In this document: positions 1 to 64,000 of the stretch, piece by piece
How the letters are laid out: each line of letters opens with the position of its first letter
Numbering within the stretch: position 1 is the stretch's first letter
DNA from: Candidatus Bathyarchaeota archaeon
GTDB lineage: Archaea > Thermoproteota > Bathyarchaeia > Bathyarchaeales > UBA233
Direction of reading: 5' to 3'
NCBI GenBank assembly: GCA_025057795.1
Contig: JANXEP010000068.1
Span: forward strand, 62,001-126,000
Length of the DNA stretch: 64,000 bases
The notes under the pieces: model-generated
Told to the model about the DNA's origin: nothing
Seen by the model: the letters and a program-made list of their open reading frames with translations, nothing else
Databases searched by the model: none
Program-made: the position numbers and the translations under genes

Positions 1-1
1 A

Positions 2-352
2 GGCGCCACCTTCCCGGTGAACATTTACGCAGCTGAAACGGTGCACCTTGCAGAAGCCGACAAGCCCTACGAAAGCATGTTGAGGAGAACCATACATTTC
101 ACCAACGCCGACTATAGTTTGATGTACGACGTTGTGGAAGGCGTAAAAAACGCGGACTTAGACGGCGCAATCCTTTTTGAGAACACCGGGTGCAGGGTGA
201 CCTCCATGATTGTATGGCCCCTCGCAGACATCATCGAGGAAAGGTTGGGCATACCAAGCCTCATAATTGAAGCGCCGCAATGCGACCCTAGGATCACGCC
301 AATCGATAAAATTAAGATGAAGATAGACGCCTTTTTAGAAGCGTTAAAATAA
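2..352 (+). CDS. 2-hydroxyacyl-CoA dehydratase subunit (HgdB/FldB-like), 3' end only
   Basis: This is the C-terminal part of a gene that enters from the left edge. The frame is open from base 2 and ends at TAA 350-352, giving about 116 residues. The fold pattern (NADLDGAILFENTGCRV, then GIPSLIIEAPQCDPR and a terminal helix KMKIDAFLEALK) is that of the last Rossmann-like domain of the D-component subunits. In complete enzymes these dehydrate (R)-2-hydroxyacyl-CoA to enoyl-CoA using [4Fe-4S] clusters and an ATP-driven activator. The Cys in NTGCR may be a cluster ligand. The next gene, larA, starts five bases downstream, so the two are probably co-transcribed and act on 2-hydroxyacids. BcrC-like benzoyl-CoA reductase subunits share this fold and cannot be excluded from the fragment. 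Confidence 0.75.
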   Translation, partial: GATFPVNIYAAETVHLAEADKPYESMLRRTIHFTNADYSLMYDVVEGVKNADLDGAILFENTGCRVTSMIVWPLADIIEERLGIPSLIIEAPQCDPRITPIDKIKMKIDAFLEALK

Positions 353-356
353 TAAA

Positions 357-1634
357 GTGATCGAATTGAACGTTAACCTCCCCTACGGGAAAAATAGGAC
401 CCTAACGGTGGACGTGCCTGACGAAAACATTTTTTTCGTAGTAGATAGGGGCTACGCGTCGGCCCTTGAAAATCCAAGGGAAGAACTTAAAAGAGCCTTA
501 AGGAACCCCATCGGCGTGGAACCGCTTCGGGAACTGGTTAACCCCAGGGACAAGGTGGTAATTGTTGGTGACGATAATACTCGGCCAACGCCCCAAAACG
601 TAATTGTTCCAGCTTTGCTTGATGAATTAAACGCCGCTGGCGTTCCAGACGAAAACATTGAAGTTGTTATTGCGTTGGGAACACATCGCAAAATGAGCGA
701 AAAGGAGATTAAGGAAAAATATGGCGGGGAAGTTTTTGAGCGCGTAGCCATAATAAACCATGATTGCAAAGATCCGGAAAATTTAGTTGATATCGGCGTG
801 TCTGAAATTGGGATTCCAGTTCGCGTTAATAGGGAGGTTTATAACGCCGACTTTGTTATAGGCGTCGGCAACATTGTACCCCACCCCCTTGCGGGTTGGG
901 GCGGAGGAGGCAAAATAATTTTTCCTGGAGTCTGCGATGAGAAAACCGTGGCGATGACGCATTTTGTGGCAAGTAAGGTTAGGCCTTTGAGCAAGCTTAT
1001 GGGCAGGCTGGACAACGAGATAAGAAAGATAATAGATAGGGTAGCCATTAAAGCTGGACTAAAACTGATCGTGAACACCGTGCTGAACTCTGAGGATAGG
1101 ATATCCTATTTGGCGGTAGGCCACCCTATAGCCGCTTTCAGGGAAGGAGTTAAAGTTGCCGAAAAAATATTTTGCCCGAAGATCCCGGGACTCGCAGACA
1201 TAGTTGTGGTTTCAAGTTATCCGGCAGACATTGACTATTATCAAGCTTCAAAGGCAGTAGCTTATGCCAGTCTAGCGGTGAAGCAAGGCGGGACAATGGT
1301 CCTCATAACACCGTGTTATGAGGGGATATCGCCCATACATCCAATAATTAGGGAGAAGGCAAAACTAAACTATGATGAAATTTTGAAGGCTGTTGAAAAC
1401 AATGAGATAGAAGATTTGGTGTCCGTAGCGGTTCTTTTCACCCATGCACAGTCGGTGGAGAAAGCGGAAGTGATATGCTATTCTGAGGGGCTTACAGAGG
1501 AAGACAAAAACGCGTTGGGATTTAAGCACGCCAACACAGTTGAAGAAGCCATAAAACTGGCGTTTGAAAGTCAAGGGGGAAATGCCAAAGTAGGCGTGCT
1601 TAAATGTGGGGAAATATTGCCCATGACAAAATAG
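357..1634 (+). CDS. larA: LarA-family nickel-pincer 2-hydroxyacid racemase
   Basis: 425 residues, the normal family length. LarA enzymes racemise or epimerise 2-hydroxyacids (lactate is the type substrate) with a nickel pincer nucleotide cofactor. The expected residues are visible: His110 in ALGTHR, His176 in VPHPLAGWGGGG, Lys186 just after it (cofactor thioamide lysine) and His202 in MTHFV. The GTG start lies four bases after the stop of the 2-hydroxyacyl-CoA dehydratase gene and no clear Shine-Dalgarno is seen, so translation is probably coupled. The inferred job is to interconvert 2-hydroxyacid enantiomers so that the (R)-form can feed the dehydratase. No LarB, LarC or LarE cofactor-synthesis gene lies in the window. 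The exact substrate is unknown, since the family covers malate, phenyllactate and sugar-acid epimerases. Confidence 0.9.
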   Translation: MIELNVNLPYGKNRTLTVDVPDENIFFVVDRGYASALENPREELKRALRNPIGVEPLRELVNPRDKVVIVGDDNTRPTPQNVIVPALLDELNAAGVPDENIEVVIALGTHRKMSEKEIKEKYGGEVFERVAIINHDCKDPENLVDIGVSEIGIPVRVNREVYNADFVIGVGNIVPHPLAGWGGGGKIIFPGVCDEKTVAMTHFVASKVRPLSKLMGRLDNEIRKIIDRVAIKAGLKLIVNTVLNSEDRISYLAVGHPIAAFREGVKVAEKIFCPKIPGLADIVVVSSYPADIDYYQASKAVAYASLAVKQGGTMVLITPCYEGISPIHPIIREKAKLNYDEILKAVENNEIEDLVSVAVLFTHAQSVEKAEVICYSEGLTEEDKNALGFKHANTVEEAIKLAFESQGGNAKVGVLKCGEILPMTK

Positions 1635-1666
1635 CGCACACGTAAGATTTCATAAATGACGCCCTC

Positions 1667-2173
1667 CTAGAAGTCTTTAAGCTGTGGAAACTTCGTTTTT
1701 GCCTCTTCAAAGATTTTTTGGTGCCAAGCGGGAAGCCTAATTTCTTGCACCATCCTCGACGGCGTGTACGGTTTTATATCCAAAACTGGAGTTCCGTCAA
1801 AAAGGTCTATATTTTTCACTTTGAGAAGTCTGCCCCTTCTTTCCAAGAGTTCCGCTATGGTTAGAGCCAACGGGTTCGGCCTATGCGGGGAATCCGTACA
1901 GAACACGCCTACTTCAGGAATTTTGTCCATGTCAACCCCCATAAGCCTCAAGCGTTTGGGCTTGACCTTCAAGACTTCACGTTGTGTTTCTGAAACCCTA
2001 TGGAGGTATGCGATAATTATGAGATGGGAGAATCCGTCAATGCCGTCCAAACCGTCGGCGTACTCCCCATAGACTTCGACAACGCCTTCAACCCCATTAG
2101 GCCAGCTGGCTTTGACCTCATCATCGCTTAAATCCACGTGGACAACACCGATAGGTTTAAGCGAAATGCGCAT
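1667..2173 (-). CDS. trmO: tRNA m6t6A37 methyltransferase TrmO (UPF0066/YaeB family)
   Basis: 168 residues starting at ATG 2173, which is preceded by a strong GGAGGGAGG; a longer in-frame extension to 2209 would place that SD inside the gene. TrmO methylates N6-threonylcarbamoyladenosine at tRNA position 37 using SAM. The signature segment TDSPHRPNPLALT matches the family SPHRPNP motif, and the N-terminal ISLKPIGVV strand and the C-terminal DGTPVLDIKPYTP are also typical. It is transcribed divergently from the tungsten oxidoreductase gene. Its substrate is made by KEOPS, whose genes lie near 30-34 kb. Some archaeal members are untested, so the activity rests on family assignment. Confidence 0.88.
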   Translation of the reverse strand: MRISLKPIGVVHVDLSDDEVKASWPNGVEGVVEVYGEYADGLDGIDGFSHLIIIAYLHRVSETQREVLKVKPKRLRLMGVDMDKIPEVGVFCTDSPHRPNPLALTIAELLERRGRLLKVKNIDLFDGTPVLDIKPYTPSRMVQEIRLPAWHQKIFEEAKTKFPQLKDF

Positions 2174-2322
2174 AATCCTCCCTCCGAAGGAGACTATTAA
2201 CGTATACAATCTTTACTCGCCGTGTTTAAAGTTCTCGTTTTTCTATGAGGAGCATCCAACCTTCTTCCGTTGCACCCGCTTTGAGGCACCCTTTAACCGC
2301 GCCCAGGTTCATACTGGAAAAA

Positions 2323-2330
2323 GTATATTT
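2323..2330 (+). promoter_or_regulatory. putative TATA box of the first AOR operon
   Basis: GTATATTT, with purine-rich GGAAAAA before it, lies about 25-30 bases upstream of the GGGGGAG Shine-Dalgarno of the AOR gene. Transcription would start close to 2353 and give a very short leader. The call rests on position and base composition only. Confidence 0.45.
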
Positions 2331-2365
2331 GCTAATCTGACCACATTTAGTTGGGGGAGAAGGGT

Positions 2366-4213
2366 TTGGCGAATGGTTTTATGGGTAAAATTTTGAAGGC
2401 AGATCTATCATCGGGAACATTAACGGTTGAGCCCGCAAATGAGGACGTTGCCAAAAAATACTTGGGTGGGAAGGGCTATTCAGTACATCTCCTCTACCAG
2501 TATCTGAAGGGGTACGAGTCTGAAGGGTTAAGTCCCGCCGACATAGACCCCCTGGGCCCAGAAAACGTGCTGATATTTTCCACCGGTCCTGGAACCGGAA
2601 TCGCTGGTTTTCCGTCGTCCGGCAGGCACCATGTTATGGCGCTTAAGTCGCCCTTAACGGGTTCTGTGGGTAGCGCAAATTCAGGCGGCGAATGGGGAGC
2701 CTTTCTAAAGTTTTCAGGGTTTGACATGGTTGTTGTGGAGGGGGTTTCTGAAAAACCCGTTTACCTATCAATTGTGGATGGGAAGGCAGAGCTTAGAGAT
2801 GCGAGCGGCCTTTGGGGTAAAAACGTTTTTGACACGTGCAGAATTCTGAGAAGAAAAGTGGGAGGCAAAAACACAAGTGTAGCCTGCATTGGCCCCGCTG
2901 GCGAAAACTGTGTTAATATGGCTTGTATAATGAACGATGAGCATAGGGCAGCTGGGAGAACAGGCCTCGGCGCAGTGATGGGTTCTAAAAAGCTTAAGGC
3001 GATAGTCGTTTCCGGAGATCAGAAGGTTCCAGTTGCCGACGCGAAGAAGTTCAGTGAAGTTTCAAAAAGATGCCTCGATGCTTTGAGGAAAAATGCAGTT
3101 ACGGGTCAGGGATTGCCCACATACGGCACTTCTATTTTAATTAACATCGTCAACACGGCTGGGGCGCTTCCATACAGGAATTGGCAAACAGGGGTTAACC
3201 CAGACGCGGAGAAAATAAGCGGGGAAACCCTCGCCGAAACATATCTGGTCGATAGGAGAGCCTGTTGGGGATGCCCTATAGGATGTGGAAGGGTTACAAG
3301 CGTGAAGTCTGGGCCGTTCCAAGTTTTGGCCTCGGAAGGCCCGGAATACGAGTCTGTTTGGGCTTTGGGAAGCAGCACAGCGGTTAAAGATTTGGACGCT
3401 GTTGTTAAGGCTAACCACTTCTGCGATGAGCTTGGGTTAGACCCCATAAGCATGGGTTCAACAATAGCTGCAGCCATGGAGCTCAACGAGAAAGGGTTCA
3501 TCCCCAAAGAAGATTTGCAAGGCTTAGATTTGCGTTTTGGAAATGCAGCGGCGATGGTTGAGGCTGTGTGGAGGACAGCCCACAAAACAGGGTTCGGAAA
3601 GTACTTGGCTTTAGGGTCAAAGAAACTTTGTGAAATCTATGGGCATCCAGAGTTTTCCATGAGCGTTAAAGGCCTTGAAATGCCTGCCTACGACTCGAGA
3701 GCTGTTAAGGGCATAGGATTAAACTATGCAACCGCAAACAGGGGCGGATGCCACGTAACCGGATACACCATTTCCACAGAGGTACTCGGGATTCCAGAAA
3801 AAACAGACCCGTTAAAACCCGAGGGAAAGGCGAAATGGGTTAAAATATTCCAAGACTTCACATGCGTCGTCAACTCAACGGTGAACTGCCTCTTCACAAC
3901 GTTCGCTTTAGGCGTAAAAGACTACGCGGAACTGTTATCAGCGGTTACAGGTTGGGACCTCACAGAAGATGCGCTAATGCGAATTGGTGAGAGGATCTAT
4001 AACCTAGAACGCGTAATAATAAACAAGTTTGGATTCGACGCTAAGGACGATACCCTGCCGAAACGCTTACTTGAAGAACCCATGCCCGAAGGCCCAGCTA
4101 AAGGCCACGTAACAGAACTTGAAAAAATGAAGGAAGAATATTATAAGCTGCGCGGATGGGTTAACGGAATCCCAACAGAACAAAAACTTAAGGAGCTTGA
4201 AATAGAGCTGTGA
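2366..4213 (+). CDS. Aldehyde ferredoxin oxidoreductase family tungstoenzyme (AOR 1)
   Basis: 615 residues from TTG 2366, chosen because GGGGGAG lies about seven bases upstream and the protein then begins LANGFMGKIL; TTG 2351 lies inside or ahead of the SD, and ATG 2381 is a shorter option. AOR enzymes oxidise aldehydes to carboxylates (or the reverse) with a bis-tungstopterin and one [4Fe-4S] cluster, passing electrons to ferredoxin. Cluster ligands are Cys300, Cys303 and Cys307 in ACWGCPIGCG and Cys508 in TVNCLF. The pterin-binding segment around GPAGENCVNMACIMNDEHRA is present. It heads a cluster with a MoaD-like carrier (39 bases on) and a radical SAM maturase, the usual arrangement for the branch of AORs that needs dedicated maturation. 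The substrate is not predictable. Confidence 0.9.
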   Translation: MANGFMGKILKADLSSGTLTVEPANEDVAKKYLGGKGYSVHLLYQYLKGYESEGLSPADIDPLGPENVLIFSTGPGTGIAGFPSSGRHHVMALKSPLTGSVGSANSGGEWGAFLKFSGFDMVVVEGVSEKPVYLSIVDGKAELRDASGLWGKNVFDTCRILRRKVGGKNTSVACIGPAGENCVNMACIMNDEHRAAGRTGLGAVMGSKKLKAIVVSGDQKVPVADAKKFSEVSKRCLDALRKNAVTGQGLPTYGTSILINIVNTAGALPYRNWQTGVNPDAEKISGETLAETYLVDRRACWGCPIGCGRVTSVKSGPFQVLASEGPEYESVWALGSSTAVKDLDAVVKANHFCDELGLDPISMGSTIAAAMELNEKGFIPKEDLQGLDLRFGNAAAMVEAVWRTAHKTGFGKYLALGSKKLCEIYGHPEFSMSVKGLEMPAYDSRAVKGIGLNYATANRGGCHVTGYTISTEVLGIPEKTDPLKPEGKAKWVKIFQDFTCVVNSTVNCLFTTFALGVKDYAELLSAVTGWDLTEDALMRIGERIYNLERVIINKFGFDAKDDTLPKRLLEEPMPEGPAKGHVTELEKMKEEYYKLRGWVNGIPTEQKLKELEIEL

Positions 4214-4252
4214 AAAAGCGGAAGACGCCCCGTATTTCCCCACTTTTTATGT

Positions 4253-4549
4253 GTGGACGCGTTTAAATTGGCGCTTGTTAAGGTTATGCTTTTTGCAACG
4301 CTTCGTAGAAAATATAAAACTAGAGAGCTAAAAGTCGAATGTAACGGCACACTCGAAGACCTTATTGAAAAAACTTCAAAAATTTTAGGCCATGAATTTA
4401 TAAGCGATGTTTATGATTTGAAACGGGGCAAGGTTAGGGAAGACATCATTTTAATGATTAACGGAAGGAATTTGAAAGACTTGAAAAGCGAAATAGTGTT
4501 GAAAGATAATGATGTAATAGCGGTTTTTCCACCAATAGCAGGAGGCTAA
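4253..4549 (+). CDS. MoaD/ThiS-type sulfur carrier protein linked to AOR 1
   Basis: 98 residues ending in the diagnostic ...PPIAGG tail; the terminal Gly-Gly is adenylated and thiocarboxylated in this family to donate sulfur, for pterin dithiolene formation in MoaD. The beta-grasp pattern is clear (VKVMLFATLRRKY, then VECNGTLEDLIEKTS and LKDNDVIAVFPP). It sits between an AOR gene and its radical SAM partner, so the inferred role is dithiolene sulfur supply for tungstopterin. The start is uncertain: GTG 4253 has no good SD, and TTG 4268 or ATG 4286 would give a more typical N-terminus. It is one of three MoaD-like proteins in the window, the others being at 14220 and 42961. Confidence 0.85.
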   Translation: MDAFKLALVKVMLFATLRRKYKTRELKVECNGTLEDLIEKTSKILGHEFISDVYDLKRGKVREDIILMINGRNLKDLKSEIVLKDNDVIAVFPPIAGG

Positions 4550-4569
4550 AATACAGGGAAAGCTGGAAC

Positions 4570-5859
4570 ATGAGCGAAGGGTTTCCAGAGGCTCTGCAGG
4601 TTGAAGTTACAAACCGGTGTAACTTTAACTGTCAAATTTGCATAAGGCGAACGTGGAACGCCAAGTCCTTAGACATGACGCTAGACCTTTACAAGAAAAT
4701 AGCTGAGGAGGCTTTTCCACGGCTTAAGCGCCTTATTCTTTACGGGCTAGGAGAGCCTTTTCTAAACCCTAACATAGGGGAAATGCTCAAAATCGCGAGG
4801 AGGCACCTTCCAAAAGAAAGCCAGATAACCATAAGTACTAACGGTTCGCTTCTTAACGAGCACTTAGCAAACAAAATAATCGAAACGGGTATAGACTCCA
4901 TGTCCTTTTCCATAGACACAATTGACGAATCCATTTTGGGACGTATTCGCGAGGGGTCGGAACCCGCAACCATAGTGAAAAATTTTCGAAACGTCGCCAA
5001 AATCAAAGAAAAAGCTGAAAAAGAGTTCAAATTGGGCATAGAAGCGGTCATAATGGAAGATAATTTCAGAGATCTACCAAATCTGGTAAAGAATTCGGCG
5101 GAAAGCAGCGTTGATTACATAATTGTTTCCCATGTGGTTCCATACTCTCAGGAAGTTTATGAGAAAACGCTCTACACCACTTTGAGTAAACAGCCCCTTG
5201 AAATAATAAAACCAAGCCTAGATTACGGTTGGCGCATCATAAGAGAGGCCCTACAGGAACTTCTCAGCGGAATTCACGGGCCATCCGTTGAACTCAAATC
5301 CACTGAAATTATCAAGGGATACTGGGAGCGGGCTGAAAAAAGCGGATACTGGATTAACATCCCGTTGCTCTTAAGGTCGAAGGAAAAAATTGAAAAAATT
5401 CGGCAGACAGAAGAAATCTTCAGCTTAAGCCGAAAAATCGCCTACAAGTATCAAATTGACCTGAAACTTCCAAAAATATACCCAGACGCAAAAGAAAGAA
5501 AATGCCCATACGTGGAGAAAAAGACCTTAGTTATCCGATCAGACGGGTTAGCTGCTCCATGCATAGAATTCACGTATCCACATTTCCTCTACATCAACAC
5601 ACACGTAAAAAACGTCCATGAAGTATCTTTTGGAGACGCAAAAAGGCAAAGCGTAGAAGATATCTGGAAAAGGAACGCATACGCCAATTTCAGGAAAAAT
5701 AGGGAAAAAATGGCTTTAACCATACCATGGTGCGGAGACTGCCCCTTCTCAACCCTAGGATGCTTCTACATAAAAACTAACAAAGTGGACTGCCACGCCA
5801 ACGAACCGGGATGCAGCGAATGCTTATACAGCGTAAACCTAGCTCAATGCAACATATAA
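4570..5859 (+). CDS. Radical SAM protein with SPASM-like Cys-rich tail; likely tungsten oxidoreductase maturase
   Basis: 429 residues from ATG 4570, preceded by GGGAAAG. The canonical CxxxCxxC cluster motif is Cys17, Cys21 and Cys24 (NRCNFNCQIC), in a radical SAM barrel with the GLGEP and TNGS strands. The C-terminal 120 residues carry about a dozen cysteines (KCPYVEKK, AAPCIEF, CGDCPFSTLGCF, CHANEPGCSEC), as expected for auxiliary [4Fe-4S] clusters of SPASM-type maturases. Proteins of this build next to AOR and MoaD genes are classed as tungsten-cofactor oxidoreductase radical SAM maturases; the position here, 20 bases after the carrier gene, supports that. The chemistry is not established. 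It could instead be a peptide-modifying SPASM enzyme, but no small precursor peptide is seen nearby. Confidence 0.8.
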   Translation: MSEGFPEALQVEVTNRCNFNCQICIRRTWNAKSLDMTLDLYKKIAEEAFPRLKRLILYGLGEPFLNPNIGEMLKIARRHLPKESQITISTNGSLLNEHLANKIIETGIDSMSFSIDTIDESILGRIREGSEPATIVKNFRNVAKIKEKAEKEFKLGIEAVIMEDNFRDLPNLVKNSAESSVDYIIVSHVVPYSQEVYEKTLYTTLSKQPLEIIKPSLDYGWRIIREALQELLSGIHGPSVELKSTEIIKGYWERAEKSGYWINIPLLLRSKEKIEKIRQTEEIFSLSRKIAYKYQIDLKLPKIYPDAKERKCPYVEKKTLVIRSDGLAAPCIEFTYPHFLYINTHVKNVHEVSFGDAKRQSVEDIWKRNAYANFRKNREKMALTIPWCGDCPFSTLGCFYIKTNKVDCHANEPGCSECLYSVNLAQCNI

Positions 5860-5860
5860 A

Positions 5861-5895
5861 CTGTTACCACTAAACATTACCATTTCTGTTACCAC
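5861..5895. repeat. Direct repeat CTGTTACCAC x2 between convergent genes
   Basis: CTGTTACCAC occurs at 5861-5870 and again at 5886-5895, a 25-base period, in the 95-base gap between the radical SAM stop and the purA stop. No function is evident. It might be a remnant of slippage or a weak protein-binding site. Confidence 0.4.
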
Positions 5896-5954
5896 CAGAA
5901 AAGGGTAGAAGCCGTCGCCCTCACCACAAAAACACATCATGTTAGCGGGGAGGT

Positions 5955-6965
5955 TTAGGCTCTTCTATCGATGACATCCAAAACCTCTGGCCCGGTCCCT
6001 ATGAGAACCACCGGTATGCCCACTTGCCTTTCAACCTCTTTTATAAAATCTTTAGCCTCCTGAGGAAGGTCATCGTATGTCCTTGCCTTTCTACAATTCG
6101 GGTATAAAGCATCTAACTTTGTAAGGGCAGCCTGCGTCGCCCCGTTTATGACAGCGGCTTTTTTGGCTATATCAAAGTTGAAGGGGGCTGAACGCCTTTC
6201 GCGCCCAGTTCCGGCGGCTACTTCAAACCATCCCCGCTTAACAGCCTCTTCCTTTGTAATTTCCCCGGGCAATGGACCCGCACCCACACGCGTCATGAAG
6301 GATTTAAAGACTATGAGCACGTCGTCTACTCTTGTTGGCCCTACACCGGCTTCTGAGCAAATTGCCGAGGCGCTTGTATCCCGCCCCGTCACATAGGGAT
6401 ACGTTCCGTAAAAAAGCGAAAGCATGAAACCCTGCGTCCCTTCAAGCAACACTTTTTTGCCCATATCTAAGGCGGCGTTCGTTTCCATAGCCACATCCGT
6501 TAAGTATGACTGCAGTTCCGGGATATCCTTCGCAAGTTTTGCTGTTCTGCGAACGCGCTCTTCAATGGCTGGACCAACACCCCATCCAGTTGTGCCTATA
6601 CCCTTCAGATGGGCGCTCGTTTTGTCCTGCATTGAGTGCTTCTCTTCAATTATTGACGCTTGATAATCCACGCCTATGCGGCTTTTCACGTTTGTAGATT
6701 CTATCTCTTCAAGCAATTTCGCCACGTGAATATTTGCACCTGCGCCTATCAACAGACGGCACTTCTCATATACAAAGCCGGCTGGAACCATATGCAACGC
6801 GTAACGTTTACCCTCAACCCACACGGTATGGGCGGCGTTCACAGAGCCAGTCCTGACACATAGGTCTACTTTGTCCTTTAAAGCCATGTAGGAAATTATC
6901 TTTCCCTTGCCCTCGTCTCCCCAAAACGCTCCGACTATAACCGTGCATGGCATGTTAACCGCCAT
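5955..6965 (-). CDS. purA: Adenylosuccinate synthetase, archaeal short form
   Basis: 336 residues; bacterial PurA is about 430, but a short form of about 340 is usual in many archaea. The enzyme joins IMP and aspartate using GTP to give adenylosuccinate in AMP synthesis. The GTP-binding N-terminus GAFWGDEGKGK holds the catalytic Asp17 and the P-loop-like GDEGKGK. IMP-site segments GSVNAAHTVW, GTTGWGVGPA and RERRSAPFNF follow in order. The start is either ATG 6965 or ATG 6953 (MPCTVIVGAFWG); neither has a strong SD. No other purine gene is adjacent. The identity is secure. Confidence 0.93.
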   Translation of the reverse strand: MAVNMPCTVIVGAFWGDEGKGKIISYMALKDKVDLCVRTGSVNAAHTVWVEGKRYALHMVPAGFVYEKCRLLIGAGANIHVAKLLEEIESTNVKSRIGVDYQASIIEEKHSMQDKTSAHLKGIGTTGWGVGPAIEERVRRTAKLAKDIPELQSYLTDVAMETNAALDMGKKVLLEGTQGFMLSLFYGTYPYVTGRDTSASAICSEAGVGPTRVDDVLIVFKSFMTRVGAGPLPGEITKEEAVKRGWFEVAAGTGRERRSAPFNFDIAKKAAVINGATQAALTKLDALYPNCRKARTYDDLPQEAKDFIKEVERQVGIPVVLIGTGPEVLDVIDRRA

Positions 6966-7049
6966 TGGGGAAATTTACAAAAGACTATTTAAAATTGTTT
7001 GAAGCTTTCGTGTAAACACATTCATTAAAAAGTGCGAACGCTAATTGTT

Positions 7050-7433
7050 TTATCTGCTTATTAGCGGCATGTATTTGACAGCCAAAATTTTCATATAGGC
7101 CTTCCTAAGCTCGCCTATATAATCTGAAAACTCAAGGCCCTTTTTCAATTCCATCTCTATTTTCAGCATTTGGCACAAGCGTTTCAAAATACGCCCTTCC
7201 AAATTTCGCGCTGCAGTCGGGCCGAACATTTTTTCTAAACTTTTTGAAAACATGTTAGGCCTTCGCGCAACATCTAAACGTCCCACAGCAAATCTAACCT
7301 CAAGACAAGTCCAAATTATGAAAGCGAGGCGCTCCCCAAAAATAGACCCAAAGACGTAGTCTACAGCCTCTGCCACTAACTCGTCAAAACTTAACAAACC
7401 CCTTTGTGTAGATAAAAGGCTAATTAGAATCAC
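7050..7433 (-). CDS. Small helical protein, weak NitrOD5-like pattern
   Basis: 127 residues, predicted mostly alpha-helical, with no signal peptide and no cysteine cluster (two Cys only). GTG 7433 overlaps the TGA of the upstream gene by four bases (GTGA), so the pair is a translationally coupled operon. Segments such as DYVFGSIFGERLAFIIWTCL and KSLEKMFGPTAARNLEGRI resemble, by eye only, the repeated FG...A.. helices of archaeal NitrOD5/DUF3227-type proteins. That resemblance is not secure and a function is not assigned. Its partner is a membrane-anchored Cys/His protein, which suggests a shared role at the membrane. Confidence 0.55.
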   Translation of the reverse strand: MILISLLSTQRGLLSFDELVAEAVDYVFGSIFGERLAFIIWTCLEVRFAVGRLDVARRPNMFSKSLEKMFGPTAARNLEGRILKRLCQMLKIEMELKKGLEFSDYIGELRKAYMKILAVKYMPLISR

Positions 7434-7723
7434 CTCACCCTACCTTTATACGCCTCCAATTTTCTGGGATTCGGCACTCTCAAGGCTATTGGACGTTTTT
7501 GTATATACTTATGGCCACACCCACACTCAAACCCGACAATTTTGCCTTTAAACAAGATTTTTCGCCATTTAGTCGATTTACATCTGGAATCTTTTTTGTG
7601 AATCTTCCATAACATCCTTGCTTCCTCGTGGCTCAAGGGCGCATAATCCTTTGCCTTTACAAGGTACCATGCGGCGTAAGACGCGAAGCTAACCCAAAGG
7701 ACTGTTGCTAGGATCTCTATCAC
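7430..7723 (-). CDS. Small membrane-anchored protein with a Cys/His metal-site-like tail
   Basis: About 97 residues. One N-terminal membrane segment (roughly residues 2-22, ILATVLWVSFASYAAWYLV) is followed by a basic soluble region with SRCKSTKW and FECGCGHKY, a possible zinc site (Cys, Cys-x-Cys, His). GTG 7723 is preferred because GAGGTG sits six bases upstream; GTG 7732 is an alternative that overlaps that SD. The gene is coupled to the helical protein downstream. Overlapping CATAT palindromes at 7757-7786 lie just upstream of its start and may control it. I do not recognise the family. Confidence 0.6.
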   Translation of the reverse strand: MIEILATVLWVSFASYAAWYLVKAKDYAPLSHEEARMLWKIHKKDSRCKSTKWRKILFKGKIVGFECGCGHKYIQKRPIALRVPNPRKLEAYKGRVR

Positions 7724-7756
7724 AGTTAACACCTCGCATGTGTATTTGTGTTCTAC

Positions 7757-7786
7757 ACATATTCATATGTCTACAATATGACATAT
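7757..7786. promoter_or_regulatory. Overlapping inverted repeats (ATATGT/ACATAT), candidate operator
   Basis: ACATAT-TC-ATATGT (7757-7770) is a perfect 6-2-6 palindrome, and its right half also pairs across eight bases with GACATAT at 7780-7786 (ATATGTC-N8-GACATAT). Three half-sites are therefore spaced over 30 bases. The element lies 35-65 bases upstream of the minus-strand start at 7723, where an archaeal promoter would sit, so a repressor or activator site is a fair inference. Confidence 0.5.
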
Positions 7787-7894
7787 CTAACTTGGAAAAT
7801 ATTATAAACTTTGATATAAGCATTATCTAAAAAATAGAACAACCTCTCCGGAATCGTTTAAGAAATACGCGTAAAAAACCTTTGCAAATAGTAA

Positions 7895-7918
7895 GGGGCA
7901 AAAATGTGAGTTTGCCCC
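7895..7918. promoter_or_regulatory. Perfect 8-bp inverted repeat GGGGCAAA/TTTGCCCC
   Basis: GGGGCAAA (7895-7902), an eight-base spacer, then TTTGCCCC (7911-7918). It lies between two divergent genes, about 55 bases upstream of an AT-rich TATA-like AATATTTATT (near 7971) that precedes the cupin gene. No T-run follows it on the plus strand, so an operator is more likely than a terminator. Confidence 0.45.
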
Positions 7919-8016
7919 GCTGACGAAATATACGCGCTTAACCTTTCAAACCGAACGTTAAATCACAATATTTATTAATTGATGAAGGACAAAAATCTCG
8001 TTTGCGAGGGACAAAA

Positions 8017-8550
8017 ATGTCTGGAACAAAATACGGAAAATATTTTGTCAGATACGACACAACCAAATGGCGTCCAGGAGGAGTTCCCATCCTCATACAT
8101 TTGGAGGATAAAATCATTAAGGGAAGCAACCTATACTTTGTCCACTGGGTGTTTCCGGGGCAAGAGCCAAAAGAAGGCCAGTTTGCCATCATAGGACACC
8201 CGCCGCATACGCATCCCTACAATGAGATTCTAATGCACATTGGAACGGACCCTAACAATCCTTCAGATTTAGGGGCTGAAATCGAGTTTTACATGGGTCC
8301 AGAGCTTGAAAAGCACGTGATAACACAGACTAGCGCAGTTTTTATTCCAGCGAACTTCATCCACAGCCCATACAAAATCAAGAAGGTTTACCGGCCATAC
8401 ATAACCCTAATGATAATCGAGGGCCCAGACCGCAGCGAGGAACTTCATCCAGAAATATTACCTGAAGACTTAAGGAAAAAAGTGGATTTGGAATTCTGGA
8501 AACGCTTCGGGCACGCTCCATTGTCAGACATGGTTCCCCAGGGAACTTAG
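8017..8550 (+). CDS. Cupin-fold metalloprotein
   Basis: 177 residues from ATG 8017, preceded by GAGGG with a six-base spacer; an earlier TTG at 8002 would swallow the SD. The sequence HPPHTHPYNEILMHIG contains the first cupin motif with His-x-His and a Glu, and AVFIPANFIHSPYKIK supplies the second-motif His. Together these make the 3-His/1-Glu metal site of the family. The reaction is unknown; cupins of this kind include isomerases, dioxygenases and simple binding proteins, and in an anaerobe an isomerase or binding role is more likely. It is convergent with the FAD reductase at 8618 and borders the catabolic island. A small CTCG-TTTG-CGAG stem at 7997-8008 overlaps its SD. Confidence 0.7.
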   Translation: MSGTKYGKYFVRYDTTKWRPGGVPILIHLEDKIIKGSNLYFVHWVFPGQEPKEGQFAIIGHPPHTHPYNEILMHIGTDPNNPSDLGAEIEFYMGPELEKHVITQTSAVFIPANFIHSPYKIKKVYRPYITLMIIEGPDRSEELHPEILPEDLRKKVDLEFWKRFGHAPLSDMVPQGT

Positions 8551-8591
8551 AAAAAGCCTCGTTTAAGCATCTGCAAATCGGCTTCACACAA

Positions 8592-8610
8592 TTTTCTCTA
8601 TTTTATTTTT
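8592..8610 (+). terminator. T-rich transcription terminator after the cupin gene
   Basis: TTTTCTCTATTTTATTTTT on the plus strand, about 42 bases after the cupin stop. Archaeal RNA polymerase terminates at such T-runs without needing a hairpin. The call rests on position and composition. Confidence 0.45.
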
Positions 8611-8617
8611 GGGGCAA

Positions 8618-10168
8618 TCAACTTTTTACAGAGTGTTTTCCCACGATGTATCCGTACGTCCACGCCATACTATGGCTAAGCCCTGGACATATTGGCGGAT
8701 AGTCTAATCCAAAACGGCCTCCTACGGTGTTTCCTGCACAATATAAGCCCTGTATGGGTTTTCCCCTCCCGTCAACTGGCTGCAATTTTTCATTTACAAT
8801 TAAGCCGCCCAAGGTTGAGATGAAGCGGGGAGTATCGCTCCAATTTGCGTAGAATGGTGGTTTTTCCACGGGGAAAAGTTTTTCAGGGCTTTTCCCAAAA
8901 TCCAGGTCTTTTCCCATTCTGCAAAGTTCGTTGTACCTAAAAATTGTATTCTTAAAATCTTGAACGTTTAGCTCAGGGGTGACGCGTCTCATTTTTTGGG
9001 CAAGTTCATCTATGTTGTCCCCTACTATGACTTCTCCCGATTCAACTTTCTCATTAAATTCGGACAAAACCTTTTCATTAACCCTCCAAACTCGGAAAAA
9101 CCCTGGGCCGAGTTTGCATGCATGCTCAGGCCATTTAGAATCAAAAATCACCCAGATGCCGCCCCTTTTCAGGCATTGGTTTGCAAAGTAAACCACGTTT
9201 AAATCTTCATTAACAAAGCGTTTGCCAAACCTGTCCACCATTAGAAAAGGATCGGTTCCCAAGGCATGCCAATGGTGCAAAATAACAGGGTGGGGTTTAG
9301 GCTCAAACTGGGCGCCTACCCAGTGGGCCATAAGATGGCCGTCGCCTGTTCCCAGCCTAAACCATGCGGGCATCAACGGCGGAAGCTTCGCAGAATCCTC
9401 TGGAACAAAGTGTTCCACTAAAGTTTTATTTCCCCCATAATCTCCCGTTGCCAGTATCACACCCTTCCGCGCGGTAAACCTCACATAGGCGTTTCCATCA
9501 GTCTTCGCTATTACGGCGTTTACCCTACCATCCTCTGTCTTTTCTATTCTTTTAGCCTCTGTCCGATATCTAACATCCACACCCAGCTTTTTCGCCTTGT
9601 TTTCTAACACCTTCAAAAGCGAGGCTTGATTACAGCCTGGTGCTGGACCAAACCTGTGGCAAACAGGGTACTCACTGGGGTTTTCTTTCCTGTAATCCCA
9701 CTGTGGAGGAACAGTGCTTGGAGGCCACTTGTCAATCACCGTTGTATACCTGTCCTCTCTGTCTGGAAAAACAAGCCAAGTTTTTACGCCAACTTCTGCA
9801 CACATGTCAATAAGCCAGTCCATAACACTGCCGCAGGTATAAGCCCACAGCCGAATTAGACGCTCATCCGCCCTATAACTTGAAATCACCATTAAGTTTT
9901 TGATAATTTCTTCCACATCAATATGGATTCCCAACCGTCTATGAAGCTTGCTGTTGAGAGCGGTATTATCGCCTCCGCGAGCAGTATAAATTGACCTTTT
10001 CTCTATAAGAGCTACTTCGGCATGTTCCTCCGCGGCGGAAACAGCTGCGGCTAAGCCTGCCGTCCCAGCTCCAATTACTACAACGTCGTATGCGAGGGCC
10101 TTTTTTATGTCGCTTTCCGGAATCGGCGGAGGTGGCTCAAAAGTAAATGTTTCGTTAACCTTCTTCAT
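8618..10168 (-). CDS. FAD-dependent fumarate-reductase/3-ketosteroid-dehydrogenase-like oxidoreductase
   Basis: 516 residues from ATG 10168, with GGGGAA upstream; an in-frame TTG at 10189 is less likely. The N-terminal dinucleotide fold VVVIGAGTAGLAAAVSAAE, followed by ALIEK, binds FAD. The second FAD segment is near the C-terminus (QGLYCAGNTVGGRFG), and GVILATGDYGGN lies between. This is the FAD_binding_2 architecture of soluble fumarate reductases and enoate or ketosteroid dehydrogenases. There is no secretion signal and no haem motif, so it should act in the cytoplasm. The substrate is likely an activated C=C bond in the compound handled by this island, but no specific assignment can be made. 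It is divergent from the SDR at 10346. Confidence 0.75.
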   Translation of the reverse strand: MKKVNETFTFEPPPPIPESDIKKALAYDVVVIGAGTAGLAAAVSAAEEHAEVALIEKRSIYTARGGDNTALNSKLHRRLGIHIDVEEIIKNLMVISSYRADERLIRLWAYTCGSVMDWLIDMCAEVGVKTWLVFPDREDRYTTVIDKWPPSTVPPQWDYRKENPSEYPVCHRFGPAPGCNQASLLKVLENKAKKLGVDVRYRTEAKRIEKTEDGRVNAVIAKTDGNAYVRFTARKGVILATGDYGGNKTLVEHFVPEDSAKLPPLMPAWFRLGTGDGHLMAHWVGAQFEPKPHPVILHHWHALGTDPFLMVDRFGKRFVNEDLNVVYFANQCLKRGGIWVIFDSKWPEHACKLGPGFFRVWRVNEKVLSEFNEKVESGEVIVGDNIDELAQKMRRVTPELNVQDFKNTIFRYNELCRMGKDLDFGKSPEKLFPVEKPPFYANWSDTPRFISTLGGLIVNEKLQPVDGRGKPIQGLYCAGNTVGGRFGLDYPPICPGLSHSMAWTYGYIVGKHSVKS

Positions 10169-10345
10169 GCTATTCCCCGTAACCCTCAAGCCTTAAAGAA
10201 CCCATTTACTCTAATTCTCAGACAGAAAATAAGTCTTGTTATTATGAAGGGCGTTGACGGCTTCCCTTTTCAAGATATGGGCTTAATTGTCGCTGTCTAG
10301 AAAAATTAAAAAAAGGAAATCACATAAACTTAGACCGGGTTTGTC

Positions 10346-11164
10346 ATGTTACTCCCAAATAAAGTTGCAATTGTCACCGGTGGCAGCAAGGGCATAGGAA
10401 AAAGCATAGCGCTTAAATTCGCCGAGGAAGGAGCGTCCGTCGTTGTCGTTTCCCATTCAAAAGATGGAAAAACTGTTGCAGATGAAATTACAAGCAAAGG
10501 GGGAAACTCGATTTTCATTCAATGCGACGTTACGGATTCCTCTCAAGTACAGAGAATGGTTGACCAAACAATCGCCAGATTCGGGAAAATCGACATATTG
10601 GTTAACAACGCCGGAGGAATCAGCGTCGCTCGAGGCCCCACAATTTATATAACAGACATAACCGACGAAGACTGGGATAAAATTATCAGTTTAAACCTAA
10701 AAGGCACATTTCTATGCTGCAGAGCAGTCGTTCCCCACATGAAAGCTAGAAAATACGGTAAGATCATCAACATTTCTTCCATGGGAGCCTTCTGCCCAGG
10801 AGGGCCCGGAGGCACCGCCTACCACGCGGCTAAAGCCGGAGTGGTAGGTTTAACCCTTGACTTAGCTTTTGAATTGGCTCCATTTAACATTAACGTGAAC
10901 GTCGTTTTGCCAGGGCCTATTCGCACTGATTTTTGGGGATCCATAAAGGACAACGATGCATTCTTTGAAAAGCTTACAAAAACACAAATCCCAATGCAGA
11001 GGGTGGGCACCCCAGAAGAGGTGGCTGGAGCTGTCCTGTATTTGGCGTCAGAGCTGTCATCGTATGTTACTGGCGTAATATTGCCAGTTGCTGGGGGAGA
11101 CCCCTTAAAACCTTGGCATCTAGTTTCAGCACCCTACCTTGAAGTTTGGCGTAGTGGTAAATAA
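10346..11164 (+). CDS. Short-chain dehydrogenase/reductase (first of three)
   Basis: 272 residues, classical SDR. The cofactor motif TGGSKGIG is at residues 11-18, NNAG at 87-90, the catalytic Ser at 144-145 and the Tyr159-x3-Lys163 pair in YHAAK. HSKD after the second strand suggests NADP preference, though this is weak evidence. The C-terminal tail (about 25 residues beyond the usual end) is longer than in FabG. It is followed after 28 bases by a Zn alcohol dehydrogenase on the same strand, and the divergent neighbour is an FAD reductase, so it probably oxidises or reduces a hydroxyl of the same catabolic substrate. Confidence 0.82.
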   Translation: MLLPNKVAIVTGGSKGIGKSIALKFAEEGASVVVVSHSKDGKTVADEITSKGGNSIFIQCDVTDSSQVQRMVDQTIARFGKIDILVNNAGGISVARGPTIYITDITDEDWDKIISLNLKGTFLCCRAVVPHMKARKYGKIINISSMGAFCPGGPGGTAYHAAKAGVVGLTLDLAFELAPFNINVNVVLPGPIRTDFWGSIKDNDAFFEKLTKTQIPMQRVGTPEEVAGAVLYLASELSSYVTGVILPVAGGDPLKPWHLVSAPYLEVWRSGK

Positions 11165-11192
11165 CATACATCAATAGGGGAGGCACTATGCC

Positions 11193-12257
11193 TTGAACAC
11201 CGTTAAAGGTAAGCATGTTGCACTGCTTCTCAAACAACCTCGAATGTTGGCTTTTGCAGAGGTCCCAACCCCACACCCTTCTGGGGAAGAGGTGCTTTTG
11301 AAAGTTTTAAGCGTTGGCATCTGCCACTCCGATGTCCTTAGATGGAAGGGGGAAATGCCATGCCCTGAAGAGTGGCGTGCTGGGGCTGGAACCCACGAAG
11401 TTGTTGGGGCTGTGGCCGCATGCGGCGAAAGAGTCCCAAACTCGCTAAGAATGGGGCAGAGGGTCCTCGTATACCCCCTAGGACTCTACACTGAGGACGA
11501 CGAGTACACTAGAAGGGGTTTAACCCACCACGCAAAGAAGGTTTTGCGTGTCGGCGGAATGCAAGAGTATGTTCTGTTACCCCACTACAGGTGTCTAGTA
11601 AGCTTGGAAGGTTTAGACGATTTCCACGCCGCCGCACCCCTCGGATGCGCCGCCCTCACAGCTTACGGGGCTGTTAAGAAGGTGAAATACCACGTGGAAT
11701 CAGATGATTATGTAGCGGTAATCGGCCTAGGAGGGCTTGGATTGTATGCTGTACAGTTCATTAAGGCTCTTATGCCATACGTTAATCTTATAGGTATAGA
11801 CATAAGAGATAACGTGCTTGATTTTGCGTCAAAAATGGCTAAAATGGACGTTTTAGTCAATGCTGCAAAAGAAGACCCCCTTAAAGTAATAGGCAATGCA
11901 ACAAAGGGTAGGGGTGTAAAAGCGCTCGTAGACTTTGTAGGAGGTACAAAAACCGTTGGAACTTATGTCAAAGCTATTTCCCACCTTGGAATTTATGTAA
12001 TCGTTGGAATTATGGACGACGAGGTTATGCTTTCAGATATGCGCAATTTAATAGCCAAGGAAGTTATGATTCATGGAAGTTTCATGGGCAGTATGCATGA
12101 TCAATACGAAGTGGTTGATTTGGCTAAAAGAAAAATTGTAAATCACTCAAGCGTTGTAACTCGAAGACTCAAGTTTGACGCGCAGGAGGTGAACAACGCC
12201 TTTAGAGACCTCGACGAGGGGAAAATTATAGGCAGACAAATAGTTGTCTTGGGATAA
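11193..12257 (+). CDS. Zinc-dependent MDR-family alcohol dehydrogenase
   Basis: 354 residues from TTG 11193, with GGGGAGG about nine bases upstream. Catalytic zinc ligands are visible as Cys44 (GICHSD), His68-Glu69 (THEVVG) and Cys152 (PLGCAAL). The Rossmann motif GLGGLG follows, and GIDIRDN ends the second strand, suggesting NAD(H) preference. The four-Cys structural zinc lobe common in this family is absent from the 95-125 region, as in several archaeal members. It likely forms a unit with the preceding SDR and the following flavoprotein; a primary or secondary alcohol of the island's substrate is the inferred target. Confidence 0.85.
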   Translation: MNTVKGKHVALLLKQPRMLAFAEVPTPHPSGEEVLLKVLSVGICHSDVLRWKGEMPCPEEWRAGAGTHEVVGAVAACGERVPNSLRMGQRVLVYPLGLYTEDDEYTRRGLTHHAKKVLRVGGMQEYVLLPHYRCLVSLEGLDDFHAAAPLGCAALTAYGAVKKVKYHVESDDYVAVIGLGGLGLYAVQFIKALMPYVNLIGIDIRDNVLDFASKMAKMDVLVNAAKEDPLKVIGNATKGRGVKALVDFVGGTKTVGTYVKAISHLGIYVIVGIMDDEVMLSDMRNLIAKEVMIHGSFMGSMHDQYEVVDLAKRKIVNHSSVVTRRLKFDAQEVNNAFRDLDEGKIIGRQIVVLG

Positions 12258-12326
12258 CTTCCGCTTTATAGTTTATGCAAACCCTTTACCGTATAGCGTT
12301 TATAAGCTCATTTGGAAGGTGTTGGA

Positions 12327-13985
12327 ATGCGTAAGGAACGCGAAGTTGAAACAGACGTTTTGGTCATCGGAGGGGGAATTGCAGGCTCCTTTGCGGCCGT
12401 AAGGGCTAGGGAAAAAGGACTTAACGTAACCATTGTGGACATGGGTTATGCGGGGTATACGGGCGTCACCCGTCAAGCCCTGCTGGGCTTTGCCGTTTAC
12501 AACCCTAAATGGGGAACCGACTTGAACACGTGTATAGAGGCGGTAAGCCGGAAAGGCGAATATTTAAACGACCGAGAATGGACTGAAATAATCTTCAAAG
12601 ACTCATGGAAAATATATGAGGAGCTTGTCTCTTGGGGAGCCGACTTCCGACTTGAAAGTGAAGGATACTTTCTGAAAAAATACCCTCCCTTCACAATAAT
12701 CCCAGTGGGCGAGTATGGAGTGGGACCTGCGTGTAGGAAGCGCGCCGAAGAAGTCGGCGTTAGAATCATGGACAGAACTATGGTGACGGATCTACTCAAA
12801 AAAGAAAACACTGTTGTGGGAGCGGTGGGCTTTTCGCTTTATACGGGGGATCTATACATTTTCAAGGCTAAATCGACGGTTATGGCCACTGGCCCCACAT
12901 CGCTGGTTTCAGGGGACGGAGACGCGTTGGCATACAGAGCTGGCGCAGAAATAACGGGAAAGGAGTTTCCCTACACCTGGCCCGGAGCAGGAGGTCTTCT
13001 TGGCGGAATGCAGGAAGTTGCCGCTCGCAACGTTTTCATGCGTTTCGTAGATGCGGAAGGCCGCCTCATCGACATAAGTGACAAGTACGAGTTGGACTTA
13101 ACGATGGAGTTTCTAGTCCACGCTGGAAAAGCCCCCATTTACTGGGATTTGGAAGCCGCCACTTCGGAGGATATTGCCAGAATGAGAAAACGAATTGAAA
13201 ATGCGTATCCGAGGTTTGAACCCAAATTTGATCCAAGCCAAGGCGGCAGAAGACAGGCCCTCGGAGGCGAACATAGGATGGGCGGAGGGACACATCAAGG
13301 TGGAGGCATCTGGCTAACAAACAAAAAATGCGCTGCAAGCCTTCAGGGTTTGTTCGCCGCAGGCGAATGCGCAAGCACAAGGGCGTTAGGCGCCTACCAT
13401 CCGGCGCCGGGCTTTGGTTTGCTCACGTCGGCAGTTGCGGGTTATAGGGCAGGGATAGGCGCAGCCGAACATGCCATGCAGGCAGACAAGCCAGATTTAA
13501 GTAAAGAAGAATTGTCAAAAGTGAAGGAAACCGTTTACGAGCCTCTTGAACGTAAAAGCGGGTTTGATCCTAGATGGACTGCACAGATAATCTATAACAC
13601 GATGGTTCCCTACTTCATTAAGTACATTAAACGCGAAGACAGGTTAAAAGCAGCTTTAACCATAGTTACTTTTGTAAGGGATCACATTGTACCTAAACTT
13701 TTTGCCAAGGACATACATGAACTTTGGCTTGCCCACGAGGTTAAAAACATAGTGCTTAACGCTGAAATGATTTTAAGATGCTCCCTTTTCAGGACGGAAA
13801 GCAGAGCCACCCATTACAGGGAAGATTACCCGAGAAGGGTTGACCCTGACTGGCTTGCCTGGGTGAAGCTGAAAGACGACAACGGCGAAATGAGGTTATG
13901 GAAGGAACCAATCCCAAAGAAATGGTGGCCTGACCTTTCCCTACCATACGAGGAAAGGTATCCTAGAAGATTTCCGGGAGAATAA
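12327..13985 (+). CDS. FAD-binding fumarate-reductase-type flavoprotein paired with a ferredoxin
   Basis: 552 residues from ATG 12327, with GGAAGGTG just upstream; a TTG at 12312 is an alternative. The N-terminal FAD motif is DVLVIGGGIAGSFAAVRAR with VTIVD at the end of the second strand, and the C-terminal FAD segment is LQGLFAAGECAST. His/Arg-rich GGEHRMGGGTHQGGG could hold the catalytic site. It resembles FAD subunits of the succinate-dehydrogenase/APS-reductase superfamily more than the protein at 8618. The 2[4Fe-4S] ferredoxin gene starts 22 bases downstream, so electrons probably pass between this flavin and that ferredoxin. The substrate is unknown. Confidence 0.75.
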   Translation: MRKEREVETDVLVIGGGIAGSFAAVRAREKGLNVTIVDMGYAGYTGVTRQALLGFAVYNPKWGTDLNTCIEAVSRKGEYLNDREWTEIIFKDSWKIYEELVSWGADFRLESEGYFLKKYPPFTIIPVGEYGVGPACRKRAEEVGVRIMDRTMVTDLLKKENTVVGAVGFSLYTGDLYIFKAKSTVMATGPTSLVSGDGDALAYRAGAEITGKEFPYTWPGAGGLLGGMQEVAARNVFMRFVDAEGRLIDISDKYELDLTMEFLVHAGKAPIYWDLEAATSEDIARMRKRIENAYPRFEPKFDPSQGGRRQALGGEHRMGGGTHQGGGIWLTNKKCAASLQGLFAAGECASTRALGAYHPAPGFGLLTSAVAGYRAGIGAAEHAMQADKPDLSKEELSKVKETVYEPLERKSGFDPRWTAQIIYNTMVPYFIKYIKREDRLKAALTIVTFVRDHIVPKLFAKDIHELWLAHEVKNIVLNAEMILRCSLFRTESRATHYREDYPRRVDPDWLAWVKLKDDNGEMRLWKEPIPKKWWPDLSLPYEERYPRRFPGE

Positions 13986-14007
13986 ACCGTAACGGGAAGG
14001 AAAATGT

Positions 14008-14223
14008 ATGCCCATTCAACAGATTGACTTAAACCGTTGTAGCAGTTGTGGGATGTGTGTTAAACTATGCCCGAGAGACGTTATTAGGATAGACGAGCAA
14101 AGCAAAAAACCATTAATTAAATATCCTGAGGACTGCACGGACTGCGGGTTCTGCCAGGCTTACTGCCCTACACATGCAATCACAATGCAGCAAGGCGTCA
14201 TTAAGTTTGTGTCGTGGCGTTAA
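14008..14223 (+). CDS. 2[4Fe-4S] ferredoxin partner of the flavoprotein
   Basis: 71 residues with two complete CxxCxxCxxxC motifs: Cys11, 14, 17, 21 and Cys43, 46, 49, 53. Each motif ends in Cys-Pro, as in bacterial-type low-potential ferredoxins. GGGAAGG lies upstream of ATG 14008. It is a separate electron-transfer subunit or carrier for the flavoprotein encoded 22 bases upstream. Its last four bases overlap the end of the convergent MoaD gene. Confidence 0.9.
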   Translation: MPIQQIDLNRCSSCGMCVKLCPRDVIRIDEQSKKPLIKYPEDCTDCGFCQAYCPTHAITMQQGVIKFVSWR

Positions 14224-14510
14224 CCGCCCGCTATCAAGGGCGATATAATGACGTGATCCCCTTCCCTAAGCGGGATTTCTGGAATGGGGGTTCCTCCCAA
14301 AACAAGGTTGTTGTTGACAAGGATGCTGAAACCGCGTTTTAAACAGTGCCCCTCAGCGTCGTAAATTTCCCTTTCAAGTTTTTCACCGTGCAAGTTTAAG
14401 AGAAAATTGAGGAAAAATTTAAGGGAGGCGCCTTCTGGCAACTCTACATATTCGGCGCTTTTCCCGAGGAAGTCCCCGATGTAACCCAAGTATGAAACCT
14501 TGACCTTCAT
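14220..14510 (-). CDS. MoaD-like sulfur carrier linked to AOR 2
   Basis: 96 residues ending ISPLIAGG with the terminal Gly-Gly needed for thiocarboxylation. The start MKVKVSYLGYIGDFLGK and the middle LPEGASLKFFLNFLL fit the beta-grasp fold. It lies nine bases downstream of the AOR 2 gene and is the last gene of the glycyl radical/AOR run. The inferred role is sulfur donation for the tungstopterin dithiolene of AOR 2. Unlike the AOR 1 unit, no radical SAM maturase is adjacent. Confidence 0.85.
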   Translation of the reverse strand: MKVKVSYLGYIGDFLGKSAEYVELPEGASLKFFLNFLLNLHGEKLEREIYDAEGHCLKRGFSILVNNNLVLGGTPIPEIPLREGDHVIISPLIAGG

Positions 14511-14519
14511 AACAATCGT

Positions 14520-16415
14520 TTATTTCTCCCTTTTTACGATGTCCTCTAACCCAAGCTCTCTCAGTTTCTCCTCTGGAATTTCGCCAGTTTCAGGGTTCCA
14601 TCCCATAGCCTTATAATAGTACTTCTTCAGCTTCTCGAAGTCTATTGTTATGCCTTTTAATGCGCCCTCTGGGAGGGGTGGTTCTCCAGCAACCCTAGGC
14701 GGCAGGGTGTAGTGACTTGGCTTCCATCCCTCTCTCAGGTTAAACGCATGGAAAAGAGTGTTTATTCTTATCCCCGTTTTTATCAAATCGCTGGGGCTTA
14801 GATTCCAGCCTGTCACGGCGTTTAAAACTTCGTGGAGCGGATGCCCCAGAGCATCGCTGCCCAATAGGCATAAACCCGCTGAGAAAACGCTTTTAGCCCA
14901 CGCTGAGGAGGCTGTGCTAAGCTGAACCCTTTTTTCCGACGTGTCATGCCTATCAATCATCTTCGGCGCCTCTAACACCTTTGCAAGGATTGGATTCACG
15001 TTCAACTGGAATGCTGTCAGCTGTCCACGGGTATGTTTTGCAGCTTCCGGGTCTAAAACATAATTTAGGCCCCAGCCCACGTCGAACCTTGGATCATGCA
15101 TTGGCACCATTTCACCGCAAACATCCATAGAAAAGCGCTCCGCACCCCTTCCAATTTTCTTCGCCGCCCACCTTGCGCCGTCCGCTAACAGGTCGCCCAC
15201 CCCCTCACGCAGGCACATCTTTTTAAGAAGTTCTATGATGGCGTCGCTGTCGCCCCATTTAAGCTCAAGTCCACCCGTGTCCTTCCTTGTAAGTATACCT
15301 TTTTCATAGCACTCCATTGCAAAGGCTATTGTTGCACCGGCAGAAATGGTGTCCACGCCATACTTGTTGCATAAATCATTTGCGTAAAGTATCGCCTCTA
15401 TGTTATCGTTTAGGCACATGGGGCCGAAAGCGGCTAAAGTTTCATATTCAGGTTTGTGCGCCTTCTCTAAAGCGTATTTTCCCCCAGGAACTTTCACCCA
15501 TCCGCCGCAGCCCACGGGACAACCCGGGCAGAAATACTTTCCTATAATGTACTTCTTTAGCGTCGGAAGCCCCACCTTCTCCCATTTTTCCTCGGGGAAA
15601 TCCTTCACGTTTGTGCCAGCCCAATTCTTAATTGGAGTGTCATGTGTGGCTAGGTGGGAAACCACTGCAGAGCATGTTCCACCTTCGCTTAGTTCTTTAA
15701 ACATTGGAGTAGGGTTGCTTTTCACCTTTACATAGCCAGACTTCATAAGCTCTCTAACTTTTTCCTCGTCGAAAACTTGAGGTTTCTTGTCCCCATCACA
15801 CGCTATGGCTTTCAGATTTTTCGACCCCATGACGGCTCCGAGTCCAGACCTAGCCGCCGCCCTTCCTCCATCGTTGATTACGGCAGATATTCTGGAAAGT
15901 TTTTCGCCAGCCGGGCCTATACATGCCATTTTCAGTCTGTCATTTTTTTCCCGCTCTCTGATGATTTTCTCAGTTTCCACCGTGTCCTTTCCCCACGCTT
16001 CCTTAGCGCTTTTTATCTCTGCCTCCCCGTCCTGAATTAATAGATAAACTGGCTCCTTGGCCCTACCAGTAAAGAATACCAGGTCATAGCCCGACGCTTT
16101 AAGAGCGTTTGCAAAGGTGCCTCCGCCGCTCGCCGTGCCCCAAAAGCCTGTTAAGGGCGACTTCCCCATTACCGTAAAGCGGCATGCGCAGTATGTTCCT
16201 GAAAGGGTTAGTGGACCTGTGCCAAAGCCGAGGATGTTGTCGGGCCCTAGGGGGTCTTTTTTGGGTTTTATGTGCTCGTAGATTATTTTGCCGCCTACCC
16301 CCATCCCTCCAATGAAAAGTCTAGCGGTGTCATCTGAAAGTTCTTCTTCACGGATTTTTCCTGTACTCAAATTTACGAAGAGCATTTTTCCCATATATCC
16401 AAATTTAGGCTTCAA
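14520..16415 (-). CDS. Aldehyde ferredoxin oxidoreductase family tungstoenzyme (AOR 2)
   Basis: 631 residues from TTG 16415, which overlaps the SDR stop as TTGA and has AGGAGG nine bases upstream, so start and coupling are well supported. Cluster ligands are Cys296, Cys299 and Cys303 (YFCPGCPVGCGG) and Cys516 (SAGLCLLG). The pterin segment near GPAGEKLSRISAVINDGGRA is in place. It would oxidise an aldehyde, or reduce an acid, with ferredoxin. Being co-transcribed with a glycyl radical enzyme, its activase and an SDR suggests it handles an aldehyde or acid arising from that reaction. Sequence differences from AOR 1 (CACRF near residue 76, for example) suggest a different substrate. Confidence 0.9.
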   Translation of the reverse strand: MKPKFGYMGKMLFVNLSTGKIREEELSDDTARLFIGGMGVGGKIIYEHIKPKKDPLGPDNILGFGTGPLTLSGTYCACRFTVMGKSPLTGFWGTASGGGTFANALKASGYDLVFFTGRAKEPVYLLIQDGEAEIKSAKEAWGKDTVETEKIIREREKNDRLKMACIGPAGEKLSRISAVINDGGRAAARSGLGAVMGSKNLKAIACDGDKKPQVFDEEKVRELMKSGYVKVKSNPTPMFKELSEGGTCSAVVSHLATHDTPIKNWAGTNVKDFPEEKWEKVGLPTLKKYIIGKYFCPGCPVGCGGWVKVPGGKYALEKAHKPEYETLAAFGPMCLNDNIEAILYANDLCNKYGVDTISAGATIAFAMECYEKGILTRKDTGGLELKWGDSDAIIELLKKMCLREGVGDLLADGARWAAKKIGRGAERFSMDVCGEMVPMHDPRFDVGWGLNYVLDPEAAKHTRGQLTAFQLNVNPILAKVLEAPKMIDRHDTSEKRVQLSTASSAWAKSVFSAGLCLLGSDALGHPLHEVLNAVTGWNLSPSDLIKTGIRINTLFHAFNLREGWKPSHYTLPPRVAGEPPLPEGALKGITIDFEKLKKYYYKAMGWNPETGEIPEEKLRELGLEDIVKREK

Positions 16416-17251
16416 GACATTATACCTCCTGCAATATCAATTACTGCACCCGTCAAGTATTCAGCTTTATCGGACACTAGAAACGCGACAAGTTCAGCTA
16501 TTTCCTCTGGCTTACCTAAACGTCCCTTCGGGATGCCAGCGGCTACTTTTCTATATTCTTCTTCCCTCAACTTTTCTATTGGGACACCCGTTCTTCTGCT
16601 AAGGTCTTCAAAATACTTGTCCCTTAAATTGGTAATGAATGCTCCGGGATTTATGGCGTATACATCAATGTTGTGGGGCGCCAGTTCCAAAGCTAAAGTC
16701 TTAGTGAGCATAAGTTGAGCGGCCTTTGAAGCGTTATAGATAGCGCTTCCAGGAGTAGGAACTTTCGATGCCATCGAAACTATGTGGACAATTTTTCCTT
16801 TTCGTCTCGGAATCATAACCTTAGCAACAGCCTTGGAAACGTTAAAGGCTCCTAGGACGTTGACTCTAAAGACATCATGCCAGTCTCTCTCGTCAAACTC
16901 AACAACGGGAACGTTCACTGGGCCTCGGGTGCCGGCACAGTTAACGAGAATGTCAATTACGCCAAATTCCCTAACAGCCGCCCCTACAGCAGCATTAACC
17001 TCGCTGTAATCTTCAATATGCGCCTCCAAAGCAATGATGCGGCGTCCAAGAGCCTTCACTTCATCCACCACGCTATCAAGCCCTTTCCAGTCCTCGTCTC
17101 CGGGAAATAGACTTCGGGATTGTCGGGATTTGTCAACTGCAACTATATCCGCTCCATTCTCGGCCAGTTTCAAGACAATAGAGCGTCCCATTCCCCTTTT
17201 AGCCGCCGCCCCTGTGACAAAAGCAACATTTCCCTCCAGATTAGGAGCCAT
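16412..17251 (-). CDS. Short-chain dehydrogenase/reductase in the glycyl radical/AOR run
   Basis: 279 residues. A TGAAAKRGMG-type cofactor motif is at residues 13-22, with a three-residue insertion before GMG as in some NAD-dependent SDRs. NCAG is at 104-107, Ser159, and Tyr172-x3-Lys176 (YNASK). AVDKS after the second strand suggests NAD. The stop overlaps the AOR 2 start by four bases. GGAGG lies 14 bases before ATG 17251, a rather long spacing. It probably interconverts an alcohol and a carbonyl next to the AOR step. Confidence 0.85.
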   Translation of the reverse strand: MAPNLEGNVAFVTGAAAKRGMGRSIVLKLAENGADIVAVDKSRQSRSLFPGDEDWKGLDSVVDEVKALGRRIIALEAHIEDYSEVNAAVGAAVREFGVIDILVNCAGTRGPVNVPVVEFDERDWHDVFRVNVLGAFNVSKAVAKVMIPRRKGKIVHIVSMASKVPTPGSAIYNASKAAQLMLTKTLALELAPHNIDVYAINPGAFITNLRDKYFEDLSRRTGVPIEKLREEEYRKVAAGIPKGRLGKPEEIAELVAFLVSDKAEYLTGAVIDIAGGIMS

Positions 17252-17304
17252 AGTTTTTTGAATAACCTCCGATAATCACTCTTATCGAAAAGGAACATCC
17301 TATA

Positions 17305-17329
17305 AGCTTTACTATTTCCAGTAAAAGCT
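17305..17329. promoter_or_regulatory. Near-perfect inverted repeat AGCTTTACT/AGTAAAAGCT, candidate operator
   Basis: AGCTTTACT (17305-17313), six bases, AGTAAAAGCT (17320-17329); the arms pair apart from one extra A. It lies in the 99-base gap between the activase stop and the SDR start and abuts a minus-strand CTTATAGG that could act as a TATA element. It may give the SDR-AOR-MoaD genes their own regulated promoter. Confidence 0.45.
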
Positions 17330-17350
17330 ATGCAATTAATAGAGCGTTCG

Positions 17351-18250
17351 TCATCTGATCTCGCATAAAATCCCATAAGATTCAAAAATTTCTTTCGCTT
17401 TTTTAAGTTCTGACTCTAATGGCCTTTTTATGTCGCTTAAGGCGTAATTTCTATCCAGCATTTTATACTTGGAAATGCCGTATGCATGGTAGGGAAGCAA
17501 CTCCACCTTGTTAAGCTTAAAACTTGTCATTATCTCTGCAATTGCCTTCATATTTTCAAGCGAACTGTTAAGCCTAGAAACAAATGGCACTCTTACTATT
17601 ACAGGAGTTTCTGTAGCCACCGTCAGCTCGAGATTACGCAAAATCTTATCATTTGGTTTACCTGTCAACTCCATGTGGGCGGCGCTTTCAGAATGTTTTA
17701 TGTCAAAATACACAAGCGACGTGTACTCTAAGATCTCTTTTAACTTGTTTGGTTCGCCGAAGCCTGAGGTTTCAATGCACGTGTGGATTTTTGATTCTCT
17801 GCAGCGCTTAAGTATCTCTCGCGTGAAATCAGGTTGGTAAAGGGGTTCTCCCCCGGAAATTGTAACTCCGCCATTTGAAAACTGGTAATACTGAATATCT
17901 TTTAATACTTCTTGAAAAACTTCATCAACCGACATGATTTTTCCATAAAATCTGAGAGCTTTAGAAACACATTTTTCAACGCACTTGCCACAATTGGTGC
18001 ATTTCTGCCTATCAATCCTTATTCCATCCCTGTCAACAAGAATAGCCTTAACCTCGCATGTTTCCACGCATTTGTTGCAATGGATGCAAAGTGTGTCTCT
18101 GTGAGCTACTTCAGGCCATGGATTCCAGGATTCTGGGTTATCACACCATAGGCATCTCAAATAACAGCCTTTGAGGAACACTGTTGTCCTTATGCCAGGC
18201 CCGTCGTCCAGACAGTATCTTTGTATATTGAATACTACTCCTTCGACCAA
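17351..18250 (-). CDS. Glycyl radical enzyme activating enzyme (radical SAM, two extra clusters)
   Basis: 299 residues from TTG 18250, twelve bases after the glycyl radical enzyme stop; no ATG is available nearby. The radical SAM motif is Cys29-x3-Cys33-x2-Cys36 (GCYLRCLWCDNPE). The inserted ferredoxin-like domain carries two CxxCxxCxxxC sets at Cys55, 58, 61, 65 and Cys84, 87, 90, 94. GGVTISGGEP is the SAM-binding GGE motif. PFL activase itself lacks the two-cluster insert, which is typical of activases for dehydratase, decarboxylase and fumarate-adding enzymes. It would abstract hydrogen from Gly819 of the neighbouring enzyme. The assignment of partner is very safe. Confidence 0.93.
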   Translation of the reverse strand: MVEGVVFNIQRYCLDDGPGIRTTVFLKGCYLRCLWCDNPESWNPWPEVAHRDTLCIHCNKCVETCEVKAILVDRDGIRIDRQKCTNCGKCVEKCVSKALRFYGKIMSVDEVFQEVLKDIQYYQFSNGGVTISGGEPLYQPDFTREILKRCRESKIHTCIETSGFGEPNKLKEILEYTSLVYFDIKHSESAAHMELTGKPNDKILRNLELTVATETPVIVRVPFVSRLNSSLENMKAIAEIMTSFKLNKVELLPYHAYGISKYKMLDRNYALSDIKRPLESELKKAKEIFESYGILCEIR

Positions 18251-18262
18251 TGTTATGCACTC

Positions 18263-20794
18263 TTAAAACCCGTGAGTTGTCCTATTAATAATCTCGTCCT
18301 GAACCGCAGCGGGCAAATCCACAAAGTATGCACTATATCCAGCCACCCTCACTATTAAGTTTCTATATTTTTCTGGGTTTTTCTTCGCTTCTATTAGTTC
18401 TTCTGGGCTAACGATGTTGAACTGTATGTGCCAGCCTCCCCTAGCAAAATATGTTCGAAGAAGCGCTGCCATTTTCTCGATTTTTTCCTGCGAGTTCAGC
18501 ACAGCCTTATTGAATTTCATGTTATGGGCGCATCCCACAAAATTTACCAGTGAAACTTTGGTTGCTGAATTTAAGTTTGCTGTAGGCCCGTTCACATCCA
18601 CGCCGGGCATAGCTGAGGTCCCGCCGTCGTTTATTGGGGTTCCCGCTTTTCTGCCATTTGGAAGGCTGCCCACAGCCCTTCCGTGAACTATGTGACCAGC
18701 AGCTGCCCCTATGAACAGGAATGGTTTTAGTCCCGTAAATGGGTCCGGCCTGTTTAGTGCTAATTCCTCCACTTTAGACCAGATGTACTTGAATATTTCA
18801 TCAGCATAATCTTCATCGTTTCCGTATTTAGGCGCGTTTAGGCACAGCTGGCGGATATCTTCGTAACCCTCCCAATTAGCCTTTAAGGCTTCTAATAGTT
18901 GGCTCATTGTTAACTTCTTCGTGTCGAATACCAGGTATTTGATTGCAGCTAGGGAGTCAGCTACATCGGTGAACCCTCGCAAACCAACCCAAAGCTGCTC
19001 ATGCACTGGATATTTTTCTCCGCCTTTCCAAGGTATTCTGCCATTTTTTATGGAAGTTTCATAGAACATGGCTGCGGCGAGGCCGCATTGCATGCGGTTT
19101 CTGTTTATAATGCCAAATCTTATGAAGTAATCTTTACGCATTCGATCTAGGAAGTAGTCAACCTGCTTAAGGAATGCTTCGTAAAATTGTTCTATGGCTG
19201 TAAACTGTGTAGGGTCGCCTGTTTTTAGTCCAAGCTGCTTTCCTGTTCTTGGATCAAAGCCGTTATAAAGGACGAGCTCAAATACTTTGGGCAGGTTTAA
19301 ATTCATTACGCCAAGCGAGTGTGTGCCGCACTCAAGGTTATAGGCTAAGCATCCGCTGGCCATCCACTGAGATGCGTCTTCAATTGGGATGCCTCTTCTT
19401 AGATGCCTCTCTGTTCCTAGTTCCCAGTTTAAAAAGGCGGGATTGCCTCCCCCAAAGTCTCGTGCGCATTCCAATGCATAAACTAGAAAGGCTGTGGGCA
19501 TGTCCTTGTGATAGCGGATGTAGACAGCTGGTTCTGAAAGTTTAAGCTGCCGCATCACTTCAAGAATCAAAAATGAAACTTCGTTTGTCTGGTCTGTTCC
19601 ATCGGGGTTCTTACCACAAATTGTTACATTCGGCAGATTAGTCCCTTGAGCGTGCCTCGCATTGGGCTCTATGTCTTCAAGTATTTCACATTCCCTCGTT
19701 TTTAGCCATAGACAGGCTAGCAGCTCGGCTGCTTGTTGGCGTGTAATCTTGCCCTCCTTTAAGTCCCTTTCATAGTACGGGTAAAGCATTTGATCAAGTA
19801 AACCCAATGTGTGGGCTCGGTCGTGTATACTTTCAATCCATTGGGCTAAGTTAAGGAAGCGTACGGCTTGGACGGCTTCCCAGAAACTTCTAGGCGGATT
19901 GGCCGGAACCCACTCGCAGTTTTCCGCTATCTGTTCAAGTTCCCTCTTCCTAACGGGGTCAGTTTCCTTCGCAGCCATCTCCCTTGCTAATTTTGCATGT
20001 CTCCGCGCCCAATCAATGACTGCTTGACATTCAATAACCAAAGCTTTCAGCAGATAATATTTATCAAGGGCTTCGGGGCTTTTTGGGTTAACATGGGCAC
20101 CCTCTTTAAACATTCTTTCCATTTCCGCTTTAGCTAACCCGATGATATAGTTTAAGCCGTGGTCAAGGACGGATTTTCTTGGGAAAAAATGATAACCAGC
20201 AGCAGCAGGCGGGCCTGATATTATGGCCCACTCAGGAACCGCCGTCAACTCAGGATTTGCTCTCATGGGATAACCTTCAAAAACCGTTGCACGGTCCATC
20301 ATGAGGTCCATGTGTTCCTCGCCTAACTCCTCTATTAACGCCTTATTCATTTCATCCTTTGCAAGACGGGACGCCCAGTATTCCGCATCCTTCCTCAAAA
20401 GTTCCGCGTCTTCAGGTGAGATCTCACATCTAACCCAATCGCTAACCCGCCTGTCCCACCTGCCTGACTTAAGCATGTTCAACACGTACAGGGGATTGAA
20501 TGCGGCGACTATGTATGCGCCTTTTATATGCTCGGTGAGGCAGCCCACAATAAGTTCGTCGTCCCTAATTATAATGGGCGCCTTTTCGAACAGCTTTTTA
20601 ACCGTGTACGCGTGTCTTAGAGTCGGATGTAATCCTTCGTTTTCCTTCCATCCCTCGCTAAAGGCAAGAGTGGGCCAGATGGAGACCTTAGGCTGGGCGT
20701 CTTGCCACCTTTGCTTCTGTCGCTCAATTCTGTCCGTTAAAACGTTTATCTTTCGCATTTCATTCGCAAGAAATCTTGCTTCCTCTTCGTTCAT
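18263..20794 (-). CDS. Glycyl radical enzyme of undetermined reaction, lacking the Cys-x-Glu motif
   Basis: 843 residues from ATG 20794 with AAGGAG upstream. The C-terminal glycyl radical motif RVAGYSAYF places the radical at Gly819. The thiyl Cys482 lies in MASGCLAYN. Most characterised dehydratase, lyase, decarboxylase and alkylsuccinate-type members read GCVE here, with a Glu two residues after the Cys that acts in catalysis; PFL has a Cys-Cys pair. This protein has neither, giving Cys-Leu-Ala, so the reaction cannot be read from known subfamilies. PFL-like domain landmarks are otherwise intact (RSFWEAVQA, a GRRAVG-like GRAVGSLPNGRKAG, LNSATK). The activase follows by twelve bases, and SDR, AOR and MoaD genes continue in the same direction. 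An aldehyde- or acid-yielding C-C or C-X cleavage is a reasonable guess. Confidence 0.9.
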   Translation of the reverse strand: MNEEEARFLANEMRKINVLTDRIERQKQRWQDAQPKVSIWPTLAFSEGWKENEGLHPTLRHAYTVKKLFEKAPIIIRDDELIVGCLTEHIKGAYIVAAFNPLYVLNMLKSGRWDRRVSDWVRCEISPEDAELLRKDAEYWASRLAKDEMNKALIEELGEEHMDLMMDRATVFEGYPMRANPELTAVPEWAIISGPPAAAGYHFFPRKSVLDHGLNYIIGLAKAEMERMFKEGAHVNPKSPEALDKYYLLKALVIECQAVIDWARRHAKLAREMAAKETDPVRKRELEQIAENCEWVPANPPRSFWEAVQAVRFLNLAQWIESIHDRAHTLGLLDQMLYPYYERDLKEGKITRQQAAELLACLWLKTRECEILEDIEPNARHAQGTNLPNVTICGKNPDGTDQTNEVSFLILEVMRQLKLSEPAVYIRYHKDMPTAFLVYALECARDFGGGNPAFLNWELGTERHLRRGIPIEDASQWMASGCLAYNLECGTHSLGVMNLNLPKVFELVLYNGFDPRTGKQLGLKTGDPTQFTAIEQFYEAFLKQVDYFLDRMRKDYFIRFGIINRNRMQCGLAAAMFYETSIKNGRIPWKGGEKYPVHEQLWVGLRGFTDVADSLAAIKYLVFDTKKLTMSQLLEALKANWEGYEDIRQLCLNAPKYGNDEDYADEIFKYIWSKVEELALNRPDPFTGLKPFLFIGAAAGHIVHGRAVGSLPNGRKAGTPINDGGTSAMPGVDVNGPTANLNSATKVSLVNFVGCAHNMKFNKAVLNSQEKIEKMAALLRTYFARGGWHIQFNIVSPEELIEAKKNPEKYRNLIVRVAGYSAYFVDLPAAVQDEIINRTTHGF

Positions 20795-20826
20795 AACAAT
20801 CTCCTTACAATTTAGACACTTTGAGT

Positions 20827-20836
20827 TTTATATAAA
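20827..20836 (-). promoter_or_regulatory. TATA box of the glycyl radical enzyme operon
   Basis: On the minus strand CC precedes TTTATATAAA, a strong archaeal TATA element, about 26 bases upstream of the SD AAGGAG (20806-20801). The position predicts a nearly leaderless transcript beginning at the SD. Confidence 0.6.
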
Positions 20837-20982
20837 GGATGCTGATTCTTGAGTCTTTTGGCGATTGCTGGCAATGTAAACTTGGATTATAATTTTAAGG
20901 CAAGAGCAAACACAGAAAACCGTTAAAAACCTTTATCTTTGTAAACAACCGTCTGGGATAGTAACGGTTAAAGGGGTCTAAA

Positions 20983-22410
20983 ATGCAGTCCCATTTAAAA
21001 AGCGGTTCTGATGTTGATTTTTCAAGTGACGTACAACTTTTGATGGAGAAAATTGTTGATTTGGATTATAAAGATCTTCCCCAAAATATCGTGGATGTCG
21101 CCAAAAAAAGCATTCTAGATACGCTAGGAGTGATTTTGGCCGCGAGCACACTTGGGGAAGGATGCAAAGAGTTTGTGGAGTTGGCAAAAGTTTGGGGAAG
21201 CGAAAAGGGAAAAAGCACGGTTCTTGGTTTTGGCTTGCAAACATCACCGCCTATGGCCGCTTTTGCTAATGGCTCGATGGCCCACGCGCTGGACTACGAA
21301 GAGGTGCATGATTTTGCGTTTGTGCATCCTAGCGCGCAAACTTTTCCCGCGCTTTTAGCTGTCTCGGAAAGCGTTGGCAGAGTTAGCGGGAAAGATTTCA
21401 TTACAGCGCTGGTTTTGGGTAATGAGTTCACTGTAAGGCTTGGCCTCTGCAGGACTTATTATGGTGAGGATGCTTTGTTTCTGTGCAACCCTCCAAATCT
21501 TGGAGTATTTGGCGCCACGCTGGCGGTTAGCAAAGTTTTAGGGTTAAACGAAAAGCAGACCCTCTCAGCCCTTTCTTTGGCGTTATGTCAAGCATCATTC
21601 AGCAGTGAAGTTATGGGTGATCCCAATTCGATAATAAGGGCGACACGCGAGGCATTCACGTCAAAAGTTGCCATAATTTCGGCATTTCTTGCACAAAAGG
21701 GGATAAAAGGGTGTGAGAAACCGATTGAAGGAAAATTTGGGCTGTTCAAATTGTACTTTGGGAACAGATGTGACCCTTCGCGGCTTACAAGGGAGTTTGG
21801 CAAAACCTTTGAATATGCTAACATAAGCTTTAAGCCATGGCCATCCTGCAGGGGAACACACCCTCATATACAAGCCTCGCTTGGCATTGTTGAAAAACAT
21901 CAGTTAAAGCCGAAGGACGTTGAGGAAATCTGCTTGCTAATACATCCCATGGACAGATTTTTATGCGAACCATTGCCTAATAAAAGAAGACCTATGACGG
22001 CTATTGATGCCAAGGCAAGCTTACCCTTCACCGTAGCCACAAGCATAGTGCACAAAAACGTCGATTTAGAAAGTTTTACACCGCAAAGTCTAGCCGATAA
22101 AGAAGTTCTCGAACTTGCCAAGCGAATCAAATACCAAATAGATCCCAATCTTAACAAGCCGATACAAGGCGGCATAATCGTTAAGGGCAAGAATGGAACC
22201 GTATATTCGGAAACTGTATATGCTGACATGCTCTTTGGCAGTCCGAAAAAACCTCTAAGTGAGAAAGACTTAAAGTCAAAGTTTATTCAGTGTGCCAAGC
22301 ATTCAGCTAAAAAGATAAATGAGAACATTTTGGAAAAGCTGGTTAACACGATTCTTCAAATTGAAAACGTTAACGATATCCGTGAAGTGACTTCAATGAT
22401 GAGCCAGTAG
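20983..22410 (+). CDS. MmgE/PrpD family protein
   Basis: 475 residues, the usual family length. The family includes 2-methylcitrate dehydratase, cis-aconitate decarboxylase and iminodisuccinate epimerase. Recognisable landmarks are the N-terminal LDTLGVILAAS, ANGSMAHALDYEEVHD with the conserved Asp-x-Asp-like loop, and FKPWPSCRGTHPHIQA. GGGGT lies upstream of ATG 20983. It is divergent from the glycyl radical operon across 188 bases, and a FabG-like SDR and a radical SAM gene follow. No methylcitrate synthase or lyase gene is present, so a methylcitrate cycle is not supported; a dehydratase or decarboxylase step for a branched or cyclic acid is more likely. Confidence 0.8.
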   Translation: MQSHLKSGSDVDFSSDVQLLMEKIVDLDYKDLPQNIVDVAKKSILDTLGVILAASTLGEGCKEFVELAKVWGSEKGKSTVLGFGLQTSPPMAAFANGSMAHALDYEEVHDFAFVHPSAQTFPALLAVSESVGRVSGKDFITALVLGNEFTVRLGLCRTYYGEDALFLCNPPNLGVFGATLAVSKVLGLNEKQTLSALSLALCQASFSSEVMGDPNSIIRATREAFTSKVAIISAFLAQKGIKGCEKPIEGKFGLFKLYFGNRCDPSRLTREFGKTFEYANISFKPWPSCRGTHPHIQASLGIVEKHQLKPKDVEEICLLIHPMDRFLCEPLPNKRRPMTAIDAKASLPFTVATSIVHKNVDLESFTPQSLADKEVLELAKRIKYQIDPNLNKPIQGGIIVKGKNGTVYSETVYADMLFGSPKKPLSEKDLKSKFIQCAKHSAKKINENILEKLVNTILQIENVNDIREVTSMMSQ

Positions 22411-22494
22411 CCTTTTAATTTAAGGAACCGCAACTATTTTTGGGCAACGAAAAATAAAAGACCTCCAACATATCTTACAAGGTTGGGATAATGC

Positions 22495-23238
22495 TTGGAT
22501 TTGGGGTTAAAGGGTAAGGTAGCCCTTGTAACTGGTGCCGCAAGGGGGATTGGTAGGGCTATTGCCATAGAATTTGCCAAGGAAAGCGCTAATGTTGTTG
22601 TGAACGATGTTGTTGACGGTTCTCAAGTTTCAGGAGAAATCCAGAAAATAGGCGTTAAAAGCGTGTTCATCAGGGCTGATGTCTCAAACATGAATGAAGT
22701 GGAACAGATGTTTAGCAAAGTTGTAGAAATATTTGGGAGAGTAGATATTTTGGTGAATAACGCTGGAATCAACAAAGACGCCCTAATCCATAAAATGAGC
22801 CTTGAAGACTGGGACGCCGTCATAAATGTCAACCTTAAAGGAACATTCAACTGCTCTAAAACGGCTGCAAAGTACATGATGGAACAGAAATACGGCAGAA
22901 TAATAAACATCTCGTCAGTTATGGGACAGATGGGAAACATTGGAAGCGCCAACTACGTAGCGTCAAAAGCCGGAATCATCGGGCTTACTAAAGCGCTGGC
23001 CCTTGAACTAGCCAGATACGGAGACATAACAGTGAACGCTGTTGCCCCGGGATTTGTAAACACAGAAATGACGTGGGGAATACCTGAAAAAATTCTGAAG
23101 GCCTTTTTGGAAAGGATACCACTACGGAGAGTAGCTGAACCCGAGGAGATAGCCCACCTCGTCATTTTCTTAGCCTCGGACGTAGCCAAATACATTACAG
23201 GGCAAGTTATAGCAATTAATGGTGGACTTTACACCTAA
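22495..23238 (+). CDS. FabG-like short-chain dehydrogenase/reductase
   Basis: 247 residues starting TTG 22495. TGAARGIG lies at 13-20, NNAG at 88-91, Ser141 and Tyr154-x3-Lys158 (YVASK), and the C-terminal GQVIAINGG is typical of FabG. Archaea lack the usual fatty acid synthase, so a 3-hydroxyacyl or other hydroxy-acid dehydrogenase role is more likely than fatty acid synthesis. It stands between the MmgE/PrpD gene and the radical SAM gene, with short gaps of 84 and 21 bases, consistent with an operon. Confidence 0.85.
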   Translation: MDLGLKGKVALVTGAARGIGRAIAIEFAKESANVVVNDVVDGSQVSGEIQKIGVKSVFIRADVSNMNEVEQMFSKVVEIFGRVDILVNNAGINKDALIHKMSLEDWDAVINVNLKGTFNCSKTAAKYMMEQKYGRIINISSVMGQMGNIGSANYVASKAGIIGLTKALALELARYGDITVNAVAPGFVNTEMTWGIPEKILKAFLERIPLRRVAEPEEIAHLVIFLASDVAKYITGQVIAINGGLYT

Positions 23239-23259
23239 CTGAGGTTACGCGTTAAGACT

Positions 23260-24381
23260 ATGAGCCTGCCGGAAATAGAAAGCTTAAAAGAGTTTTTCTT
23301 TGAAATTGGGCCGATTCGGCCTCCTTCGGAGGGTGGAAGCTCTTCGCTTCTCATAAGAGTCACACGAAATTGTCCATGGAACCAATGCAAGTTCTGCTAT
23401 GGAACGCCTTACAACAGAGGAAAGTTTCAACTCAGAAGCCTGGAAGAGATAAAAAGGGACATAGATGCAGCCAAAAGAATCAAGGAGCTTCTAGAGGCTA
23501 TAGCTGAAAAACTCGGCGGGATGGAATGGGCAGCCAAAATAATTGATCCCTATTTTTTATATGGAAAAGACTTGATAGAGTTAGACGAACGGGAATCTAA
23601 GAATTTTCAAAGCATCGTGAACGTGTTTAACTGGATTCGTTCAGGAGGAAAAAGCGCTTTTCTCCAAGATGCTAACAGTCTAATTCTGCCCACTAATAAA
23701 CTAGTTGAAGTACTAACCCATCTGAGGCAGTCTTTCCAGAGCTTAGAAAGAATAACATCTTATGCTAGAGCAAAGACCCTTGCCCAGAAAAACCTAGAAG
23801 AACTGAAAGAACTACGTAAGGCAGGCCTTTCAAGGCTTCATGTAGGTTTGGAAACAGGCGACGATGGACTGCTGGAATACGTTAATAAGGGTGTAACTAG
23901 CGAGGAACATGTTTTTGCTGGTAGGAAAGCCAAAGAAGCGGGGTTTGAACTTTCATTGTATTGGATGCCCGGTTTAGGTGGAAAAACCATGTCAAAGCAG
24001 CATGCAGTAAACACTGCCAGAGTTTTGAATGAGATAAACCCTGACTTTGTGAGGTCGAGGAGGTTTATTCCCCGCAAGGGAACGCCACTGTACGAAGAAT
24101 GGAAAAGTGGTGCTTTTCAACTACTTTCACCCCATGAGGAGCTTAGAGAAATCCGGATGATGGTGGAACGTTTAGAAATTACCGGAAGGGTTTGCTTTGA
24201 CCACTACATCAACCCAGCTTACAGGAGCGATTCTAGTTATATTTGGCTTTTCAAGCAACATTATGAAGGGTACAAGTTTCCCGATGAAAAATTCAAAGTT
24301 CTAGAAATAATAGAATATGGCCTGAAAATAGATGAATCGCTGTACATCCGTGCCGAAGATTTAGTTGAGATGCCACTCTGA
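23260..24381 (+). CDS. Radical SAM protein with CxxxxCxxC spacing
   Basis: 373 residues. The cluster cysteines are Cys38, Cys43 and Cys46 in NCPWNQCKFCYG, which gives four rather than three residues in the first gap; this variant occurs in Elp3/HemN-like and related uncharacterised families. LHVGLETGDDGLLEYVNKG and the later GTPLYEEW are typical of B12-independent, HemN/Elp3-like radical SAM barrels. No B12-binding domain, methyltransferase domain or extra cluster motif is visible. It follows the FabG-like SDR by 21 bases. The function is unknown; the setting suggests substrate modification or enzyme maturation in the island. Confidence 0.7.
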   Translation: MSLPEIESLKEFFFEIGPIRPPSEGGSSSLLIRVTRNCPWNQCKFCYGTPYNRGKFQLRSLEEIKRDIDAAKRIKELLEAIAEKLGGMEWAAKIIDPYFLYGKDLIELDERESKNFQSIVNVFNWIRSGGKSAFLQDANSLILPTNKLVEVLTHLRQSFQSLERITSYARAKTLAQKNLEELKELRKAGLSRLHVGLETGDDGLLEYVNKGVTSEEHVFAGRKAKEAGFELSLYWMPGLGGKTMSKQHAVNTARVLNEINPDFVRSRRFIPRKGTPLYEEWKSGAFQLLSPHEELREIRMMVERLEITGRVCFDHYINPAYRSDSSYIWLFKQHYEGYKFPDEKFKVLEIIEYGLKIDESLYIRAEDLVEMPL

Positions 24382-24508
24382 CAACAAAACTATTGACGCA
24401 AGGACATATATCATTAAGCCCTTTTTAGCCCAATTATCTCCATCTGAGGCCCATCTACACTTAGAAGCTTGATTTAGGGGAAAATCGTTTGTAATTTTTA
24501 GCGGAAAG

Positions 24509-24516
24509 TTTATAAG
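24509..24516 (+). promoter_or_regulatory. TATA box of the cbiM operon
   Basis: TTTATAAG, preceded by purine-rich GCGGAAAG as a possible BRE, lies about 26 bases before the centre of the inverted repeat at 24521-24548. Confidence 0.5.
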
Positions 24517-24520
24517 TTAA

Positions 24521-24548
24521 GTAACACTTCTTTTGATAAAAGTATTAC
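24521..24548. promoter_or_regulatory. Inverted repeat GTAACACTT-N10-AAGTATTAC, candidate metal-regulator operator
   Basis: The arms (24521-24529 and 24540-24548) match at eight of nine positions. The element starts five bases after the TATA box, covers the expected transcription start, and ends at the SD GAGGAG (24549-24554) of cbiM. A DNA-bound dimer here would block transcription, so a NikR-like or other metal-sensing repressor is a reasonable inference; no such regulator gene is in the window. Confidence 0.5.
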
Positions 24549-24560
24549 GAGGAGTTTCGA

Positions 24561-25220
24561 GTGCACATCCCGGACGGTTTCCTAAGCCCAGAAATATCCG
24601 CTTTAATGTGGGGGGTATCCGCGGCTTTTCTTATTTGGGCTTGGAGAAAGGCCAAATCCACTTTCAGTCAGTCTTTGGCTTCGTTGTTAGCGGTTTCAAG
24701 CGCCTTCGTTTTTGTGGCTCAGATGTTAAACTTTCCAATAGTTTATGGTACAAGCGGTCATCTTGTAGGCGGCACCTTCCTCGCCATGGTTTTAGGACCA
24801 TACGCCGCAATACTCAGCATGACCATTGTTTTGTTAATGCAAGCGCTCCTTTTCGCGGATGGAGGCATATTCGCCTTGGGAGCAAACATCTTCAACATGG
24901 CTGTTATAGGTGGGTTAAGCTTTTTCTTAGCCAATCTTATCTCGGGAAAAGCAGACAGCAAGAGGTTCTATCTTAGCGTTTTTATCGCCTCATGGTTTTC
25001 TGTTGTTCTAGGCGCTTTGGCATGCGGCTTAGAAATAGGGCTCTCGCCAATTTTTTCGGAAGCTGGGGGCATAGGCGTCACCATCCCAGCCATGCTATTT
25101 TGGCATGTGATCATTGGACTTGGCGAAGCAGCAATAACGACAACGCTTGTAACCCAGTTGTATAGGTTGCATCCGGCAGTATTAAACGGGTTAACCTTTA
25201 TGAGAAAGGGTATGCAATGA
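24561..25220 (+). CDS. cbiM: Cobalt/nickel ECF transporter substrate-binding membrane component CbiM
   Basis: 219 residues from GTG 24561, six bases after GAGGAG. The N-terminus MHIPDGFLSPEI is the metal-binding signature of CbiM/NikM, in which His2 and the N-terminal amine coordinate Co2+ or Ni2+. Six or seven membrane helices follow. It overlaps the next gene by four bases (ATGA). CbiQ and CbiO, needed for energised transport, are not in the window and must be elsewhere. Nickel would fit LarA in this genome and cobalt a corrinoid need; the sequence does not decide. Confidence 0.92.
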   Translation: MHIPDGFLSPEISALMWGVSAAFLIWAWRKAKSTFSQSLASLLAVSSAFVFVAQMLNFPIVYGTSGHLVGGTFLAMVLGPYAAILSMTIVLLMQALLFADGGIFALGANIFNMAVIGGLSFFLANLISGKADSKRFYLSVFIASWFSVVLGALACGLEIGLSPIFSEAGGIGVTIPAMLFWHVIIGLGEAAITTTLVTQLYRLHPAVLNGLTFMRKGMQ

Positions 25221-25492
25221 AGAGGCCAATTAAGGTTTTTTTAATCATATTAGTTGGTTTTGCGGTTTTGGTGCCCTTTGCCTCAACAGATCCGGATGGT
25301 TTGGAAAAGGTGTCTGAAACTCTTGAAATCGAAGAGCCTGAGCCTGTTTGGAAAGGGCTAATGCCTGACTACACACTACCAGCCGTGGAGAACCCCTACT
25401 TATCAACACTGCTTGCTGGCTTTTTCGGCGCTTTTCTGGTTTTAGGTGTCTCCTTTGCCCTTGGAAAAGTCATTGCTAGATCCGGCAAGTAG
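25217..25492 (+). CDS. PDGLE-domain CbiN/NikN-like transporter accessory protein
   Basis: 91 residues with an N-terminal membrane helix (about 6-23), the diagnostic STDPDGLEKV motif in the external loop, and a second helix near 63-85. PDGLE proteins replace or resemble CbiN as small partners of CbiM. The start overlaps the cbiM stop by four bases, showing translational coupling. The stop lies one base from the convergent DUF47 gene. Confidence 0.87.
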   Translation: MKRPIKVFLIILVGFAVLVPFASTDPDGLEKVSETLEIEEPEPVWKGLMPDYTLPAVENPYLSTLLAGFFGAFLVLGVSFALGKVIARSGK

Positions 25493-25493
25493 A

Positions 25494-26162
25494 TTATTCT
25501 CTGCTTGCGAGGATCACTATGTAATCCGCTGTGTCGGCGCACATATCAGCGGCTTTTTCGATGAACTCCACAAGATCGTCAAATATGACTGTTGAACCGC
25601 TGTTCATCTCCCCGGAATATTTGATGAACAAGGTTTTGGTCTTAAGATATTCCTCATCTATTTTCTTTTCAATTTCTTCAACTTTTTTAGCCCCATTTAT
25701 GGCTGCTGAGGGATCCGCCGCGATTTTTTCTATGCTTCCCCGTAGGGCTTGAGCACAGTCCACTAAAATTAAAGTTGCGCGGGCAGTGTTTTCCCATAAC
25801 TCTCTTGGAATCTTAGCATTTTCAAGCATTTTAATGCATCTAGCCGCGTCTTTCACGTGGTCCGCGAGGGTGTCAAGTCTTTTTACGAGGTGCATTAGGT
25901 CTTCGCGGTATTCGGCAAATAGGGCTACGCCCTTTGAAAGCTCTTTGAAAACCTCCGTTCTCAGCTTATCAACTTCTTTTTCTACATTGAAGATGTTTTC
26001 GATGTGTTGCATTGCCTCTTTCTTTTTGTCTTCTGACATTCTTTGGATTGCCTGATTTAGAAGAGTTACAGTATCGAGAGCCTTTGTTATTTGCTCTTGA
26101 GCTAAGTCTAAGGCTCTTGTTCTCCGTCGTCTTTCAAACCACGCGTAACTCTTCTTCTCCAA
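25494..26162 (-). CDS. DUF47/PhoU-like helical protein
   Basis: 222 residues from TTG 26162, preceded by GGAG with a nine-base gap. It is all alpha-helical with PhoU-like heptads, and KRLDTLADHVKDAARCI and VEFIEKAADMCADTADYIVIL match the DUF47 signature with conserved Asp/Glu/His residues that may bind metal. DUF47 proteins usually accompany Pit-type phosphate transporters, but no transporter gene is next to this one. A role in phosphate or metal homeostasis is inferred from the family only. Confidence 0.8.
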   Translation of the reverse strand: MEKKSYAWFERRRRTRALDLAQEQITKALDTVTLLNQAIQRMSEDKKKEAMQHIENIFNVEKEVDKLRTEVFKELSKGVALFAEYREDLMHLVKRLDTLADHVKDAARCIKMLENAKIPRELWENTARATLILVDCAQALRGSIEKIAADPSAAINGAKKVEEIEKKIDEEYLKTKTLFIKYSGEMNSGSTVIFDDLVEFIEKAADMCADTADYIVILASRE

Positions 26163-26220
26163 ACTCTCATCTCCGATTATACTTTGAAATCATGCTTAAT
26201 AATGCTTCGCAAACAAAGTT

Positions 26221-26676
26221 TTAGCCTGCTTCCTTTTCAGCTGTCCAATAAGATTCAATTTTGCCTTCCCTAGTTACTATAAATTCTTTCTTGAAAAATG
26301 GGGCTTCCCTCTTATATCTTTCAACAGCCTCTCTTAAAACCGGGAAAACGTTTTCCCGATGAGAACCCGCCACTATAACGTACACTAAGTCTTCGCCAAC
26401 ATTAAACTCGCCTTGAAAATGGTGAATTTGAACGTCGACTATGCCCTCCCGCCTCTTCAAGTCTTTACATATTTTCGACAAAACCTCGTCAGCTTTCTCT
26501 TCGTAGGCCTCTATCTCCAATTTTTGAACTTTTTCCCCCGTTGGATTTTCACCACGCACAACGCCTATGAATATGCCTATTGCCCCAGCCTTATGGAAAT
26601 CCTCTTTTCGCTTAATGCTCTTAATTAAGCCGTCAAGGGTTAGCGCTTTCTTAGTGTGAACATATTTGTACGTCAT
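26221..26676 (-). CDS. moaE: Molybdopterin synthase catalytic subunit MoaE
   Basis: 151 residues. MoaE takes sulfur from MoaD thiocarboxylate to convert precursor Z into molybdopterin, the pterin shared by Mo and W enzymes. Key segments are GAIGIFIGVVRGENPTG, IHHFQGEFNVGEDLVYVIVAGSHRENVF and the catalytic lysine region RYKREAPFFKKE. It is the only MoaE seen, while three MoaD-like genes occur in the window, so one MoaE may serve several carriers. The neighbours (DUF47 and a dehydrogenase) are not cofactor genes. Confidence 0.92.
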   Translation of the reverse strand: MTYKYVHTKKALTLDGLIKSIKRKEDFHKAGAIGIFIGVVRGENPTGEKVQKLEIEAYEEKADEVLSKICKDLKRREGIVDVQIHHFQGEFNVGEDLVYVIVAGSHRENVFPVLREAVERYKREAPFFKKEFIVTREGKIESYWTAEKEAG

Positions 26677-26710
26677 ATTTATCCCATTTCATTATTGAGC
26701 CGCAATTAGT

Positions 26711-27781
26711 TTAACATTTTCTTTGGGAGATAGACTTACTTCTAAGCGAAACTTTTTGGCTTAAGTCTCCAAGCACAGCTGATGGAACTGGCAAATCTTT
26801 CACTGTGAGCAAGCCTGCCGGCGCATTAATCACTTTGGGGATCAAGTTGACAACTATTGCCCCTGTGCCTATGTCCCCATGTACGCACGGTTGGATTTTT
26901 TGGTTTACCGTGGGAACACCCTTGATAGTTATGGCGTCATATTCTTCTTTCGCGCCCAAATAGGCTTGGAAACTTAGGCAAATGACCTCTTTACCATTAA
27001 CGAAGCCTTTTGCCGCCTGCTTTATACCTGCCACTTTGCCAGCCTCAACATTTACGGCATCGTCTTCCACAAATTCTTCTGCTATAACTGGCTCGACAGC
27101 GTCAGTTTTTATACTGTCAAGCTTCCATGACAAGGCGTCAGCAATCATTGCAATGGACTGTTCAAGCCCTACATGCCCAGTTATTTGTTTTTTCAAGATT
27201 TTCTGCCTAAACTCCTCAACTGATAAGCCAGCACCTATCTTCTTTTTGAAGGGCAAACGCCTTGTTGCAGCATTTATCACCCTAACTGCTTCAATTTTTT
27301 CTATTTTATGGCAGACTGCAGTAAGCGTTATAACAAGGGTGTCCATCAAAAAACCAGGGTTTATGCCTGCCCCTAGGACTGTTACGCCGTGCTCTTTAGC
27401 AAGTTTGTCAAGTTTTTCTGCAAGTTTAGGTTCCGAATAGTATGGATACGAGAGTTCTTCACATGTGGATATTACGTTTACGTTATTCTTTATGAGCTGA
27501 GCTATTTGGGGATATGTATCTTTAAGGTATGACGTGGTCGCATGAATGGCAACTTCTGCCTTAACTTTTGAAAGCACCGAGTCAACATCACGGGAAACCA
27601 TTACCCCAAGTTTCCAGTCTAATCCTATAACTTCGCCCAGGTCTCTGCCAACCTTATCCGCAGCCACGTCAACAGCTCCCACTATTTTCACGCCTCGTTT
27701 TTCTAACAGAAACTTGGCTATCAGTCCGCCGACGGCGCCAACGCCGAGTAAAACAACATTAACTTCTTTCAAACCGTTCAC
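26711..27781 (-). CDS. 2,4-diaminopentanoate dehydrogenase-like / DapB-like oxidoreductase
   Basis: 356 residues. The N-terminal Rossmann fold begins VVLLGVGAVGGLIAKFL, and the following ATTSYLKDTYPQI and VISTCEELSYPY stretches match the dihydrodipicolinate-reductase-type N domain. The middle GAGINPGFLMDTL is typical of 2,4-diaminopentanoate dehydrogenases, which act in ornithine fermentation. No other ornithine-fermentation gene (Ora, Ort) is present, so the real substrate may differ. GTG 27781 is used; TTG 27772, with GAAGG eight bases upstream, is equally possible. Confidence 0.72.
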   Translation of the reverse strand: MNGLKEVNVVLLGVGAVGGLIAKFLLEKRGVKIVGAVDVAADKVGRDLGEVIGLDWKLGVMVSRDVDSVLSKVKAEVAIHATTSYLKDTYPQIAQLIKNNVNVISTCEELSYPYYSEPKLAEKLDKLAKEHGVTVLGAGINPGFLMDTLVITLTAVCHKIEKIEAVRVINAATRRLPFKKKIGAGLSVEEFRQKILKKQITGHVGLEQSIAMIADALSWKLDSIKTDAVEPVIAEEFVEDDAVNVEAGKVAGIKQAAKGFVNGKEVICLSFQAYLGAKEEYDAITIKGVPTVNQKIQPCVHGDIGTGAIVVNLIPKVINAPAGLLTVKDLPVPSAVLGDLSQKVSLRSKSISQRKC

Positions 27782-27869
27782 CCTTCAACACATACAATTT
27801 TGCAGCTCACAATTAAGAAATAATTGAGGTATTTTGGTAAGTACACCTTAAACGTTTTAGAGGAGTGGG

Positions 27870-28472
27870 TTAACCTGCCTTTTGTAGTTGCAGTTGGGCT
27901 ACATGTGTTAAAAGTTTTGATTTTCTAACGCCCACATGACGCAGGGGAACGATTTTTTTAGCCTCGTTATAAATGTCTGAAGCTATCTTCCCCAAAACCA
28001 TTTCTTGAACAAATTGGTCCATAGTGAGAACTGCGCTTTTCTCCTCAACAATTTTTGCCATAATCTTGCGAATTAAGCGTTCTTTTGAAGTTTCAATTCT
28101 TAAAAGGGTAAAAGCAGACACGGCTACTCGAAACTTGTAACCATCCTTTGTTGTAACGTTGAATATGCCATCAACTTTTGTTGTCCTTCGGCGCACCAAA
28201 CTTCTAAGATAATCCCTTGAATACTCGTGTCCCTTAAACATTGTTTGCGCATTTTTCCCGTCAACATGGGTTATTTGAAAATACAACTTCAAGTATTGGT
28301 GGGTAAAGTCGCCTGTAATATCGTAGAGTGTTGCCTCGATTACTCTGCCCATTAGCTTTTCTTGTTCGTCTGCGGGAATGGCCCCAAGCTCCACGTTTCC
28401 AAAGTAGGGCGGAGCCAAAACTGTGTACCATGCTTTGCTGCGCCATTTGTCCCTTACCTTTTTTGAAGACAC
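27870..28472 (-). CDS. rps3ae: 30S ribosomal protein eS1 (S3Ae)
   Basis: 200 residues from GTG 28472, with GGGGAT upstream. The basic N-terminus KKVRDKWRSKAWYTVLAPP, the core ITHVDGKNAQTMFKGHEYSRDYLRSLVRRRTTKVD and the closing VGVRKSKLLTHVAQ are characteristic of archaeal S3Ae. It is the last gene of the minus-strand informational run that includes uS15, a RecJ-like nuclease and Pcc1, an order found in many archaea (here with serS inserted). Confidence 0.95.
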   Translation of the reverse strand: MSSKKVRDKWRSKAWYTVLAPPYFGNVELGAIPADEQEKLMGRVIEATLYDITGDFTHQYLKLYFQITHVDGKNAQTMFKGHEYSRDYLRSLVRRRTTKVDGIFNVTTKDGYKFRVAVSAFTLLRIETSKERLIRKIMAKIVEEKSAVLTMDQFVQEMVLGKIASDIYNEAKKIVPLRHVGVRKSKLLTHVAQLQLQKAG

Positions 28473-28518
28473 TTACATCCCCCAGTTGACAGCGGAGAAA
28501 AGTCTCATTAATAGAATA

Positions 28519-29814
28519 TTAAGCTTTACCCTTAGGTTCTATTTTTTCTACACCACCCATATATTTCCTCAAAACTTCTGGAATCACTACTGAGCCGTCC
28601 TCCTGCTGGTAGTTTTCAAGTATAGCAACCATCGTTCTTCCAGTGGCCAAGGCTGTAGAGTTGAGTGTATGCACAAAACCCTTCGGAGGCTCACCTTCTT
28701 TCGCTCTGTAGCGTATATTCAGTCTCCTCGCCTGATAATCTGTACAGTTGCTACATGACACGGCTTCTCTGTAAACGCCTTGGGCAGGCATCCAAACTTC
28801 AATATCGTATTTCTTGGCGGCAACTGTCCCGATTTCGCCCGTACATATGTTTACAACGCGGTATGGTAAGCCAAGTTTTTGAAAAAGTTCTTCAGCATTT
28901 CTTATAAGTTCCTCATGAATCTCCCATGAATCTTCTGGTTTGCAGAAAACAAACTGTTCAACCTTGTTAAACTGATGGGTTCGGAAAATTCCCCTAGTGT
29001 CTTTGCCGTGGGCGCCTGCTTCCTTTCTAAAGTTGGTGCTTATTCCAACGAACTTTATGGGAAGATCTTCAGCCATTAGAACTTCGTCCATAAACATGGC
29101 CGCTATAGGATGCTCCGATGTAGCAATCAAGTAGAGGTCTTCATTTTCGATCTTGTAAAGCATATCCTCAAAATCGCTTAAGGCTATAACACCCTCGTAA
29201 GGCTTACGCCTCATAAGAAATGGGGGTTCTATTGGCATGTAACCCTTTTTGGTCATCTCCTCCAAGGCAAAGTTGATTAGGGCCATGTCAAGCGATACGC
29301 CTTCCCCTTTTAGGAAAAAAAACCTTGCGCCAGCAATTTTACCCGCTCTTTCGATATCCATTATGTCTAAGCTTAGCCCCAAATCTATGTGATCCTTCAC
29401 CGGAAAGCTAAATTTCGGCGTAGTCCCCCAAGTTCTTACCGTCACATTGTCATTTTCATCCTTACCTATTGGAACGGACTCGTGTAAGAGGTTTGGAAGA
29501 CTCATGAGATAGTGACGGACCTTTTCTTCATATTCGCTTACTTGTATTTCCAGCTCCTTAATTTTTTCTTCTACTGCTTTTGCCTTTGAAACGATGTCTG
29601 CGACTTCTAACCCCTTCTTTTTTGCCGCTGCAATTTCTGCTGTTATTCTGTTTCTTTCTCGGCGAAGTTCGTTTAGCTCTGTTAGGCTCCGCCTCCATTC
29701 TCTGTCAAATTTCAGCAGAGCGTCTAACATTTCTAAGTATTCCGGGTTACCTCTCCTCTCAAGGTTCTTCTTAACGAATTCTGGGTTTTCACGAATAAGT
29801 TTTATGTCAAGCAT
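28519..29814 (-). CDS. serS: Seryl-tRNA synthetase (common bacterial-type class II)
   Basis: 431 residues from ATG 29814; GTG 29823 is an in-frame alternative. The enzyme charges tRNA-Ser. The long N-terminal coiled coil (about 30-100) that grips the tRNA variable arm is present. Class II motif 2 is FRKEAGAHGKDTRGIFRTHQFNKVE (residues spread over about 25 positions) and motif 3 is GRTMVAILENYQ. It is the common form and not the rare methanogen type, since there is no large N-terminal domain and no zinc ligands. Confidence 0.94.
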   Translation of the reverse strand: MLDIKLIRENPEFVKKNLERRGNPEYLEMLDALLKFDREWRRSLTELNELRRERNRITAEIAAAKKKGLEVADIVSKAKAVEEKIKELEIQVSEYEEKVRHYLMSLPNLLHESVPIGKDENDNVTVRTWGTTPKFSFPVKDHIDLGLSLDIMDIERAGKIAGARFFFLKGEGVSLDMALINFALEEMTKKGYMPIEPPFLMRRKPYEGVIALSDFEDMLYKIENEDLYLIATSEHPIAAMFMDEVLMAEDLPIKFVGISTNFRKEAGAHGKDTRGIFRTHQFNKVEQFVFCKPEDSWEIHEELIRNAEELFQKLGLPYRVVNICTGEIGTVAAKKYDIEVWMPAQGVYREAVSCSNCTDYQARRLNIRYRAKEGEPPKGFVHTLNSTALATGRTMVAILENYQQEDGSVVIPEVLRKYMGGVEKIEPKGKA

Positions 29815-29898
29815 TCCCGTCACACATTTTGTTGTGCTTTATTCTTGGCCTTTAACAGCTTAGGCTCAAATATTTAACCTTACCATGAACAAAGGCGG

Positions 29899-30147
29899 CT
29901 ATAATGTTTTCTTAACAACTTTCAATGTTTTCTCCGCTATTGATACGGAGAACAGTAGGTCGTCAATTGTGGCTATAAACGTTGCCAGCCCCTTCCCGCA
30001 TTTTATAAATGTTGAAACTTCATTTTCCTTTCTTGATGTTTTGATGAGCAAGCCTCGCAGTGTTTTAAGGTTATCGGGTGAAACCGCATCTGCAATCGCT
30101 GCTGCAGTTTCAGCGTCATCGTAATAAATGAGTATTTCAGCTTCCAA
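29899..30147 (-). CDS. pcc1: KEOPS complex subunit Pcc1
   Basis: 82 residues from TTG 30147, preceded by GGCGAG, and overlapping the end of the RecJ-like gene by 11 bases; longer in-frame starts at 30183 and 30189 would lie deeper in that gene. Pcc1 dimerises KEOPS, which makes t6A at tRNA position 37. The pattern EAEILIYYDDAETAAAIADAVSPDN, with the later ISTIDD-like ATIDDLLFSVSIAEKTL, matches small Pcc1 proteins. Kae1 and Bud32 are encoded 3-4 kb upstream on the same strand. Cgi121 is not in the window. Confidence 0.82.
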   Translation of the reverse strand: MEAEILIYYDDAETAAAIADAVSPDNLKTLRGLLIKTSRKENEVSTFIKCGKGLATFIATIDDLLFSVSIAEKTLKVVKKTL

Positions 30148-31597
30148 TTTTCTCGCCTGCCAACTGTTTTCCAACAAGTTCATTAACAAGTTTTATGAAA
30201 ACTTCAATGTTTTCCATGGGAATTTGGGCCCCGGCAGCCACATTGTGGCCTCCGCCTTTTCCAAGGGATTTTTCAGCAGCGACCTGCATGACTTCTCCAA
30301 GGTTAACCCCTCTGTTCGCCAAGGTGTCAGTGGTTCGCGCGGAAACCTTCACAATTCCCTGTCCCTTAACATCTGCATATGCAATTAAAGGCTTTTCAAG
30401 GTTTGGGAGGCTGGTTGAGAGGATGGATGAAACAGCCCCTATTATCTTGTCGTCTATGTAGTCTTCGCCGTAGACAACACATATATTTTCCAGATTTCTA
30501 ATCCGCTCGGGCTTTTCCAAAACCCATCCAACATATCTATTGATGGTTCTTCTATAATCTTCAAGAACCTTGCTTGCTTCCTCCAAGGCTTTGCCTCTGT
30601 CACCCATGCAAACAGCTACACCGAGGCTTGGTTTATCCATACGTCCCGTGGCATTAAGCAAAACTGCAAACTCCCTCGCATCTCTGGTCGGAGTCCATGG
30701 CTCCTCACGGTTCAAGCTGTAAACGTGCCCGATAAGGTTGGATATTTCGTAATGCAACCCTTTTGAAAGCAGGTACTCTGCAAGAGCAGAACATATTCTC
30801 TTTTTCTCGTCTTCAGTTAAGTCCCTTAAAGCCCGCCATTTATCATTATGCTTAGGTTTTATGTCCAAGCTTGCGAGAAGCGCTAGGCTCTGGTCTTCAG
30901 CGCCGCTTATTCCCGGGATAAAAGGGCTTGTTGTTGACGCTAACGCTTTATGGATGGGACGTGTTTCCCTACCAAAGAAGATTAGATCTTTTTCAACAGT
31001 TAATAGGCCCTCACTTTTTGCGTCCTCAACTATCCTATCGTTTAGGCCTCCTAACATTCGCTGGTCGTATTTGTCCTGCAAGTCGCCAAGAGCCCCAACA
31101 ACAGCTATTGGAGCCAAATCCACGTTAGATTTGTCCATGGTTTTAGCCACAAAATACGTCACGCCAGAACTGCTGATGTCCCTTGCGCCGTCTATGCCGT
31201 GAAAGTGAGGGTTAACGCATATGAATTCCTCAGCTAGTTCGCCGCCTACTTGGTGATGATCTAAGGTCACAATTTTTAGGTCTGGTATTTTATGGCTTAA
31301 TATGTTTGCATATTCGGTTCCAAGGTCTGTGAAGACAACCATCTGAGGTTTTTCTTGAAGGGCTTGAGCTACAAGTTTTTCGTCAACCCACTGGGTTATC
31401 CTAATGCGGAACCTAGCGTCAAGCCTATACAAGGCTTTACCAATAATTCCAGCTGCCGCTATACCATCGGCATCAAGGTGGGAATAAATGTGAATGAAAC
31501 CGTCTTCTTCAACGGTTTCTAAAATTATCTTGGAAGCTTTGGAAACAGAATTTAGGAACTCTGCAATTTGATTTTCGCTTAAAGCCATAACCTTCAC
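30137..31597 (-). CDS. Archaeal RecJ-like DHH/DHHA1 nuclease (GAN type)
   Basis: 486 residues. DHH-phosphoesterase motifs are in order: SHLDADGIAAAG (motif I), VVFTDLG (motif II), VTLDHHQ (motif III, the DHH itself) and a later DLQDKY. The C-terminal DHHA1 motif is GKGGGHNVAAGA. Archaeal RecJ/GAN proteins bind GINS in the CMG helicase and are 5'-3' single-strand exonucleases. The position between uS15 and Pcc1 is conserved in many archaea. GTG 31597 is used; ATG 31588 is an alternative. Confidence 0.9.
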   Translation of the reverse strand: MKVMALSENQIAEFLNSVSKASKIILETVEEDGFIHIYSHLDADGIAAAGIIGKALYRLDARFRIRITQWVDEKLVAQALQEKPQMVVFTDLGTEYANILSHKIPDLKIVTLDHHQVGGELAEEFICVNPHFHGIDGARDISSSGVTYFVAKTMDKSNVDLAPIAVVGALGDLQDKYDQRMLGGLNDRIVEDAKSEGLLTVEKDLIFFGRETRPIHKALASTTSPFIPGISGAEDQSLALLASLDIKPKHNDKWRALRDLTEDEKKRICSALAEYLLSKGLHYEISNLIGHVYSLNREEPWTPTRDAREFAVLLNATGRMDKPSLGVAVCMGDRGKALEEASKVLEDYRRTINRYVGWVLEKPERIRNLENICVVYGEDYIDDKIIGAVSSILSTSLPNLEKPLIAYADVKGQGIVKVSARTTDTLANRGVNLGEVMQVAAEKSLGKGGGHNVAAGAQIPMENIEVFIKLVNELVGKQLAGEKIGS

Positions 31598-31653
31598 AGG
31601 CAGATAGTTGGCGAAATTTTAATTTAAAAATAGTGAAGCATTTCATGAAAAGT

Positions 31654-32094
31654 TTAGGTTATTGAGGCTACTTTGGGCTCATACTTCCATTCTGGAGGCA
31701 AAACGCCCCCGCGTTTATAGTATTTTGCAAGTTTGTGGATTTTTGCCTCAATTAGCTGTAGAGCCCTTTTATTGTGCAAGTCCTTCTTGTTCTTTTCAAG
31801 ATGAACCGAAAGCCTTGCAGCCTTTTTAAGTAGGTTTTCAAGATCTTCAGGTACCGTCATTTTAAGCCCAGCCTCTTCTAATATTTGGGTTATGCTTTTT
31901 CCTGTTAGAGGTTTAACAAGGGGTATGGCATACTGATCCCTTAGAATAGTTCCTATGCGGCTTGGGGGATGCCCTTCTTTGGCAAGCTTAATGACGAGAG
32001 CTTCAACTTCTTCTGGTTGATATTTGCACCAGCTTGGGGGACGCTTGCTCACAGGCCTTGTTGGATGGGATTTACCCTTTTCTTGTTTAGGCAT
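31654..32094 (-). CDS. rps15: 30S ribosomal protein uS15
   Basis: 146 residues with the archaeal/eukaryotic N-terminal extension (KSHPTRPVSKRPPSWCKYQPEEVE in outline) followed by the S15 core, LPPEWKYEP closing the protein. GHPPSRIGTILRDQYAIP is diagnostic. It lies 56 bases upstream of the RecJ-like gene and 53 bases after the rdgB-type gene, all on the minus strand. Confidence 0.95.
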   Translation of the reverse strand: MPKQEKGKSHPTRPVSKRPPSWCKYQPEEVEALVIKLAKEGHPPSRIGTILRDQYAIPLVKPLTGKSITQILEEAGLKMTVPEDLENLLKKAARLSVHLEKNKKDLHNKRALQLIEAKIHKLAKYYKRGGVLPPEWKYEPKVASIT

Positions 32095-32147
32095 ATTCTA
32101 ACCCTTTTTAAATCTTGTATGAGCGAGGTTAGACGGATATTTAAGAA

Positions 32148-32768
32148 TTATTGTCGTTTCAAATTTTTGTACCATTTGGCAAATTTTCGAAGAGCCTTTG
32201 CTCTATGCGAGTGCCTATTTTTTTCTTGAACGCTCATTTCTGCAAATGTTTTGTCGCTTTTTTCAGGCTTAAAAATTGGGTCAAACCCGAAGCCGGAGTG
32301 GCCTTCCCGAACCTCTCTAGTTATTTGTCCACGAGCTTCTCCTTTGAAGCATATTGGAAACACCAGTTCCTCTGAATGGTAGGCTATCACTGACTGAAAC
32401 TTTGCACTTCTGTCATCAATACCTTCCATAAGCTTCAGCAGTCCAACGTTGCCTATGGTTTTGTAAACATAGGATGAATAGGGTCCGGGAAAGCCGTTTA
32501 GAGCCTCCACAAACAGACCCGCATCCTCAACTATCACGGGCAAACTGCATTTTTGAAAGGCTTCTAGGGCGCTTGCTTTGGCTATTTCCTCTAGACTTTC
32601 ACTTTGAATTTCCATTGTTTTGACTCTCAGCATACCCACTGCTATTTTGTGGCGGCTTAATACTTCGCGGGCCTCTTTAAATTTATTAAAGTTGTTTGTA
32701 GCGAAGAAAATTAGCCTTCCCTTCAACTCTAAACTCAATAGGCGTTCCCCGGCTTCTTTAGACCTCAT
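32148..32768 (-). CDS. XTP/dITP diphosphatase (Ham1/RdgB family)
   Basis: 206 residues. The enzyme removes non-canonical purine triphosphates (XTP, dITP). Motifs: FFATNNFNKFKEA (P-loop-like SxNxxK), VEDAGLFVEALNGFPGPYSSYV (catalytic EDAGL) and SGFGFDPIF near the end, with closing SHRAKAL. ATG 32768 overlaps the bud32 stop by 11 bases; TTG 32738, with GGGGA upstream, is a shorter alternative that fits the usual N-terminus better. Confidence 0.92.
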   Translation of the reverse strand: MRSKEAGERLLSLELKGRLIFFATNNFNKFKEAREVLSRHKIAVGMLRVKTMEIQSESLEEIAKASALEAFQKCSLPVIVEDAGLFVEALNGFPGPYSSYVYKTIGNVGLLKLMEGIDDRSAKFQSVIAYHSEELVFPICFKGEARGQITREVREGHSGFGFDPIFKPEKSDKTFAEMSVQEKNRHSHRAKALRKFAKWYKNLKRQ

Positions 32769-33453
32769 TGGAATTGAACATGTTTAAATCTTTTTCACAT
32801 TTTCTTTCCGCAACGTATCGTCCCCTCTTTTCTATCTCTCTTACCTTTTCTAGAACATCCTTAACCAATTTGGCGTCTAAGACGCTTGAGTATCCCTTAA
32901 TTACAGCATTAAAACATTCCCTGGCATATCTAAAATGTACGCTTTGTAAAGCTCTCTTCATCAAGTGTAAGTCAACTCCAATAGCTTCAAGCTCCTTTGT
33001 TTTTTCGCCCAAGCCGAAGTCTACGAAAAATATTTTCCCTTTTGGATTCTGGATCATGTTGGATGTTGTTAGGTCGCCGTGAACTATCCCGCAATTGTGA
33101 AGTTTGCCTATCAACTCGCCGATTTCCTTGCACAGTTTCAGCCTTTCAACTTCAGAAAGCTCGCTTAACAACTGTTTTATCTGCTTGCCCTCGACGAATT
33201 CCATTATTATCGTGGCGTTTTTAGCATCCACAAAAAATACTACTGGGGTGGGCACTCCAGCCTTCCTCGCCTCATGCATAAGCTGAGGCTCATGAGTCGT
33301 TCTGTAAATTCTAATTTGTTCGTCAAGGACTGGAAGCCTGTAATTTTTAGGAAGCCGCTTCTTTATTACCACTTTTCTGCCATGCCAATTTGCAAGATAT
33401 AGGTGGGCTTCAGCTCCTTTCTTGATGAGCAGCGGCTTGATTATTTTATCCAA
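32758..33453 (-). CDS. bud32: KEOPS atypical kinase/ATPase Bud32
   Basis: 231 residues from TTG 33453, with GAGGT upstream inside the kae1 end. It is a small RIO-like kinase: KVVIKKRLPKNYR (Lys of the ATP site), GIVHGDLTTSNMI (catalytic loop Asp/Asn) and FFVDFGLG (DFG). It is an ATPase in KEOPS for t6A synthesis. It overlaps kae1 by 13 bases and the rdgB-type gene by 11, so the three are tightly coupled. In several archaea Kae1 and Bud32 are fused; here they are separate. Confidence 0.93.
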   Translation of the reverse strand: MDKIIKPLLIKKGAEAHLYLANWHGRKVVIKKRLPKNYRLPVLDEQIRIYRTTHEPQLMHEARKAGVPTPVVFFVDAKNATIIMEFVEGKQIKQLLSELSEVERLKLCKEIGELIGKLHNCGIVHGDLTTSNMIQNPKGKIFFVDFGLGEKTKELEAIGVDLHLMKRALQSVHFRYARECFNAVIKGYSSVLDAKLVKDVLEKVREIEKRGRYVAERKCEKDLNMFNSNEV

Positions 33454-34463
33454 GGCACTTCAACCTCATCTAGGCGCCACCTCAGCTTTACAAAGCTCGC
33501 GTCAATTGGTGTCACTATGCCGCAGGTGAAAGCTAGAACACCCGTCCACGCGATCATTGCACCGTTGTCGATTGCAAATTCGCTTGGCACAACGCAGAAT
33601 TTTGCGTCATGCTCCTCGGCTATAGCCTTAACCATTGCTTGAAGCCTTTTGTTGGCAGCAACACCGCCTGTCAGCAGCACCTCCCTCTTTTCCGTATGAG
33701 CTAAGGCCCTTTCAGTAACCTCTGTAACCATGGAGAAGGCGATTTCTTGAAGGCTGAAACATAAGTCCTCAAGCTTATGCACTCCCTTCCTCAACATGTT
33801 AACCGTGGCTGTTAGAAGCCCGCTGAAGGAAACGTCCATGCCTTTAACCGTGTAGGGCAACCGAATAAAATTCATCCCTTTTAAGGCGAGTTTCTCCACA
33901 ATAGCCCCTAAAGGTTCGCCTTCCTTTTGCCGCAGTCCAGCTTCCCTTGCAAACACGTCTAAACAGTTTCCTATGGCAATATCCAATGTTTCGCCGAAAA
34001 CTCTGTAACGGCCAGAATCAAAAGCCGCCACCATGGTGTTCCCGCCGGAGACATAAAGCGTAACAGGGTCTTTAGCGCCCGTTTTAAGCTTTCCAATTTC
34101 AATGTGGGCTACACAGTGGTTAACGCCCACAAGTGGAACGTGTAGATATGCGGCTAGGGCTCTAGCCACAGTGGCTCCTGTTCTTAGGCACGGCCCAAGT
34201 CCAGGGCCTCGTGCGAAAGCCACGACGGATAAGTCTTTGGGCTTGATTCCGGCTTTTTGAAAGGCCTCTTCTATAACTGTGCTTGCGACTTCAGCGTGGT
34301 GCTGTGCTGCTTCCCTCGGGTGTATTCCCCCCTCTGGGGGTGCATAGGCACTTATAACATTCGCCAGTATTTCTCCTTCAAAAGTTGATATCCCAACGCT
34401 GAAGTCGTCTGCTGTGCTTTCAATTCCGAGGCAGTAGCCTTTCACAGACTTTTCATGCTTCAT
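33441..34463 (-). CDS. kae1: KEOPS catalytic subunit Kae1 (t6A synthase, TsaD family)
   Basis: 340 residues from ATG 34463. Kae1 transfers the threonylcarbamoyl group to A37 of ANN-decoding tRNAs. The metal-binding His-x3-His is in NHCVAHIEIG, and the ASKHA-fold phosphate loops are GIESTADDFSVGI and YVSGGNTMV, with LTGGVAANKRL near the C-terminus. It heads the run kae1-bud32-rdgB-rps15-recJ-serS region on the minus strand. The promoter region is shared with the divergent winged-helix gene at 34559. Confidence 0.95.
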   Translation of the reverse strand: MKHEKSVKGYCLGIESTADDFSVGISTFEGEILANVISAYAPPEGGIHPREAAQHHAEVASTVIEEAFQKAGIKPKDLSVVAFARGPGLGPCLRTGATVARALAAYLHVPLVGVNHCVAHIEIGKLKTGAKDPVTLYVSGGNTMVAAFDSGRYRVFGETLDIAIGNCLDVFAREAGLRQKEGEPLGAIVEKLALKGMNFIRLPYTVKGMDVSFSGLLTATVNMLRKGVHKLEDLCFSLQEIAFSMVTEVTERALAHTEKREVLLTGGVAANKRLQAMVKAIAEEHDAKFCVVPSEFAIDNGAMIAWTGVLAFTCGIVTPIDASFVKLRWRLDEVEVPWIK

Positions 34464-34558
34464 TTATGAGACTCTTCTGGGCAAATCATTTTATCCTTCA
34501 AGTAACATATTTTACTTAGAGAACGCGCTATATTAACATAAAACATGGATAGGTTGAG

Positions 34559-34936
34559 ATGCCGAAACATAATGATTTAGAACAGAAAGCTTTACAGATA
34601 ATAATGAGTGCCGGAAACGAGGGGTTGCTTCAGTCTGAACTATGGAGGAAGCTTGGGGCAAGTAGCAGGGAAGGCTCAAGAATAGCCCTAAAACTTGAAA
34701 ATAGGGGTGTTATACGCAGAGAAAAGGAACTGTACGAGGGAAGGTGGACGTATAGGCTTTACCCGAAAAGGCTTCCGGCATCTCTAAACTCCATCTTAGA
34801 CTGCCCTTGCATGATGTGCCCAGACAGCCAAAGATGCGCGCCAACTGGCGCTATAACCCCTCAAAACTGCGAAAAACTAACCGAGTGGCTTCTACGACTA
34901 GCTCAGAACGAGTATAAGACGTTAGGTGACAGCTAG
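34559..34936 (+). CDS. Winged-helix protein with [4Fe-4S]-like Cys cluster (archaeal RPC34-like)
   Basis: 125 residues. An N-terminal winged helix (about 5-65; GLLQSELWRKLGASSREGSRIALKLENRG in outline) is followed by a four-Cys element: CPCMMCPDSQRC and a later QNC. This layout, one winged helix plus a C-terminal Fe-S site, is that of the archaeal relatives of RNA polymerase III subunit RPC34/hRPC39 described from Crenarchaeota and Thaumarchaeota. It is followed two bases later by rlmE, so they are coupled. A role in transcription is inferred; an unrelated B-block/TFIIIC-like regulator is the alternative. Confidence 0.7.
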   Translation: MPKHNDLEQKALQIIMSAGNEGLLQSELWRKLGASSREGSRIALKLENRGVIRREKELYEGRWTYRLYPKRLPASLNSILDCPCMMCPDSQRCAPTGAITPQNCEKLTEWLLRLAQNEYKTLGDS

Positions 34937-34938
34937 TT

Positions 34939-35556
34939 TTGCCTAGGGCTTGGCTTCAAGAAAGGAAAAGAGACTACTATTATAGAAAGGCTAAGGAAGA
35001 AAAATACCGCTCAAGGGCAGCATACAAGCTCCTCCAAGCTGTTGAAAAGTATCACTTCATTAAAAGGGGCGACGCGGTTGTTGACTTGGGCGCCGCGCCA
35101 GGCGGTTGGACTCAAGCTGCGAGGAAGATAGTTGGGAAAGAGGGCTTCGTTTTAGGAGTTGATCTAAAGCCTATCGAACCATTCCCAGAAAATAATGTTC
35201 GAACCATAATAGGCGACATTACCGAACCAGAAATAACGCAGCAGATTTTGGAGATGCTTCCGAGAAAAGCGGATGTTGTAATTTCAGATGTATCGCCGAA
35301 CATTTCAGGCGTATGGGAGGTAGACCACGCTCGCCAAATATACTGTGCACACAAAGCGTTAGAAATAGCCCTGAAAATCCTCAAGCCGCGTGGACACTTT
35401 TTCGTAAAAGTTTTTCATGGAGATATGCTGGACGACTACATTAAAAAAGTGAGGAAAAATTTTGAGGATGTGAGGATTGTAAAGCCTAAAGCTAGCAGGG
35501 CTAAAAGTTCAGAAATGTTTGTTCTGGGAATGTTTCTAAAGAGATTTGAGGAATAG
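34939..35556 (+). CDS. rlmE: rRNA 2'-O-ribose methyltransferase RlmE/FtsJ family
   Basis: 205 residues from TTG 34939, right after the preceding stop. SAM-binding VVDLGAAPGGWTQAA and the acidic loop VDLKPIEP are clear. The catalytic K-D-K-E set is seen as Lys in RSRAAYKLL, Asp in ISDVSPNISG, Lys in FFVKVFHG and Glu in SSEMFVLG. The target in archaea may be 23S rRNA or tRNA. It forms an operon with the RPC34-like gene. Confidence 0.93.
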   Translation: MPRAWLQERKRDYYYRKAKEEKYRSRAAYKLLQAVEKYHFIKRGDAVVDLGAAPGGWTQAARKIVGKEGFVLGVDLKPIEPFPENNVRTIIGDITEPEITQQILEMLPRKADVVISDVSPNISGVWEVDHARQIYCAHKALEIALKILKPRGHFFVKVFHGDMLDDYIKKVRKNFEDVRIVKPKASRAKSSEMFVLGMFLKRFEE

Positions 35557-35603
35557 CGGTAGAGCTAAATTCCCCTAAGCCTAATAGAGCCGTGTGAGGG
35601 AAG

Positions 35604-36293
35604 TTGAGGATAATTGCGGCGGATTCCTCATCCGCCATTTTGAACGAAAAATTTGAGCCTGTATCCATTGTTGCCACCGCAGCTGTACTTGTCAACAAGC
35701 CTTACAGGGAGCCAAACAATTGTCTAGCTGAACCCATTTTCACAAGCGCTGGAAACAGCCATGATGTCATAGTGCACGAGGCAGAACTTTGCAAAAACCT
35801 CCTTGAACGGGTTAAAGCTGAAGTCGTGCACCTTGACATATCTCTTGGAGCCGTCCCTGTTGAGCAGCTTTCGCCGATCCAGTTTTCGAACATGAGAGTT
35901 TCCGGAAAGGCAAAGAGCCACCTCTTAAAGATTTTGCCTAAATTAAGGAAAGTTGCTGGTGAAATCACACAGAAATATGGTGTTGAGGTTTTGGCAATAG
36001 GCAAAGAAAGCATTCCGGTGAGAATTGCGGAGTTGACTGCTGGAGCCCACGCCATAATATACGCCTCAAACAAAGCCTTAACGGAGAGACATCCCATAAC
36101 GCTGGGTTTGCCCTCAAAATGCCAGCCTAAAATTGGAGATAACCGTGTATATGTATATTCGCTCATGGCAGGGGAACATGATGTTAGAGGATTTGCAGAA
36201 AATAATGGCGACGTTTTTGAAAAAGTTAATATCGTGGAAATGCTAAACCCTTTTGCAAGGGGATTTAGAGCTCTTAAAATAAGTCCGAAATGA
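35604..36293 (+). CDS. Conserved archaeal protein, possibly DUF4152/RNase H-like fold
   Basis: 229 residues from TTG 35604, with GAGGGAAG directly upstream. The beginning MRIIAADSSSAIL has an Asp at the end of the first strand as in RNase H-like folds, and VHEAELCKNLLERVKAEVVHLDISLG gives a second acidic cluster. Size and pattern recall archaeal DUF4152 proteins, but I cannot confirm this by eye. No membrane segment or signal peptide. It overlaps the SpoIIM-like gene by four bases (ATGA). Confidence 0.6.
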   Translation: MRIIAADSSSAILNEKFEPVSIVATAAVLVNKPYREPNNCLAEPIFTSAGNSHDVIVHEAELCKNLLERVKAEVVHLDISLGAVPVEQLSPIQFSNMRVSGKAKSHLLKILPKLRKVAGEITQKYGVEVLAIGKESIPVRIAELTAGAHAIIYASNKALTERHPITLGLPSKCQPKIGDNRVYVYSLMAGEHDVRGFAENNGDVFEKVNIVEMLNPFARGFRALKISPK

Positions 36294-36865
36294 TAAAAGT
36301 TGAGGAGTCAGTTCTGGTGTTCCAGTTTTGGAAAAACACTCCAGCAAAAATGAAGAGAATCGTAACAATAATTGTTTTTTTCTTTATTTCGATAATTGTA
36401 ACGATTGCGGGTACGTTGACCCCCCTTAGCGCTGAGGAGGCAGCTAAAAGGAGTGAAGACCTTAAGCAAATACGAGATTTAGCCTCGGATGCTGGAGTAA
36501 CCTTCATTTTCGGAAACAATTTTATGCTGTGCCTTTCATTTTTCATTCCAATCCTCGGCATAATTTTTGGATGCTATGTGTTGTATAATACGGGCCTCAT
36601 GATTGCCGCTGAAAGCATGGGATTGGGAATGTCTCCACTTTTGAGTTTTCTCTTGCTGCTCATTTTTCCATTTGCGTGGCTTGAGTTTTTGGCTTACTCC
36701 GCAGCCTTTGCTCAGAGTGTTTGGTTAACTTGGCGCATCATAAGGCATAAAGCAAGAATGGAACTTGTAAACACTTGCATCATGATTACCATCTGCGCGG
36801 TAATATTGTTGGCTGCCGCATTTGTAGAAATGTTTTTTATCGAGTTGCTCAGTCCCGAGATTTAA
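36290..36865 (+). CDS. SpoIIM-family (DUF95) membrane protein
   Basis: 191 residues with four or five membrane helices (about 24-42, 75-103, 115-140 and 160-186). FGNNFMLCLSFFIPILG and the helix with PFAWLEFLAYSAAFAQS match the stage II sporulation M/DUF95 family, with FGNN and the Pro-x-x-x-x-Glu helix. Archaea do not sporulate, and the family role here is unknown. It is translationally coupled to the preceding gene, and its last 17 bases overlap the convergent nadC. Confidence 0.78.
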   Translation: MIKVEESVLVFQFWKNTPAKMKRIVTIIVFFFISIIVTIAGTLTPLSAEEAAKRSEDLKQIRDLASDAGVTFIFGNNFMLCLSFFIPILGIIFGCYVLYNTGLMIAAESMGLGMSPLLSFLLLLIFPFAWLEFLAYSAAFAQSVWLTWRIIRHKARMELVNTCIMITICAVILLAAAFVEMFFIELLSPEI

Positions 36866-37718
36866 AACCGATGAGTTCCAGACTCACATCCAGCGCCCTT
36901 ACACTGTGGGTTATTTCTCCCAGACTTATTATGTCCACCCCTTCCGAAGCGTAGTCCAAAACGTTATCAACAGTGATTCCGCCGCTGGCTTCTAGGAGAA
37001 CTTTCCCGAAAAGTCCCTCTTTTTTAAGAATTTTGACAACTTCTTTTATTTTTTCAGGTGAAAAATTGTCCAGCATAATTATGTCTGCGCCGGCCTTTGC
37101 CGCATCCAAAGCATCTTTTACATCTGCTGCTTCAACTTCTATCTTTTTGCTGAAAGAAGCTTTTTCTTTAGCCATTTTAACCGCCTTTTCAATGCTTCCA
37201 ACTATTGCTATGTGATTGTCTTTTATCAGAATCATGTCGTCGAGGTGAAGCCTGTGAGGGTCGCCTCCGCCTACGAGGACTGCTTTCTTATCAAAGTATA
37301 GTAGTCCAGGCGCGGTTTTCCTTGTGCAGGCGATTCTTGTTTTGTACCCGGCTTTTCTGATATTCTCAACCAGCTTTCCGGTGGTTGTGGCTATACCGCT
37401 CATTCTGGAGACCAAGTTTAAAAGAGTGCGCTCAACGGAAAGTATGGTTCGGGCGTCTCCGGAAATTCTCATTAAAACTTGTTCAGGTTTTATTTTGTCT
37501 CCGTCCTTAACGTAAGCCTCAAATTTTAAACCAAAACTCTCTAGGAGCACTTGAGCTTCTTCGATGCCAGCGGCTACACCTGCCTCCTTTGCTATAACCT
37601 CTGCCTCCGCGACAGTTCCTTCGTCAACCATTAAGGCGGAGGTTATGTCTCCTTGTCCAACATCCTCGGCAACTAGCCGCACAAGTTTCTCTTCTAAAAT
37701 TTTCCTAGGCAAGAACAT
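36849..37718 (-). CDS. nadC: Nicotinate-nucleotide pyrophosphorylase (quinolinate phosphoribosyltransferase)
   Basis: 289 residues. It converts quinolinate and PRPP to nicotinate mononucleotide in de novo NAD synthesis. Active-site segments: RTLLNLVSRMSGIAT, ACTRKTAPGLLYFDKKAV with the Arg-Lys substrate site, GGGDPHRLHLDDMILIKDNH, and EASGGI near the end. nadA and nadB are not adjacent, but nadM lies 3 kb downstream. The convergent neighbour overlaps it by 17 bases. Confidence 0.94.
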   Translation of the reverse strand: MFLPRKILEEKLVRLVAEDVGQGDITSALMVDEGTVAEAEVIAKEAGVAAGIEEAQVLLESFGLKFEAYVKDGDKIKPEQVLMRISGDARTILSVERTLLNLVSRMSGIATTTGKLVENIRKAGYKTRIACTRKTAPGLLYFDKKAVLVGGGDPHRLHLDDMILIKDNHIAIVGSIEKAVKMAKEKASFSKKIEVEAADVKDALDAAKAGADIIMLDNFSPEKIKEVVKILKKEGLFGKVLLEASGGITVDNVLDYASEGVDIISLGEITHSVRALDVSLELIGFKSRD

Positions 37719-37782
37719 ATGCTTATCATTTTCTCATCAATCAGAGACTTCTTATTTAACAGTTTTGGGATAACCAAAATAA

Positions 37783-38943
37783 ATGTCAGTTATGTTCTTT
37801 TCGGTTATGCGAGTGATGCTTAGCTGTAGCGAGTTGGGATTAGGGCATGTTTCAAGGCTAATACTGCTGGGGAAAAAGCTTGAAGCGAAAGGGCATGAAT
37901 TGTTTCTTTTTTCCGGCGGAGCAGCATATGAGCTTCTAAAAAGGGAGTTTAGAAACGTTTACCATTGCACACCAGTGGCTTGGTACGAAAACGCGCGCGG
38001 GATAAGTGTTTCAGCTTCGCTTTTTAACATTTTATTTCCCCTTCCATACTTTAACCGAGGAAAAGTTGAAATGAAAACTCCAAGTGGAATAGAGACTATA
38101 CACCGCTATTACGACCTCAGAAGGAATATTAGGAAAATCAGGCCGAACTTGATTGTTTCAGACGGCGATTTACATGTGCTACGTCTCGCGCATAGATGGA
38201 AATTTAGTGCAGTATACGTTACGAATGTTATTCGGCCAAGCTATCGTTTTAATCCGCTACTTATTCCGGGCGAAAGGTTTACGGAGCGTTATGTTAAAAA
38301 ATGTTCTAAAATAATAATTCCAGATAACCCGCCGCCTTACACTGTTTGCGAGTATAATTTGGGCAACTTGGACGATGCTGAGGTTAAGGATAAAGTAGAG
38401 TTTGTCGGCAGCTTCATTGACGTGACGCCTACGGAGGGTTTAGAAAACCACATTTTTGCACCAGTAAGCGGCCCTCTTGGAACAAGAGCAAAACTGAGGC
38501 GAGTTGTGATTCCAGTTTTAAGCAGACTGAAGGCTAAGAGCATAGTAAGCTTAGGAGAGCATGGAGATAAAAGCGTAACAAGAATTGGAAACTGCACCAT
38601 ATTTTCGTGGTTATCGACTCAAGAAAGGCATGAGTTTATGGCAAACGCTAAACTGGTGATCTTCAGCGGAGGGCACGCGACATGCTTTGAAGTCATTAAA
38701 CATGTAAAGCCGAGCATTTGTATTCCAACACAGCCTGAGCAATGGGCGAATGCAAAGAAAATGCAGGATATGGGATGCTCCATGATTGCGGAAAACAGAA
38801 CGCAGTTGGCGCAGGCGATTCAAGAAATGGAGGAGAAAACAGAGTTTTACAAGCGTAACATGAAAAGATTAAACCAGTACTCGTGCAAGTTTAAAGGTGT
38901 GGAAAACGCTGTAAAAATAATTGAAGCTGCTGCGGGTTCTTAA
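37783..38943 (+). CDS. GT-B glycosyltransferase, MurG/GT28-like
   Basis: 386 residues. The N-terminal SCSELGLGHVSRLILLGKKL carries the Gly-x-Gly-His nucleotide-sugar-transferase loop, and the C-terminal IFSGGHATCFEVIKHVKPSICIP is the GT28-type donor-binding motif with GGH. No membrane helix is predicted. The acceptor is unknown; lipid or protein glycosylation is likely in archaea. Several in-frame starts exist (37783, 37795, 37807); the last gives the usual N-terminus. The end overlaps the convergent AMMECR1 gene by four bases. Confidence 0.78.
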   Translation: MSVMFFSVMRVMLSCSELGLGHVSRLILLGKKLEAKGHELFLFSGGAAYELLKREFRNVYHCTPVAWYENARGISVSASLFNILFPLPYFNRGKVEMKTPSGIETIHRYYDLRRNIRKIRPNLIVSDGDLHVLRLAHRWKFSAVYVTNVIRPSYRFNPLLIPGERFTERYVKKCSKIIIPDNPPPYTVCEYNLGNLDDAEVKDKVEFVGSFIDVTPTEGLENHIFAPVSGPLGTRAKLRRVVIPVLSRLKAKSIVSLGEHGDKSVTRIGNCTIFSWLSTQERHEFMANAKLVIFSGGHATCFEVIKHVKPSICIPTQPEQWANAKKMQDMGCSMIAENRTQLAQAIQEMEEKTEFYKRNMKRLNQYSCKFKGVENAVKIIEAAAGS

Positions 38944-39581
38944 CCCTGCATGGGGAGAGCTTTCCTCTTAACTTCACCTTTCGGTTTTTCCTCTTCAAAG
39001 ATTATGGCTTGAAACTTGTAAATCTTCGTGTCTTTTAAAAGCCAGCAGTCAGGGGGCAAACCAGCCTTGACGCAGCATTGACATAGAAACTCCTCCTCAT
39101 CCCAATTCCATTCCACGGGCACTTGAGGCAGAAGCAACCCCTTGTAAAAGCCCCTTTCAACGATTAGCCCGTCTAACCCCACTTTGATTTTAGAAGGGTA
39201 TTCGCTTGCTTTCTCCACGTTTATAAGCTGTGGGGGTGTTAAAACGCTTACTTCAAAAATTACCTTGTCTAATTCGCTTAGGGAAAGCGGGTAAAAACGC
39301 GGGTCTTGAGTTGCAGAACTTATGGCAGAGTCGATTACCGCTTTGGCTAGCGGAGTGGTTGGATAGGGGTAGCCAATGCATCCCCTAAGCTCTTTTTCGC
39401 CGTTTTCAACGCTGTTTATTGTAACGAAAACTCCGCAGGGCTGCATCAACTTTTCCGGCAAGCCTTCCGGTACCTTCAAATGCCTTCTATTTTTCAAATA
39501 TTCTTCAACAGCGCTGCGGGCAAGCTTAACGAGAGTTTTTCCTTCCTCTAGGCTTAAATCAAATGGCAAGTGTATGCTCAC
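38940..39581 (-). CDS. AMMECR1 family protein
   Basis: 213 residues from GTG 39581. The hallmark ELRGCIGYPYP (LRGCIG) is present, with VFVTI before it and a Cys pair later (FLCQCCVKAGLPPDCW). The family is universal in archaea and eukaryotes, but its biochemical role is not established. It is next to the proteasome beta gene, 32 bases downstream of its stop and on the same strand. Confidence 0.92.
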   Translation of the reverse strand: MSIHLPFDLSLEEGKTLVKLARSAVEEYLKNRRHLKVPEGLPEKLMQPCGVFVTINSVENGEKELRGCIGYPYPTTPLAKAVIDSAISSATQDPRFYPLSLSELDKVIFEVSVLTPPQLINVEKASEYPSKIKVGLDGLIVERGFYKGLLLPQVPVEWNWDEEEFLCQCCVKAGLPPDCWLLKDTKIYKFQAIIFEEEKPKGEVKRKALPMQG

Positions 39582-39613
39582 CGTTCATATTTTCAATTTG
39601 TACGTCGGGACTG

Positions 39614-40234
39614 TTAGAACTTCATCGACTCTTCGCGGGTTCCATCCTTGGTTATAAGAAGGAAGTCGATGCCGTCTCCGCTCATTATGTCTCTGCTTAT
39701 GGCTGATTTCACCGCTCTAATAACAAGCTCTTTTCCTTCTTCTATGCTTAAGCCTTCCTTATAGCTTTCTTCAAGAACCCCCATTGCGATCTCCGCTCCG
39801 GAACCCACAGCGGCGAATTTGTCAGGGATTACCGAGCCTAAAACGTCCAGCACATAAAGAGAAGCGCCTTCGTCGTCTATTCCTCCAATGATTGTTTGGG
39901 TTATTAAGGGTGCCAGCCTGTTAGCGAAAAGCAGGTTAGACATGAGTTTGGCGACAGACCTGACGGAAATTGGTCTACCAACATCCATGTTGTACAGGTT
40001 CGCGTAAGCCTCCACTTCCCTAACTAAAATTTGCATGTCAGAAACTAGACCCGCGCATGCCGCACCGATATAGTCAGTGATCCTGAACACTTTTTTGCCG
40101 CCGCGGCTGACAACCAAATAGCCGTATGAAACACGTTTTTCAGATGCAAGTATAACTCCATCTCTGCATACTATACCGACGGTTGTTGCTCCAGGAATTG
40201 CCAAGTTTTGGTACTGTTGCCCATCTCTTTCCAT
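39614..40234 (-). CDS. psmB: Proteasome beta subunit with Ala at the Thr1 position (predicted inactive)
   Basis: 206 residues from ATG 40234, with AGGTG six bases upstream; GTG 40243 is a less likely start. Beta subunits form the inner rings of the 20S proteasome and normally mature to expose a catalytic Thr1 in the sequence TTTVG. Here the segment reads PGATTVGIVCRDGV. Aligned without gaps on V4-G5, Glu17 (ASEKR) and Lys33 (GGKKVF), position 1 is Ala16 of the precursor (codon GCA). Glu17, Lys33 and the SGSG-like GSGAE region are otherwise kept. The 15-residue N-terminal extension looks like an uncleaved propeptide. Either a second active beta subunit exists elsewhere, as in Sulfolobus, or this gene is diverged. 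Confidence 0.93.
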   Translation of the reverse strand: MERDGQQYQNLAIPGATTVGIVCRDGVILASEKRVSYGYLVVSRGGKKVFRITDYIGAACAGLVSDMQILVREVEAYANLYNMDVGRPISVRSVAKLMSNLLFANRLAPLITQTIIGGIDDEGASLYVLDVLGSVIPDKFAAVGSGAEIAMGVLEESYKEGLSIEEGKELVIRAVKSAISRDIMSGDGIDFLLITKDGTREESMKF

Positions 40235-40348
40235 AAGGCTCACCTTTTTTCACGTGGATATACAATCACAACCTATTAAACTTAATGTCTATGCGTGGCT
40301 AAATAACAAGCCTTTTATGAAGGCATAATGTCTTAAAAAGCGAATAAA

Positions 40349-40963
40349 ATGATGGTTATTTACGTTAAAAATTTGAATGGCGTCTGGTTTGGAACAGCAT
40401 GCGACAATTCAAGGATTTTTGCCACGGCGTTCGCCTTTGACAAAAACCGACTTTTACGCAATTTACTGAGAAATCTTCCCTTTAATGTCCCCTTTGAATA
40501 TTCAGAGGGTGTCTCCAGCTTCGCCGAGCAGGTACTTGCCTCGCTTAAAGACATTTATTATGGCAAGGACACGCCTAACAATTTTCACCTATTCACGGAT
40601 CACTTGTCAAACTACGCCAGAAAGGTCTTAAGAGTTGTCGCTCTGATTCCAGTAGGATATGTGGCTTCTTATGGTTCTGTTGCAAAGGCGGCTGGGGGAA
40701 GCCCTAGGTCTGTAGGTCGCATTATGGCTTCTAACCCGTTCCCATTGATTATTCCATGCCACAGAGTTATCGCTTCTGGCTTTTCTTTAGGCGGGTATGG
40801 CGAAGGATTGCAGGTCAAGCTGAAAATTCTAAGCCGTGAAAGAAGGGGTTACAGCTCCGAATGGGAGATTTCGATAAATGGGGAGACGTTGTATGTCTTT
40901 CCCGTTGAACTTTTGCTATCTAGGCATAAAGAGGCATATGAGGCTTTTCCAAAACGCAAGTAA
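40349..40963 (+). CDS. ogt: O6-methylguanine-DNA methyltransferase
   Basis: 204 residues. The C-terminal DNA-binding and catalytic domain is typical: PVGYVASYGSVAKAAGGSPRSVGRIMASNP (helix-turn-helix with the Arg finger, in outline) then IIPCHRVIASG with acceptor Cys137. The suicide enzyme transfers an alkyl group from O6-guanine to that Cys. ATG 40349 is doubled (MM). It is divergent from psmB. Confidence 0.93.
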   Translation: MMVIYVKNLNGVWFGTACDNSRIFATAFAFDKNRLLRNLLRNLPFNVPFEYSEGVSSFAEQVLASLKDIYYGKDTPNNFHLFTDHLSNYARKVLRVVALIPVGYVASYGSVAKAAGGSPRSVGRIMASNPFPLIIPCHRVIASGFSLGGYGEGLQVKLKILSRERRGYSSEWEISINGETLYVFPVELLLSRHKEAYEAFPKRK

Positions 40964-41003
40964 TAAAAGCAAGATGTTTAAACCTCAAGAAAGGGTGTGT
41001 TCA

Positions 41004-41528
41004 GTGGTTAAGCGTGGGCTTTTCGTTGGAAGGTTCCAGCCCTTTCATATGGGACACCTAAACGTGGTAGAGGAGATTTTAAAAGAAGTTGATGAGTTGA
41101 TAATTGTTGTTGGCAGCGCCCAGTACAGTCACCGTATGGATAATCCCTTCACGACAGGCGAAAGGCTAATTATGATTCGAAAGGCCTTGGATGAGGCGGG
41201 AATAAACGATAGGCGCATTTGGATTGTGCCTGTCCCAGACGTACACATACACATGGTTTGGGTTTCAGCCGTTGAAGGTTACACCCCCCGCTTTGATGTG
41301 GTGTACTCTAATGAACCACTAACAAGAAGGCTCTTCATGGAAGCCGGTTATGAAGTTAAATCTATCCGCTACCACAAGCGGAATGTTTATTCCGCGACAG
41401 AAATTAGGGAAAGAATGTTGAAAGGTGAAAACTGGGAGGAACTCGTGCCAAAAAGTGTCGCTGAATTCATAAAGGAGATAGGCGGCGTTGAGAGGCTTAA
41501 GGATCTATTCAAAAGCGATAAAGTGTAA
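41004..41528 (+). CDS. nadM: Nicotinamide-nucleotide adenylyltransferase, archaeal NadM
   Basis: 174 residues from GTG 41004, preceded by AAGGGTG with a six-base gap; longer frames to 40878 run into ogt and lack support. The enzyme makes NAD (or deamido-NAD) from the mononucleotide and ATP. The HxGH nucleotidyltransferase motif is in GRFQPFHMGHLNVV (His15 and His18 of this start), and the second motif is YSATEIRERM. The end overlaps the SAM hydrolase gene by 20 bases on the opposite strand. With nadC, two NAD-pathway genes lie within 5 kb. Confidence 0.92.
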   Translation: MVKRGLFVGRFQPFHMGHLNVVEEILKEVDELIIVVGSAQYSHRMDNPFTTGERLIMIRKALDEAGINDRRIWIVPVPDVHIHMVWVSAVEGYTPRFDVVYSNEPLTRRLFMEAGYEVKSIRYHKRNVYSATEIRERMLKGENWEELVPKSVAEFIKEIGGVERLKDLFKSDKV

Positions 41529-42303
41529 CCTTGTCCCCTGACTTTACTTTGAAGGTTTCTGCGGCGTTTCCCCTGTTTATGGAAATTTCCAGGAAATTGT
41601 GACTCCCAACTATTGCAAGGGGCTTTTGCGGTTCCACATCCGCATAGGCCTTGCAAAGTTTTAGGCTTAACGTGAAATCCTTAAGCTTAACCTTGACAAC
41701 ATCTTTAAAGCCCGTCAACGCAAGCTCTTTCTCAGTAAAGTTTGTAACGATGTTTCCAAAACCGTCCACATGAATAACCTCGCCCGTTAACATGTCTCCC
41801 CTTCTAGTTATTTTGGCGAACCTTGGCGTTACAATTTTGCGGATCTCGCGTCCAAAATCTGGAGGCGACACCCCCTTAGAAAGGAATGCTGCAGTTGGAG
41901 CGAATATGTCTCTTCCATGAAAAGTGAAAGATATTTTGGGAAGCATAAATTTGGGATTCGCAATTTCATAAACATGTTTTATGCCTTGCTTAACCGCAGC
42001 CAAAGCCAGAACGCCATTGTCAGGCCCTATGAAAAAACCATTTCCGGCCTCTATAAGTATCGGCTTACGTTTTGTTCCAACGCCGGGATCCACAACTGCC
42101 ACATGGATTGTTCCTTCTGGAAAATATGGCGCCGCAGCGGCCAAAACATATGCACCCATTTTTATGTTAAATTTTTCTATGTTGTGGCTTATGTCAACTA
42201 TTTTTGCTTCCGGGTTTATTTTTAAGATAACGCCTTTCATTTCGGCGACGTAAGGATCTGCCAGTCCAAAGTCTGTGGTTAAAGTTATCAACGGTTTTGC
42301 CAT
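41509..42303 (-). CDS. S-adenosyl-L-methionine hydrolase (adenosine-forming), DUF62 family
   Basis: 264 residues from ATG 42303 (in-frame starts to 42324 are possible). The family cleaves SAM to adenosine and methionine using hydroxide, related to fluorinase and chlorinase. Signature: LTTDFGLADPYVAEMKG with the N-terminal Asp, then VVDPGVGTKRKPI and FIGPDNGVL, and the conserved HVDGFGNIVTN of the second domain. The catalytic Asp-Arg/His triad of hydrolases is compatible with GTKRKP and FTFHGRDIFAP. No halogenase signature is seen. Confidence 0.88.
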   Translation of the reverse strand: MAKPLITLTTDFGLADPYVAEMKGVILKINPEAKIVDISHNIEKFNIKMGAYVLAAAAPYFPEGTIHVAVVDPGVGTKRKPILIEAGNGFFIGPDNGVLALAAVKQGIKHVYEIANPKFMLPKISFTFHGRDIFAPTAAFLSKGVSPPDFGREIRKIVTPRFAKITRRGDMLTGEVIHVDGFGNIVTNFTEKELALTGFKDVVKVKLKDFTLSLKLCKAYADVEPQKPLAIVGSHNFLEISINRGNAAETFKVKSGDKVTLYRF

Positions 42304-42339
42304 GACACTTGTTTCCATATACAATGGCTTACTGTTGTC

Positions 42340-42879
42340 TTATTTTTTGGCTTTCTGTTCAGCGGTGACAGCGTTCTGCAAATAAGCGTTTGTCACCATT
42401 TCCAAAAGTTCCCTTTCCTTCTTGCGTTTCCTCCTTGCGTGAGCATCGACAGCGAACATTAGGACATAGGGTATGAGAAGGTAAACTATCGCTATGAAAG
42501 GATTTTTTAGGAAAACGGCTAAGCTTAAAAAACGTTCGACGGGTACCCCTCCATACGCCTTTAGGACATCGTAAGCTATGAAAGCCAAAAACGTCAAGGT
42601 TAAACAAACTAGAAACTGGATGAGAACGCTTCGTTCCTTCCCAAGCATGATTGATGGGATGACTGATGAAAGAACAAAGACCCATGCAAAGGCAAATACG
42701 AAATTTATCATGTCCACCCTTGAAGTCAACCATGTGCCAAGGAAAGGCCAAAACATGTTGATGTAACTAACCAGTGTTGTAACTGCCACATGCGTGAACA
42801 TCTGATAGCTGACCATCAGAATCCAGGCGACTGAAATATACAGAGGGGTTCCCCAAGCTATTTTTCCCAAGCTTCCCAC
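42340..42879 (-). CDS. Four-helix membrane protein of unknown function
   Basis: 179 residues from GTG 42879. Predicted helices at about 12-35, 57-79, 84-105 and 126-144, followed by a very basic cytoplasmic tail (HARRKRKKERE). I do not recognise a family. It lies 36 bases downstream of the plus-strand-overlapping SAM hydrolase start region and 81 bases from the third MoaD gene on the same strand. Confidence 0.6.
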   Translation of the reverse strand: MGSLGKIAWGTPLYISVAWILMVSYQMFTHVAVTTLVSYINMFWPFLGTWLTSRVDMINFVFAFAWVFVLSSVIPSIMLGKERSVLIQFLVCLTLTFLAFIAYDVLKAYGGVPVERFLSLAVFLKNPFIAIVYLLIPYVLMFAVDAHARRKRKKERELLEMVTNAYLQNAVTAEQKAKK

Positions 42880-42960
42880 TCAAATAGTCTATTAACTGCT
42901 GTCTCGCGTCTTAAATTTTGCGATATAATCATAAACATTCACCAGAAAGCCTCACCGCAA

Positions 42961-43245
42961 TTATCCACCATGTAAAACTGGGACAAAAACAACTTCATCT
43001 CCATCTTTCAGAACAGTTTCTAAACCGTTTAGGACGCTTATCTCCTTTCCATTAACAATTATCAGGCTGTTGGGCCTCACATCTCCAAGTTCTGGATCAA
43101 TTAACGCTTTCTGCAACGCGGGAAACTCATTAATGATCTTCTCCACCGCCTCCCTTAAGGATACTGGAGACTCAAACTTCAAGGCTATTTTGCTCTTTCT
43201 CGACATATTGCGGAAACCGCCGAGAAACTTAAACGTCACAACCAT
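42961..43245 (-). CDS. MoaD-like (ubiquitin-like) sulfur carrier, third copy
   Basis: 94 residues ending VFVPVLHGG with the Gly-Gly tail. The beta-grasp pattern MVVTFKFLGGFRNMSRK, FESPVSLREAVEKII and VLKDGDEVVF is clear. Unlike the two other copies it is not next to an AOR gene, so it could be the housekeeping MoaD for the MoaE at 26221, or a SAMP-type protein modifier or tRNA-thiolation carrier. It lies 21 bases after the glycerate kinase gene on the same strand. Confidence 0.85.
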   Translation of the reverse strand: MVVTFKFLGGFRNMSRKSKIALKFESPVSLREAVEKIINEFPALQKALIDPELGDVRPNSLIIVNGKEISVLNGLETVLKDGDEVVFVPVLHGG

Positions 43246-43266
43246 GCCCGTTCAGCCTTCTGAAAT

Positions 43267-44643
43267 TCATAAAACCACAATGACGGAGACGTCATTAACG
43301 TTTGTGCCCGTTGGGCCTGTAAAAACGAGATCTCCCAATTTTGAAAAAAAGCTGTAAGAATCGTTTCTCGCCAAGTATTCTTCAGCGTTTAACCCTATTT
43401 TCTCCGCTTTAGTTAAGGTTTTTCCGTCAGCCAACGCCCCAGCGGCATCAGTCGGCCCGTCCACACCATCAGTACTGAAAGAGGCAACGACCACGCCGCC
43501 GAGTCCGTGAATCTTTAAAGAAGCCGCCAAAGCGATCTCCTGGTTTCTTCCGCCCAGCCCGTCTCCAACAACTGTGACTGTTGTTTCTCCTCCAGCCACT
43601 ATGCCAGCTGGTCGCGGGACAGGATTTCCAGACATGAGTATTTCGCGGGCCACTGAAGCCAGCATTATTCCTGCATGTCTGGCTTCGCCTTCAAGAAGCG
43701 AAGTAAGCAGAACCGTATTCAAGCCCTCAGACTTCATAGTTTCACATGCGGCTAAGCTTGCAAGCCTGTTGTTCCCAACTATTACATTGAAAACTTTTCT
43801 GAAGGCTTCGTCTCCAGCTTTAGGGGTTTCTTGAATAAGCCCCTTTTCTCCATCTAACAAAACTTTTCGCACAGACTCTGGAGCCTTTTCCCATAAGCCG
43901 TACTTTTTTAAAACCTTTATGGCGTCGCTGAAAGTTGTTGGGTCTGGAACGGTAGGGCCTGAAGCTATGACTTCCAAGGGGTCGCCCAGCACGTCTGAAA
44001 GGATCAAGTTTAAGATTGTTGCGGGAAAAGCCTTCTTTGCAAGCCAGCCGCCTTTAAACTCAGATAAATGTTTTCTAACAGTGTTTATTTCGTTTATAGT
44101 TGCGCCGCATCTAAGCAAATCTGCGGTGATTTTTCTCTTGTCGGCTATTGTGATTTCGCCGCGGGGCAAGGGCATGAGGCTTGAACCGCCGCCGGAAATC
44201 AAACAGATTATAAGGTCTCCTTCGCCTGCTTTTTCCGCAATCTCTAAAATGCGCCTAGTTCCTTCAACGCCGGACTCGTCTGGAATAGGATGACTGGCCT
44301 CGTGAAGCTTTACAACCCTTGTTTTATGTTTACTCCCTTTCGGGACATTTACAAATCCATGGGTAATGTAGTTGCCCATTATCTCTTCTAAGGCTTCAGC
44401 CATTAAGCCGCTAGCTTTGCCACCGCCTATAACGTATACATTTTTGAATTTTTCTAGATCAAAAGAATAGCCATTCACGTGGAGAACAGAGCCTTTTAGA
44501 GAAATTTTTGACTTCATTAACTTTTTAGGGTCTGCAACGTTTAGAGCTGCTTTTAAACTTTTCAAGGCTATGGCTCTAGCCCTTCGATCCTGCGGAGTTT
44601 CACCGTTCTCAACAAGCTGTTTCATGTTCTTTATAGTCGCCAT
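43267..44643 (-). CDS. Glycerate 2-kinase (MOFRL family)
   Basis: 458 residues from ATG 44643 with GGGTG upstream; ATG 44655 is an alternative. Phosphorylates D-glycerate to 2-phosphoglycerate with ATP. Landmarks: VIGGGKASGLMAEALE, LISGGGSSLMPLP, LSDVLGDPLEVIASGPT and the C-terminal MOFRL-like ASFSTDGVDGPTDAAGA with FTGPTGTNVNDV. It is divergent from a glyoxylate/hydroxypyruvate reductase gene (101 bases away), and together they make the path from glyoxylate or hydroxypyruvate to glycolytic 2-phosphoglycerate. Confidence 0.93.
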   Translation of the reverse strand: MATIKNMKQLVENGETPQDRRARAIALKSLKAALNVADPKKLMKSKISLKGSVLHVNGYSFDLEKFKNVYVIGGGKASGLMAEALEEIMGNYITHGFVNVPKGSKHKTRVVKLHEASHPIPDESGVEGTRRILEIAEKAGEGDLIICLISGGGSSLMPLPRGEITIADKRKITADLLRCGATINEINTVRKHLSEFKGGWLAKKAFPATILNLILSDVLGDPLEVIASGPTVPDPTTFSDAIKVLKKYGLWEKAPESVRKVLLDGEKGLIQETPKAGDEAFRKVFNVIVGNNRLASLAACETMKSEGLNTVLLTSLLEGEARHAGIMLASVAREILMSGNPVPRPAGIVAGGETTVTVVGDGLGGRNQEIALAASLKIHGLGGVVVASFSTDGVDGPTDAAGALADGKTLTKAEKIGLNAEEYLARNDSYSFFSKLGDLVFTGPTGTNVNDVSVIVVL

Positions 44644-44743
44644 CCCCGCACCCATTTCTGAAACAGCTTCAAAGGTAAGCCATAAATGTAAGGGTAATAA
44701 ACTAATAAAGTGTTATTTCTAAACACGTGAAGGGTTAAAGAAG

Positions 44744-45751
44744 TTGGCGAAGCCGAAAGTGTATGTGACTCGTGAGCTTCCGGGAAAAAGCCTAGAAATA
44801 ATGAGGGAATACTTTAAAGTTGAAGTTTGGTCCAAATATGAACCCCCTCCCAAAAAGCAAATAATAGAAAAAGCCAGAGATGTTGACGCTTTAGCCACTC
44901 TTTTAACGGACAAAATTGACGCCGAGGTTTTCGACGCCGCGCCTAAACTTAAAATTGTTTCCCAGATGGCGGTGGGTTATGACAACATAGATGTCAACGA
45001 AGCCACAAAGAGAGGCATATATGTAACCAACACTCCAGGTGTACTTACTGAAACCACTGCGGATTTAGCTTGGGCCTTGTTGATGGCTGTTGCAAGGCGT
45101 ATTGTCGAAGCAGACAAGTACGTGCGCTCTGGCCAATGGAAGGTAAGCTGGCATCCAAGCATGCTTCTGGGCAAGGACGTTTACGGCGCAACAATAGGCA
45201 TAATAGGGGCGGGTAGAATAGGCATGGCAGTAGCGCGGAGAGCTAAAGGCTTCAACATGAAAATCCTATACTACGATGTTGTACCTATGTCCCCTGAAAC
45301 AGAGAAAGAAATAGGCGCAAAACGTGTAGACTTAGAAACGCTTTTAAGAGAGTCAGACTTCGTGAGCATCCACGTTCCCCTTACTAAAGAGACTTATCAC
45401 ATGATTAACGAAGAAAGGCTTAAGCTAATGAAGAAAACAGCCTACATCATCAACAACGCTAGAGGCCCAGTTATAGACGAAAAAGCACTTTACAAAGCCC
45501 TGAAGGAGGGGTGGATTGCAGGCGCAGGCTTGGACGTCTTCGAGCAAGAACCCACACCATCAGATAACCCGCTACTTAAACTTGAAAACGTTGTTGTAAC
45601 CCCCCACATCGGAAGTGCAAGCCTTGAAACCAGATCTAAGATGGCTGAAATGGTAGCTGAAAACCTTGTCGCCTTCTTCCAAGGGAAAGTGCCGCCAAAC
45701 CTGGTTAACCCAAAAGTCTTAGAAATTAAACCACCAATTAAACTATTTTAG
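44744..45751 (+). CDS. Glyoxylate/hydroxypyruvate reductase (D-2-hydroxyacid dehydrogenase)
   Basis: 335 residues from TTG 44744. The NAD(P)-binding motif is [12 protein letters not shown]. Catalytic residues are Arg in [10 protein letters not shown], Glu in DVFEQEPTP and His in [10 protein letters not shown], as in archaeal glyoxylate reductases. The product glycerate would be phosphorylated by the divergent glycerate kinase. It is followed by an aminotransferase gene after a palindromic promoter region. Other 2-oxoacids are possible substrates. Confidence 0.9.
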
Positions 45752-45767
45752 TGCTTCAAAAAAGTGC

Positions 45768-45802
45768 AAATGTAAAGGTTAAATATAACCTATTTTACAT
45801 TT
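45768..45802. promoter_or_regulatory. Long inverted repeat enclosing a TATA-like element, upstream of the aminotransferase
   Basis: AAATGTAAAGGTTA (45768-45781) pairs across four bases with TAACC (45786-45790), a three-base bulge (TAT) and TTTACATTT (45794-45802). GGTTAAATATAACC in the centre is itself symmetrical and carries the likely TATA element. It is placed about 28-62 bases before the start ATG 45830. The T-run that follows could also end transcription of the upstream gene. A repressor site blocking TBP is the simplest reading. Confidence 0.5.
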
Positions 45803-45829
45803 TTTCGGTTTTAAATGTAGGTGAACTTG

Positions 45830-47002
45830 ATGACGTCAATATTCGCTGAAAGAATGAACAACCTTGGAACAGAGACATCCTTTGAGGTGCTTGCAAAAGC
45901 CAAAGCCCTCGAAAGGCAGGGAAAAAACATCATACACCTAGAAATAGGTGAACCGGACTTTGACACTCCCTCAAACATTAAGGAGGCAGCGGTGAAAGCC
46001 CTACATGCAGGTTACACCCATTACGTCCCGGCGGCGGGTATTCATGAATTGAGGGAAGCCATAGCTGAGGATGTTGCAAAAAGCAGGAACATCGACGTTG
46101 ACCCTGAAGAGGTTGTAGTTACGCCCGGCGCTAAGCCAGTAATGTTCTTCGCCATACTCGCATGTGTAAACCCAGGCGAAGAAGTCTTGTACCCGAACCC
46201 TGGTTTCCCGATATACGAGTCTATGATAAACTTTGTTGGAGCAAAACCCGTGCCCATACCCCTCGAAGAAAAGCACGACTTCAGGATGGATCATGAATAC
46301 GTTAAGGAACATATAACGAAAAAGACAAAAATGATAATCATAAATTCACCCGAGAATCCCACCGGAAGCGTTTTAGAAAAGGAAGACTTGAAGCTGATAG
46401 CCGATTGCATTGCAAATAGAGATGATATCCTAGTATTTTCAGACGAAGTTTATAGTAGGATAATCTATGAAGGGAAGCATGAAAGCATAGTCTCGCTGCC
46501 GGGGATGAAAGAGAAAACCATCTTACTGGACGGATTTTCGAAAACCTACGCCATGACGGGTTGGAGGTTGGGCTATGGCGTGATGCGAAAAGACATAGCT
46601 CAAAAAATGACCCGGCTTATGATAAACGCAAACTCTTGCACATGCGCCTTTGTCCAAATGGCAGGCATCGAGGCTCTGAAGGGTCCACAAGACAGTGTCA
46701 AAAGGATGGTTGAGGAGTTCAAGAGAAGGCGAGAAGTCATAGTTTCAGGCTTGAACAAGCTTAAGGGAGTGACGTGTAAAAAACCACGGGGAGCCTTTTA
46801 CGTATTTCCTAACATAACGGGTACAGGAATGAAGTCTCAAGAGCTATCCGATTACCTGCTTGAGAAGGCGGGTGTAGCAGTTTTATCCGGAACATCCTTT
46901 GGAGCTTATGGCGAAGGATACTTGCGATTGTCATTTGCAAACTCTGCCGAAAACATAAAGAAAGCCCTAGACCGAATGTCCGAGGCCCTAGCGAAACTTT
47001 AG
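45830..47002 (+). CDS. Class I/II PLP aminotransferase (aspartate-aminotransferase-like)
   Basis: 390 residues from ATG 45830, six bases after AGGTG; GTG 45821 overlaps that SD. Fold-type I landmarks: EIGEPDFDTP, NSPENPTGS, FSDEVYS and the PLP lysine in DGFSKTYAMTGWRLGY, with the substrate Arg in YLRLSFAN. Substrate could be aspartate, alanine or serine/glyoxylate. Its place beside glyoxylate reductase and glycerate kinase makes a serine or glyoxylate transamination plausible, but this is inference. Confidence 0.88.
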   Translation: MTSIFAERMNNLGTETSFEVLAKAKALERQGKNIIHLEIGEPDFDTPSNIKEAAVKALHAGYTHYVPAAGIHELREAIAEDVAKSRNIDVDPEEVVVTPGAKPVMFFAILACVNPGEEVLYPNPGFPIYESMINFVGAKPVPIPLEEKHDFRMDHEYVKEHITKKTKMIIINSPENPTGSVLEKEDLKLIADCIANRDDILVFSDEVYSRIIYEGKHESIVSLPGMKEKTILLDGFSKTYAMTGWRLGYGVMRKDIAQKMTRLMINANSCTCAFVQMAGIEALKGPQDSVKRMVEEFKRRREVIVSGLNKLKGVTCKKPRGAFYVFPNITGTGMKSQELSDYLLEKAGVAVLSGTSFGAYGEGYLRLSFANSAENIKKALDRMSEALAKL

Positions 47003-47003
47003 C

Positions 47004-47381
47004 TTAATCCTCCGCCTTTTCGCCTATTACGGTTTCAACAATTTCTGAGGCTAGTTGTATGAGGTTGTCAGCCTGTTTTATCGCTTTCTCTCCATCAACA
47101 TTCTCCTGCAGCGCCAACCGTTGAAGGGTTCCTTCAATTTCCGCTAGACACTTCAAAACGGGGTCGCTTCCTCCATGGATGTTTTCTAGGGCTTCTCTGA
47201 CAGCCATCTCTATGAAGGCTGGCTCTCCCAAGCTATAGTATATGGCGTTCTTTGTCTTTCTGAGAGCTTCGAGAATTAGGGTTGAAGCCATGTAGGGCAT
47301 TTTTCTAGCGGCTTCAAGCTCAGCTTTAGCCTCCCGCAGGTAACGCAGAGCCCATCCTCGCCTGTACTGGTCTATCATCAT
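47004..47381 (-). CDS. Small helical protein of unknown function
   Basis: 125 residues, almost entirely helical. YLREAKAELEAARKMPY and LILEALRKTKNAIYYSLGEP recall HEPN-type bundles, but the HEPN RNase motif (Arg-x4-His) is not found, so no function is given. GGAG precedes the doubled ATG 47381/47378. The gene ends one base from the aminotransferase stop (convergent) and is 52 bases downstream of eS17 on the same strand. Confidence 0.55.
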   Translation of the reverse strand: MMIDQYRRGWALRYLREAKAELEAARKMPYMASTLILEALRKTKNAIYYSLGEPAFIEMAVREALENIHGGSDPVLKCLAEIEGTLQRLALQENVDGEKAIKQADNLIQLASEIVETVIGEKAED

Positions 47382-47433
47382 GAACGACTCCTTATTGTTT
47401 TTAAGGTAAGAAAGGGAAGGCGGTCTAATAAAG

Positions 47434-47658
47434 CTACTTGCTTTCCTCTAAACTTTCATTAGGCGTTGACGTTTGCATGCCGCTGTAAACATGGGTTATG
47501 TACCCGGCGATTTGATTCCGCACTCTGGTTGTGGTTCCCTGCAGCAGCATAGAAACAACCCGCTTATTTTCTTCAAAGTTTGCGGAGAATTTGTTGGGGA
47601 AACGTCTAATGAGTTCTTTTGCTACCCGTTTAACATGTTCTGTTCGAACCTTTCCCAA
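47434..47658 (-). CDS. rps17e: 30S ribosomal protein eS17
   Basis: 74 residues from TTG 47658, with GGGGGACG upstream. VRTEHVKRVAKELIRRFP and FSANFEENKRVVSMLL, then the helix RNQIAGYITHVY, identify archaeal S17e. The leader holds a GC-rich stem at 47676-47701 that may matter for expression. Confidence 0.92.
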   Translation of the reverse strand: MGKVRTEHVKRVAKELIRRFPNKFSANFEENKRVVSMLLQGTTTRVRNQIAGYITHVYSGMQTSTPNESLEESK

Positions 47659-47675
47659 ACTTCAGCGTCCCCCGA

Positions 47676-47701
47676 GCAGGCGTAAACATGTCTGCGCCCG
47701 C
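47676..47701 (-). promoter_or_regulatory. GC-rich stem-loop in the eS17 leader
   Basis: On the minus strand GCGGGCG (47701-47695), a 12-base loop, and CGCCTGC (47682-47676) form a seven-pair stem with one G-T pair. It lies just upstream of the eS17 SD, so autoregulation is possible but unsupported beyond the stem itself. Confidence 0.35.
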
Positions 47702-47790
47702 CGTTAAAGCGTGTAAAGTAACTCTTCATAAAACAACAAGACTAATTTAACTTTACGCGTAGGTGTCCCCCAATGTGTCCGCGAAATACA

Positions 47791-48576
47791 TCAACTTTTA
47801 ACTGCGAAAAACCTTTGAAAGTTTTCAATTAGCTGCTCGGCGACTTCAGCTTCACTCGCCCGTTTTATCTCCGCTATAGCTTTAACAACAGCTGGGATAA
47901 AAGCGGGGGTTGTGGTTTTGCCGTTGAAAGGACTTTTGAAGTATCGTATTGGCCCATCGGTCTCTGTCAGAATGTTTGTCAAGGGCGTTCTTCGGATGAC
48001 TTCGCGTATACCACCAGAGTAAACCACTGGCGGTCCCTCGCTAATGCAGTATCCTTTTTCAACGACTTTAGGCAGTATGCTTAACGGATTGCTAAACCAG
48101 TGTAACAGAACCCCTTTAAGGCCGTAAGAGGGAAGCATTTCCACGATTTTTGCAGTGGTTCCTCGAGAATGGATTATAACGGGCAAACTCAGCTTCTCAG
48201 CTATATGCAGCATTTCATCAAAAACCATTAGCTGCTTGTCCCATATCTTGTCGTATTTATAATCTAAACCCACTTCTCCTATGGCCAACACGGCACTGTT
48301 TCCTCGATTTCTTAGAATGAATTGGCATGTTTCTTGAATTTGGTCCTCAGTTAAAGTTTCCAAATTCCACGGGTGAATCCCGAGAGCGGCATAAACCGTC
48401 CCAGCATATTTTTCAGAGAGTTCTAGGCTTTTAATGCTTGTTACCAAGTCCATCGAGTTGGAAACTAAAGCGGTGACATTGGATTTTCTGGCTTCGGAAA
48501 CAATTTCATCCACGTTCTTATCGTATTCCTCGTCTGAAAGGTGTATGTGTACGTCAACATACCGTAAGGGCTTCAT
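47791..48576 (-). CDS. TatD-family metal-dependent hydrolase
   Basis: 261 residues. Metal-binding motifs in order: VDVHIHLSD, AIGEVGLDYKYD, IIHSRGT, LHWFS and TETDGP. The family includes deoxyribonucleases and other phosphodiesterases; archaeal members are poorly studied. It is divergent from the histone gene, and a minus-strand TATA-like CTTTTAAAA lies near 48604-48612. Confidence 0.9.
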   Translation of the reverse strand: MKPLRYVDVHIHLSDEEYDKNVDEIVSEARKSNVTALVSNSMDLVTSIKSLELSEKYAGTVYAALGIHPWNLETLTEDQIQETCQFILRNRGNSAVLAIGEVGLDYKYDKIWDKQLMVFDEMLHIAEKLSLPVIIHSRGTTAKIVEMLPSYGLKGVLLHWFSNPLSILPKVVEKGYCISEGPPVVYSGGIREVIRRTPLTNILTETDGPIRYFKSPFNGKTTTPAFIPAVVKAIAEIKRASEAEVAEQLIENFQRFFAVKS

Positions 48577-48673
48577 TAATTATCACTTTAAACATAAACT
48601 ACATTTTAAAAGCCTTATTTAATTTACCATAACAGACAGCATAAAGCAAGCCAAGTTTAAACGTAAAATTTGG

Positions 48674-48681
48674 TTATAAAA
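48674..48681 (+). promoter_or_regulatory. TATA box of the histone gene
   Basis: TTATAAAA, about 55 bases before the SD GGAGGAG (48727-48733). A second AT-rich CTTTAAATAC at 48704-48713 could be an alternative but would start transcription at the SD. Confidence 0.45.
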
Positions 48682-48738
48682 GTGCGATAAACGTTAAATA
48701 TTGCTTTAAATACAAAAAGAAGCTACGGAGGAGTATTT

Positions 48739-48960
48739 ATGGCAGATTTAGAGTTAGCGATTGCTCCCATGCACAGGCTGTGCAAAAAGGCTGGAGCTGA
48801 GAGGGTAAGCGAGGCAGCTGCAAGGGAGTTGGCAAAAGCGTTGGAGGAAATAGGGATAAAAATAGCTAAAGAAGCCCTAGACTTTGCAATGCACACTGGA
48901 AGAAAGACTATAAAGGCTGAGGATATCGAGATTGCAGCCCGAAAAGTTATGGGCAGATAG
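48739..48960 (+). CDS. Archaeal histone
   Basis: 73 residues from ATG 48739 with a very strong GGAGGAG six bases upstream, in line with high expression. A single HMf-like histone fold: [30 protein letters not shown] in outline, then the central helix and [19 protein letters not shown]. There is no tail. Arg and Lys at the L1 and L2 loops (AERVS, GRKTIK) contact DNA. Homodimers that stack into hypernucleosomes are expected for this type. Confidence 0.96.
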
Positions 48961-48967
48961 CTCCTAA

Positions 48968-48982
48968 ACCCCTTTTTCTTTT
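48968..48982 (+). terminator. T-rich terminator after the histone gene
   Basis: CCCCTTTTTCTTTTC begins eight bases after the histone stop. A T-run of this kind is the typical archaeal intrinsic terminator. Confidence 0.5.
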
Positions 48983-49061
48983 CAAGACAAGTCTTGAGTT
49001 TAGTAACGCATATAAGTTTGGCGGCAAAAGTAAACGAGTAAAGCTTTGAGGAGCGTCAGCC

Positions 49062-49385
49062 ATGGGTGGAAAGAAGAAGCTGAGCTTAAAACAAATGGAA
49101 CGCATGCAAATGAGGAAGGATGAGGAGGAGAAAAAGAAAAAGGAGAAAGACAAAGCTGTGGTGAAGGAGAAGAAGCTTGCTGGAATTCTTTTTCCTGATT
49201 TGAAAGACGAAAAAATAGTGGAAGAATTGAAAAAGATGCGGGTTGTAACGCCCTACACCGTGGCGTCCCGATTCAACATTCGCATAAGTGTAGCGAAAGA
49301 TTTGCTGGAACAGCTGGAAGACGATGGAGCAGTTCAATTAGTCTCGGGAAACCACAATATTAAAATTTACAAAGCAGCGGATTAA
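49062..49385 (+). CDS. rps25e: 30S ribosomal protein eS25
   Basis: 107 residues. A long Lys/Glu-rich N-terminal coil (about 3-40) is followed by the winged-helix S25 domain: KKMRVVTPYTVASRFNIRISVAKDLLEQLE in outline, then IKIYKA. GAGGAGCG lies upstream of ATG 49062. eS25 is found in TACK and Asgard archaea and eukaryotes, so it helps place the organism. Confidence 0.93.
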   Translation: MGGKKKLSLKQMERMQMRKDEEEKKKKEKDKAVVKEKKLAGILFPDLKDEKIVEELKKMRVVTPYTVASRFNIRISVAKDLLEQLEDDGAVQLVSGNHNIKIYKAAD

Positions 49386-49449
49386 CCGCTCCCACTTACT
49401 CTGGAAAGCTCAAATAACGTCTGCCACAAAATGAAATAAAGGGTTCCGT

Positions 49450-49926
49450 TTGACGTTTCCAGATAGAATATACACGGCTGACGAAGTCAGAGAGGCTCGG
49501 GAGCTTTTAGAAAAGGGGTATAGACACCGTCTTAGGACTAGAGGAAGCCCTGATTTCAAGCGTAAAGTTGAGGCCGCACTTAAGCTCATAAAGACAGCTG
49601 GATATTATGACTTTTTAAGAACTTATATAAGGGGGATAGTGGAAATCGACGGGTTAACCCAGCTCCGTGAGTCTGAAGCAAGCATTTGGGCAAACAAATA
49701 CGCTGTGCAGAACCCCGTGGACTCAGCAAGCTTTTTCATACAAAAAGCCCATCAGATGAAAGAGTACCTTGAAGGTCTGTCCTATTATGGTGGGGAAGCT
49801 GAAAAACGTTCTGTGGAAAAAAGGATAGAATTTCTTGAAGCTTTAAAGCGGAAAAGCCGAAAGAAAGAAGTAAAGGAAGAGTGTGAAAGACTTCTAAAAA
49901 GCTGGAGAGAAAGCGTATTCCTATAA
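49450..49926 (+). CDS. Conserved helical protein of unknown function
   Basis: 158 residues from TTG 49450. It is helical and charged, with YTADEVREARELLEKGYRHRLRTRGSPDFKRKVEAALKLI in outline and no membrane segment or cysteine. I do not recognise a family. It follows eS25 on the same strand and ends by overlapping the convergent cyclophilin-like gene by six bases, so a translation- or RNA-linked role is only a guess from position. Confidence 0.6.
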   Translation: MTFPDRIYTADEVREARELLEKGYRHRLRTRGSPDFKRKVEAALKLIKTAGYYDFLRTYIRGIVEIDGLTQLRESEASIWANKYAVQNPVDSASFFIQKAHQMKEYLEGLSYYGGEAEKRSVEKRIEFLEALKRKSRKKEVKEECERLLKSWRESVFL

Positions 49927-50301
49927 CTTCTCAACCCTGATTTTTGTTCCACTTTTAACCTTGCTAAATAGTTCAAGGTTATTTGTCACTTTGCCTAAAA
50001 CGTTCACTGGACTGTAGGGCTGAGACTCTCCATAAAAAACGCATAGGGCGCTTCCCATGGGCCAAAAGGCTATGGTGCCTTTTTCAACAACACTTTTAGC
50101 TTTTTCATCACCCATCCGTACGGGTATTTCAAAGTAGACCTCCTCCTTCCATATGGCGGCTCTTCCCTCTAGGGGGAGCTTCCGAAGGATCATGTCAACT
50201 GTTCTTGGAGCTAGATGGCGGACAAGTTCGCCCTCGGCTTCACCTAAGCTCTCAATAAGGAATTTTATTCTAACCCGCGAAATTGCTCCCTCATTATCCA
50301 T
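49921..50301 (-). CDS. Cyclophilin-like fold protein (DUF369/TM1367 type)
   Basis: 126 residues. ISRVRIKFLIESLGEAEGELVRHLAPRTVDMILRKLPLEG in outline, then GTIAFWPMGSALCVFYG, match the small cyclophilin-like barrel proteins. The family's catalytic residues are not the classical prolyl isomerase set, so activity is uncertain. It is convergent with the helical protein gene. Confidence 0.68.
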   Translation of the reverse strand: MDNEGAISRVRIKFLIESLGEAEGELVRHLAPRTVDMILRKLPLEGRAAIWKEEVYFEIPVRMGDEKAKSVVEKGTIAFWPMGSALCVFYGESQPYSPVNVLGKVTNNLELFSKVKSGTKIRVEKL

Positions 50302-50459
50302 TCATTGCTCTCCTTTCAAGAAGCTTTTCAGAACTGTTCTAAAGATACCTATCTTACTATGTTAAGCCCATATTTTACTTTTACTGTCAGCTAATTGAAG
50401 ACTTTTACTCTCGTAATAGTTAGGCTCAAGTTTGACCATGACGCAGCGTAAAACCGTCA

Positions 50460-51563
50460 TTATTTTACGCATTGCAAGACTGTTTCACCTATAAATTCTA
50501 TCTGCTCATGGGTCACGCCGGGATGGACTGGCAGCGAGAAAACCTCTTCTGAAGCTTTTTCTGTTTCCGGAAGCCTGAACACGCCTATTTTTCGGTAGTA
50601 GGGCATTAGGTGGACTGGGTTGGCATAGTATACTTCAGCACCTATCCCTTTGTCCCTCAGTTTTTGGACTACAGCGTCTCTTCTATTTCTCTCTGCATTC
50701 CTAAGCCTAACGGTGTAAAGATACCAGCTGTTTCTACAGTTTTTCGGTTCTGCTGGAAGTTGCAGATTTTCAGCCTGTTTGAGTTTTTCGTTTAACTTTT
50801 CCGCGTTTTCCCGCCTTTTAGCCAAAAAAATAGGCAATTTAGCTAGCTGCACGCATCCTATGGCAGCTTGGATTTCAGTCATGCGGTAATTATGCCCCAA
50901 AATAATGGACGTGTATTTTTCTTTTTCTCCATGAGTTCTCAAAAGCCTCAGATTTTCAGCTATATCATCGTTGTTTGTTGTCACCATGCCTCCCTCGCCT
51001 GTAGTCATGTTCTTGCTCGCGTAGAAACTCCAGCAGGCAACATCGGCGTAGGCGCCCACCGGTCTCCTATGATATAGTGCACCGTGGGCTTGGGCAGCGT
51101 CCTCAATCACTTTTAAGCTATGCTTGTCAGCTATCTCTCTTATAGCTTTTAGGTCTGCCGGTGAGCCGTAAAGGTCGACAGCTATGATAGCCTTAGTTCT
51201 TTTGGTTATCGCCTTTTCGATTTTTTCTGGGGAAACATTGCAGGTTTCCGCATCTATGTCCACAAATATGGGTCGAGCCCCGCTTAAGACAACGGCCTCA
51301 GCTGTGGCTACAAAAGTGAAGCTTGGGAGAATAACCTCTTCGCCTGGTTCAACTCCAACGCTTAAAACAGCCATGTGAAGGGCGGCTGTGCCGCTGTTAA
51401 CGGCTAAAGCGTGTTTGGCTTTGACGAAATCTGCGAATTCCCTTTCGAACTTTTTAACCATAGGCCCCGCGCCAAGCCCGTGGGTGAGGATGCCGCTTCT
51501 CAAAACTTTAGCAACAGCTTCAACTTCCTCTTCGCCAATTTGGGGAGCATTAATGGGAATCAT
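50460..51563 (-). CDS. DegT/DnrJ/EryC1/StrS-family PLP sugar aminotransferase
   Basis: 367 residues. NSGTAALHMAVLSVGVEPGEEVILPSFTF in outline, the PLP lysine Lys184 in SFYASKNMTTGEGG, and DAAQAHGALY identify the family. They transaminate keto sugars for nucleotide-sugar and glycan synthesis. A 7-1-7 palindrome sits in its promoter (51620-51634). No other sugar-biosynthesis gene lies next to it. Confidence 0.88.
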   Translation of the reverse strand: MIPINAPQIGEEEVEAVAKVLRSGILTHGLGAGPMVKKFEREFADFVKAKHALAVNSGTAALHMAVLSVGVEPGEEVILPSFTFVATAEAVVLSGARPIFVDIDAETCNVSPEKIEKAITKRTKAIIAVDLYGSPADLKAIREIADKHSLKVIEDAAQAHGALYHRRPVGAYADVACWSFYASKNMTTGEGGMVTTNNDDIAENLRLLRTHGEKEKYTSIILGHNYRMTEIQAAIGCVQLAKLPIFLAKRRENAEKLNEKLKQAENLQLPAEPKNCRNSWYLYTVRLRNAERNRRDAVVQKLRDKGIGAEVYYANPVHLMPYYRKIGVFRLPETEKASEEVFSLPVHPGVTHEQIEFIGETVLQCVK

Positions 51564-51619
51564 GGCGACACCTTCAACACTTTAAATCTAGCTGTCTTAT
51601 GTTGTCTTGGATATTAATT

Positions 51620-51634
51620 ATTTTGCAGCAAAAT
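51620..51634. promoter_or_regulatory. Perfect palindrome ATTTTGC-A-GCAAAAT
   Basis: A 15-base 7-1-7 inverted repeat in the 80-base gap upstream of the DegT-type gene. On the minus strand it comes right before AATTAATATCC, which is TATA-like. A regulator site is inferred from the position. Confidence 0.45.
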
Positions 51635-51643
51635 GGCACAGTT

Positions 51644-52786
51644 TCACTCAACACGCATGCCGCGTTCCATTTTATAGTCAAATATAACCCTAACAGGGCG
51701 TTTTCGGAAAGCCTCATCTAGCTTTGGGTCGCCAGTGTCAACCCTTAGGCTTTTTAGGGTTTCCAGTTTGCTTTTGGTGGCAACTACAATTATGTTGTCT
51801 ATGCCTACCTCTCTAATAACTTCTGGGCTTATTTGCTGGTTGCCCCTTCCAAATATGAAGCCTTGCCCCCCGATAGGAGTGACTATGATCTGAGCTTTTT
51901 TGCCGCGGATTTGCTCCAATATCTGCTTTTCGCTTACATCTTTCGCTATCAGTTTCGCGTTGCAGAACAGGTCTACTCCTAAAAGGGTTTTTTCCGCGTC
52001 TAAAAGGTCAGCTATGGTTCGAGTTGTGGTTCCCGGACCCAATATGTATACAACGTCGGGCTGCATGTTTTCAATTGTATATATGGCTATGGCTGCCTGG
52101 TTGCGCAGCTCGCTTTCGGTTAGAGCGCTTGCAATTTTAGTGCTTTGAACCAGAAATGGTTCATAGGGAACCAGCATATACCCGTACAACTCTGCGGAAA
52201 CGCGTCCCTTTCGAAAGGCTTCCTCGTCCACGTCCATGACCTCCGCCTCTTTCAATGGCAAACCTTCAAAAAGGAAAGCTGAAACGATTTTTGCTGCCGC
52301 CTGCGGGTTTACAGCGAAAACAGCGCTATGCATTTTTACGCCTGTGGGAACGCCCAGCACTGGCAGACTGGTGTTGACTGCCTTAAAAATGTCGCGGGCT
52401 GTTCCATCTCCGCCGCAGAAAACAAGGATGTCTGCGCCAACATCCCTAATTATCCTTGCGATTTTCACCGTGTCTTCGGCGCTTGTCTCTTTCTTGCTTT
52501 CGCCGAGAACCGTGCATGGAAAACCGCACTTTTTGGCTTCGTCCTCCCCCATGCTTCCGGCTCCAACAATAAGCCGCATCTTTTCCCTAAGAGGTTTTAG
52601 TTCGGACAGAAAAAGCTCCGCCCTAGCTGGTGCCACTGGTTTAGCCCCAAGTGCCACAGCCTTTTCAAGAACTGCTTTTCCATCGGTGCCTTTAAGTCCA
52701 ACAGCTCCTCCCATGCCTGCTATTGGGTTAACGATGAACCCGACAGTTTTCGCAGGAGTTTTGTTCTCAGCCATCTGCTTGCTCAA
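51644..52786 (-). CDS. ATP-NAD kinase-like protein (archaeal, COG3199 type)
   Basis: 380 residues. The nucleotide-binding FCGGDGTARDI (GGDGT) is the NAD-kinase/diacylglycerol-kinase motif, and GFIVNPIAGMGG starts the protein. Archaeal members of this group are thought to phosphorylate NAD or a related substrate; the real substrate is not established. TTG 52786 or ATG 52774 (MAENKTPAKT) may be the start. The C-terminal half (TPIGGQGFIFGRGNQQISPE) is typical of the group. Confidence 0.75.
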   Translation of the reverse strand: MSKQMAENKTPAKTVGFIVNPIAGMGGAVGLKGTDGKAVLEKAVALGAKPVAPARAELFLSELKPLREKMRLIVGAGSMGEDEAKKCGFPCTVLGESKKETSAEDTVKIARIIRDVGADILVFCGGDGTARDIFKAVNTSLPVLGVPTGVKMHSAVFAVNPQAAAKIVSAFLFEGLPLKEAEVMDVDEEAFRKGRVSAELYGYMLVPYEPFLVQSTKIASALTESELRNQAAIAIYTIENMQPDVVYILGPGTTTRTIADLLDAEKTLLGVDLFCNAKLIAKDVSEKQILEQIRGKKAQIIVTPIGGQGFIFGRGNQQISPEVIREVGIDNIIVVATKSKLETLKSLRVDTGDPKLDEAFRKRPVRVIFDYKMERGMRVE

Positions 52787-52895
52787 CTCACTTCTTGCCT
52801 ATTTCAAATTAGCCCTCTACTATCAAATTAAATTGCTTAATAAGATTAGTCAGCGTAGAAGATGAAAAATAGGTGAAGGAAAAGGGTGTGAAGTT

Positions 52896-54293
52896 TTATC
52901 CGATATATTTCTTTTTAACTTCGTCTAGCCATGGATAGAGTTTTCTAAGCTTCTTCATGGCTTCTTCAACTTTTTCCTTTGGATATTCATATGGTGGCAG
53001 CTTGCCGCTGAAGTAGTCGGAGTAGGCTTGCATGTCAAAGTAGCCGTGGCCGCAGAGCAGAAACAGAATAGTTTTTTCCTCACCGGTTTTCTTACACCTT
53101 AAAGCTTCGTCAATCGCCGCCTTTATAGCGTGAGATGGTTCCGGAGCAGGTATTATGCCCTCGGTTTGGATGAAAAGTTTTGCAGCGTCAAACACTTCAA
53201 CTTGATTGTAAGCCACTGTTTCAAGTTGTTTTTCTTTAGCGAGCAGGCTTATTGTTGGGGCTATCCCGTGATAACGTAAGCCTCCAGCGTGTATCGGGGG
53301 CGGTATGTAATCGTGGCCTAAGGTGTGCATTGGAACCAGAGGCGTTATCCTCGCTGTGTCGCCGTGGTCGTAGGTGTACTCACCCTTTGTGACTGATGGG
53401 CATGCGGTGGGTTCAACAGCCACAAACCGCGTGTTCTTCGGCGCTTTTTTGGCAACTTTATCATAATAGAAAGGCCAATAAATTCCTGAAAAGCTGCTTC
53501 CCCCGCCTATACACCCAAATATGACGTCCGGATAATCCCCGACGATTTCCATCTGTTTTTTAGCTTCCAAACCAATCACGGTTTGATGGAGTAGAACATG
53601 GTTAAAGACGCTGCCTATTCCGTAATTAGTGTCTTCGTGGGTTAAAGCGTCTTCGACAGCCTCGCTTATGGCTATGCCTAAACTGCCTGGATTGTTAGGA
53701 TCTTCTTTAAGAATTTTTCTGCCAGCTTCAGTGCGTTCACTCGGGCTTGCGTAGACATCCGCCCCGTAAGACTCCATCATAATTCTTCTGTAAGGCTTCT
53801 GCTGATAACTAACTTTCACCATGTAAACTGTGCATTTCAACCCGAACATCATGCAGCCAAACGCTAAGGCGGAGCCCCACTGGCCTGCGCCAGTTTCGGT
53901 TGAAAGCCTCCGAATGCCCTCCTTCATGTTGTAGTAGGCTTGGGCTACAGCCGTGTTCGGTTTATGGCTTCCAGGCGGGCTAACCCCCTCATACTTGTAG
54001 TAAATTTTAGCAGGGGTCTTCAACGCCTTTTCCAGCCTTACCGCCCTGAAAAGCGGCGTAGGCCTCCAGAGTTTGTAAACCTCCCTAACTTCTTCAGGTA
54101 TGTCTATCCATCGGTCTTGGCTGAACTCTTGGGCTAGGATTGCCTTTGGAAATATTTTTGGGGCTACTCCACCGCCAGGCGCCCTTGTTTCTGGCTCTAT
54201 GAAGGGTGGAAGCGGTTTAGGCAGATCTGGCAGTATGCAGTACCACTGTTTGGGAACGTCTTCTTCGTCCAAAACTATTTTCGTTGATGGCAC
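52896..54293 (-). CDS. trpB: Tryptophan synthase beta chain, TrpB2 type
   Basis: 465 residues from GTG 54293. That start is chosen because GGGG with TG lies six to nine bases upstream, a TATA box is correctly placed for it (54334-54346), and the protein then begins [18 protein letters not shown], the usual TrpB2 start. The longer frame to 54380 would begin upstream of the promoter. It makes tryptophan from indole and serine. The PLP lysine is in PPGSHKPN, and [12 protein letters not shown] and the later [11 protein letters not shown] bind phosphate. TrpB2 often acts without TrpA, and none is seen here. It is divergent from a TrpY-like regulator. Confidence 0.93.
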
Positions 54294-54333
54294 ATGTTTC
54301 ACCCCTAAGTTGTGTTTACAAGAGAACTTGCAT

Positions 54334-54346
54334 GCCATATTTAAGC
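54334..54346 (-). promoter_or_regulatory. Promoter (BRE-TATA) of trpB2
   Basis: On the minus strand AAAAGG followed by CTTAAATATGG, a good BRE plus TATA box, about 41-53 bases before GTG 54293. The predicted start of transcription is near 54314. The palindrome at 54354-54367 lies immediately upstream of the BRE. Confidence 0.6.
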
Positions 54347-54352
54347 CTTTTG

Positions 54353-54368
54353 AGTACAACTTTGTACA
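54353..54368. promoter_or_regulatory. TRP-box-like operator (TGTACA and AGTACA half-sites) at the trpB2 promoter
   Basis: AGTACAACTTTGTACA holds AGTACA (54353-54358) and the exact TRP-box hexamer TGTACA (54363-54368); GTACAA-CT-TTGTAC (54354-54367) within it is a perfect palindrome. TGTACA is the sequence bound by TrpY of Methanothermobacter (established). The gene divergent to trpB2 codes for a TrpY-like HTH-ACT protein, so this is probably its binding site. Confidence 0.6.
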
Positions 54369-54567
54369 TATCCATGCCAATACCCCGCCTTAAATTTCCT
54401 AAAGAGCCACAGACATTTTGAGCACCTAAAAGCCTTCAAAGAGTTTATTCTGCAGTGTCCGCCTATAAAGACGAAGGCTTGGGCATCCGCCACCATAGGC
54501 TTATTCAAAAACTGTCAGGCTGACTCCAGTTTTAAGATCGACAAGCCCCCGCGCATTGTTTTACCGT

Positions 54568-54587
54568 AACACCGTGCACGGGGTGTT
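54568..54587 (+). other. Hairpin AACACC-N8-GGTGTT with T-run in the trpB2/regulator gap
   Basis: AACACC (54568-54573), loop with GTGCACGG, and GGTGTT (54582-54587) then TTTG. CCGTGCACGG inside is itself a perfect ten-base palindrome. It may be a terminator, an operator or a small RNA end. The rest of the 54369-54640 gap shows no open frame, tRNA or other feature. Confidence 0.35.
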
Positions 54588-54640
54588 TTTGTAAACCCCC
54601 TATTGTGTTTTCAGTGCTGGACGCTTGGTTAAATAAACAC

Positions 54641-54648
54641 TTTTATAC
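54641..54648 (+). promoter_or_regulatory. TATA box of the TrpY-like regulator
   Basis: TTTTATAC, about 26 bases before a predicted start near 54671, followed by GGAAGGT (54673-54679) and ATG 54685. Confidence 0.55.
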
Positions 54649-54663
54649 CTTATTGCACAAAAA

Positions 54664-54669
54664 AGTACA
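54664..54669 (+). promoter_or_regulatory. AGTACA, one-mismatch TRP box at the regulator promoter
   Basis: AGTACA lies between the TATA box and the predicted transcription start of the regulator gene, where a bound repressor would block it. It matches five of six bases of TGTACA. Autoregulation is inferred, as known for TrpY. Confidence 0.4.
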
Positions 54670-54684
54670 TTTGGAAGGTCTAAA

Positions 54685-55188
54685 ATGTGGAACAATATAA
54701 AGAGGCATTTAGAAAATTATCCTGAAAGGCTAAAAGTGGCCCGCATTCTTTTAGAAAACGGCTTAAGCGTGAGAAATGGTAAAGTTTACCTTAATGAAAT
54801 CGAGATTCCGCCTGTGCGTATTGCAAGGGTTGCAGGCGTCGACAGGCGCACAGTTAATGAGACGATAAAAAACATTGAGGCTAACCGCGAGCTGCGCTCA
54901 ATTTTTGAGGGTTTAAGATCTGCGGGTTATTCCCTTAAAGAGATTGCGAGACACTTGGAATTTGGGGTTGTTGAGATCACCCCGGTTGATGCCAGAACCC
55001 CGGGTATTTTGGCAAATTCAGCCATGATTCTTGCAAATAGGGGTTTGAGTATAAGGCAGGCGATTGTTGATGATCCTGAACTTTCACCTGAGCCGAAACT
55101 CACCCTCATTGTTGAAAAGAAAATTCCCGGGGAGCTTATTCCCGAGTTTCTGAAAGTCCGGGGGGTTGCAAAAGTCTCAATTTATTAG
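54685..55188 (+). CDS. TrpY-like HTH-ACT regulator of amino-acid metabolism
   Basis: 167 residues from ATG 54685, with GGAAGGT upstream. An N-terminal helix-turn-helix (about 40-65, VRIARVAGVDRRTVNETIKNI) is followed by an ACT-like domain (about 93-167, GVVEITPVDARTPGILANSAMI and VEKKIPGELIPEFLK). This is the build of archaeal COG2150 proteins and TrpY, which binds tryptophan and TGTACA boxes to repress trp genes. It is divergent from trpB2 with box-like sites at both promoters, which supports a tryptophan-responsive role. It differs from Lrp/AsnC proteins in domain lengths. Confidence 0.78.
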   Translation: MWNNIKRHLENYPERLKVARILLENGLSVRNGKVYLNEIEIPPVRIARVAGVDRRTVNETIKNIEANRELRSIFEGLRSAGYSLKEIARHLEFGVVEITPVDARTPGILANSAMILANRGLSIRQAIVDDPELSPEPKLTLIVEKKIPGELIPEFLKVRGVAKVSIY

Positions 55189-55197
55189 GGCATTAAA

Positions 55198-56985
55198 TTA
55201 AACGTTGGGGTTTTCAAAAGCCGTTATAACCCATTTATCTCCCCTCTTCTCAACCTGCAATGTGGCTTTGTCTCCCGCTTTCGTAGCCATCAACTCGTTC
55301 CATTGAAGGGTTGAAATGTCCTTAGGTGTTGCTTCTACCCACTGGTAAGTCGCGTTATCCAAACGCAGAACTATGTGGGTTATCCCATCTTCTACATATT
55401 CATATTTCCCTAAAACTGTTGCACTGAACTCCAAGTATGTTATCACTCCGAAAAGTTTCAGAAAGTCTAACCTTGTTTTGCGTACAAGCTGCTCGCTTGT
55501 GAGGCCTTCTCCATTCATGGTTATGACTATTTTGCTGGTTTCCTCCGCGTCAACTATGGCGAAGCCGGCCAAGTATATGGTTTCATCTCTCCCCCATGTG
55601 CCTTCCCGCCAGTAAATGGGCACATACCAAGCAAGCCTATATTTGCCCGGGGAGATTTCCACAGGGTATAGGAGGGGCATTTCAGCGTCATAAATGCCCA
55701 CTGCAGGCTTAGGCAGCCTACCCTCTACAAAGTCTTCAGCAGTCAGTCCCGAAATGTAGTTAGCCTGCCTGAAATCATAGAAGAATATGCCGTCTCGTGT
55801 GGCCTTAAAAACTCCGGATAAGGTCCGCTTATTTCCAACGGGGTTTGCACAGACTAGGGCTACAACGTCGCCTGTTTCAGGGTCAACAATGTAACGTGTG
55901 TCTTCGGTCATTTCGAAGCGTTCGCGGCTTGGAGGAATCAGCCATAGGAAGCCTCCAGCCCAGTAGTCGAAGCCTTCGCCCCTTCTGAAGCCTCCCATCT
56001 CGTTTATCATATCTTCAAGCCAGTTTTCATCGTAAACCTGTGTGATCCAATTTGGAATTTCGTGAAGGAATTCTGCTTGGCGGTACACGTTGCCTTGCGG
56101 GTTGTAAACCATTGGGGTTTCATATCTTCTAATCAAGTCGAAGCCCACATTGTAGCGGGTCACAACGTAGGCAGGGCTTTTCGCCGCGAAGTCCCATGTT
56201 ATGTAGGCTGTGCCATAACTTGCTGAAATATCATTCATGTATGAGCGGAAATGAATGTTGTGGTCGAACCATAAGCCTTCCCCAACGGCAAACTCTTCCT
56301 TCAATATCCTCGGCGGGGTAACGGGGTCTGTGGCGTCTACTACAACAAACCCTTTGACGTAGTTCTCTGCAATGACATTTGTTGAGCCTATGACGGCCAC
56401 CCAAACAAGTTTTCCTTCAAGGGTTTTTGTTATGTGGAAGCCTAAAACTTGAGTGTTGCTTCCAAATTCTGACATGTGCCTTCTGGCTATGGAGACGGCA
56501 AGCTCCTGTGTGACAAGGCGCACCATGTCGTCGGGGATTCCAGTATTGAAAGGCAATCCGGAACGCGTGCGAATAAAAGTGCTAAAGTAAGAGGCGTTTG
56601 CAACTCTCTGAATTTGTCCAAAAACTATGAGCGTGGAGGCGGCTGCCAAGTAAAGAAGGAACAGAACGCCTACAATCCTCGCTTTTATTTTCGCCGACAC
56701 CTTAAGGGGGAAACGCTTGCCATAGTAGTAAAGTCTCTCCGATTCTTCAGGAGCTGCACTTTTTATGGTAAAAGCCAACTCCACAAAAGCCGCAAAAAGC
56801 CTAAGGAACACGAGCAAATATACGAAAAGGCTCAGGGAAGGCTTCAGAAATTGGATTATGAAAAAGAGAAATAACCCAAAGATAAGTGAAACTACGCGGG
56901 AAGTTTTTCTCCACCCGCTCCGCCTAGGCGGTATCGGAACGTACCAAACAAAGGTCCAAATAAGCCAGAATAGGAAAAAGTTCAT
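55198..56985 (-). CDS. Large membrane protein with a 470-residue external domain, unknown function
   Basis: 595 residues from ATG 56985, with AGGAGGGG upstream. Four N-terminal membrane helices (about 2-18, 30-46, 51-73, 101-124) are followed by a domain with no further helices. FNTGIPDDMVRLVTQELAV, DHNIHFRSYMNDISASYGTAYITWDF and a repeated D-A-T/E motif (VVVDATDPVTPPR, FAIVDAEETSK) are seen but fit no family I know. The last 80 residues (YLEFSATVLGKYEYVEDG to VEKRGDKWVITAF) look like a small beta-barrel (OB- or SH3-like). A cell-surface role is inferred from topology only. Confidence 0.65.
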   Translation of the reverse strand: MNFFLFWLIWTFVWYVPIPPRRSGWRKTSRVVSLIFGLFLFFIIQFLKPSLSLFVYLLVFLRLFAAFVELAFTIKSAAPEESERLYYYGKRFPLKVSAKIKARIVGVLFLLYLAAASTLIVFGQIQRVANASYFSTFIRTRSGLPFNTGIPDDMVRLVTQELAVSIARRHMSEFGSNTQVLGFHITKTLEGKLVWVAVIGSTNVIAENYVKGFVVVDATDPVTPPRILKEEFAVGEGLWFDHNIHFRSYMNDISASYGTAYITWDFAAKSPAYVVTRYNVGFDLIRRYETPMVYNPQGNVYRQAEFLHEIPNWITQVYDENWLEDMINEMGGFRRGEGFDYWAGGFLWLIPPSRERFEMTEDTRYIVDPETGDVVALVCANPVGNKRTLSGVFKATRDGIFFYDFRQANYISGLTAEDFVEGRLPKPAVGIYDAEMPLLYPVEISPGKYRLAWYVPIYWREGTWGRDETIYLAGFAIVDAEETSKIVITMNGEGLTSEQLVRKTRLDFLKLFGVITYLEFSATVLGKYEYVEDGITHIVLRLDNATYQWVEATPKDISTLQWNELMATKAGDKATLQVEKRGDKWVITAFENPNV

Positions 56986-57116
56986 GCTCTTTCCCCTCCT
57001 ATCACGTTTTAAACACTAGGCATTGAAAAGTTTTTGGCACTGAACACGCTTCGCATGAAGGTTAAACTTGAGCTTAGCAAAAAAATAATGTTATGCCAAG
57101 CGGTTTAATCGATAAC

Positions 57117-57125
57117 TATTTATAC
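57117..57125 (+). promoter_or_regulatory. TATA box of the acyl-CoA dehydrogenase operon
   Basis: TATTTATAC centred at 57121, about 26 bases before a predicted start near 57148. This places the SD AAGGTG (57154-57159) and GTG 57166 downstream of the start, and rules against ATG 57139. Confidence 0.55.
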
Positions 57126-57165
57126 ACGCTTAAAAAAGATGCATTTCAACACGAAGGTGATAAAT

Positions 57166-58422
57166 GTGGTGTTTGATTTCACGGAAACCGAGGAGCAGAA
57201 GCTTATTGTCAAAACCGTCAAAGAGTGGTGCGAAAAAAACTTAACACCAGAACGCGTCAGGGCGATGGATGATAAGGGACACCCATACCCAAAAGACATA
57301 CTTGAAGGTCTAACCAAACTCGGCGTAGTCATGGGAACCGTTCCCCAAGAACATGGAGGGCTCGGCTTAGACTGGAAGACCCAAGTGCTCATAGCCGAAA
57401 CCATAGGGTACTATGATCCTACAGTAGCCACGGCTGCAGGCTTTATGGCTGTTGAAACCGGATGGGGATTCACCATCAACAGATACTGTTCAGAAACTGT
57501 GAGGGAAAAATACGTCAAGCCTGCGATCCGCGGTGAGAAATTCATAGGCATTGGAGCAACAGAACCCGTAGGCGGCTCAGACGTCGCGAGGCACAGAACC
57601 ACCGCGAAAAAAGTGGGAGACGAGTGGATTCTTAACGGCGAGAAAACCTTCATCAGCGGCACTGAAGAATGTAAAAGGTGGGGCGGAGGCTACTGGGTAA
57701 ACGCTAGAACTGGACCATTAATTCCTGAGGCACCCCACCGGAACATAACAGCGTTCTTCGTGCCCATAGATGCTGACGGAGTTGAGGTTACAGAGCCCTA
57801 CAGAGACGCGGGCAGAATGGCCATTTCCACGGGAGGATTCATATTAAGAGATGTGAGGATTCCAGACGAGTATAGGCTTGGAGAAGTCAACAGAGGCTTT
57901 TACCATACAATGGAAGGATTCGACAATGCAAGATTAATGATAGGCGCCAGCTGCGCTGGGGCCACCAGGCGAATTTTAGACGACGCTATACCGTACCTAA
58001 AGGAAAGGAAAGTCTTCGAAATTCCATTAGCCAAATACGAAGCCATCCAGTTTGAATTGGCTGAAATATACATGGAATTGGAAGCATTGCGGCTTATGAA
58101 TATGAAGACAGCTTGGATGCAGGATATAAGATACGCAGAAGAAGGTCTTCCAGTTAAAGTTTCAGAGGCAAAAACCTTCAAGCCGACGGAAATAGCCAAA
58201 TGGATATCTATGGTTAAGTGGAAGGGGCCGTATTTGGCTCTTAAAGCCGCAGAAAAGGCCATGATATGGTTTGGAGCTGCTGGCTATACTAAGGAGTACT
58301 TGTTTGAGGCAGCTTGGCGAGGTGTAATGTCCTACGTTGTAGGCGCAGAGGGTGCACAAAACATACAGAAAATAGTCATTGGGAGAGAACTCCTCGGAAA
58401 GGAGTATGTTCCCTACAAATAA
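57166..58422 (+). CDS. Acyl-CoA dehydrogenase
   Basis: 418 residues from GTG 57166, chosen from the SD AAGGTG and the TATA position; the protein begins VVFDFTETEEQKL. The three-domain family fold is clear: VPQEHGGLGLDW, IGIGATEPVGGSDVA (FAD/substrate) and GYTKEYLFEAAWRG. The catalytic Glu is in VGAEGAQNIQ, the counterpart of YEGTSEIQ. EtfB and EtfA genes follow, which should accept its electrons. The chain specificity cannot be read. The insert GGGYWVNARTGPLIPEAPH is longer than in most members. Confidence 0.9.
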   Translation: MVFDFTETEEQKLIVKTVKEWCEKNLTPERVRAMDDKGHPYPKDILEGLTKLGVVMGTVPQEHGGLGLDWKTQVLIAETIGYYDPTVATAAGFMAVETGWGFTINRYCSETVREKYVKPAIRGEKFIGIGATEPVGGSDVARHRTTAKKVGDEWILNGEKTFISGTEECKRWGGGYWVNARTGPLIPEAPHRNITAFFVPIDADGVEVTEPYRDAGRMAISTGGFILRDVRIPDEYRLGEVNRGFYHTMEGFDNARLMIGASCAGATRRILDDAIPYLKERKVFEIPLAKYEAIQFELAEIYMELEALRLMNMKTAWMQDIRYAEEGLPVKVSEAKTFKPTEIAKWISMVKWKGPYLALKAAEKAMIWFGAAGYTKEYLFEAAWRGVMSYVVGAEGAQNIQKIVIGRELLGKEYVPYK

Positions 58423-58430
58423 ACCCTCCC

Positions 58431-58436
58431 TTTTTT
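58431..58436 (+). terminator. T-run after the acyl-CoA dehydrogenase gene
   Basis: CCCTCCC then TTTTTT, eight bases after the stop. It may terminate a fraction of transcripts, since etfBA follow within 84 bases and might be expressed from readthrough or from their own promoter. Confidence 0.4.
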
Positions 58437-58505
58437 ATAAATGCAAAAACGTTTTATTTGTGATGATAATTTGTGCATCAAATTCGGAAGGAGAGTTTAA
58501 GGAGC

Positions 58506-59294
58506 ATGCAAAGGATAATTGTTTGCCTTAAATACGCCGTTGACGTGTCCCAGATAAAGGTTGACCAAGCCACACGCAAACTGTTGACGGCGGAAGCACC
58601 TAGAAAAATAAGCGATTTCGACAAAAACGCCTTGGAAGAGGCTGTAAGGATAAAGGGAAAACATGGAGGCGAAGTCGTAGCCTTAACGGTAAGCTCCGAG
58701 AACGCTTCTTCCGCGCTTAGAGAAGCTTTAGCAATTGGAGCGGACAAGGCTTACCTCGTGCAGGATCCAGCCATCCAAGCCTCTGACACCCTTGCGGTTT
58801 CACATATCCTTGCAGAAGCCATTAAGAAAATAGGCTCCTTTGACCTGATTTTGTGCGGTGAAGCAAGCATAGACAGCTATTCCTGGCAGGTTGGGCCGAG
58901 GCTGGCGGAAATCCTAGGGGTTCCAGTGGTAACATACGCCCGCAAAGTTAGCATTGAAGGTAATGCTTTGATTGCTGAACGAAGTTTGGAAGACTGCTCA
59001 GAGGTCGTCAAAGTTAAAATGCCTGCGTTATTGACGGTTACAAAGGAGATTAACGAGCCTAGAGTGCCCACATTGATGGATGTCCTTAAGGCTTCGAAAA
59101 AGCCTGTTGTCACTTGGACCCTCTCAGACTTGGGAATTTCAAGCGAAAAAGTTGGAGCCCTAGCTGTTCAAGTTTTAGAAGTTTCAGCGCCTAAAGTTGA
59201 ACGGAGAAAAATCAAGATTCAAGGCGAAACGCCTAAGGAAATAGCTGAGAAACTGGTTAAAGCCCTGATTCAGGATGGAGTGATTGGAGGGTGA
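58506..59294 (+). CDS. etfB: Electron transfer flavoprotein subunit beta
   Basis: 262 residues from ATG 58506, with GGAAGGAG and AAGGAG upstream; an in-frame start at 58473 would precede these. EtfB holds AMP or a bifurcating FAD and docks the dehydrogenase. The N-terminal IIVCLKYAVDVSQIKVD, ISDFDKNALEEAVRI and the PALLTVTKEINEPR segment are typical. It overlaps no gene but lies just before etfA. It likely accepts electrons from the acyl-CoA dehydrogenase encoded upstream. Confidence 0.92.
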   Translation: MQRIIVCLKYAVDVSQIKVDQATRKLLTAEAPRKISDFDKNALEEAVRIKGKHGGEVVALTVSSENASSALREALAIGADKAYLVQDPAIQASDTLAVSHILAEAIKKIGSFDLILCGEASIDSYSWQVGPRLAEILGVPVVTYARKVSIEGNALIAERSLEDCSEVVKVKMPALLTVTKEINEPRVPTLMDVLKASKKPVVTWTLSDLGISSEKVGALAVQVLEVSAPKVERRKIKIQGETPKEIAEKLVKALIQDGVIGG

Positions 59295-59298
59295 TGGG

Positions 59299-60261
59299 AT
59301 GAGCGGATTATGGGTTTTCTCTGAAAATCTAGACCTAACAGCTGAAATGTTGAGCAAAGGCAGAGAGCTTGCGGACAAGCTTCAAACAGAACTTTCAGCC
59401 ATAGCCCTAGGGTGCAACATCCGGGAGAAGGTTGAGGAATTAACAAAATACGGAGCCGACAAAATCCTCCTTATGGATGACCCTGTATTCGAGGGGCTCC
59501 GTGTCGAACCTTATCTGAGCGCTTTAACGGATTTAGCCTCAACCTACAAGCCTGAGATAATTTTGATAGGCTCAACCAAAAGGGGGAAAGAGGTTGCAGC
59601 AAGGCTTGCCGCAAGGCTTAAGACAGGCTTGATTCCCGACGTTTTCAATCTTGAAATAAACCAGGAGAAAATGCTAACCGCATCTAGGATTGTCTACGGC
59701 GGGAATGGCGTAGCAGTGCAAGCTTTCCGGACGAAGCCCCAAATAGTGACAGTGCCCCCAAGAACCTTTGAAAAGCCAAAACCCAGCGAAAGAAAGGCTG
59801 AGGTGGTTAATGTTGAAGCTAAAGTTGAAGAACAAAAAGTGGCTGTCCTAGAGGTTAAACCCGTTGAAGGGGCGAAGGCTCGCATTGAAGAGGCCAGGGT
59901 TGTTGTCTGTGGAGGGCGGGGGGTAAATAAGAAGGAAGATTTTAAAATGTTTGAGGAGTTGGCTAGTCTTCTAGGTGGACAAGTGGGCGCCACCAGACCG
60001 CTGGCTGAAGACCGGAAGTGGTTCTCCGAGTGGGTGGGGCTTTCAGGAAAGAAGGTTAAGCCTGAACTTTACCTAGGATGCGGTATTTCAGGCATGATTC
60101 AACACATAGCGGGAATCAGAGACTCCAAAGTTATAGTGGCGATAAATAAGGATCCAGAGGCGCCTATATTTGAGGTGGCAGACTACGCTGTTGTTGGCGA
60201 CGTTTACCAGATAATTCCAGCTTTAATTGAAGCTCTAAAACAAGCATTAAAAACCGTGTAA
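59299..60261 (+). CDS. etfA: Electron transfer flavoprotein subunit alpha
   Basis: 320 residues from ATG 59299, preceded by GGAGGGTGATGGG. The FAD-binding C-terminal domain is clear: GATRPLAEDRKW, YLGCGISGMIQHIAGIRDS and VAINKDPEAPIFEVADYAVVGD. With EtfB it passes electrons from the acyl-CoA dehydrogenase to an acceptor. No ETF-quinone oxidoreductase gene is in the window, so the acceptor (quinone, ferredoxin or a bifurcating system) is unknown. Confidence 0.94.
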   Translation: MSGLWVFSENLDLTAEMLSKGRELADKLQTELSAIALGCNIREKVEELTKYGADKILLMDDPVFEGLRVEPYLSALTDLASTYKPEIILIGSTKRGKEVAARLAARLKTGLIPDVFNLEINQEKMLTASRIVYGGNGVAVQAFRTKPQIVTVPPRTFEKPKPSERKAEVVNVEAKVEEQKVAVLEVKPVEGAKARIEEARVVVCGGRGVNKKEDFKMFEELASLLGGQVGATRPLAEDRKWFSEWVGLSGKKVKPELYLGCGISGMIQHIAGIRDSKVIVAINKDPEAPIFEVADYAVVGDVYQIIPALIEALKQALKTV

Positions 60262-60337
60262 AAACTTCGAAAAGAAGATGTTGCCGGAGTCGTTCCCGCA
60301 ATTTTTTCCATCTTTTGCTATTGTTTAAATTAGAAAA

Positions 60338-60346
60338 ATTTATATT
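60338..60346 (+). promoter_or_regulatory. TATA box of the thermosome gene
   Basis: ATTTATATT in an AT-rich stretch, about 25 bases before a predicted start near 60368 and ahead of the SD AGGAGG (60376-60381). Confidence 0.5.
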
Positions 60347-60389
60347 GTAATGCCGTTTTTGTTTGAGACGCATTTAGGAGGTTGTGGGT

Positions 60390-62039
60390 TTGTCATCATC
60401 TGCATCTGCCGGAGTCCCTGTCTTAATATTGAAGGAAGGTTCAAGTCGTTCAAGAGGAAGGGAAGCTCAACACAATAACATAATGGCAGCTAGAATAATA
60501 GCGGAAACCGTGAAAAGCTCTCTAGGCCCAAAGGGCATGGATAAAATGCTTGTAGACAGCTTCGGCGACGTCACCATCACAAGCGACGGCCGAACAATTT
60601 TGGACGAGATGGATGTTCAGCATCCAGCGGCAAAAATGATGGTTGAGGTGGCTAAAACCCAGGACAACGAGGCTGGAGACGGAACAACCACCGCGGTTAT
60701 ACTTGCAGGCGAGCTTCTAAGCAAGGCTGAAGAACTTATTGGCAAAAACATTCACCCGACGATAATAATTGACGGCTACAAGAAGGCTGCAGAAAAGACG
60801 CTTGAGGTCCTAGAGGATATAGCCATACCCGTAGACCTCAACAACCAGGAATACCTAAAGAAGGCTGCTATGACAAGCATGGCGAGCAAATTGGTAGCTG
60901 AACACAAAGAATACCTGGCTGATTTGGCTGTTAGGGCAGTACTCCAGGTTGTAGAGAAAGAGGGCGGCAAATACAAAGTTGACATAGACAATGTGAAGGT
61001 TGAAAAAAAGCCTGGCGAGTCTGTGAGGGATACAAAACTTATAAATGGCATAGTTCTAGACAAGGAAGTTGTTCATTCTGGAATGCCTAAACGCGTTGAA
61101 AACGCCAAAATAGCTCTCCTTGACACCTCCTTGGAGATTGAAAAGACGGAGTTTGACGCTAAAATCAACATTGAAAGCCCTGAACAGATGGATGCCTTCC
61201 TAAAGCAGGAAGAAGCCATGCTTAAGGAAATGGTGGACAAGCTTGTCGCGGTAGGCGCAAATGTTGTTTTGTGCCAGAAAGGCATAGACGACATGGCTCA
61301 GCACTTCTTAGCTAGGAAGGGAATCCTTGCAGTGCGAAGAATTAAAAAATCCGACATGGAAAAGCTTGCAAAGGCCACTGGAGGAAAATTGATAACAAAC
61401 CTTGACGACATGAGCTCGGCGGACCTTGGCTATGCAAGCCTAGTTGAAGAGCGCAAAATAGGCGACGACAAAATGACCTTCGTGGAAGGCTGCAAAAACC
61501 CGAAGGCTGTTACAATTCTAATAAGGGGTGCGACGGAACGAGTGGTTGCGGAAGCTGAACGCTCAATACATGACGCCATATGCGTTGTCAAAGACATCGT
61601 TGAAGAGCCAAAAGTCCTCGCAGGAGGCGGAGCCCCGGAGCTTGAAGTTGCACGCGTCCTCAAAAAGTACGCGGAAACCTTACCCGGGAGGGAGCAGCTT
61701 GCAGTGAAAAGCTTTGCGGAAGCCTTAGAGTCCATTCCAGCAACACTTGCCGAAAACGCTGGTTTAGATCCCATTGACATACTTTCCGAATTAAGGGCGA
61801 GACATGAAAAGGGCGAGATACGGGCGGGCATAGAGGTTATTTCTGGAAAAGTTCAGGACATGACCGAGGCAGGAGTTTTCGAACCCATCTCCGTCAAGAA
61901 GCAGGCCATAAAATCTGCAAACGAAGCTGCGTCAATGATTCTAAAGATAGACGATGTGATTGCGGCTGGAAAAGCTAAGACCCCAACACCGCCTAAAGGG
62001 CCGTCTGAAGGCGAATATTCGGGTGCTGGGGAGTATTAA
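60390..62039 (+). CDS. thsA: Thermosome subunit (group II chaperonin)
   Basis: 549 residues from TTG 60390, eight bases after AGGAGG; GTG 60384 is only two bases after it and less likely. The ATP-binding motif is [15 protein letters not shown], with [13 protein letters not shown] and the apical domain [19 protein letters not shown]. The flexible C-terminal tail ends [13 protein letters not shown]. Sixteen- or eighteen-mer rings fold proteins with ATP. The gene is followed in the same frame by the rpoK gene after only three bases, so they are one operon. Confidence 0.96.
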
Positions 62040-62042
62040 GAT

Positions 62043-62309
62043 ACGCCTGAAAAAGAGAAGAAAATTTTAATAGGCCCTCCAAAGCTTACCCGCTTCGAGA
62101 AGGCAAGGGTAGTGGGGGCTAGGGCCCTCCAAATTTCTATGGGCGCTCCTATACTCATAGACGTACCAGAGGGGCACTCAAGCCCGATAGACATAGCCCT
62201 AAAAGAGCTTGAGGCTGGCGTGCTGCCAATAACCATTAGGCGCACCTTGCCCGACGGCACATATCAGGATATACCTTTAAAGTGGCTTCTGGAAGGAGAA
62301 AAGAGCTAA
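62043..62309 (+). CDS. rpoK: RNA polymerase subunit K (Rpb6) with an apparent ACG start codon
   Basis: 88 residues if translation begins at ACG 62043, which would read [17 protein letters not shown]. The frame is open from just after the thermosome TAA (62037-62039), but no ATG, GTG or TTG occurs before 62112, and starting at GTG 62112 would delete the conserved [19 protein letters not shown] is one base from ATG and lies nine bases after GGGGAG (62028-62033), exactly where a start codon should be. The C-terminal [21 protein letters not shown] is strictly conserved in RpoK. It may be a true near-cognate start or a sequence error. Confidence 0.85.
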
Positions 62310-62350
62310 AACACTTTTCTCTTTTCTTGCATTAATACGTTTGCTGGTTG

Positions 62351-62833
62351 TTAGGCTTTAGCTTTGTTTAGGTTTCTTTTTGCCGTTTTGAGGGTTTCCC
62401 GTATTCTCGTCCAGTGGGCGCCTTGCCAGTAGATTTGCCCGCATTTTGGGCATTCCCAAAACTCGTTGTAGTGGTAAAAGGTGGTTTTTTCAACTTTGCC
62501 CTCCACTTTTTCTTTAGGTACAGGTTTTACTCTGGCGTTGCATTTTGGACACCTTGATTTTGCCATGTCTACGTCTAGGCTTATTTTGAATTTCTGAGCA
62601 AGCTTTGCCAACCGTTCAGCTTCTGTTTGGCCATCCATGTAGAGGGCTTGAACGCCTTTTGCGGTGGCTTGCTGGTAAAGCTCCAAATCCCTTGTTAATA
62701 GGATTCTATGCTCCTTCTTGGCTATTTCAATAAGCTGCAAGTCGTCTAACTTGTTAGAGTATTTCACGTTGTGTCCCAGCATGCGGAGCCACCGGGTTAG
62801 TTTTCCAAGCATCCCGTCAACAATGAACTTCAT
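62351..62833 (-). CDS. Mut7-C RNase domain protein (PIN-like, with zinc ribbon)
   Basis: 160 residues from ATG 62833, with GAGG six bases upstream. The N-terminal VDGMLGKLTRWLRMLG and ILLTRDLELY carry the acidic residues of the Mut7-C/PIN RNase fold. A C-terminal zinc ribbon has RCPKCNA and ECPKCGQIYW. It is in the archaeal COG1656 family and the role in RNA processing is inferred. The start lies inside the 3' end of pyrC (17-base overlap on the same strand), suggesting coupling. Confidence 0.85.
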   Translation of the reverse strand: MKFIVDGMLGKLTRWLRMLGHNVKYSNKLDDLQLIEIAKKEHRILLTRDLELYQQATAKGVQALYMDGQTEAERLAKLAQKFKISLDVDMAKSRCPKCNARVKPVPKEKVEGKVEKTTFYHYNEFWECPKCGQIYWQGAHWTRIRETLKTAKRNLNKAKA

Positions 62834-63998
62834 GCTTAGCCTCACCACATATTATTTCGCCAGCTTCAGCCTCAGCCACTATTTCATCGTCGTCCATAAC
62901 CAATTTACCACCAACGAAGGTTTTAACGGGTTTTCCTCTGACGGACACGCCGTTAAATGGGGAATATTTAGCCTTTGAATAAAACTTTGCGGCTTCTATG
63001 ACGTGTTTCCTCTTTAAATCCACAACTACAAAGTCGGCTCTGCCTCCTTCCTTTAGGCTTCCCCTATCCTTCAAATGGAAAATTCTAGCCGGGTTTTCAG
63101 CCGTCAACCTAACTATGTCAGCTATAGTTAACCGCCCGTTGTTAACTTCATTAAGCAATAGGGGCAGCGTTGTCTCCAGTCCAGGTATGCCCGTCTTAAC
63201 TTGCCAAATGTCACTGGCGTTTTTCTCATCAAGCGCATGGGGCGCATGGTCTGAGGCTATCAAATCAACTAAACCAGCTTTGACGCCGCGCCAAAGGGTT
63301 TCAGCGTGGTGTTTCTCCCTGACAGGGGGCACGGTCAACGCCAACCCGCCTAAACGCTTCAAATCTTCGACAGACAAGAAAAGGTGATGCGGCGTCGCCT
63401 CGCATGTTACGGGAAGCCCGGCTTTTTTCGCCTCAGCCACGGCTTTTAAGCCTTCTTCGCTGCTTAAGTGGCAGAAGTGCACATGTGTGCCGGTTTTTTT
63501 AGTGATGGCGACCACACGCTGGATGGCTTTGACTTCGGCCTCTTCAGAATGCGCCTTAAGAAAGGCTTCAACATCATTGCAGCCCTCGCTTCTTAGCCTT
63601 TTCTCAGCGTTTTTCACTAAAATTTTGTCTTCAGCATGCACTGCTATGGGAGTTTTCCGCCCGACATTTATGAAAGCTTCTTTTATGGCAAGGTCGTCTT
63701 CAACGTTCAGTCCGCCAACCTGCTCGCCCATGAAAAGCTTAAAGGCTACGGCGCCCTCTTTCATTATTTGGCTGATTTCTTGCAGCATTTGCGGAAACTC
63801 GGAGTAGAAGCCAACATTAACTAGAACCTTCTTTTCAGCAGCCTTCATTCTGTTTTTTAAGGTTTCGGCGCTCATGGTTACAGGGTTGTTGTTGGGCATG
63901 TCTAGAACTGTGGTTATTCCGCCAGCTGCGGCGGCGGCAGTTCCGCTGTAAAAGTCTTCCTTGTAGGCTTTGCCCTCGTCCCTAAGGTGAACGTGGAC
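62817..63998 (-). CDS. pyrC: Dihydroorotase (class I), 5' end beyond the window
   Basis: At least 393 residues, cut at the right edge of the window; the frame runs on to 63998 and begins VHVHLRDEGKAYKEDF, the metal-binding HVHLR near the normal N-terminus, so only about 50-60 residues are missing. It closes carbamoyl aspartate to dihydroorotate in pyrimidine synthesis. Zinc ligands include HVH, Lys-containing AFKLFMGEQ (possible carbamylated Lys), HAEDK, HVHFCHLSS and SDHAPHALDEK. No signal or fusion is seen. Confidence 0.92.
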   Translation of the reverse strand, partial: VHVHLRDEGKAYKEDFYSGTAAAAAGGITTVLDMPNNNPVTMSAETLKNRMKAAEKKVLVNVGFYSEFPQMLQEISQIMKEGAVAFKLFMGEQVGGLNVEDDLAIKEAFINVGRKTPIAVHAEDKILVKNAEKRLRSEGCNDVEAFLKAHSEEAEVKAIQRVVAITKKTGTHVHFCHLSSEEGLKAVAEAKKAGLPVTCEATPHHLFLSVEDLKRLGGLALTVPPVREKHHAETLWRGVKAGLVDLIASDHAPHALDEKNASDIWQVKTGIPGLETTLPLLLNEVNNGRLTIADIVRLTAENPARIFHLKDRGSLKEGGRADFVVVDLKRKHVIEAAKFYSKAKYSPFNGVSVRGKPVKTFVGGKLVMDDDEIVAEAEAGEIICGEAKHEVHC

Positions 63999-64000
63999 GT

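Follow-up and report, generated by a model that had tools for sequence, protein, structure and literature searches.

The closest described system is the 20S proteasome of Sulfolobus acidocaldarius, in which the alpha subunit (Saci0613) has been combined with two different beta subunits, Saci0662 and Saci0909. In the available text of that study (PMC4569737), alpha and full-length Saci0662 co-purify in a complex that is unstable on gel filtration, whereas alpha and truncated Saci0662 give a stable, inactive complex of 28 subunits. Saci0909 by itself failed to pair with alpha; with all three proteins an active complex forms, in which Saci0909 is present at the lower ratio. Equivalent threonines were reported in both beta subunits. 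For archaea more broadly, the accessible portion of the MEROPS 2017 account (PMC5753285) lists a second beta subunit for Pyrococcus and for Sulfolobus, credits Asgard archaea with additional subunits, and draws speculative rings in which active and inactive subunits are mixed. The accessible passages of PMC8665760 and PMC12909875 do not treat a dead archaeal beta subunit. Within the open-licence PubMed Central literature, as far as its text was available, neither a statement of a conserved lineage with Ala at position 1 (Ala1) across Thermoproteota and Asgard archaea nor an experiment on a bathyarchaeal proteasome was found.

The window analysed here, that is the whole stretch of 64,000 nucleotides from a Candidatus Bathyarchaeota contig, contains a gene that encodes, with a probability of roughly 0.87, a catalytically inactive beta subunit belonging to a 20S proteasome with both dead and active subunits in its beta rings. 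Judged by its sequence, this beta is the orthologue of Saci0662 and part of what looks like an old lineage of non-catalytic betas in mixed-ring 20S proteasomes. The gene and its critical codons are the following:

39614..40234, minus strand: predicted non-catalytic proteasome beta subunit (A1-type, Saci0662-like), a precursor of 206 aa with the ATG at 40234 and the stop at 39614
40190..40234, minus strand: N-terminal extension of 15 residues in the position of a propeptide, ending in Pro-Gly (PG at -2/-1; pLDDT)
40187..40189, minus strand: codon GCA, Ala at position 1 in the place of the catalytic Thr (sequence and structural register)
40139..40141, minus strand: codon of Glu17, a kept active-site residue (alignment)
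40091..40093, minus strand: codon of Lys33, a kept active-site residue (alignment; Lys in 169 of 171 non-Thr1 subunits)
39689..39691, minus strand: codon of Asp166, a kept active-site residue (alignment; Asp in 170 of 171 non-Thr1 subunits)

The ORF starts with MERDGQQYQNLAIPG-ATTVG... and contains the motif PG-ATTVG, in which position 1 is Ala16 of the precursor (GCA at 40189-40187, minus strand). The register is free of gaps, with V4, G5, Glu17 and Lys33 at their standard places and Gly47, Ser129, Asp166 and Ser169 likewise. The protein belongs to the archaeal proteasome beta subunits by its TIGR03634 score (239.5 bits, cut-off 224) and matches PF00227 with 184 bits (cut-off 22.4, E 3e-54); the Thr at position 1 that defines a catalytic, threonine-protease beta subunit is replaced by Ala. 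Its best sequence match in the PDB is 6z46_H (E 1.8e-52), and the best Foldseek match of its AlphaFold model, which has the beta fold (mean pLDDT 84.8, residues 1-14 below 50), is 6z46_V (E 7.2e-20), from the entry entitled 'Structure of the S. acidocaldarius 20S proteasome (Saci0613/Saci0662)'. When the structural register is read from the first and last aligned residue of each match, residue 16 of the model (Ala1) starts on residue 1 of a solved beta chain in 35 of the 50 structure matches listed; 8cvt_N pairs it with chain residue 2, and the remaining matches start elsewhere or are numbered otherwise. A wrong register for Ala1 is rejected on the gap-free alignment and on the fit of the model to the solved chains. 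The sequence-only reading had claimed PGATTVG with Ala (GCA) at position 1, and this is borne out by the alignment, by the structural register and by the homologues described below.

A comparison with the Sulfolobus protein can be made through L131, a gene whose product is 98.9% identical to 6z46_H over the compared stretch and reads EELP-A-T-A-I-G. The match begins at the T, which is residue 2 of the chain, though an A precedes it in L131, and the threonine taken as T1 in Saci0662 most likely corresponds to position 2 in the present register. The Saci0662 complex would then be dead because of Ala1. Like the bathyarchaeal beta, L131 has Ala1, Thr2, Glu17 and Lys33, and its genome also holds a Thr1 beta (L196). 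The bathyarchaeal beta differs in being 46-48% identical to the listed 6z46 chains and in having Pro-Gly before Ala1, where L131 has Leu-Pro; residues -2/-1 are PG in 119 of the 163 Ala1 subunits collected. With the Thr1 betas (Saci0909 and the Thermoplasma, Archaeoglobus and Methanocaldococcus chains) it shares the fold and the other active-site residues, but it has Ala for Thr1 and sits across a strongly supported branch from them. Ala at position 1 is also known from the yeast T1A mutants (5cz5, 5fg7, 5cz7), where it is present by design, whereas here it is the state across sampled genomes of two phyla.

The branch just mentioned comes from a beta tree built on the columns from position 6 on, with the Thr1 motif left out. 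It parts 105 non-Thr1 rows from 133 Thr1 rows (SH-aLRT 99), and no Thr1 row lies inside the non-Thr1 side. The Methanocaldococcus and Archaeoglobus chains fall on the Thr1 side, and the bathyarchaeal beta, without Thr at position 1, falls on the side of Saci0662 (SH-aLRT 99; 100/99 in a subset tree). Its proposed loss of Thr1 and its resemblance to the inactive beta of crenarchaea both hold. The subset tree was made from a random 34 genomes (79 rows, with 13 long-branch loci excluded beforehand); it separates 36 non-Thr1 from 43 Thr1 rows with support 100/99, and 100% of its 200 bootstrap trees need one change at position 1. Because a single branch separates the two classes, Thr1 was lost, or gained, once on this unrooted tree. 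Independent loss of Thr1 in Asgard archaea and Thermoproteota, represented by a tree in which all Asgard betas of the subset are held together, has a log-likelihood lower by 97.6 (AU p 5.2e-05) and is rejected under that model. On the dead side, rows from Asgard archaea and from Thermoproteota are intermingled, in many places at weakly supported nodes, and the dead beta may therefore have been transferred between phyla.

An active partner with TTTVG had been expected elsewhere in the genome. Within the window none was found: a search with one active-type (Thr1) beta returned this gene alone with a value better than E 0.1. The expectation is confirmed in relatives: 35 of the 80 related loci were taken to genome level, and among the rows retrieved from these 35 genomes every genome combines a single Ala1 beta with one or two of the Thr1 type (TTTVG). 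An extra Ala1 gene of one assembly (L018, on another contig than L006 in G004) is outside this tally and possibly comes from binning. A wider census covered 61 Thermoproteota genomes (the phylum to which G033 belongs, its locus L076 bearing the title Thermoproteaceae; completeness 90 requested) and 39 Asgard genomes (the phylum to which G032 belongs, its locus L075 bearing the title Sigynarchaeota; completeness 85 requested), the phylum labels being taken from these two titles. All 61 Thermoproteota have exactly one beta without Thr1, and 60 of them have a Thr1 beta as well; in the other, G048, the dead beta and an alpha-level match alone were found, which reflects perhaps a missing contig or else a real absence. 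Among the Asgard genomes, 33 of 39 have one non-Thr1 beta (an alpha-like row from G115 excluded) and all 39 have a Thr1 beta. The census suggests that Thermoproteota and Asgard archaea as a rule encode one dead beta together with one or two active ones.

The six Asgard genomes without a dead beta are G109, G115, G121, G125, G129 and G132, and in all of these except G109 the single beta directly adjoins an alpha-type gene. A beta beside an alpha-type gene also occurs in the Asgard genome G102, which bears a degenerate non-Thr1 beta. Two degenerate Asgard betas of this kind, L309 and L333, have Ser at position 1, and L309 has Ala instead of Lys33. In 16 of the 61 Thermoproteota genomes (e.g., on contigs G074:C4, G059:C3, G047:C8 and G077:C45) the dead and an active beta were seen, by eye, on one contig within about 15 kb, and 13 of these 16 pairs appear, again by eye, to be divergently transcribed.

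The gate of the 20S proteasome is formed by the N-termini of the alpha subunits, and the gating role that the sequence-only reading had considered for the dead beta finds no support in the present results. By orthology with the Sulfolobus subunits, the bathyarchaeal beta would pair with the alpha ring and fill many, perhaps most, of the beta positions, and proteolysis would come from Thr1 subunits built in beside it. It should be unable to cut its own propeptide, and because an Ala1 subunit cannot process itself, the extension of 15 residues would either stay in place or be trimmed by a neighbouring Thr1 subunit, in which case maturation could depend on an active neighbour. The unstable complex with full-length Saci0662 and the stable one with the truncated form fit this proposal. 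For eukaryotes, a 2026 review (PMC13022661) states, in the text available, that the propeptides of the dead subunits beta6 and beta7 are removed on assembly.

Rather than serving as a constant scaffold, the dead beta might be an alternative or regulatory subunit that acts through its dosage, by reducing or retuning the number of active sites in each ring, for instance under stress. The unequal ratios of Saci0662 and Saci0909 in the reconstituted complex (available text of PMC4569737) speak for such a role, as does the remark in the accessible part of PMC13022661 that archaea raise alternative subunits in response to conditions. We nevertheless consider it unlikely, in view of a non-Thr1 beta in every sampled Thermoproteota genome and of the fact that in S. 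acidocaldarius it was the dead subunit, and not the active one, that co-purified with alpha (PMC4569737, available text).

The preferred reading, a non-catalytic beta in a mixed ring, was examined further in a comparison of 171 non-Thr1 subunits (Ala 163, Gly 4, Ser 4) with 156 Thr1 subunits, for which all rows were used after deduplication within genomes. The full set of [DE]17, K33, G47, [ST]129, D166 and [ST]169 is retained by 162 of the 171 non-Thr1 and by 143 of the 156 Thr1 subunits. Position 129 is looser on the non-Thr1 side (Ser in 111 and Thr in 58 of 171) than on the Thr1 side, where all 156 have Ser, and two rows with Ser at position 1 (L217 and L222, the next after L131 to the Sulfolobus chain) have Val at position 17. 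Over 103 rows of the non-Thr1 side, the codon of position 1 requires 45 third-base changes, with 2 first-base and 3 second-base changes. Since the active-site residues are kept and the codon changes are mostly at the third base, the dead site is not decaying. Purifying selection on a site that is complete in all other respects could point to a function that goes beyond scaffolding, and the absence of the nucleophile alone, with the rest of the site kept, raises the question of what that site is for.

Another alternative is that the beta is active through a different nucleophile, such as Thr2, after processing one residue further on. Position 2 is indeed Thr in 159 of the 171 non-Thr1 subunits, and the Sulfolobus authors counted Thr1 in both betas (PMC4569737, available text), in Saci0662 most likely the Thr at position 2 of the present register. 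This alternative is hardly credible, and it is rejected: in the other 12 non-Thr1 subunits position 2 is occupied by Ala, Val, Cys or Leu while all 156 Thr1 subunits have Thr there, truncated Saci0662, whose first residue is most likely that very Thr, assembled without activity (PMC4569737, same text), and in the 35 of 50 listed matches the model sets Ala, not Thr, on residue 1. The claim of Ala1 thus stood up when the next Thr was considered as the nucleophile.

The alignment with related archaeal betas that had been proposed as a check gives a uniform picture. Among the nearest 120 of 6524 homologues the motif is ATTVG in 113 and ATTIG in 7, and Ala is at position 1 in all 80 related loci (80 kept of 83); the nearest homologues with a named source are from Candidatus Bathyarchaeia or Bathyarchaeota, as are most titles of the 80 loci. 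The position-1 codon in the 163 Ala1 genes is GCA in 66, GCC in 45, GCG in 27 and GCT in 25. By comparison, TTTVG is present in 117 of the 120 listed Archaeoglobus-type betas, and the other 3 are unmatched by the pattern. Because Ala1 is found in the nearest 120 homologues listed and in the 80 loci, and is written with each of the four Ala codons, a base error is not the explanation. Nothing was found in favour of a sequencing or assembly error or a decaying pseudogene, which can be given practically no weight and is rejected, as the ORF is also intact with a ribosome-binding-site-like stretch 5' of it (judged by eye) and the position-1 codon shows 45 silent against 5 non-silent base changes.

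Like the subunit proposed here, the eukaryotic dead betas (beta3, beta4, beta6 and beta7) are non-catalytic members of a mixed beta ring, and a common origin was considered: a mixed dead/active beta ring in the Thermoproteota-Asgard ancestor, with the dead site selected since, and eukaryotic beta6 (perhaps beta3) descended from the dead lineage instead of arising by loss of Thr in eukaryotes. Taken together this is quite improbable. A mixed ring of ancestral age would place the first dead beta subunits before the origin of eukaryotes.

Plain profiles of dead and Thr1 betas, made from the columns from position 6 on, assigned held-out archaeal rows correctly in 40 of 40 cases. With them, the dead model outscores the Thr1 model for yeast beta6 by 11.6 bits (25.1 when all rows are from Asgard archaea) and for yeast beta3 by 5.6 bits (2.2 with the Asgard rows); yeast beta4 favours the Thr1 model by 9.1 bits (4.7 with Asgard rows only), yeast beta7 favours the Thr1 model by 4.4 bits and, with Asgard rows, the dead model by 2.9, and the active beta1, beta2 and beta5 favour the Thr1 model by 19-33 bits. 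In a second profile method the eight beta6 sequences ('all' set) range from 0.1 to 18.6, and from -13.1 to 6.8 when 43 active-site columns are masked, with column-bootstrap shares of 0.20-0.65 for beta6 and with yeast beta3 at -6.1; the preference of beta6 for the dead model largely goes once these columns are masked.

In trees with four beta6 sequences, whether or not the active site is masked, these attach to the branch that joins the two archaeal sides, and the grouping of the A1 rows with the four beta6 has support 98/93, beta6 being a long branch on a long inner branch. When the yeast subunits are placed singly, beta1, beta2, beta5 and beta4 join the Thr1 side and beta3 lands within the A1 side, in searches that are unconverged because constrained trees were better than free trees (AU p 0.55-0.75). 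A quick tree that includes the seven yeast betas speaks against the beta6 link, as the A1 rows form one side without any yeast row (99) and the yeast rows lie among the Thr1 rows on very long branches. Thus, beta6 is drawn towards the dead archaeal lineage in some tests (the profiles and the four-beta6 trees), while in the seven-beta tree, unlike what a shared origin would lead one to expect, no yeast beta joins that side.

The genes near the dead beta include three that deserve mention:

38940..39581, minus strand: AMMECR1-family gene, directly downstream of the dead beta (PF01871)
42340-42879: gene without a Pfam match, between the Urm1/ThiS-like gene and the SAM hydroxide adenosyltransferase gene
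42961-43245, minus strand: Urm1/ThiS-like ubiquitin-like protein with a terminal Gly-Gly (PF09138, E 5e-10), located 2.7 kb upstream of the beta gene

In 64 of the 79 loci that have room for it, the AMMECR1-family gene keeps its place and strand relative to the beta gene, with which it is perhaps co-transcribed; in the other 15 loci with room (L061-L064, L067-L073 and L075-L078) no AMMECR1 match was found. According to the available text of PMC4569737, Urm1 is degraded by the active Sulfolobus proteasome, and a connection of the Urm1/ThiS-like neighbour with the proteasome is suggestive. Sixteen of the 80 loci, including the Thermoproteales locus L077, have a match to this protein; not all of the 80 extend far enough to reach it.
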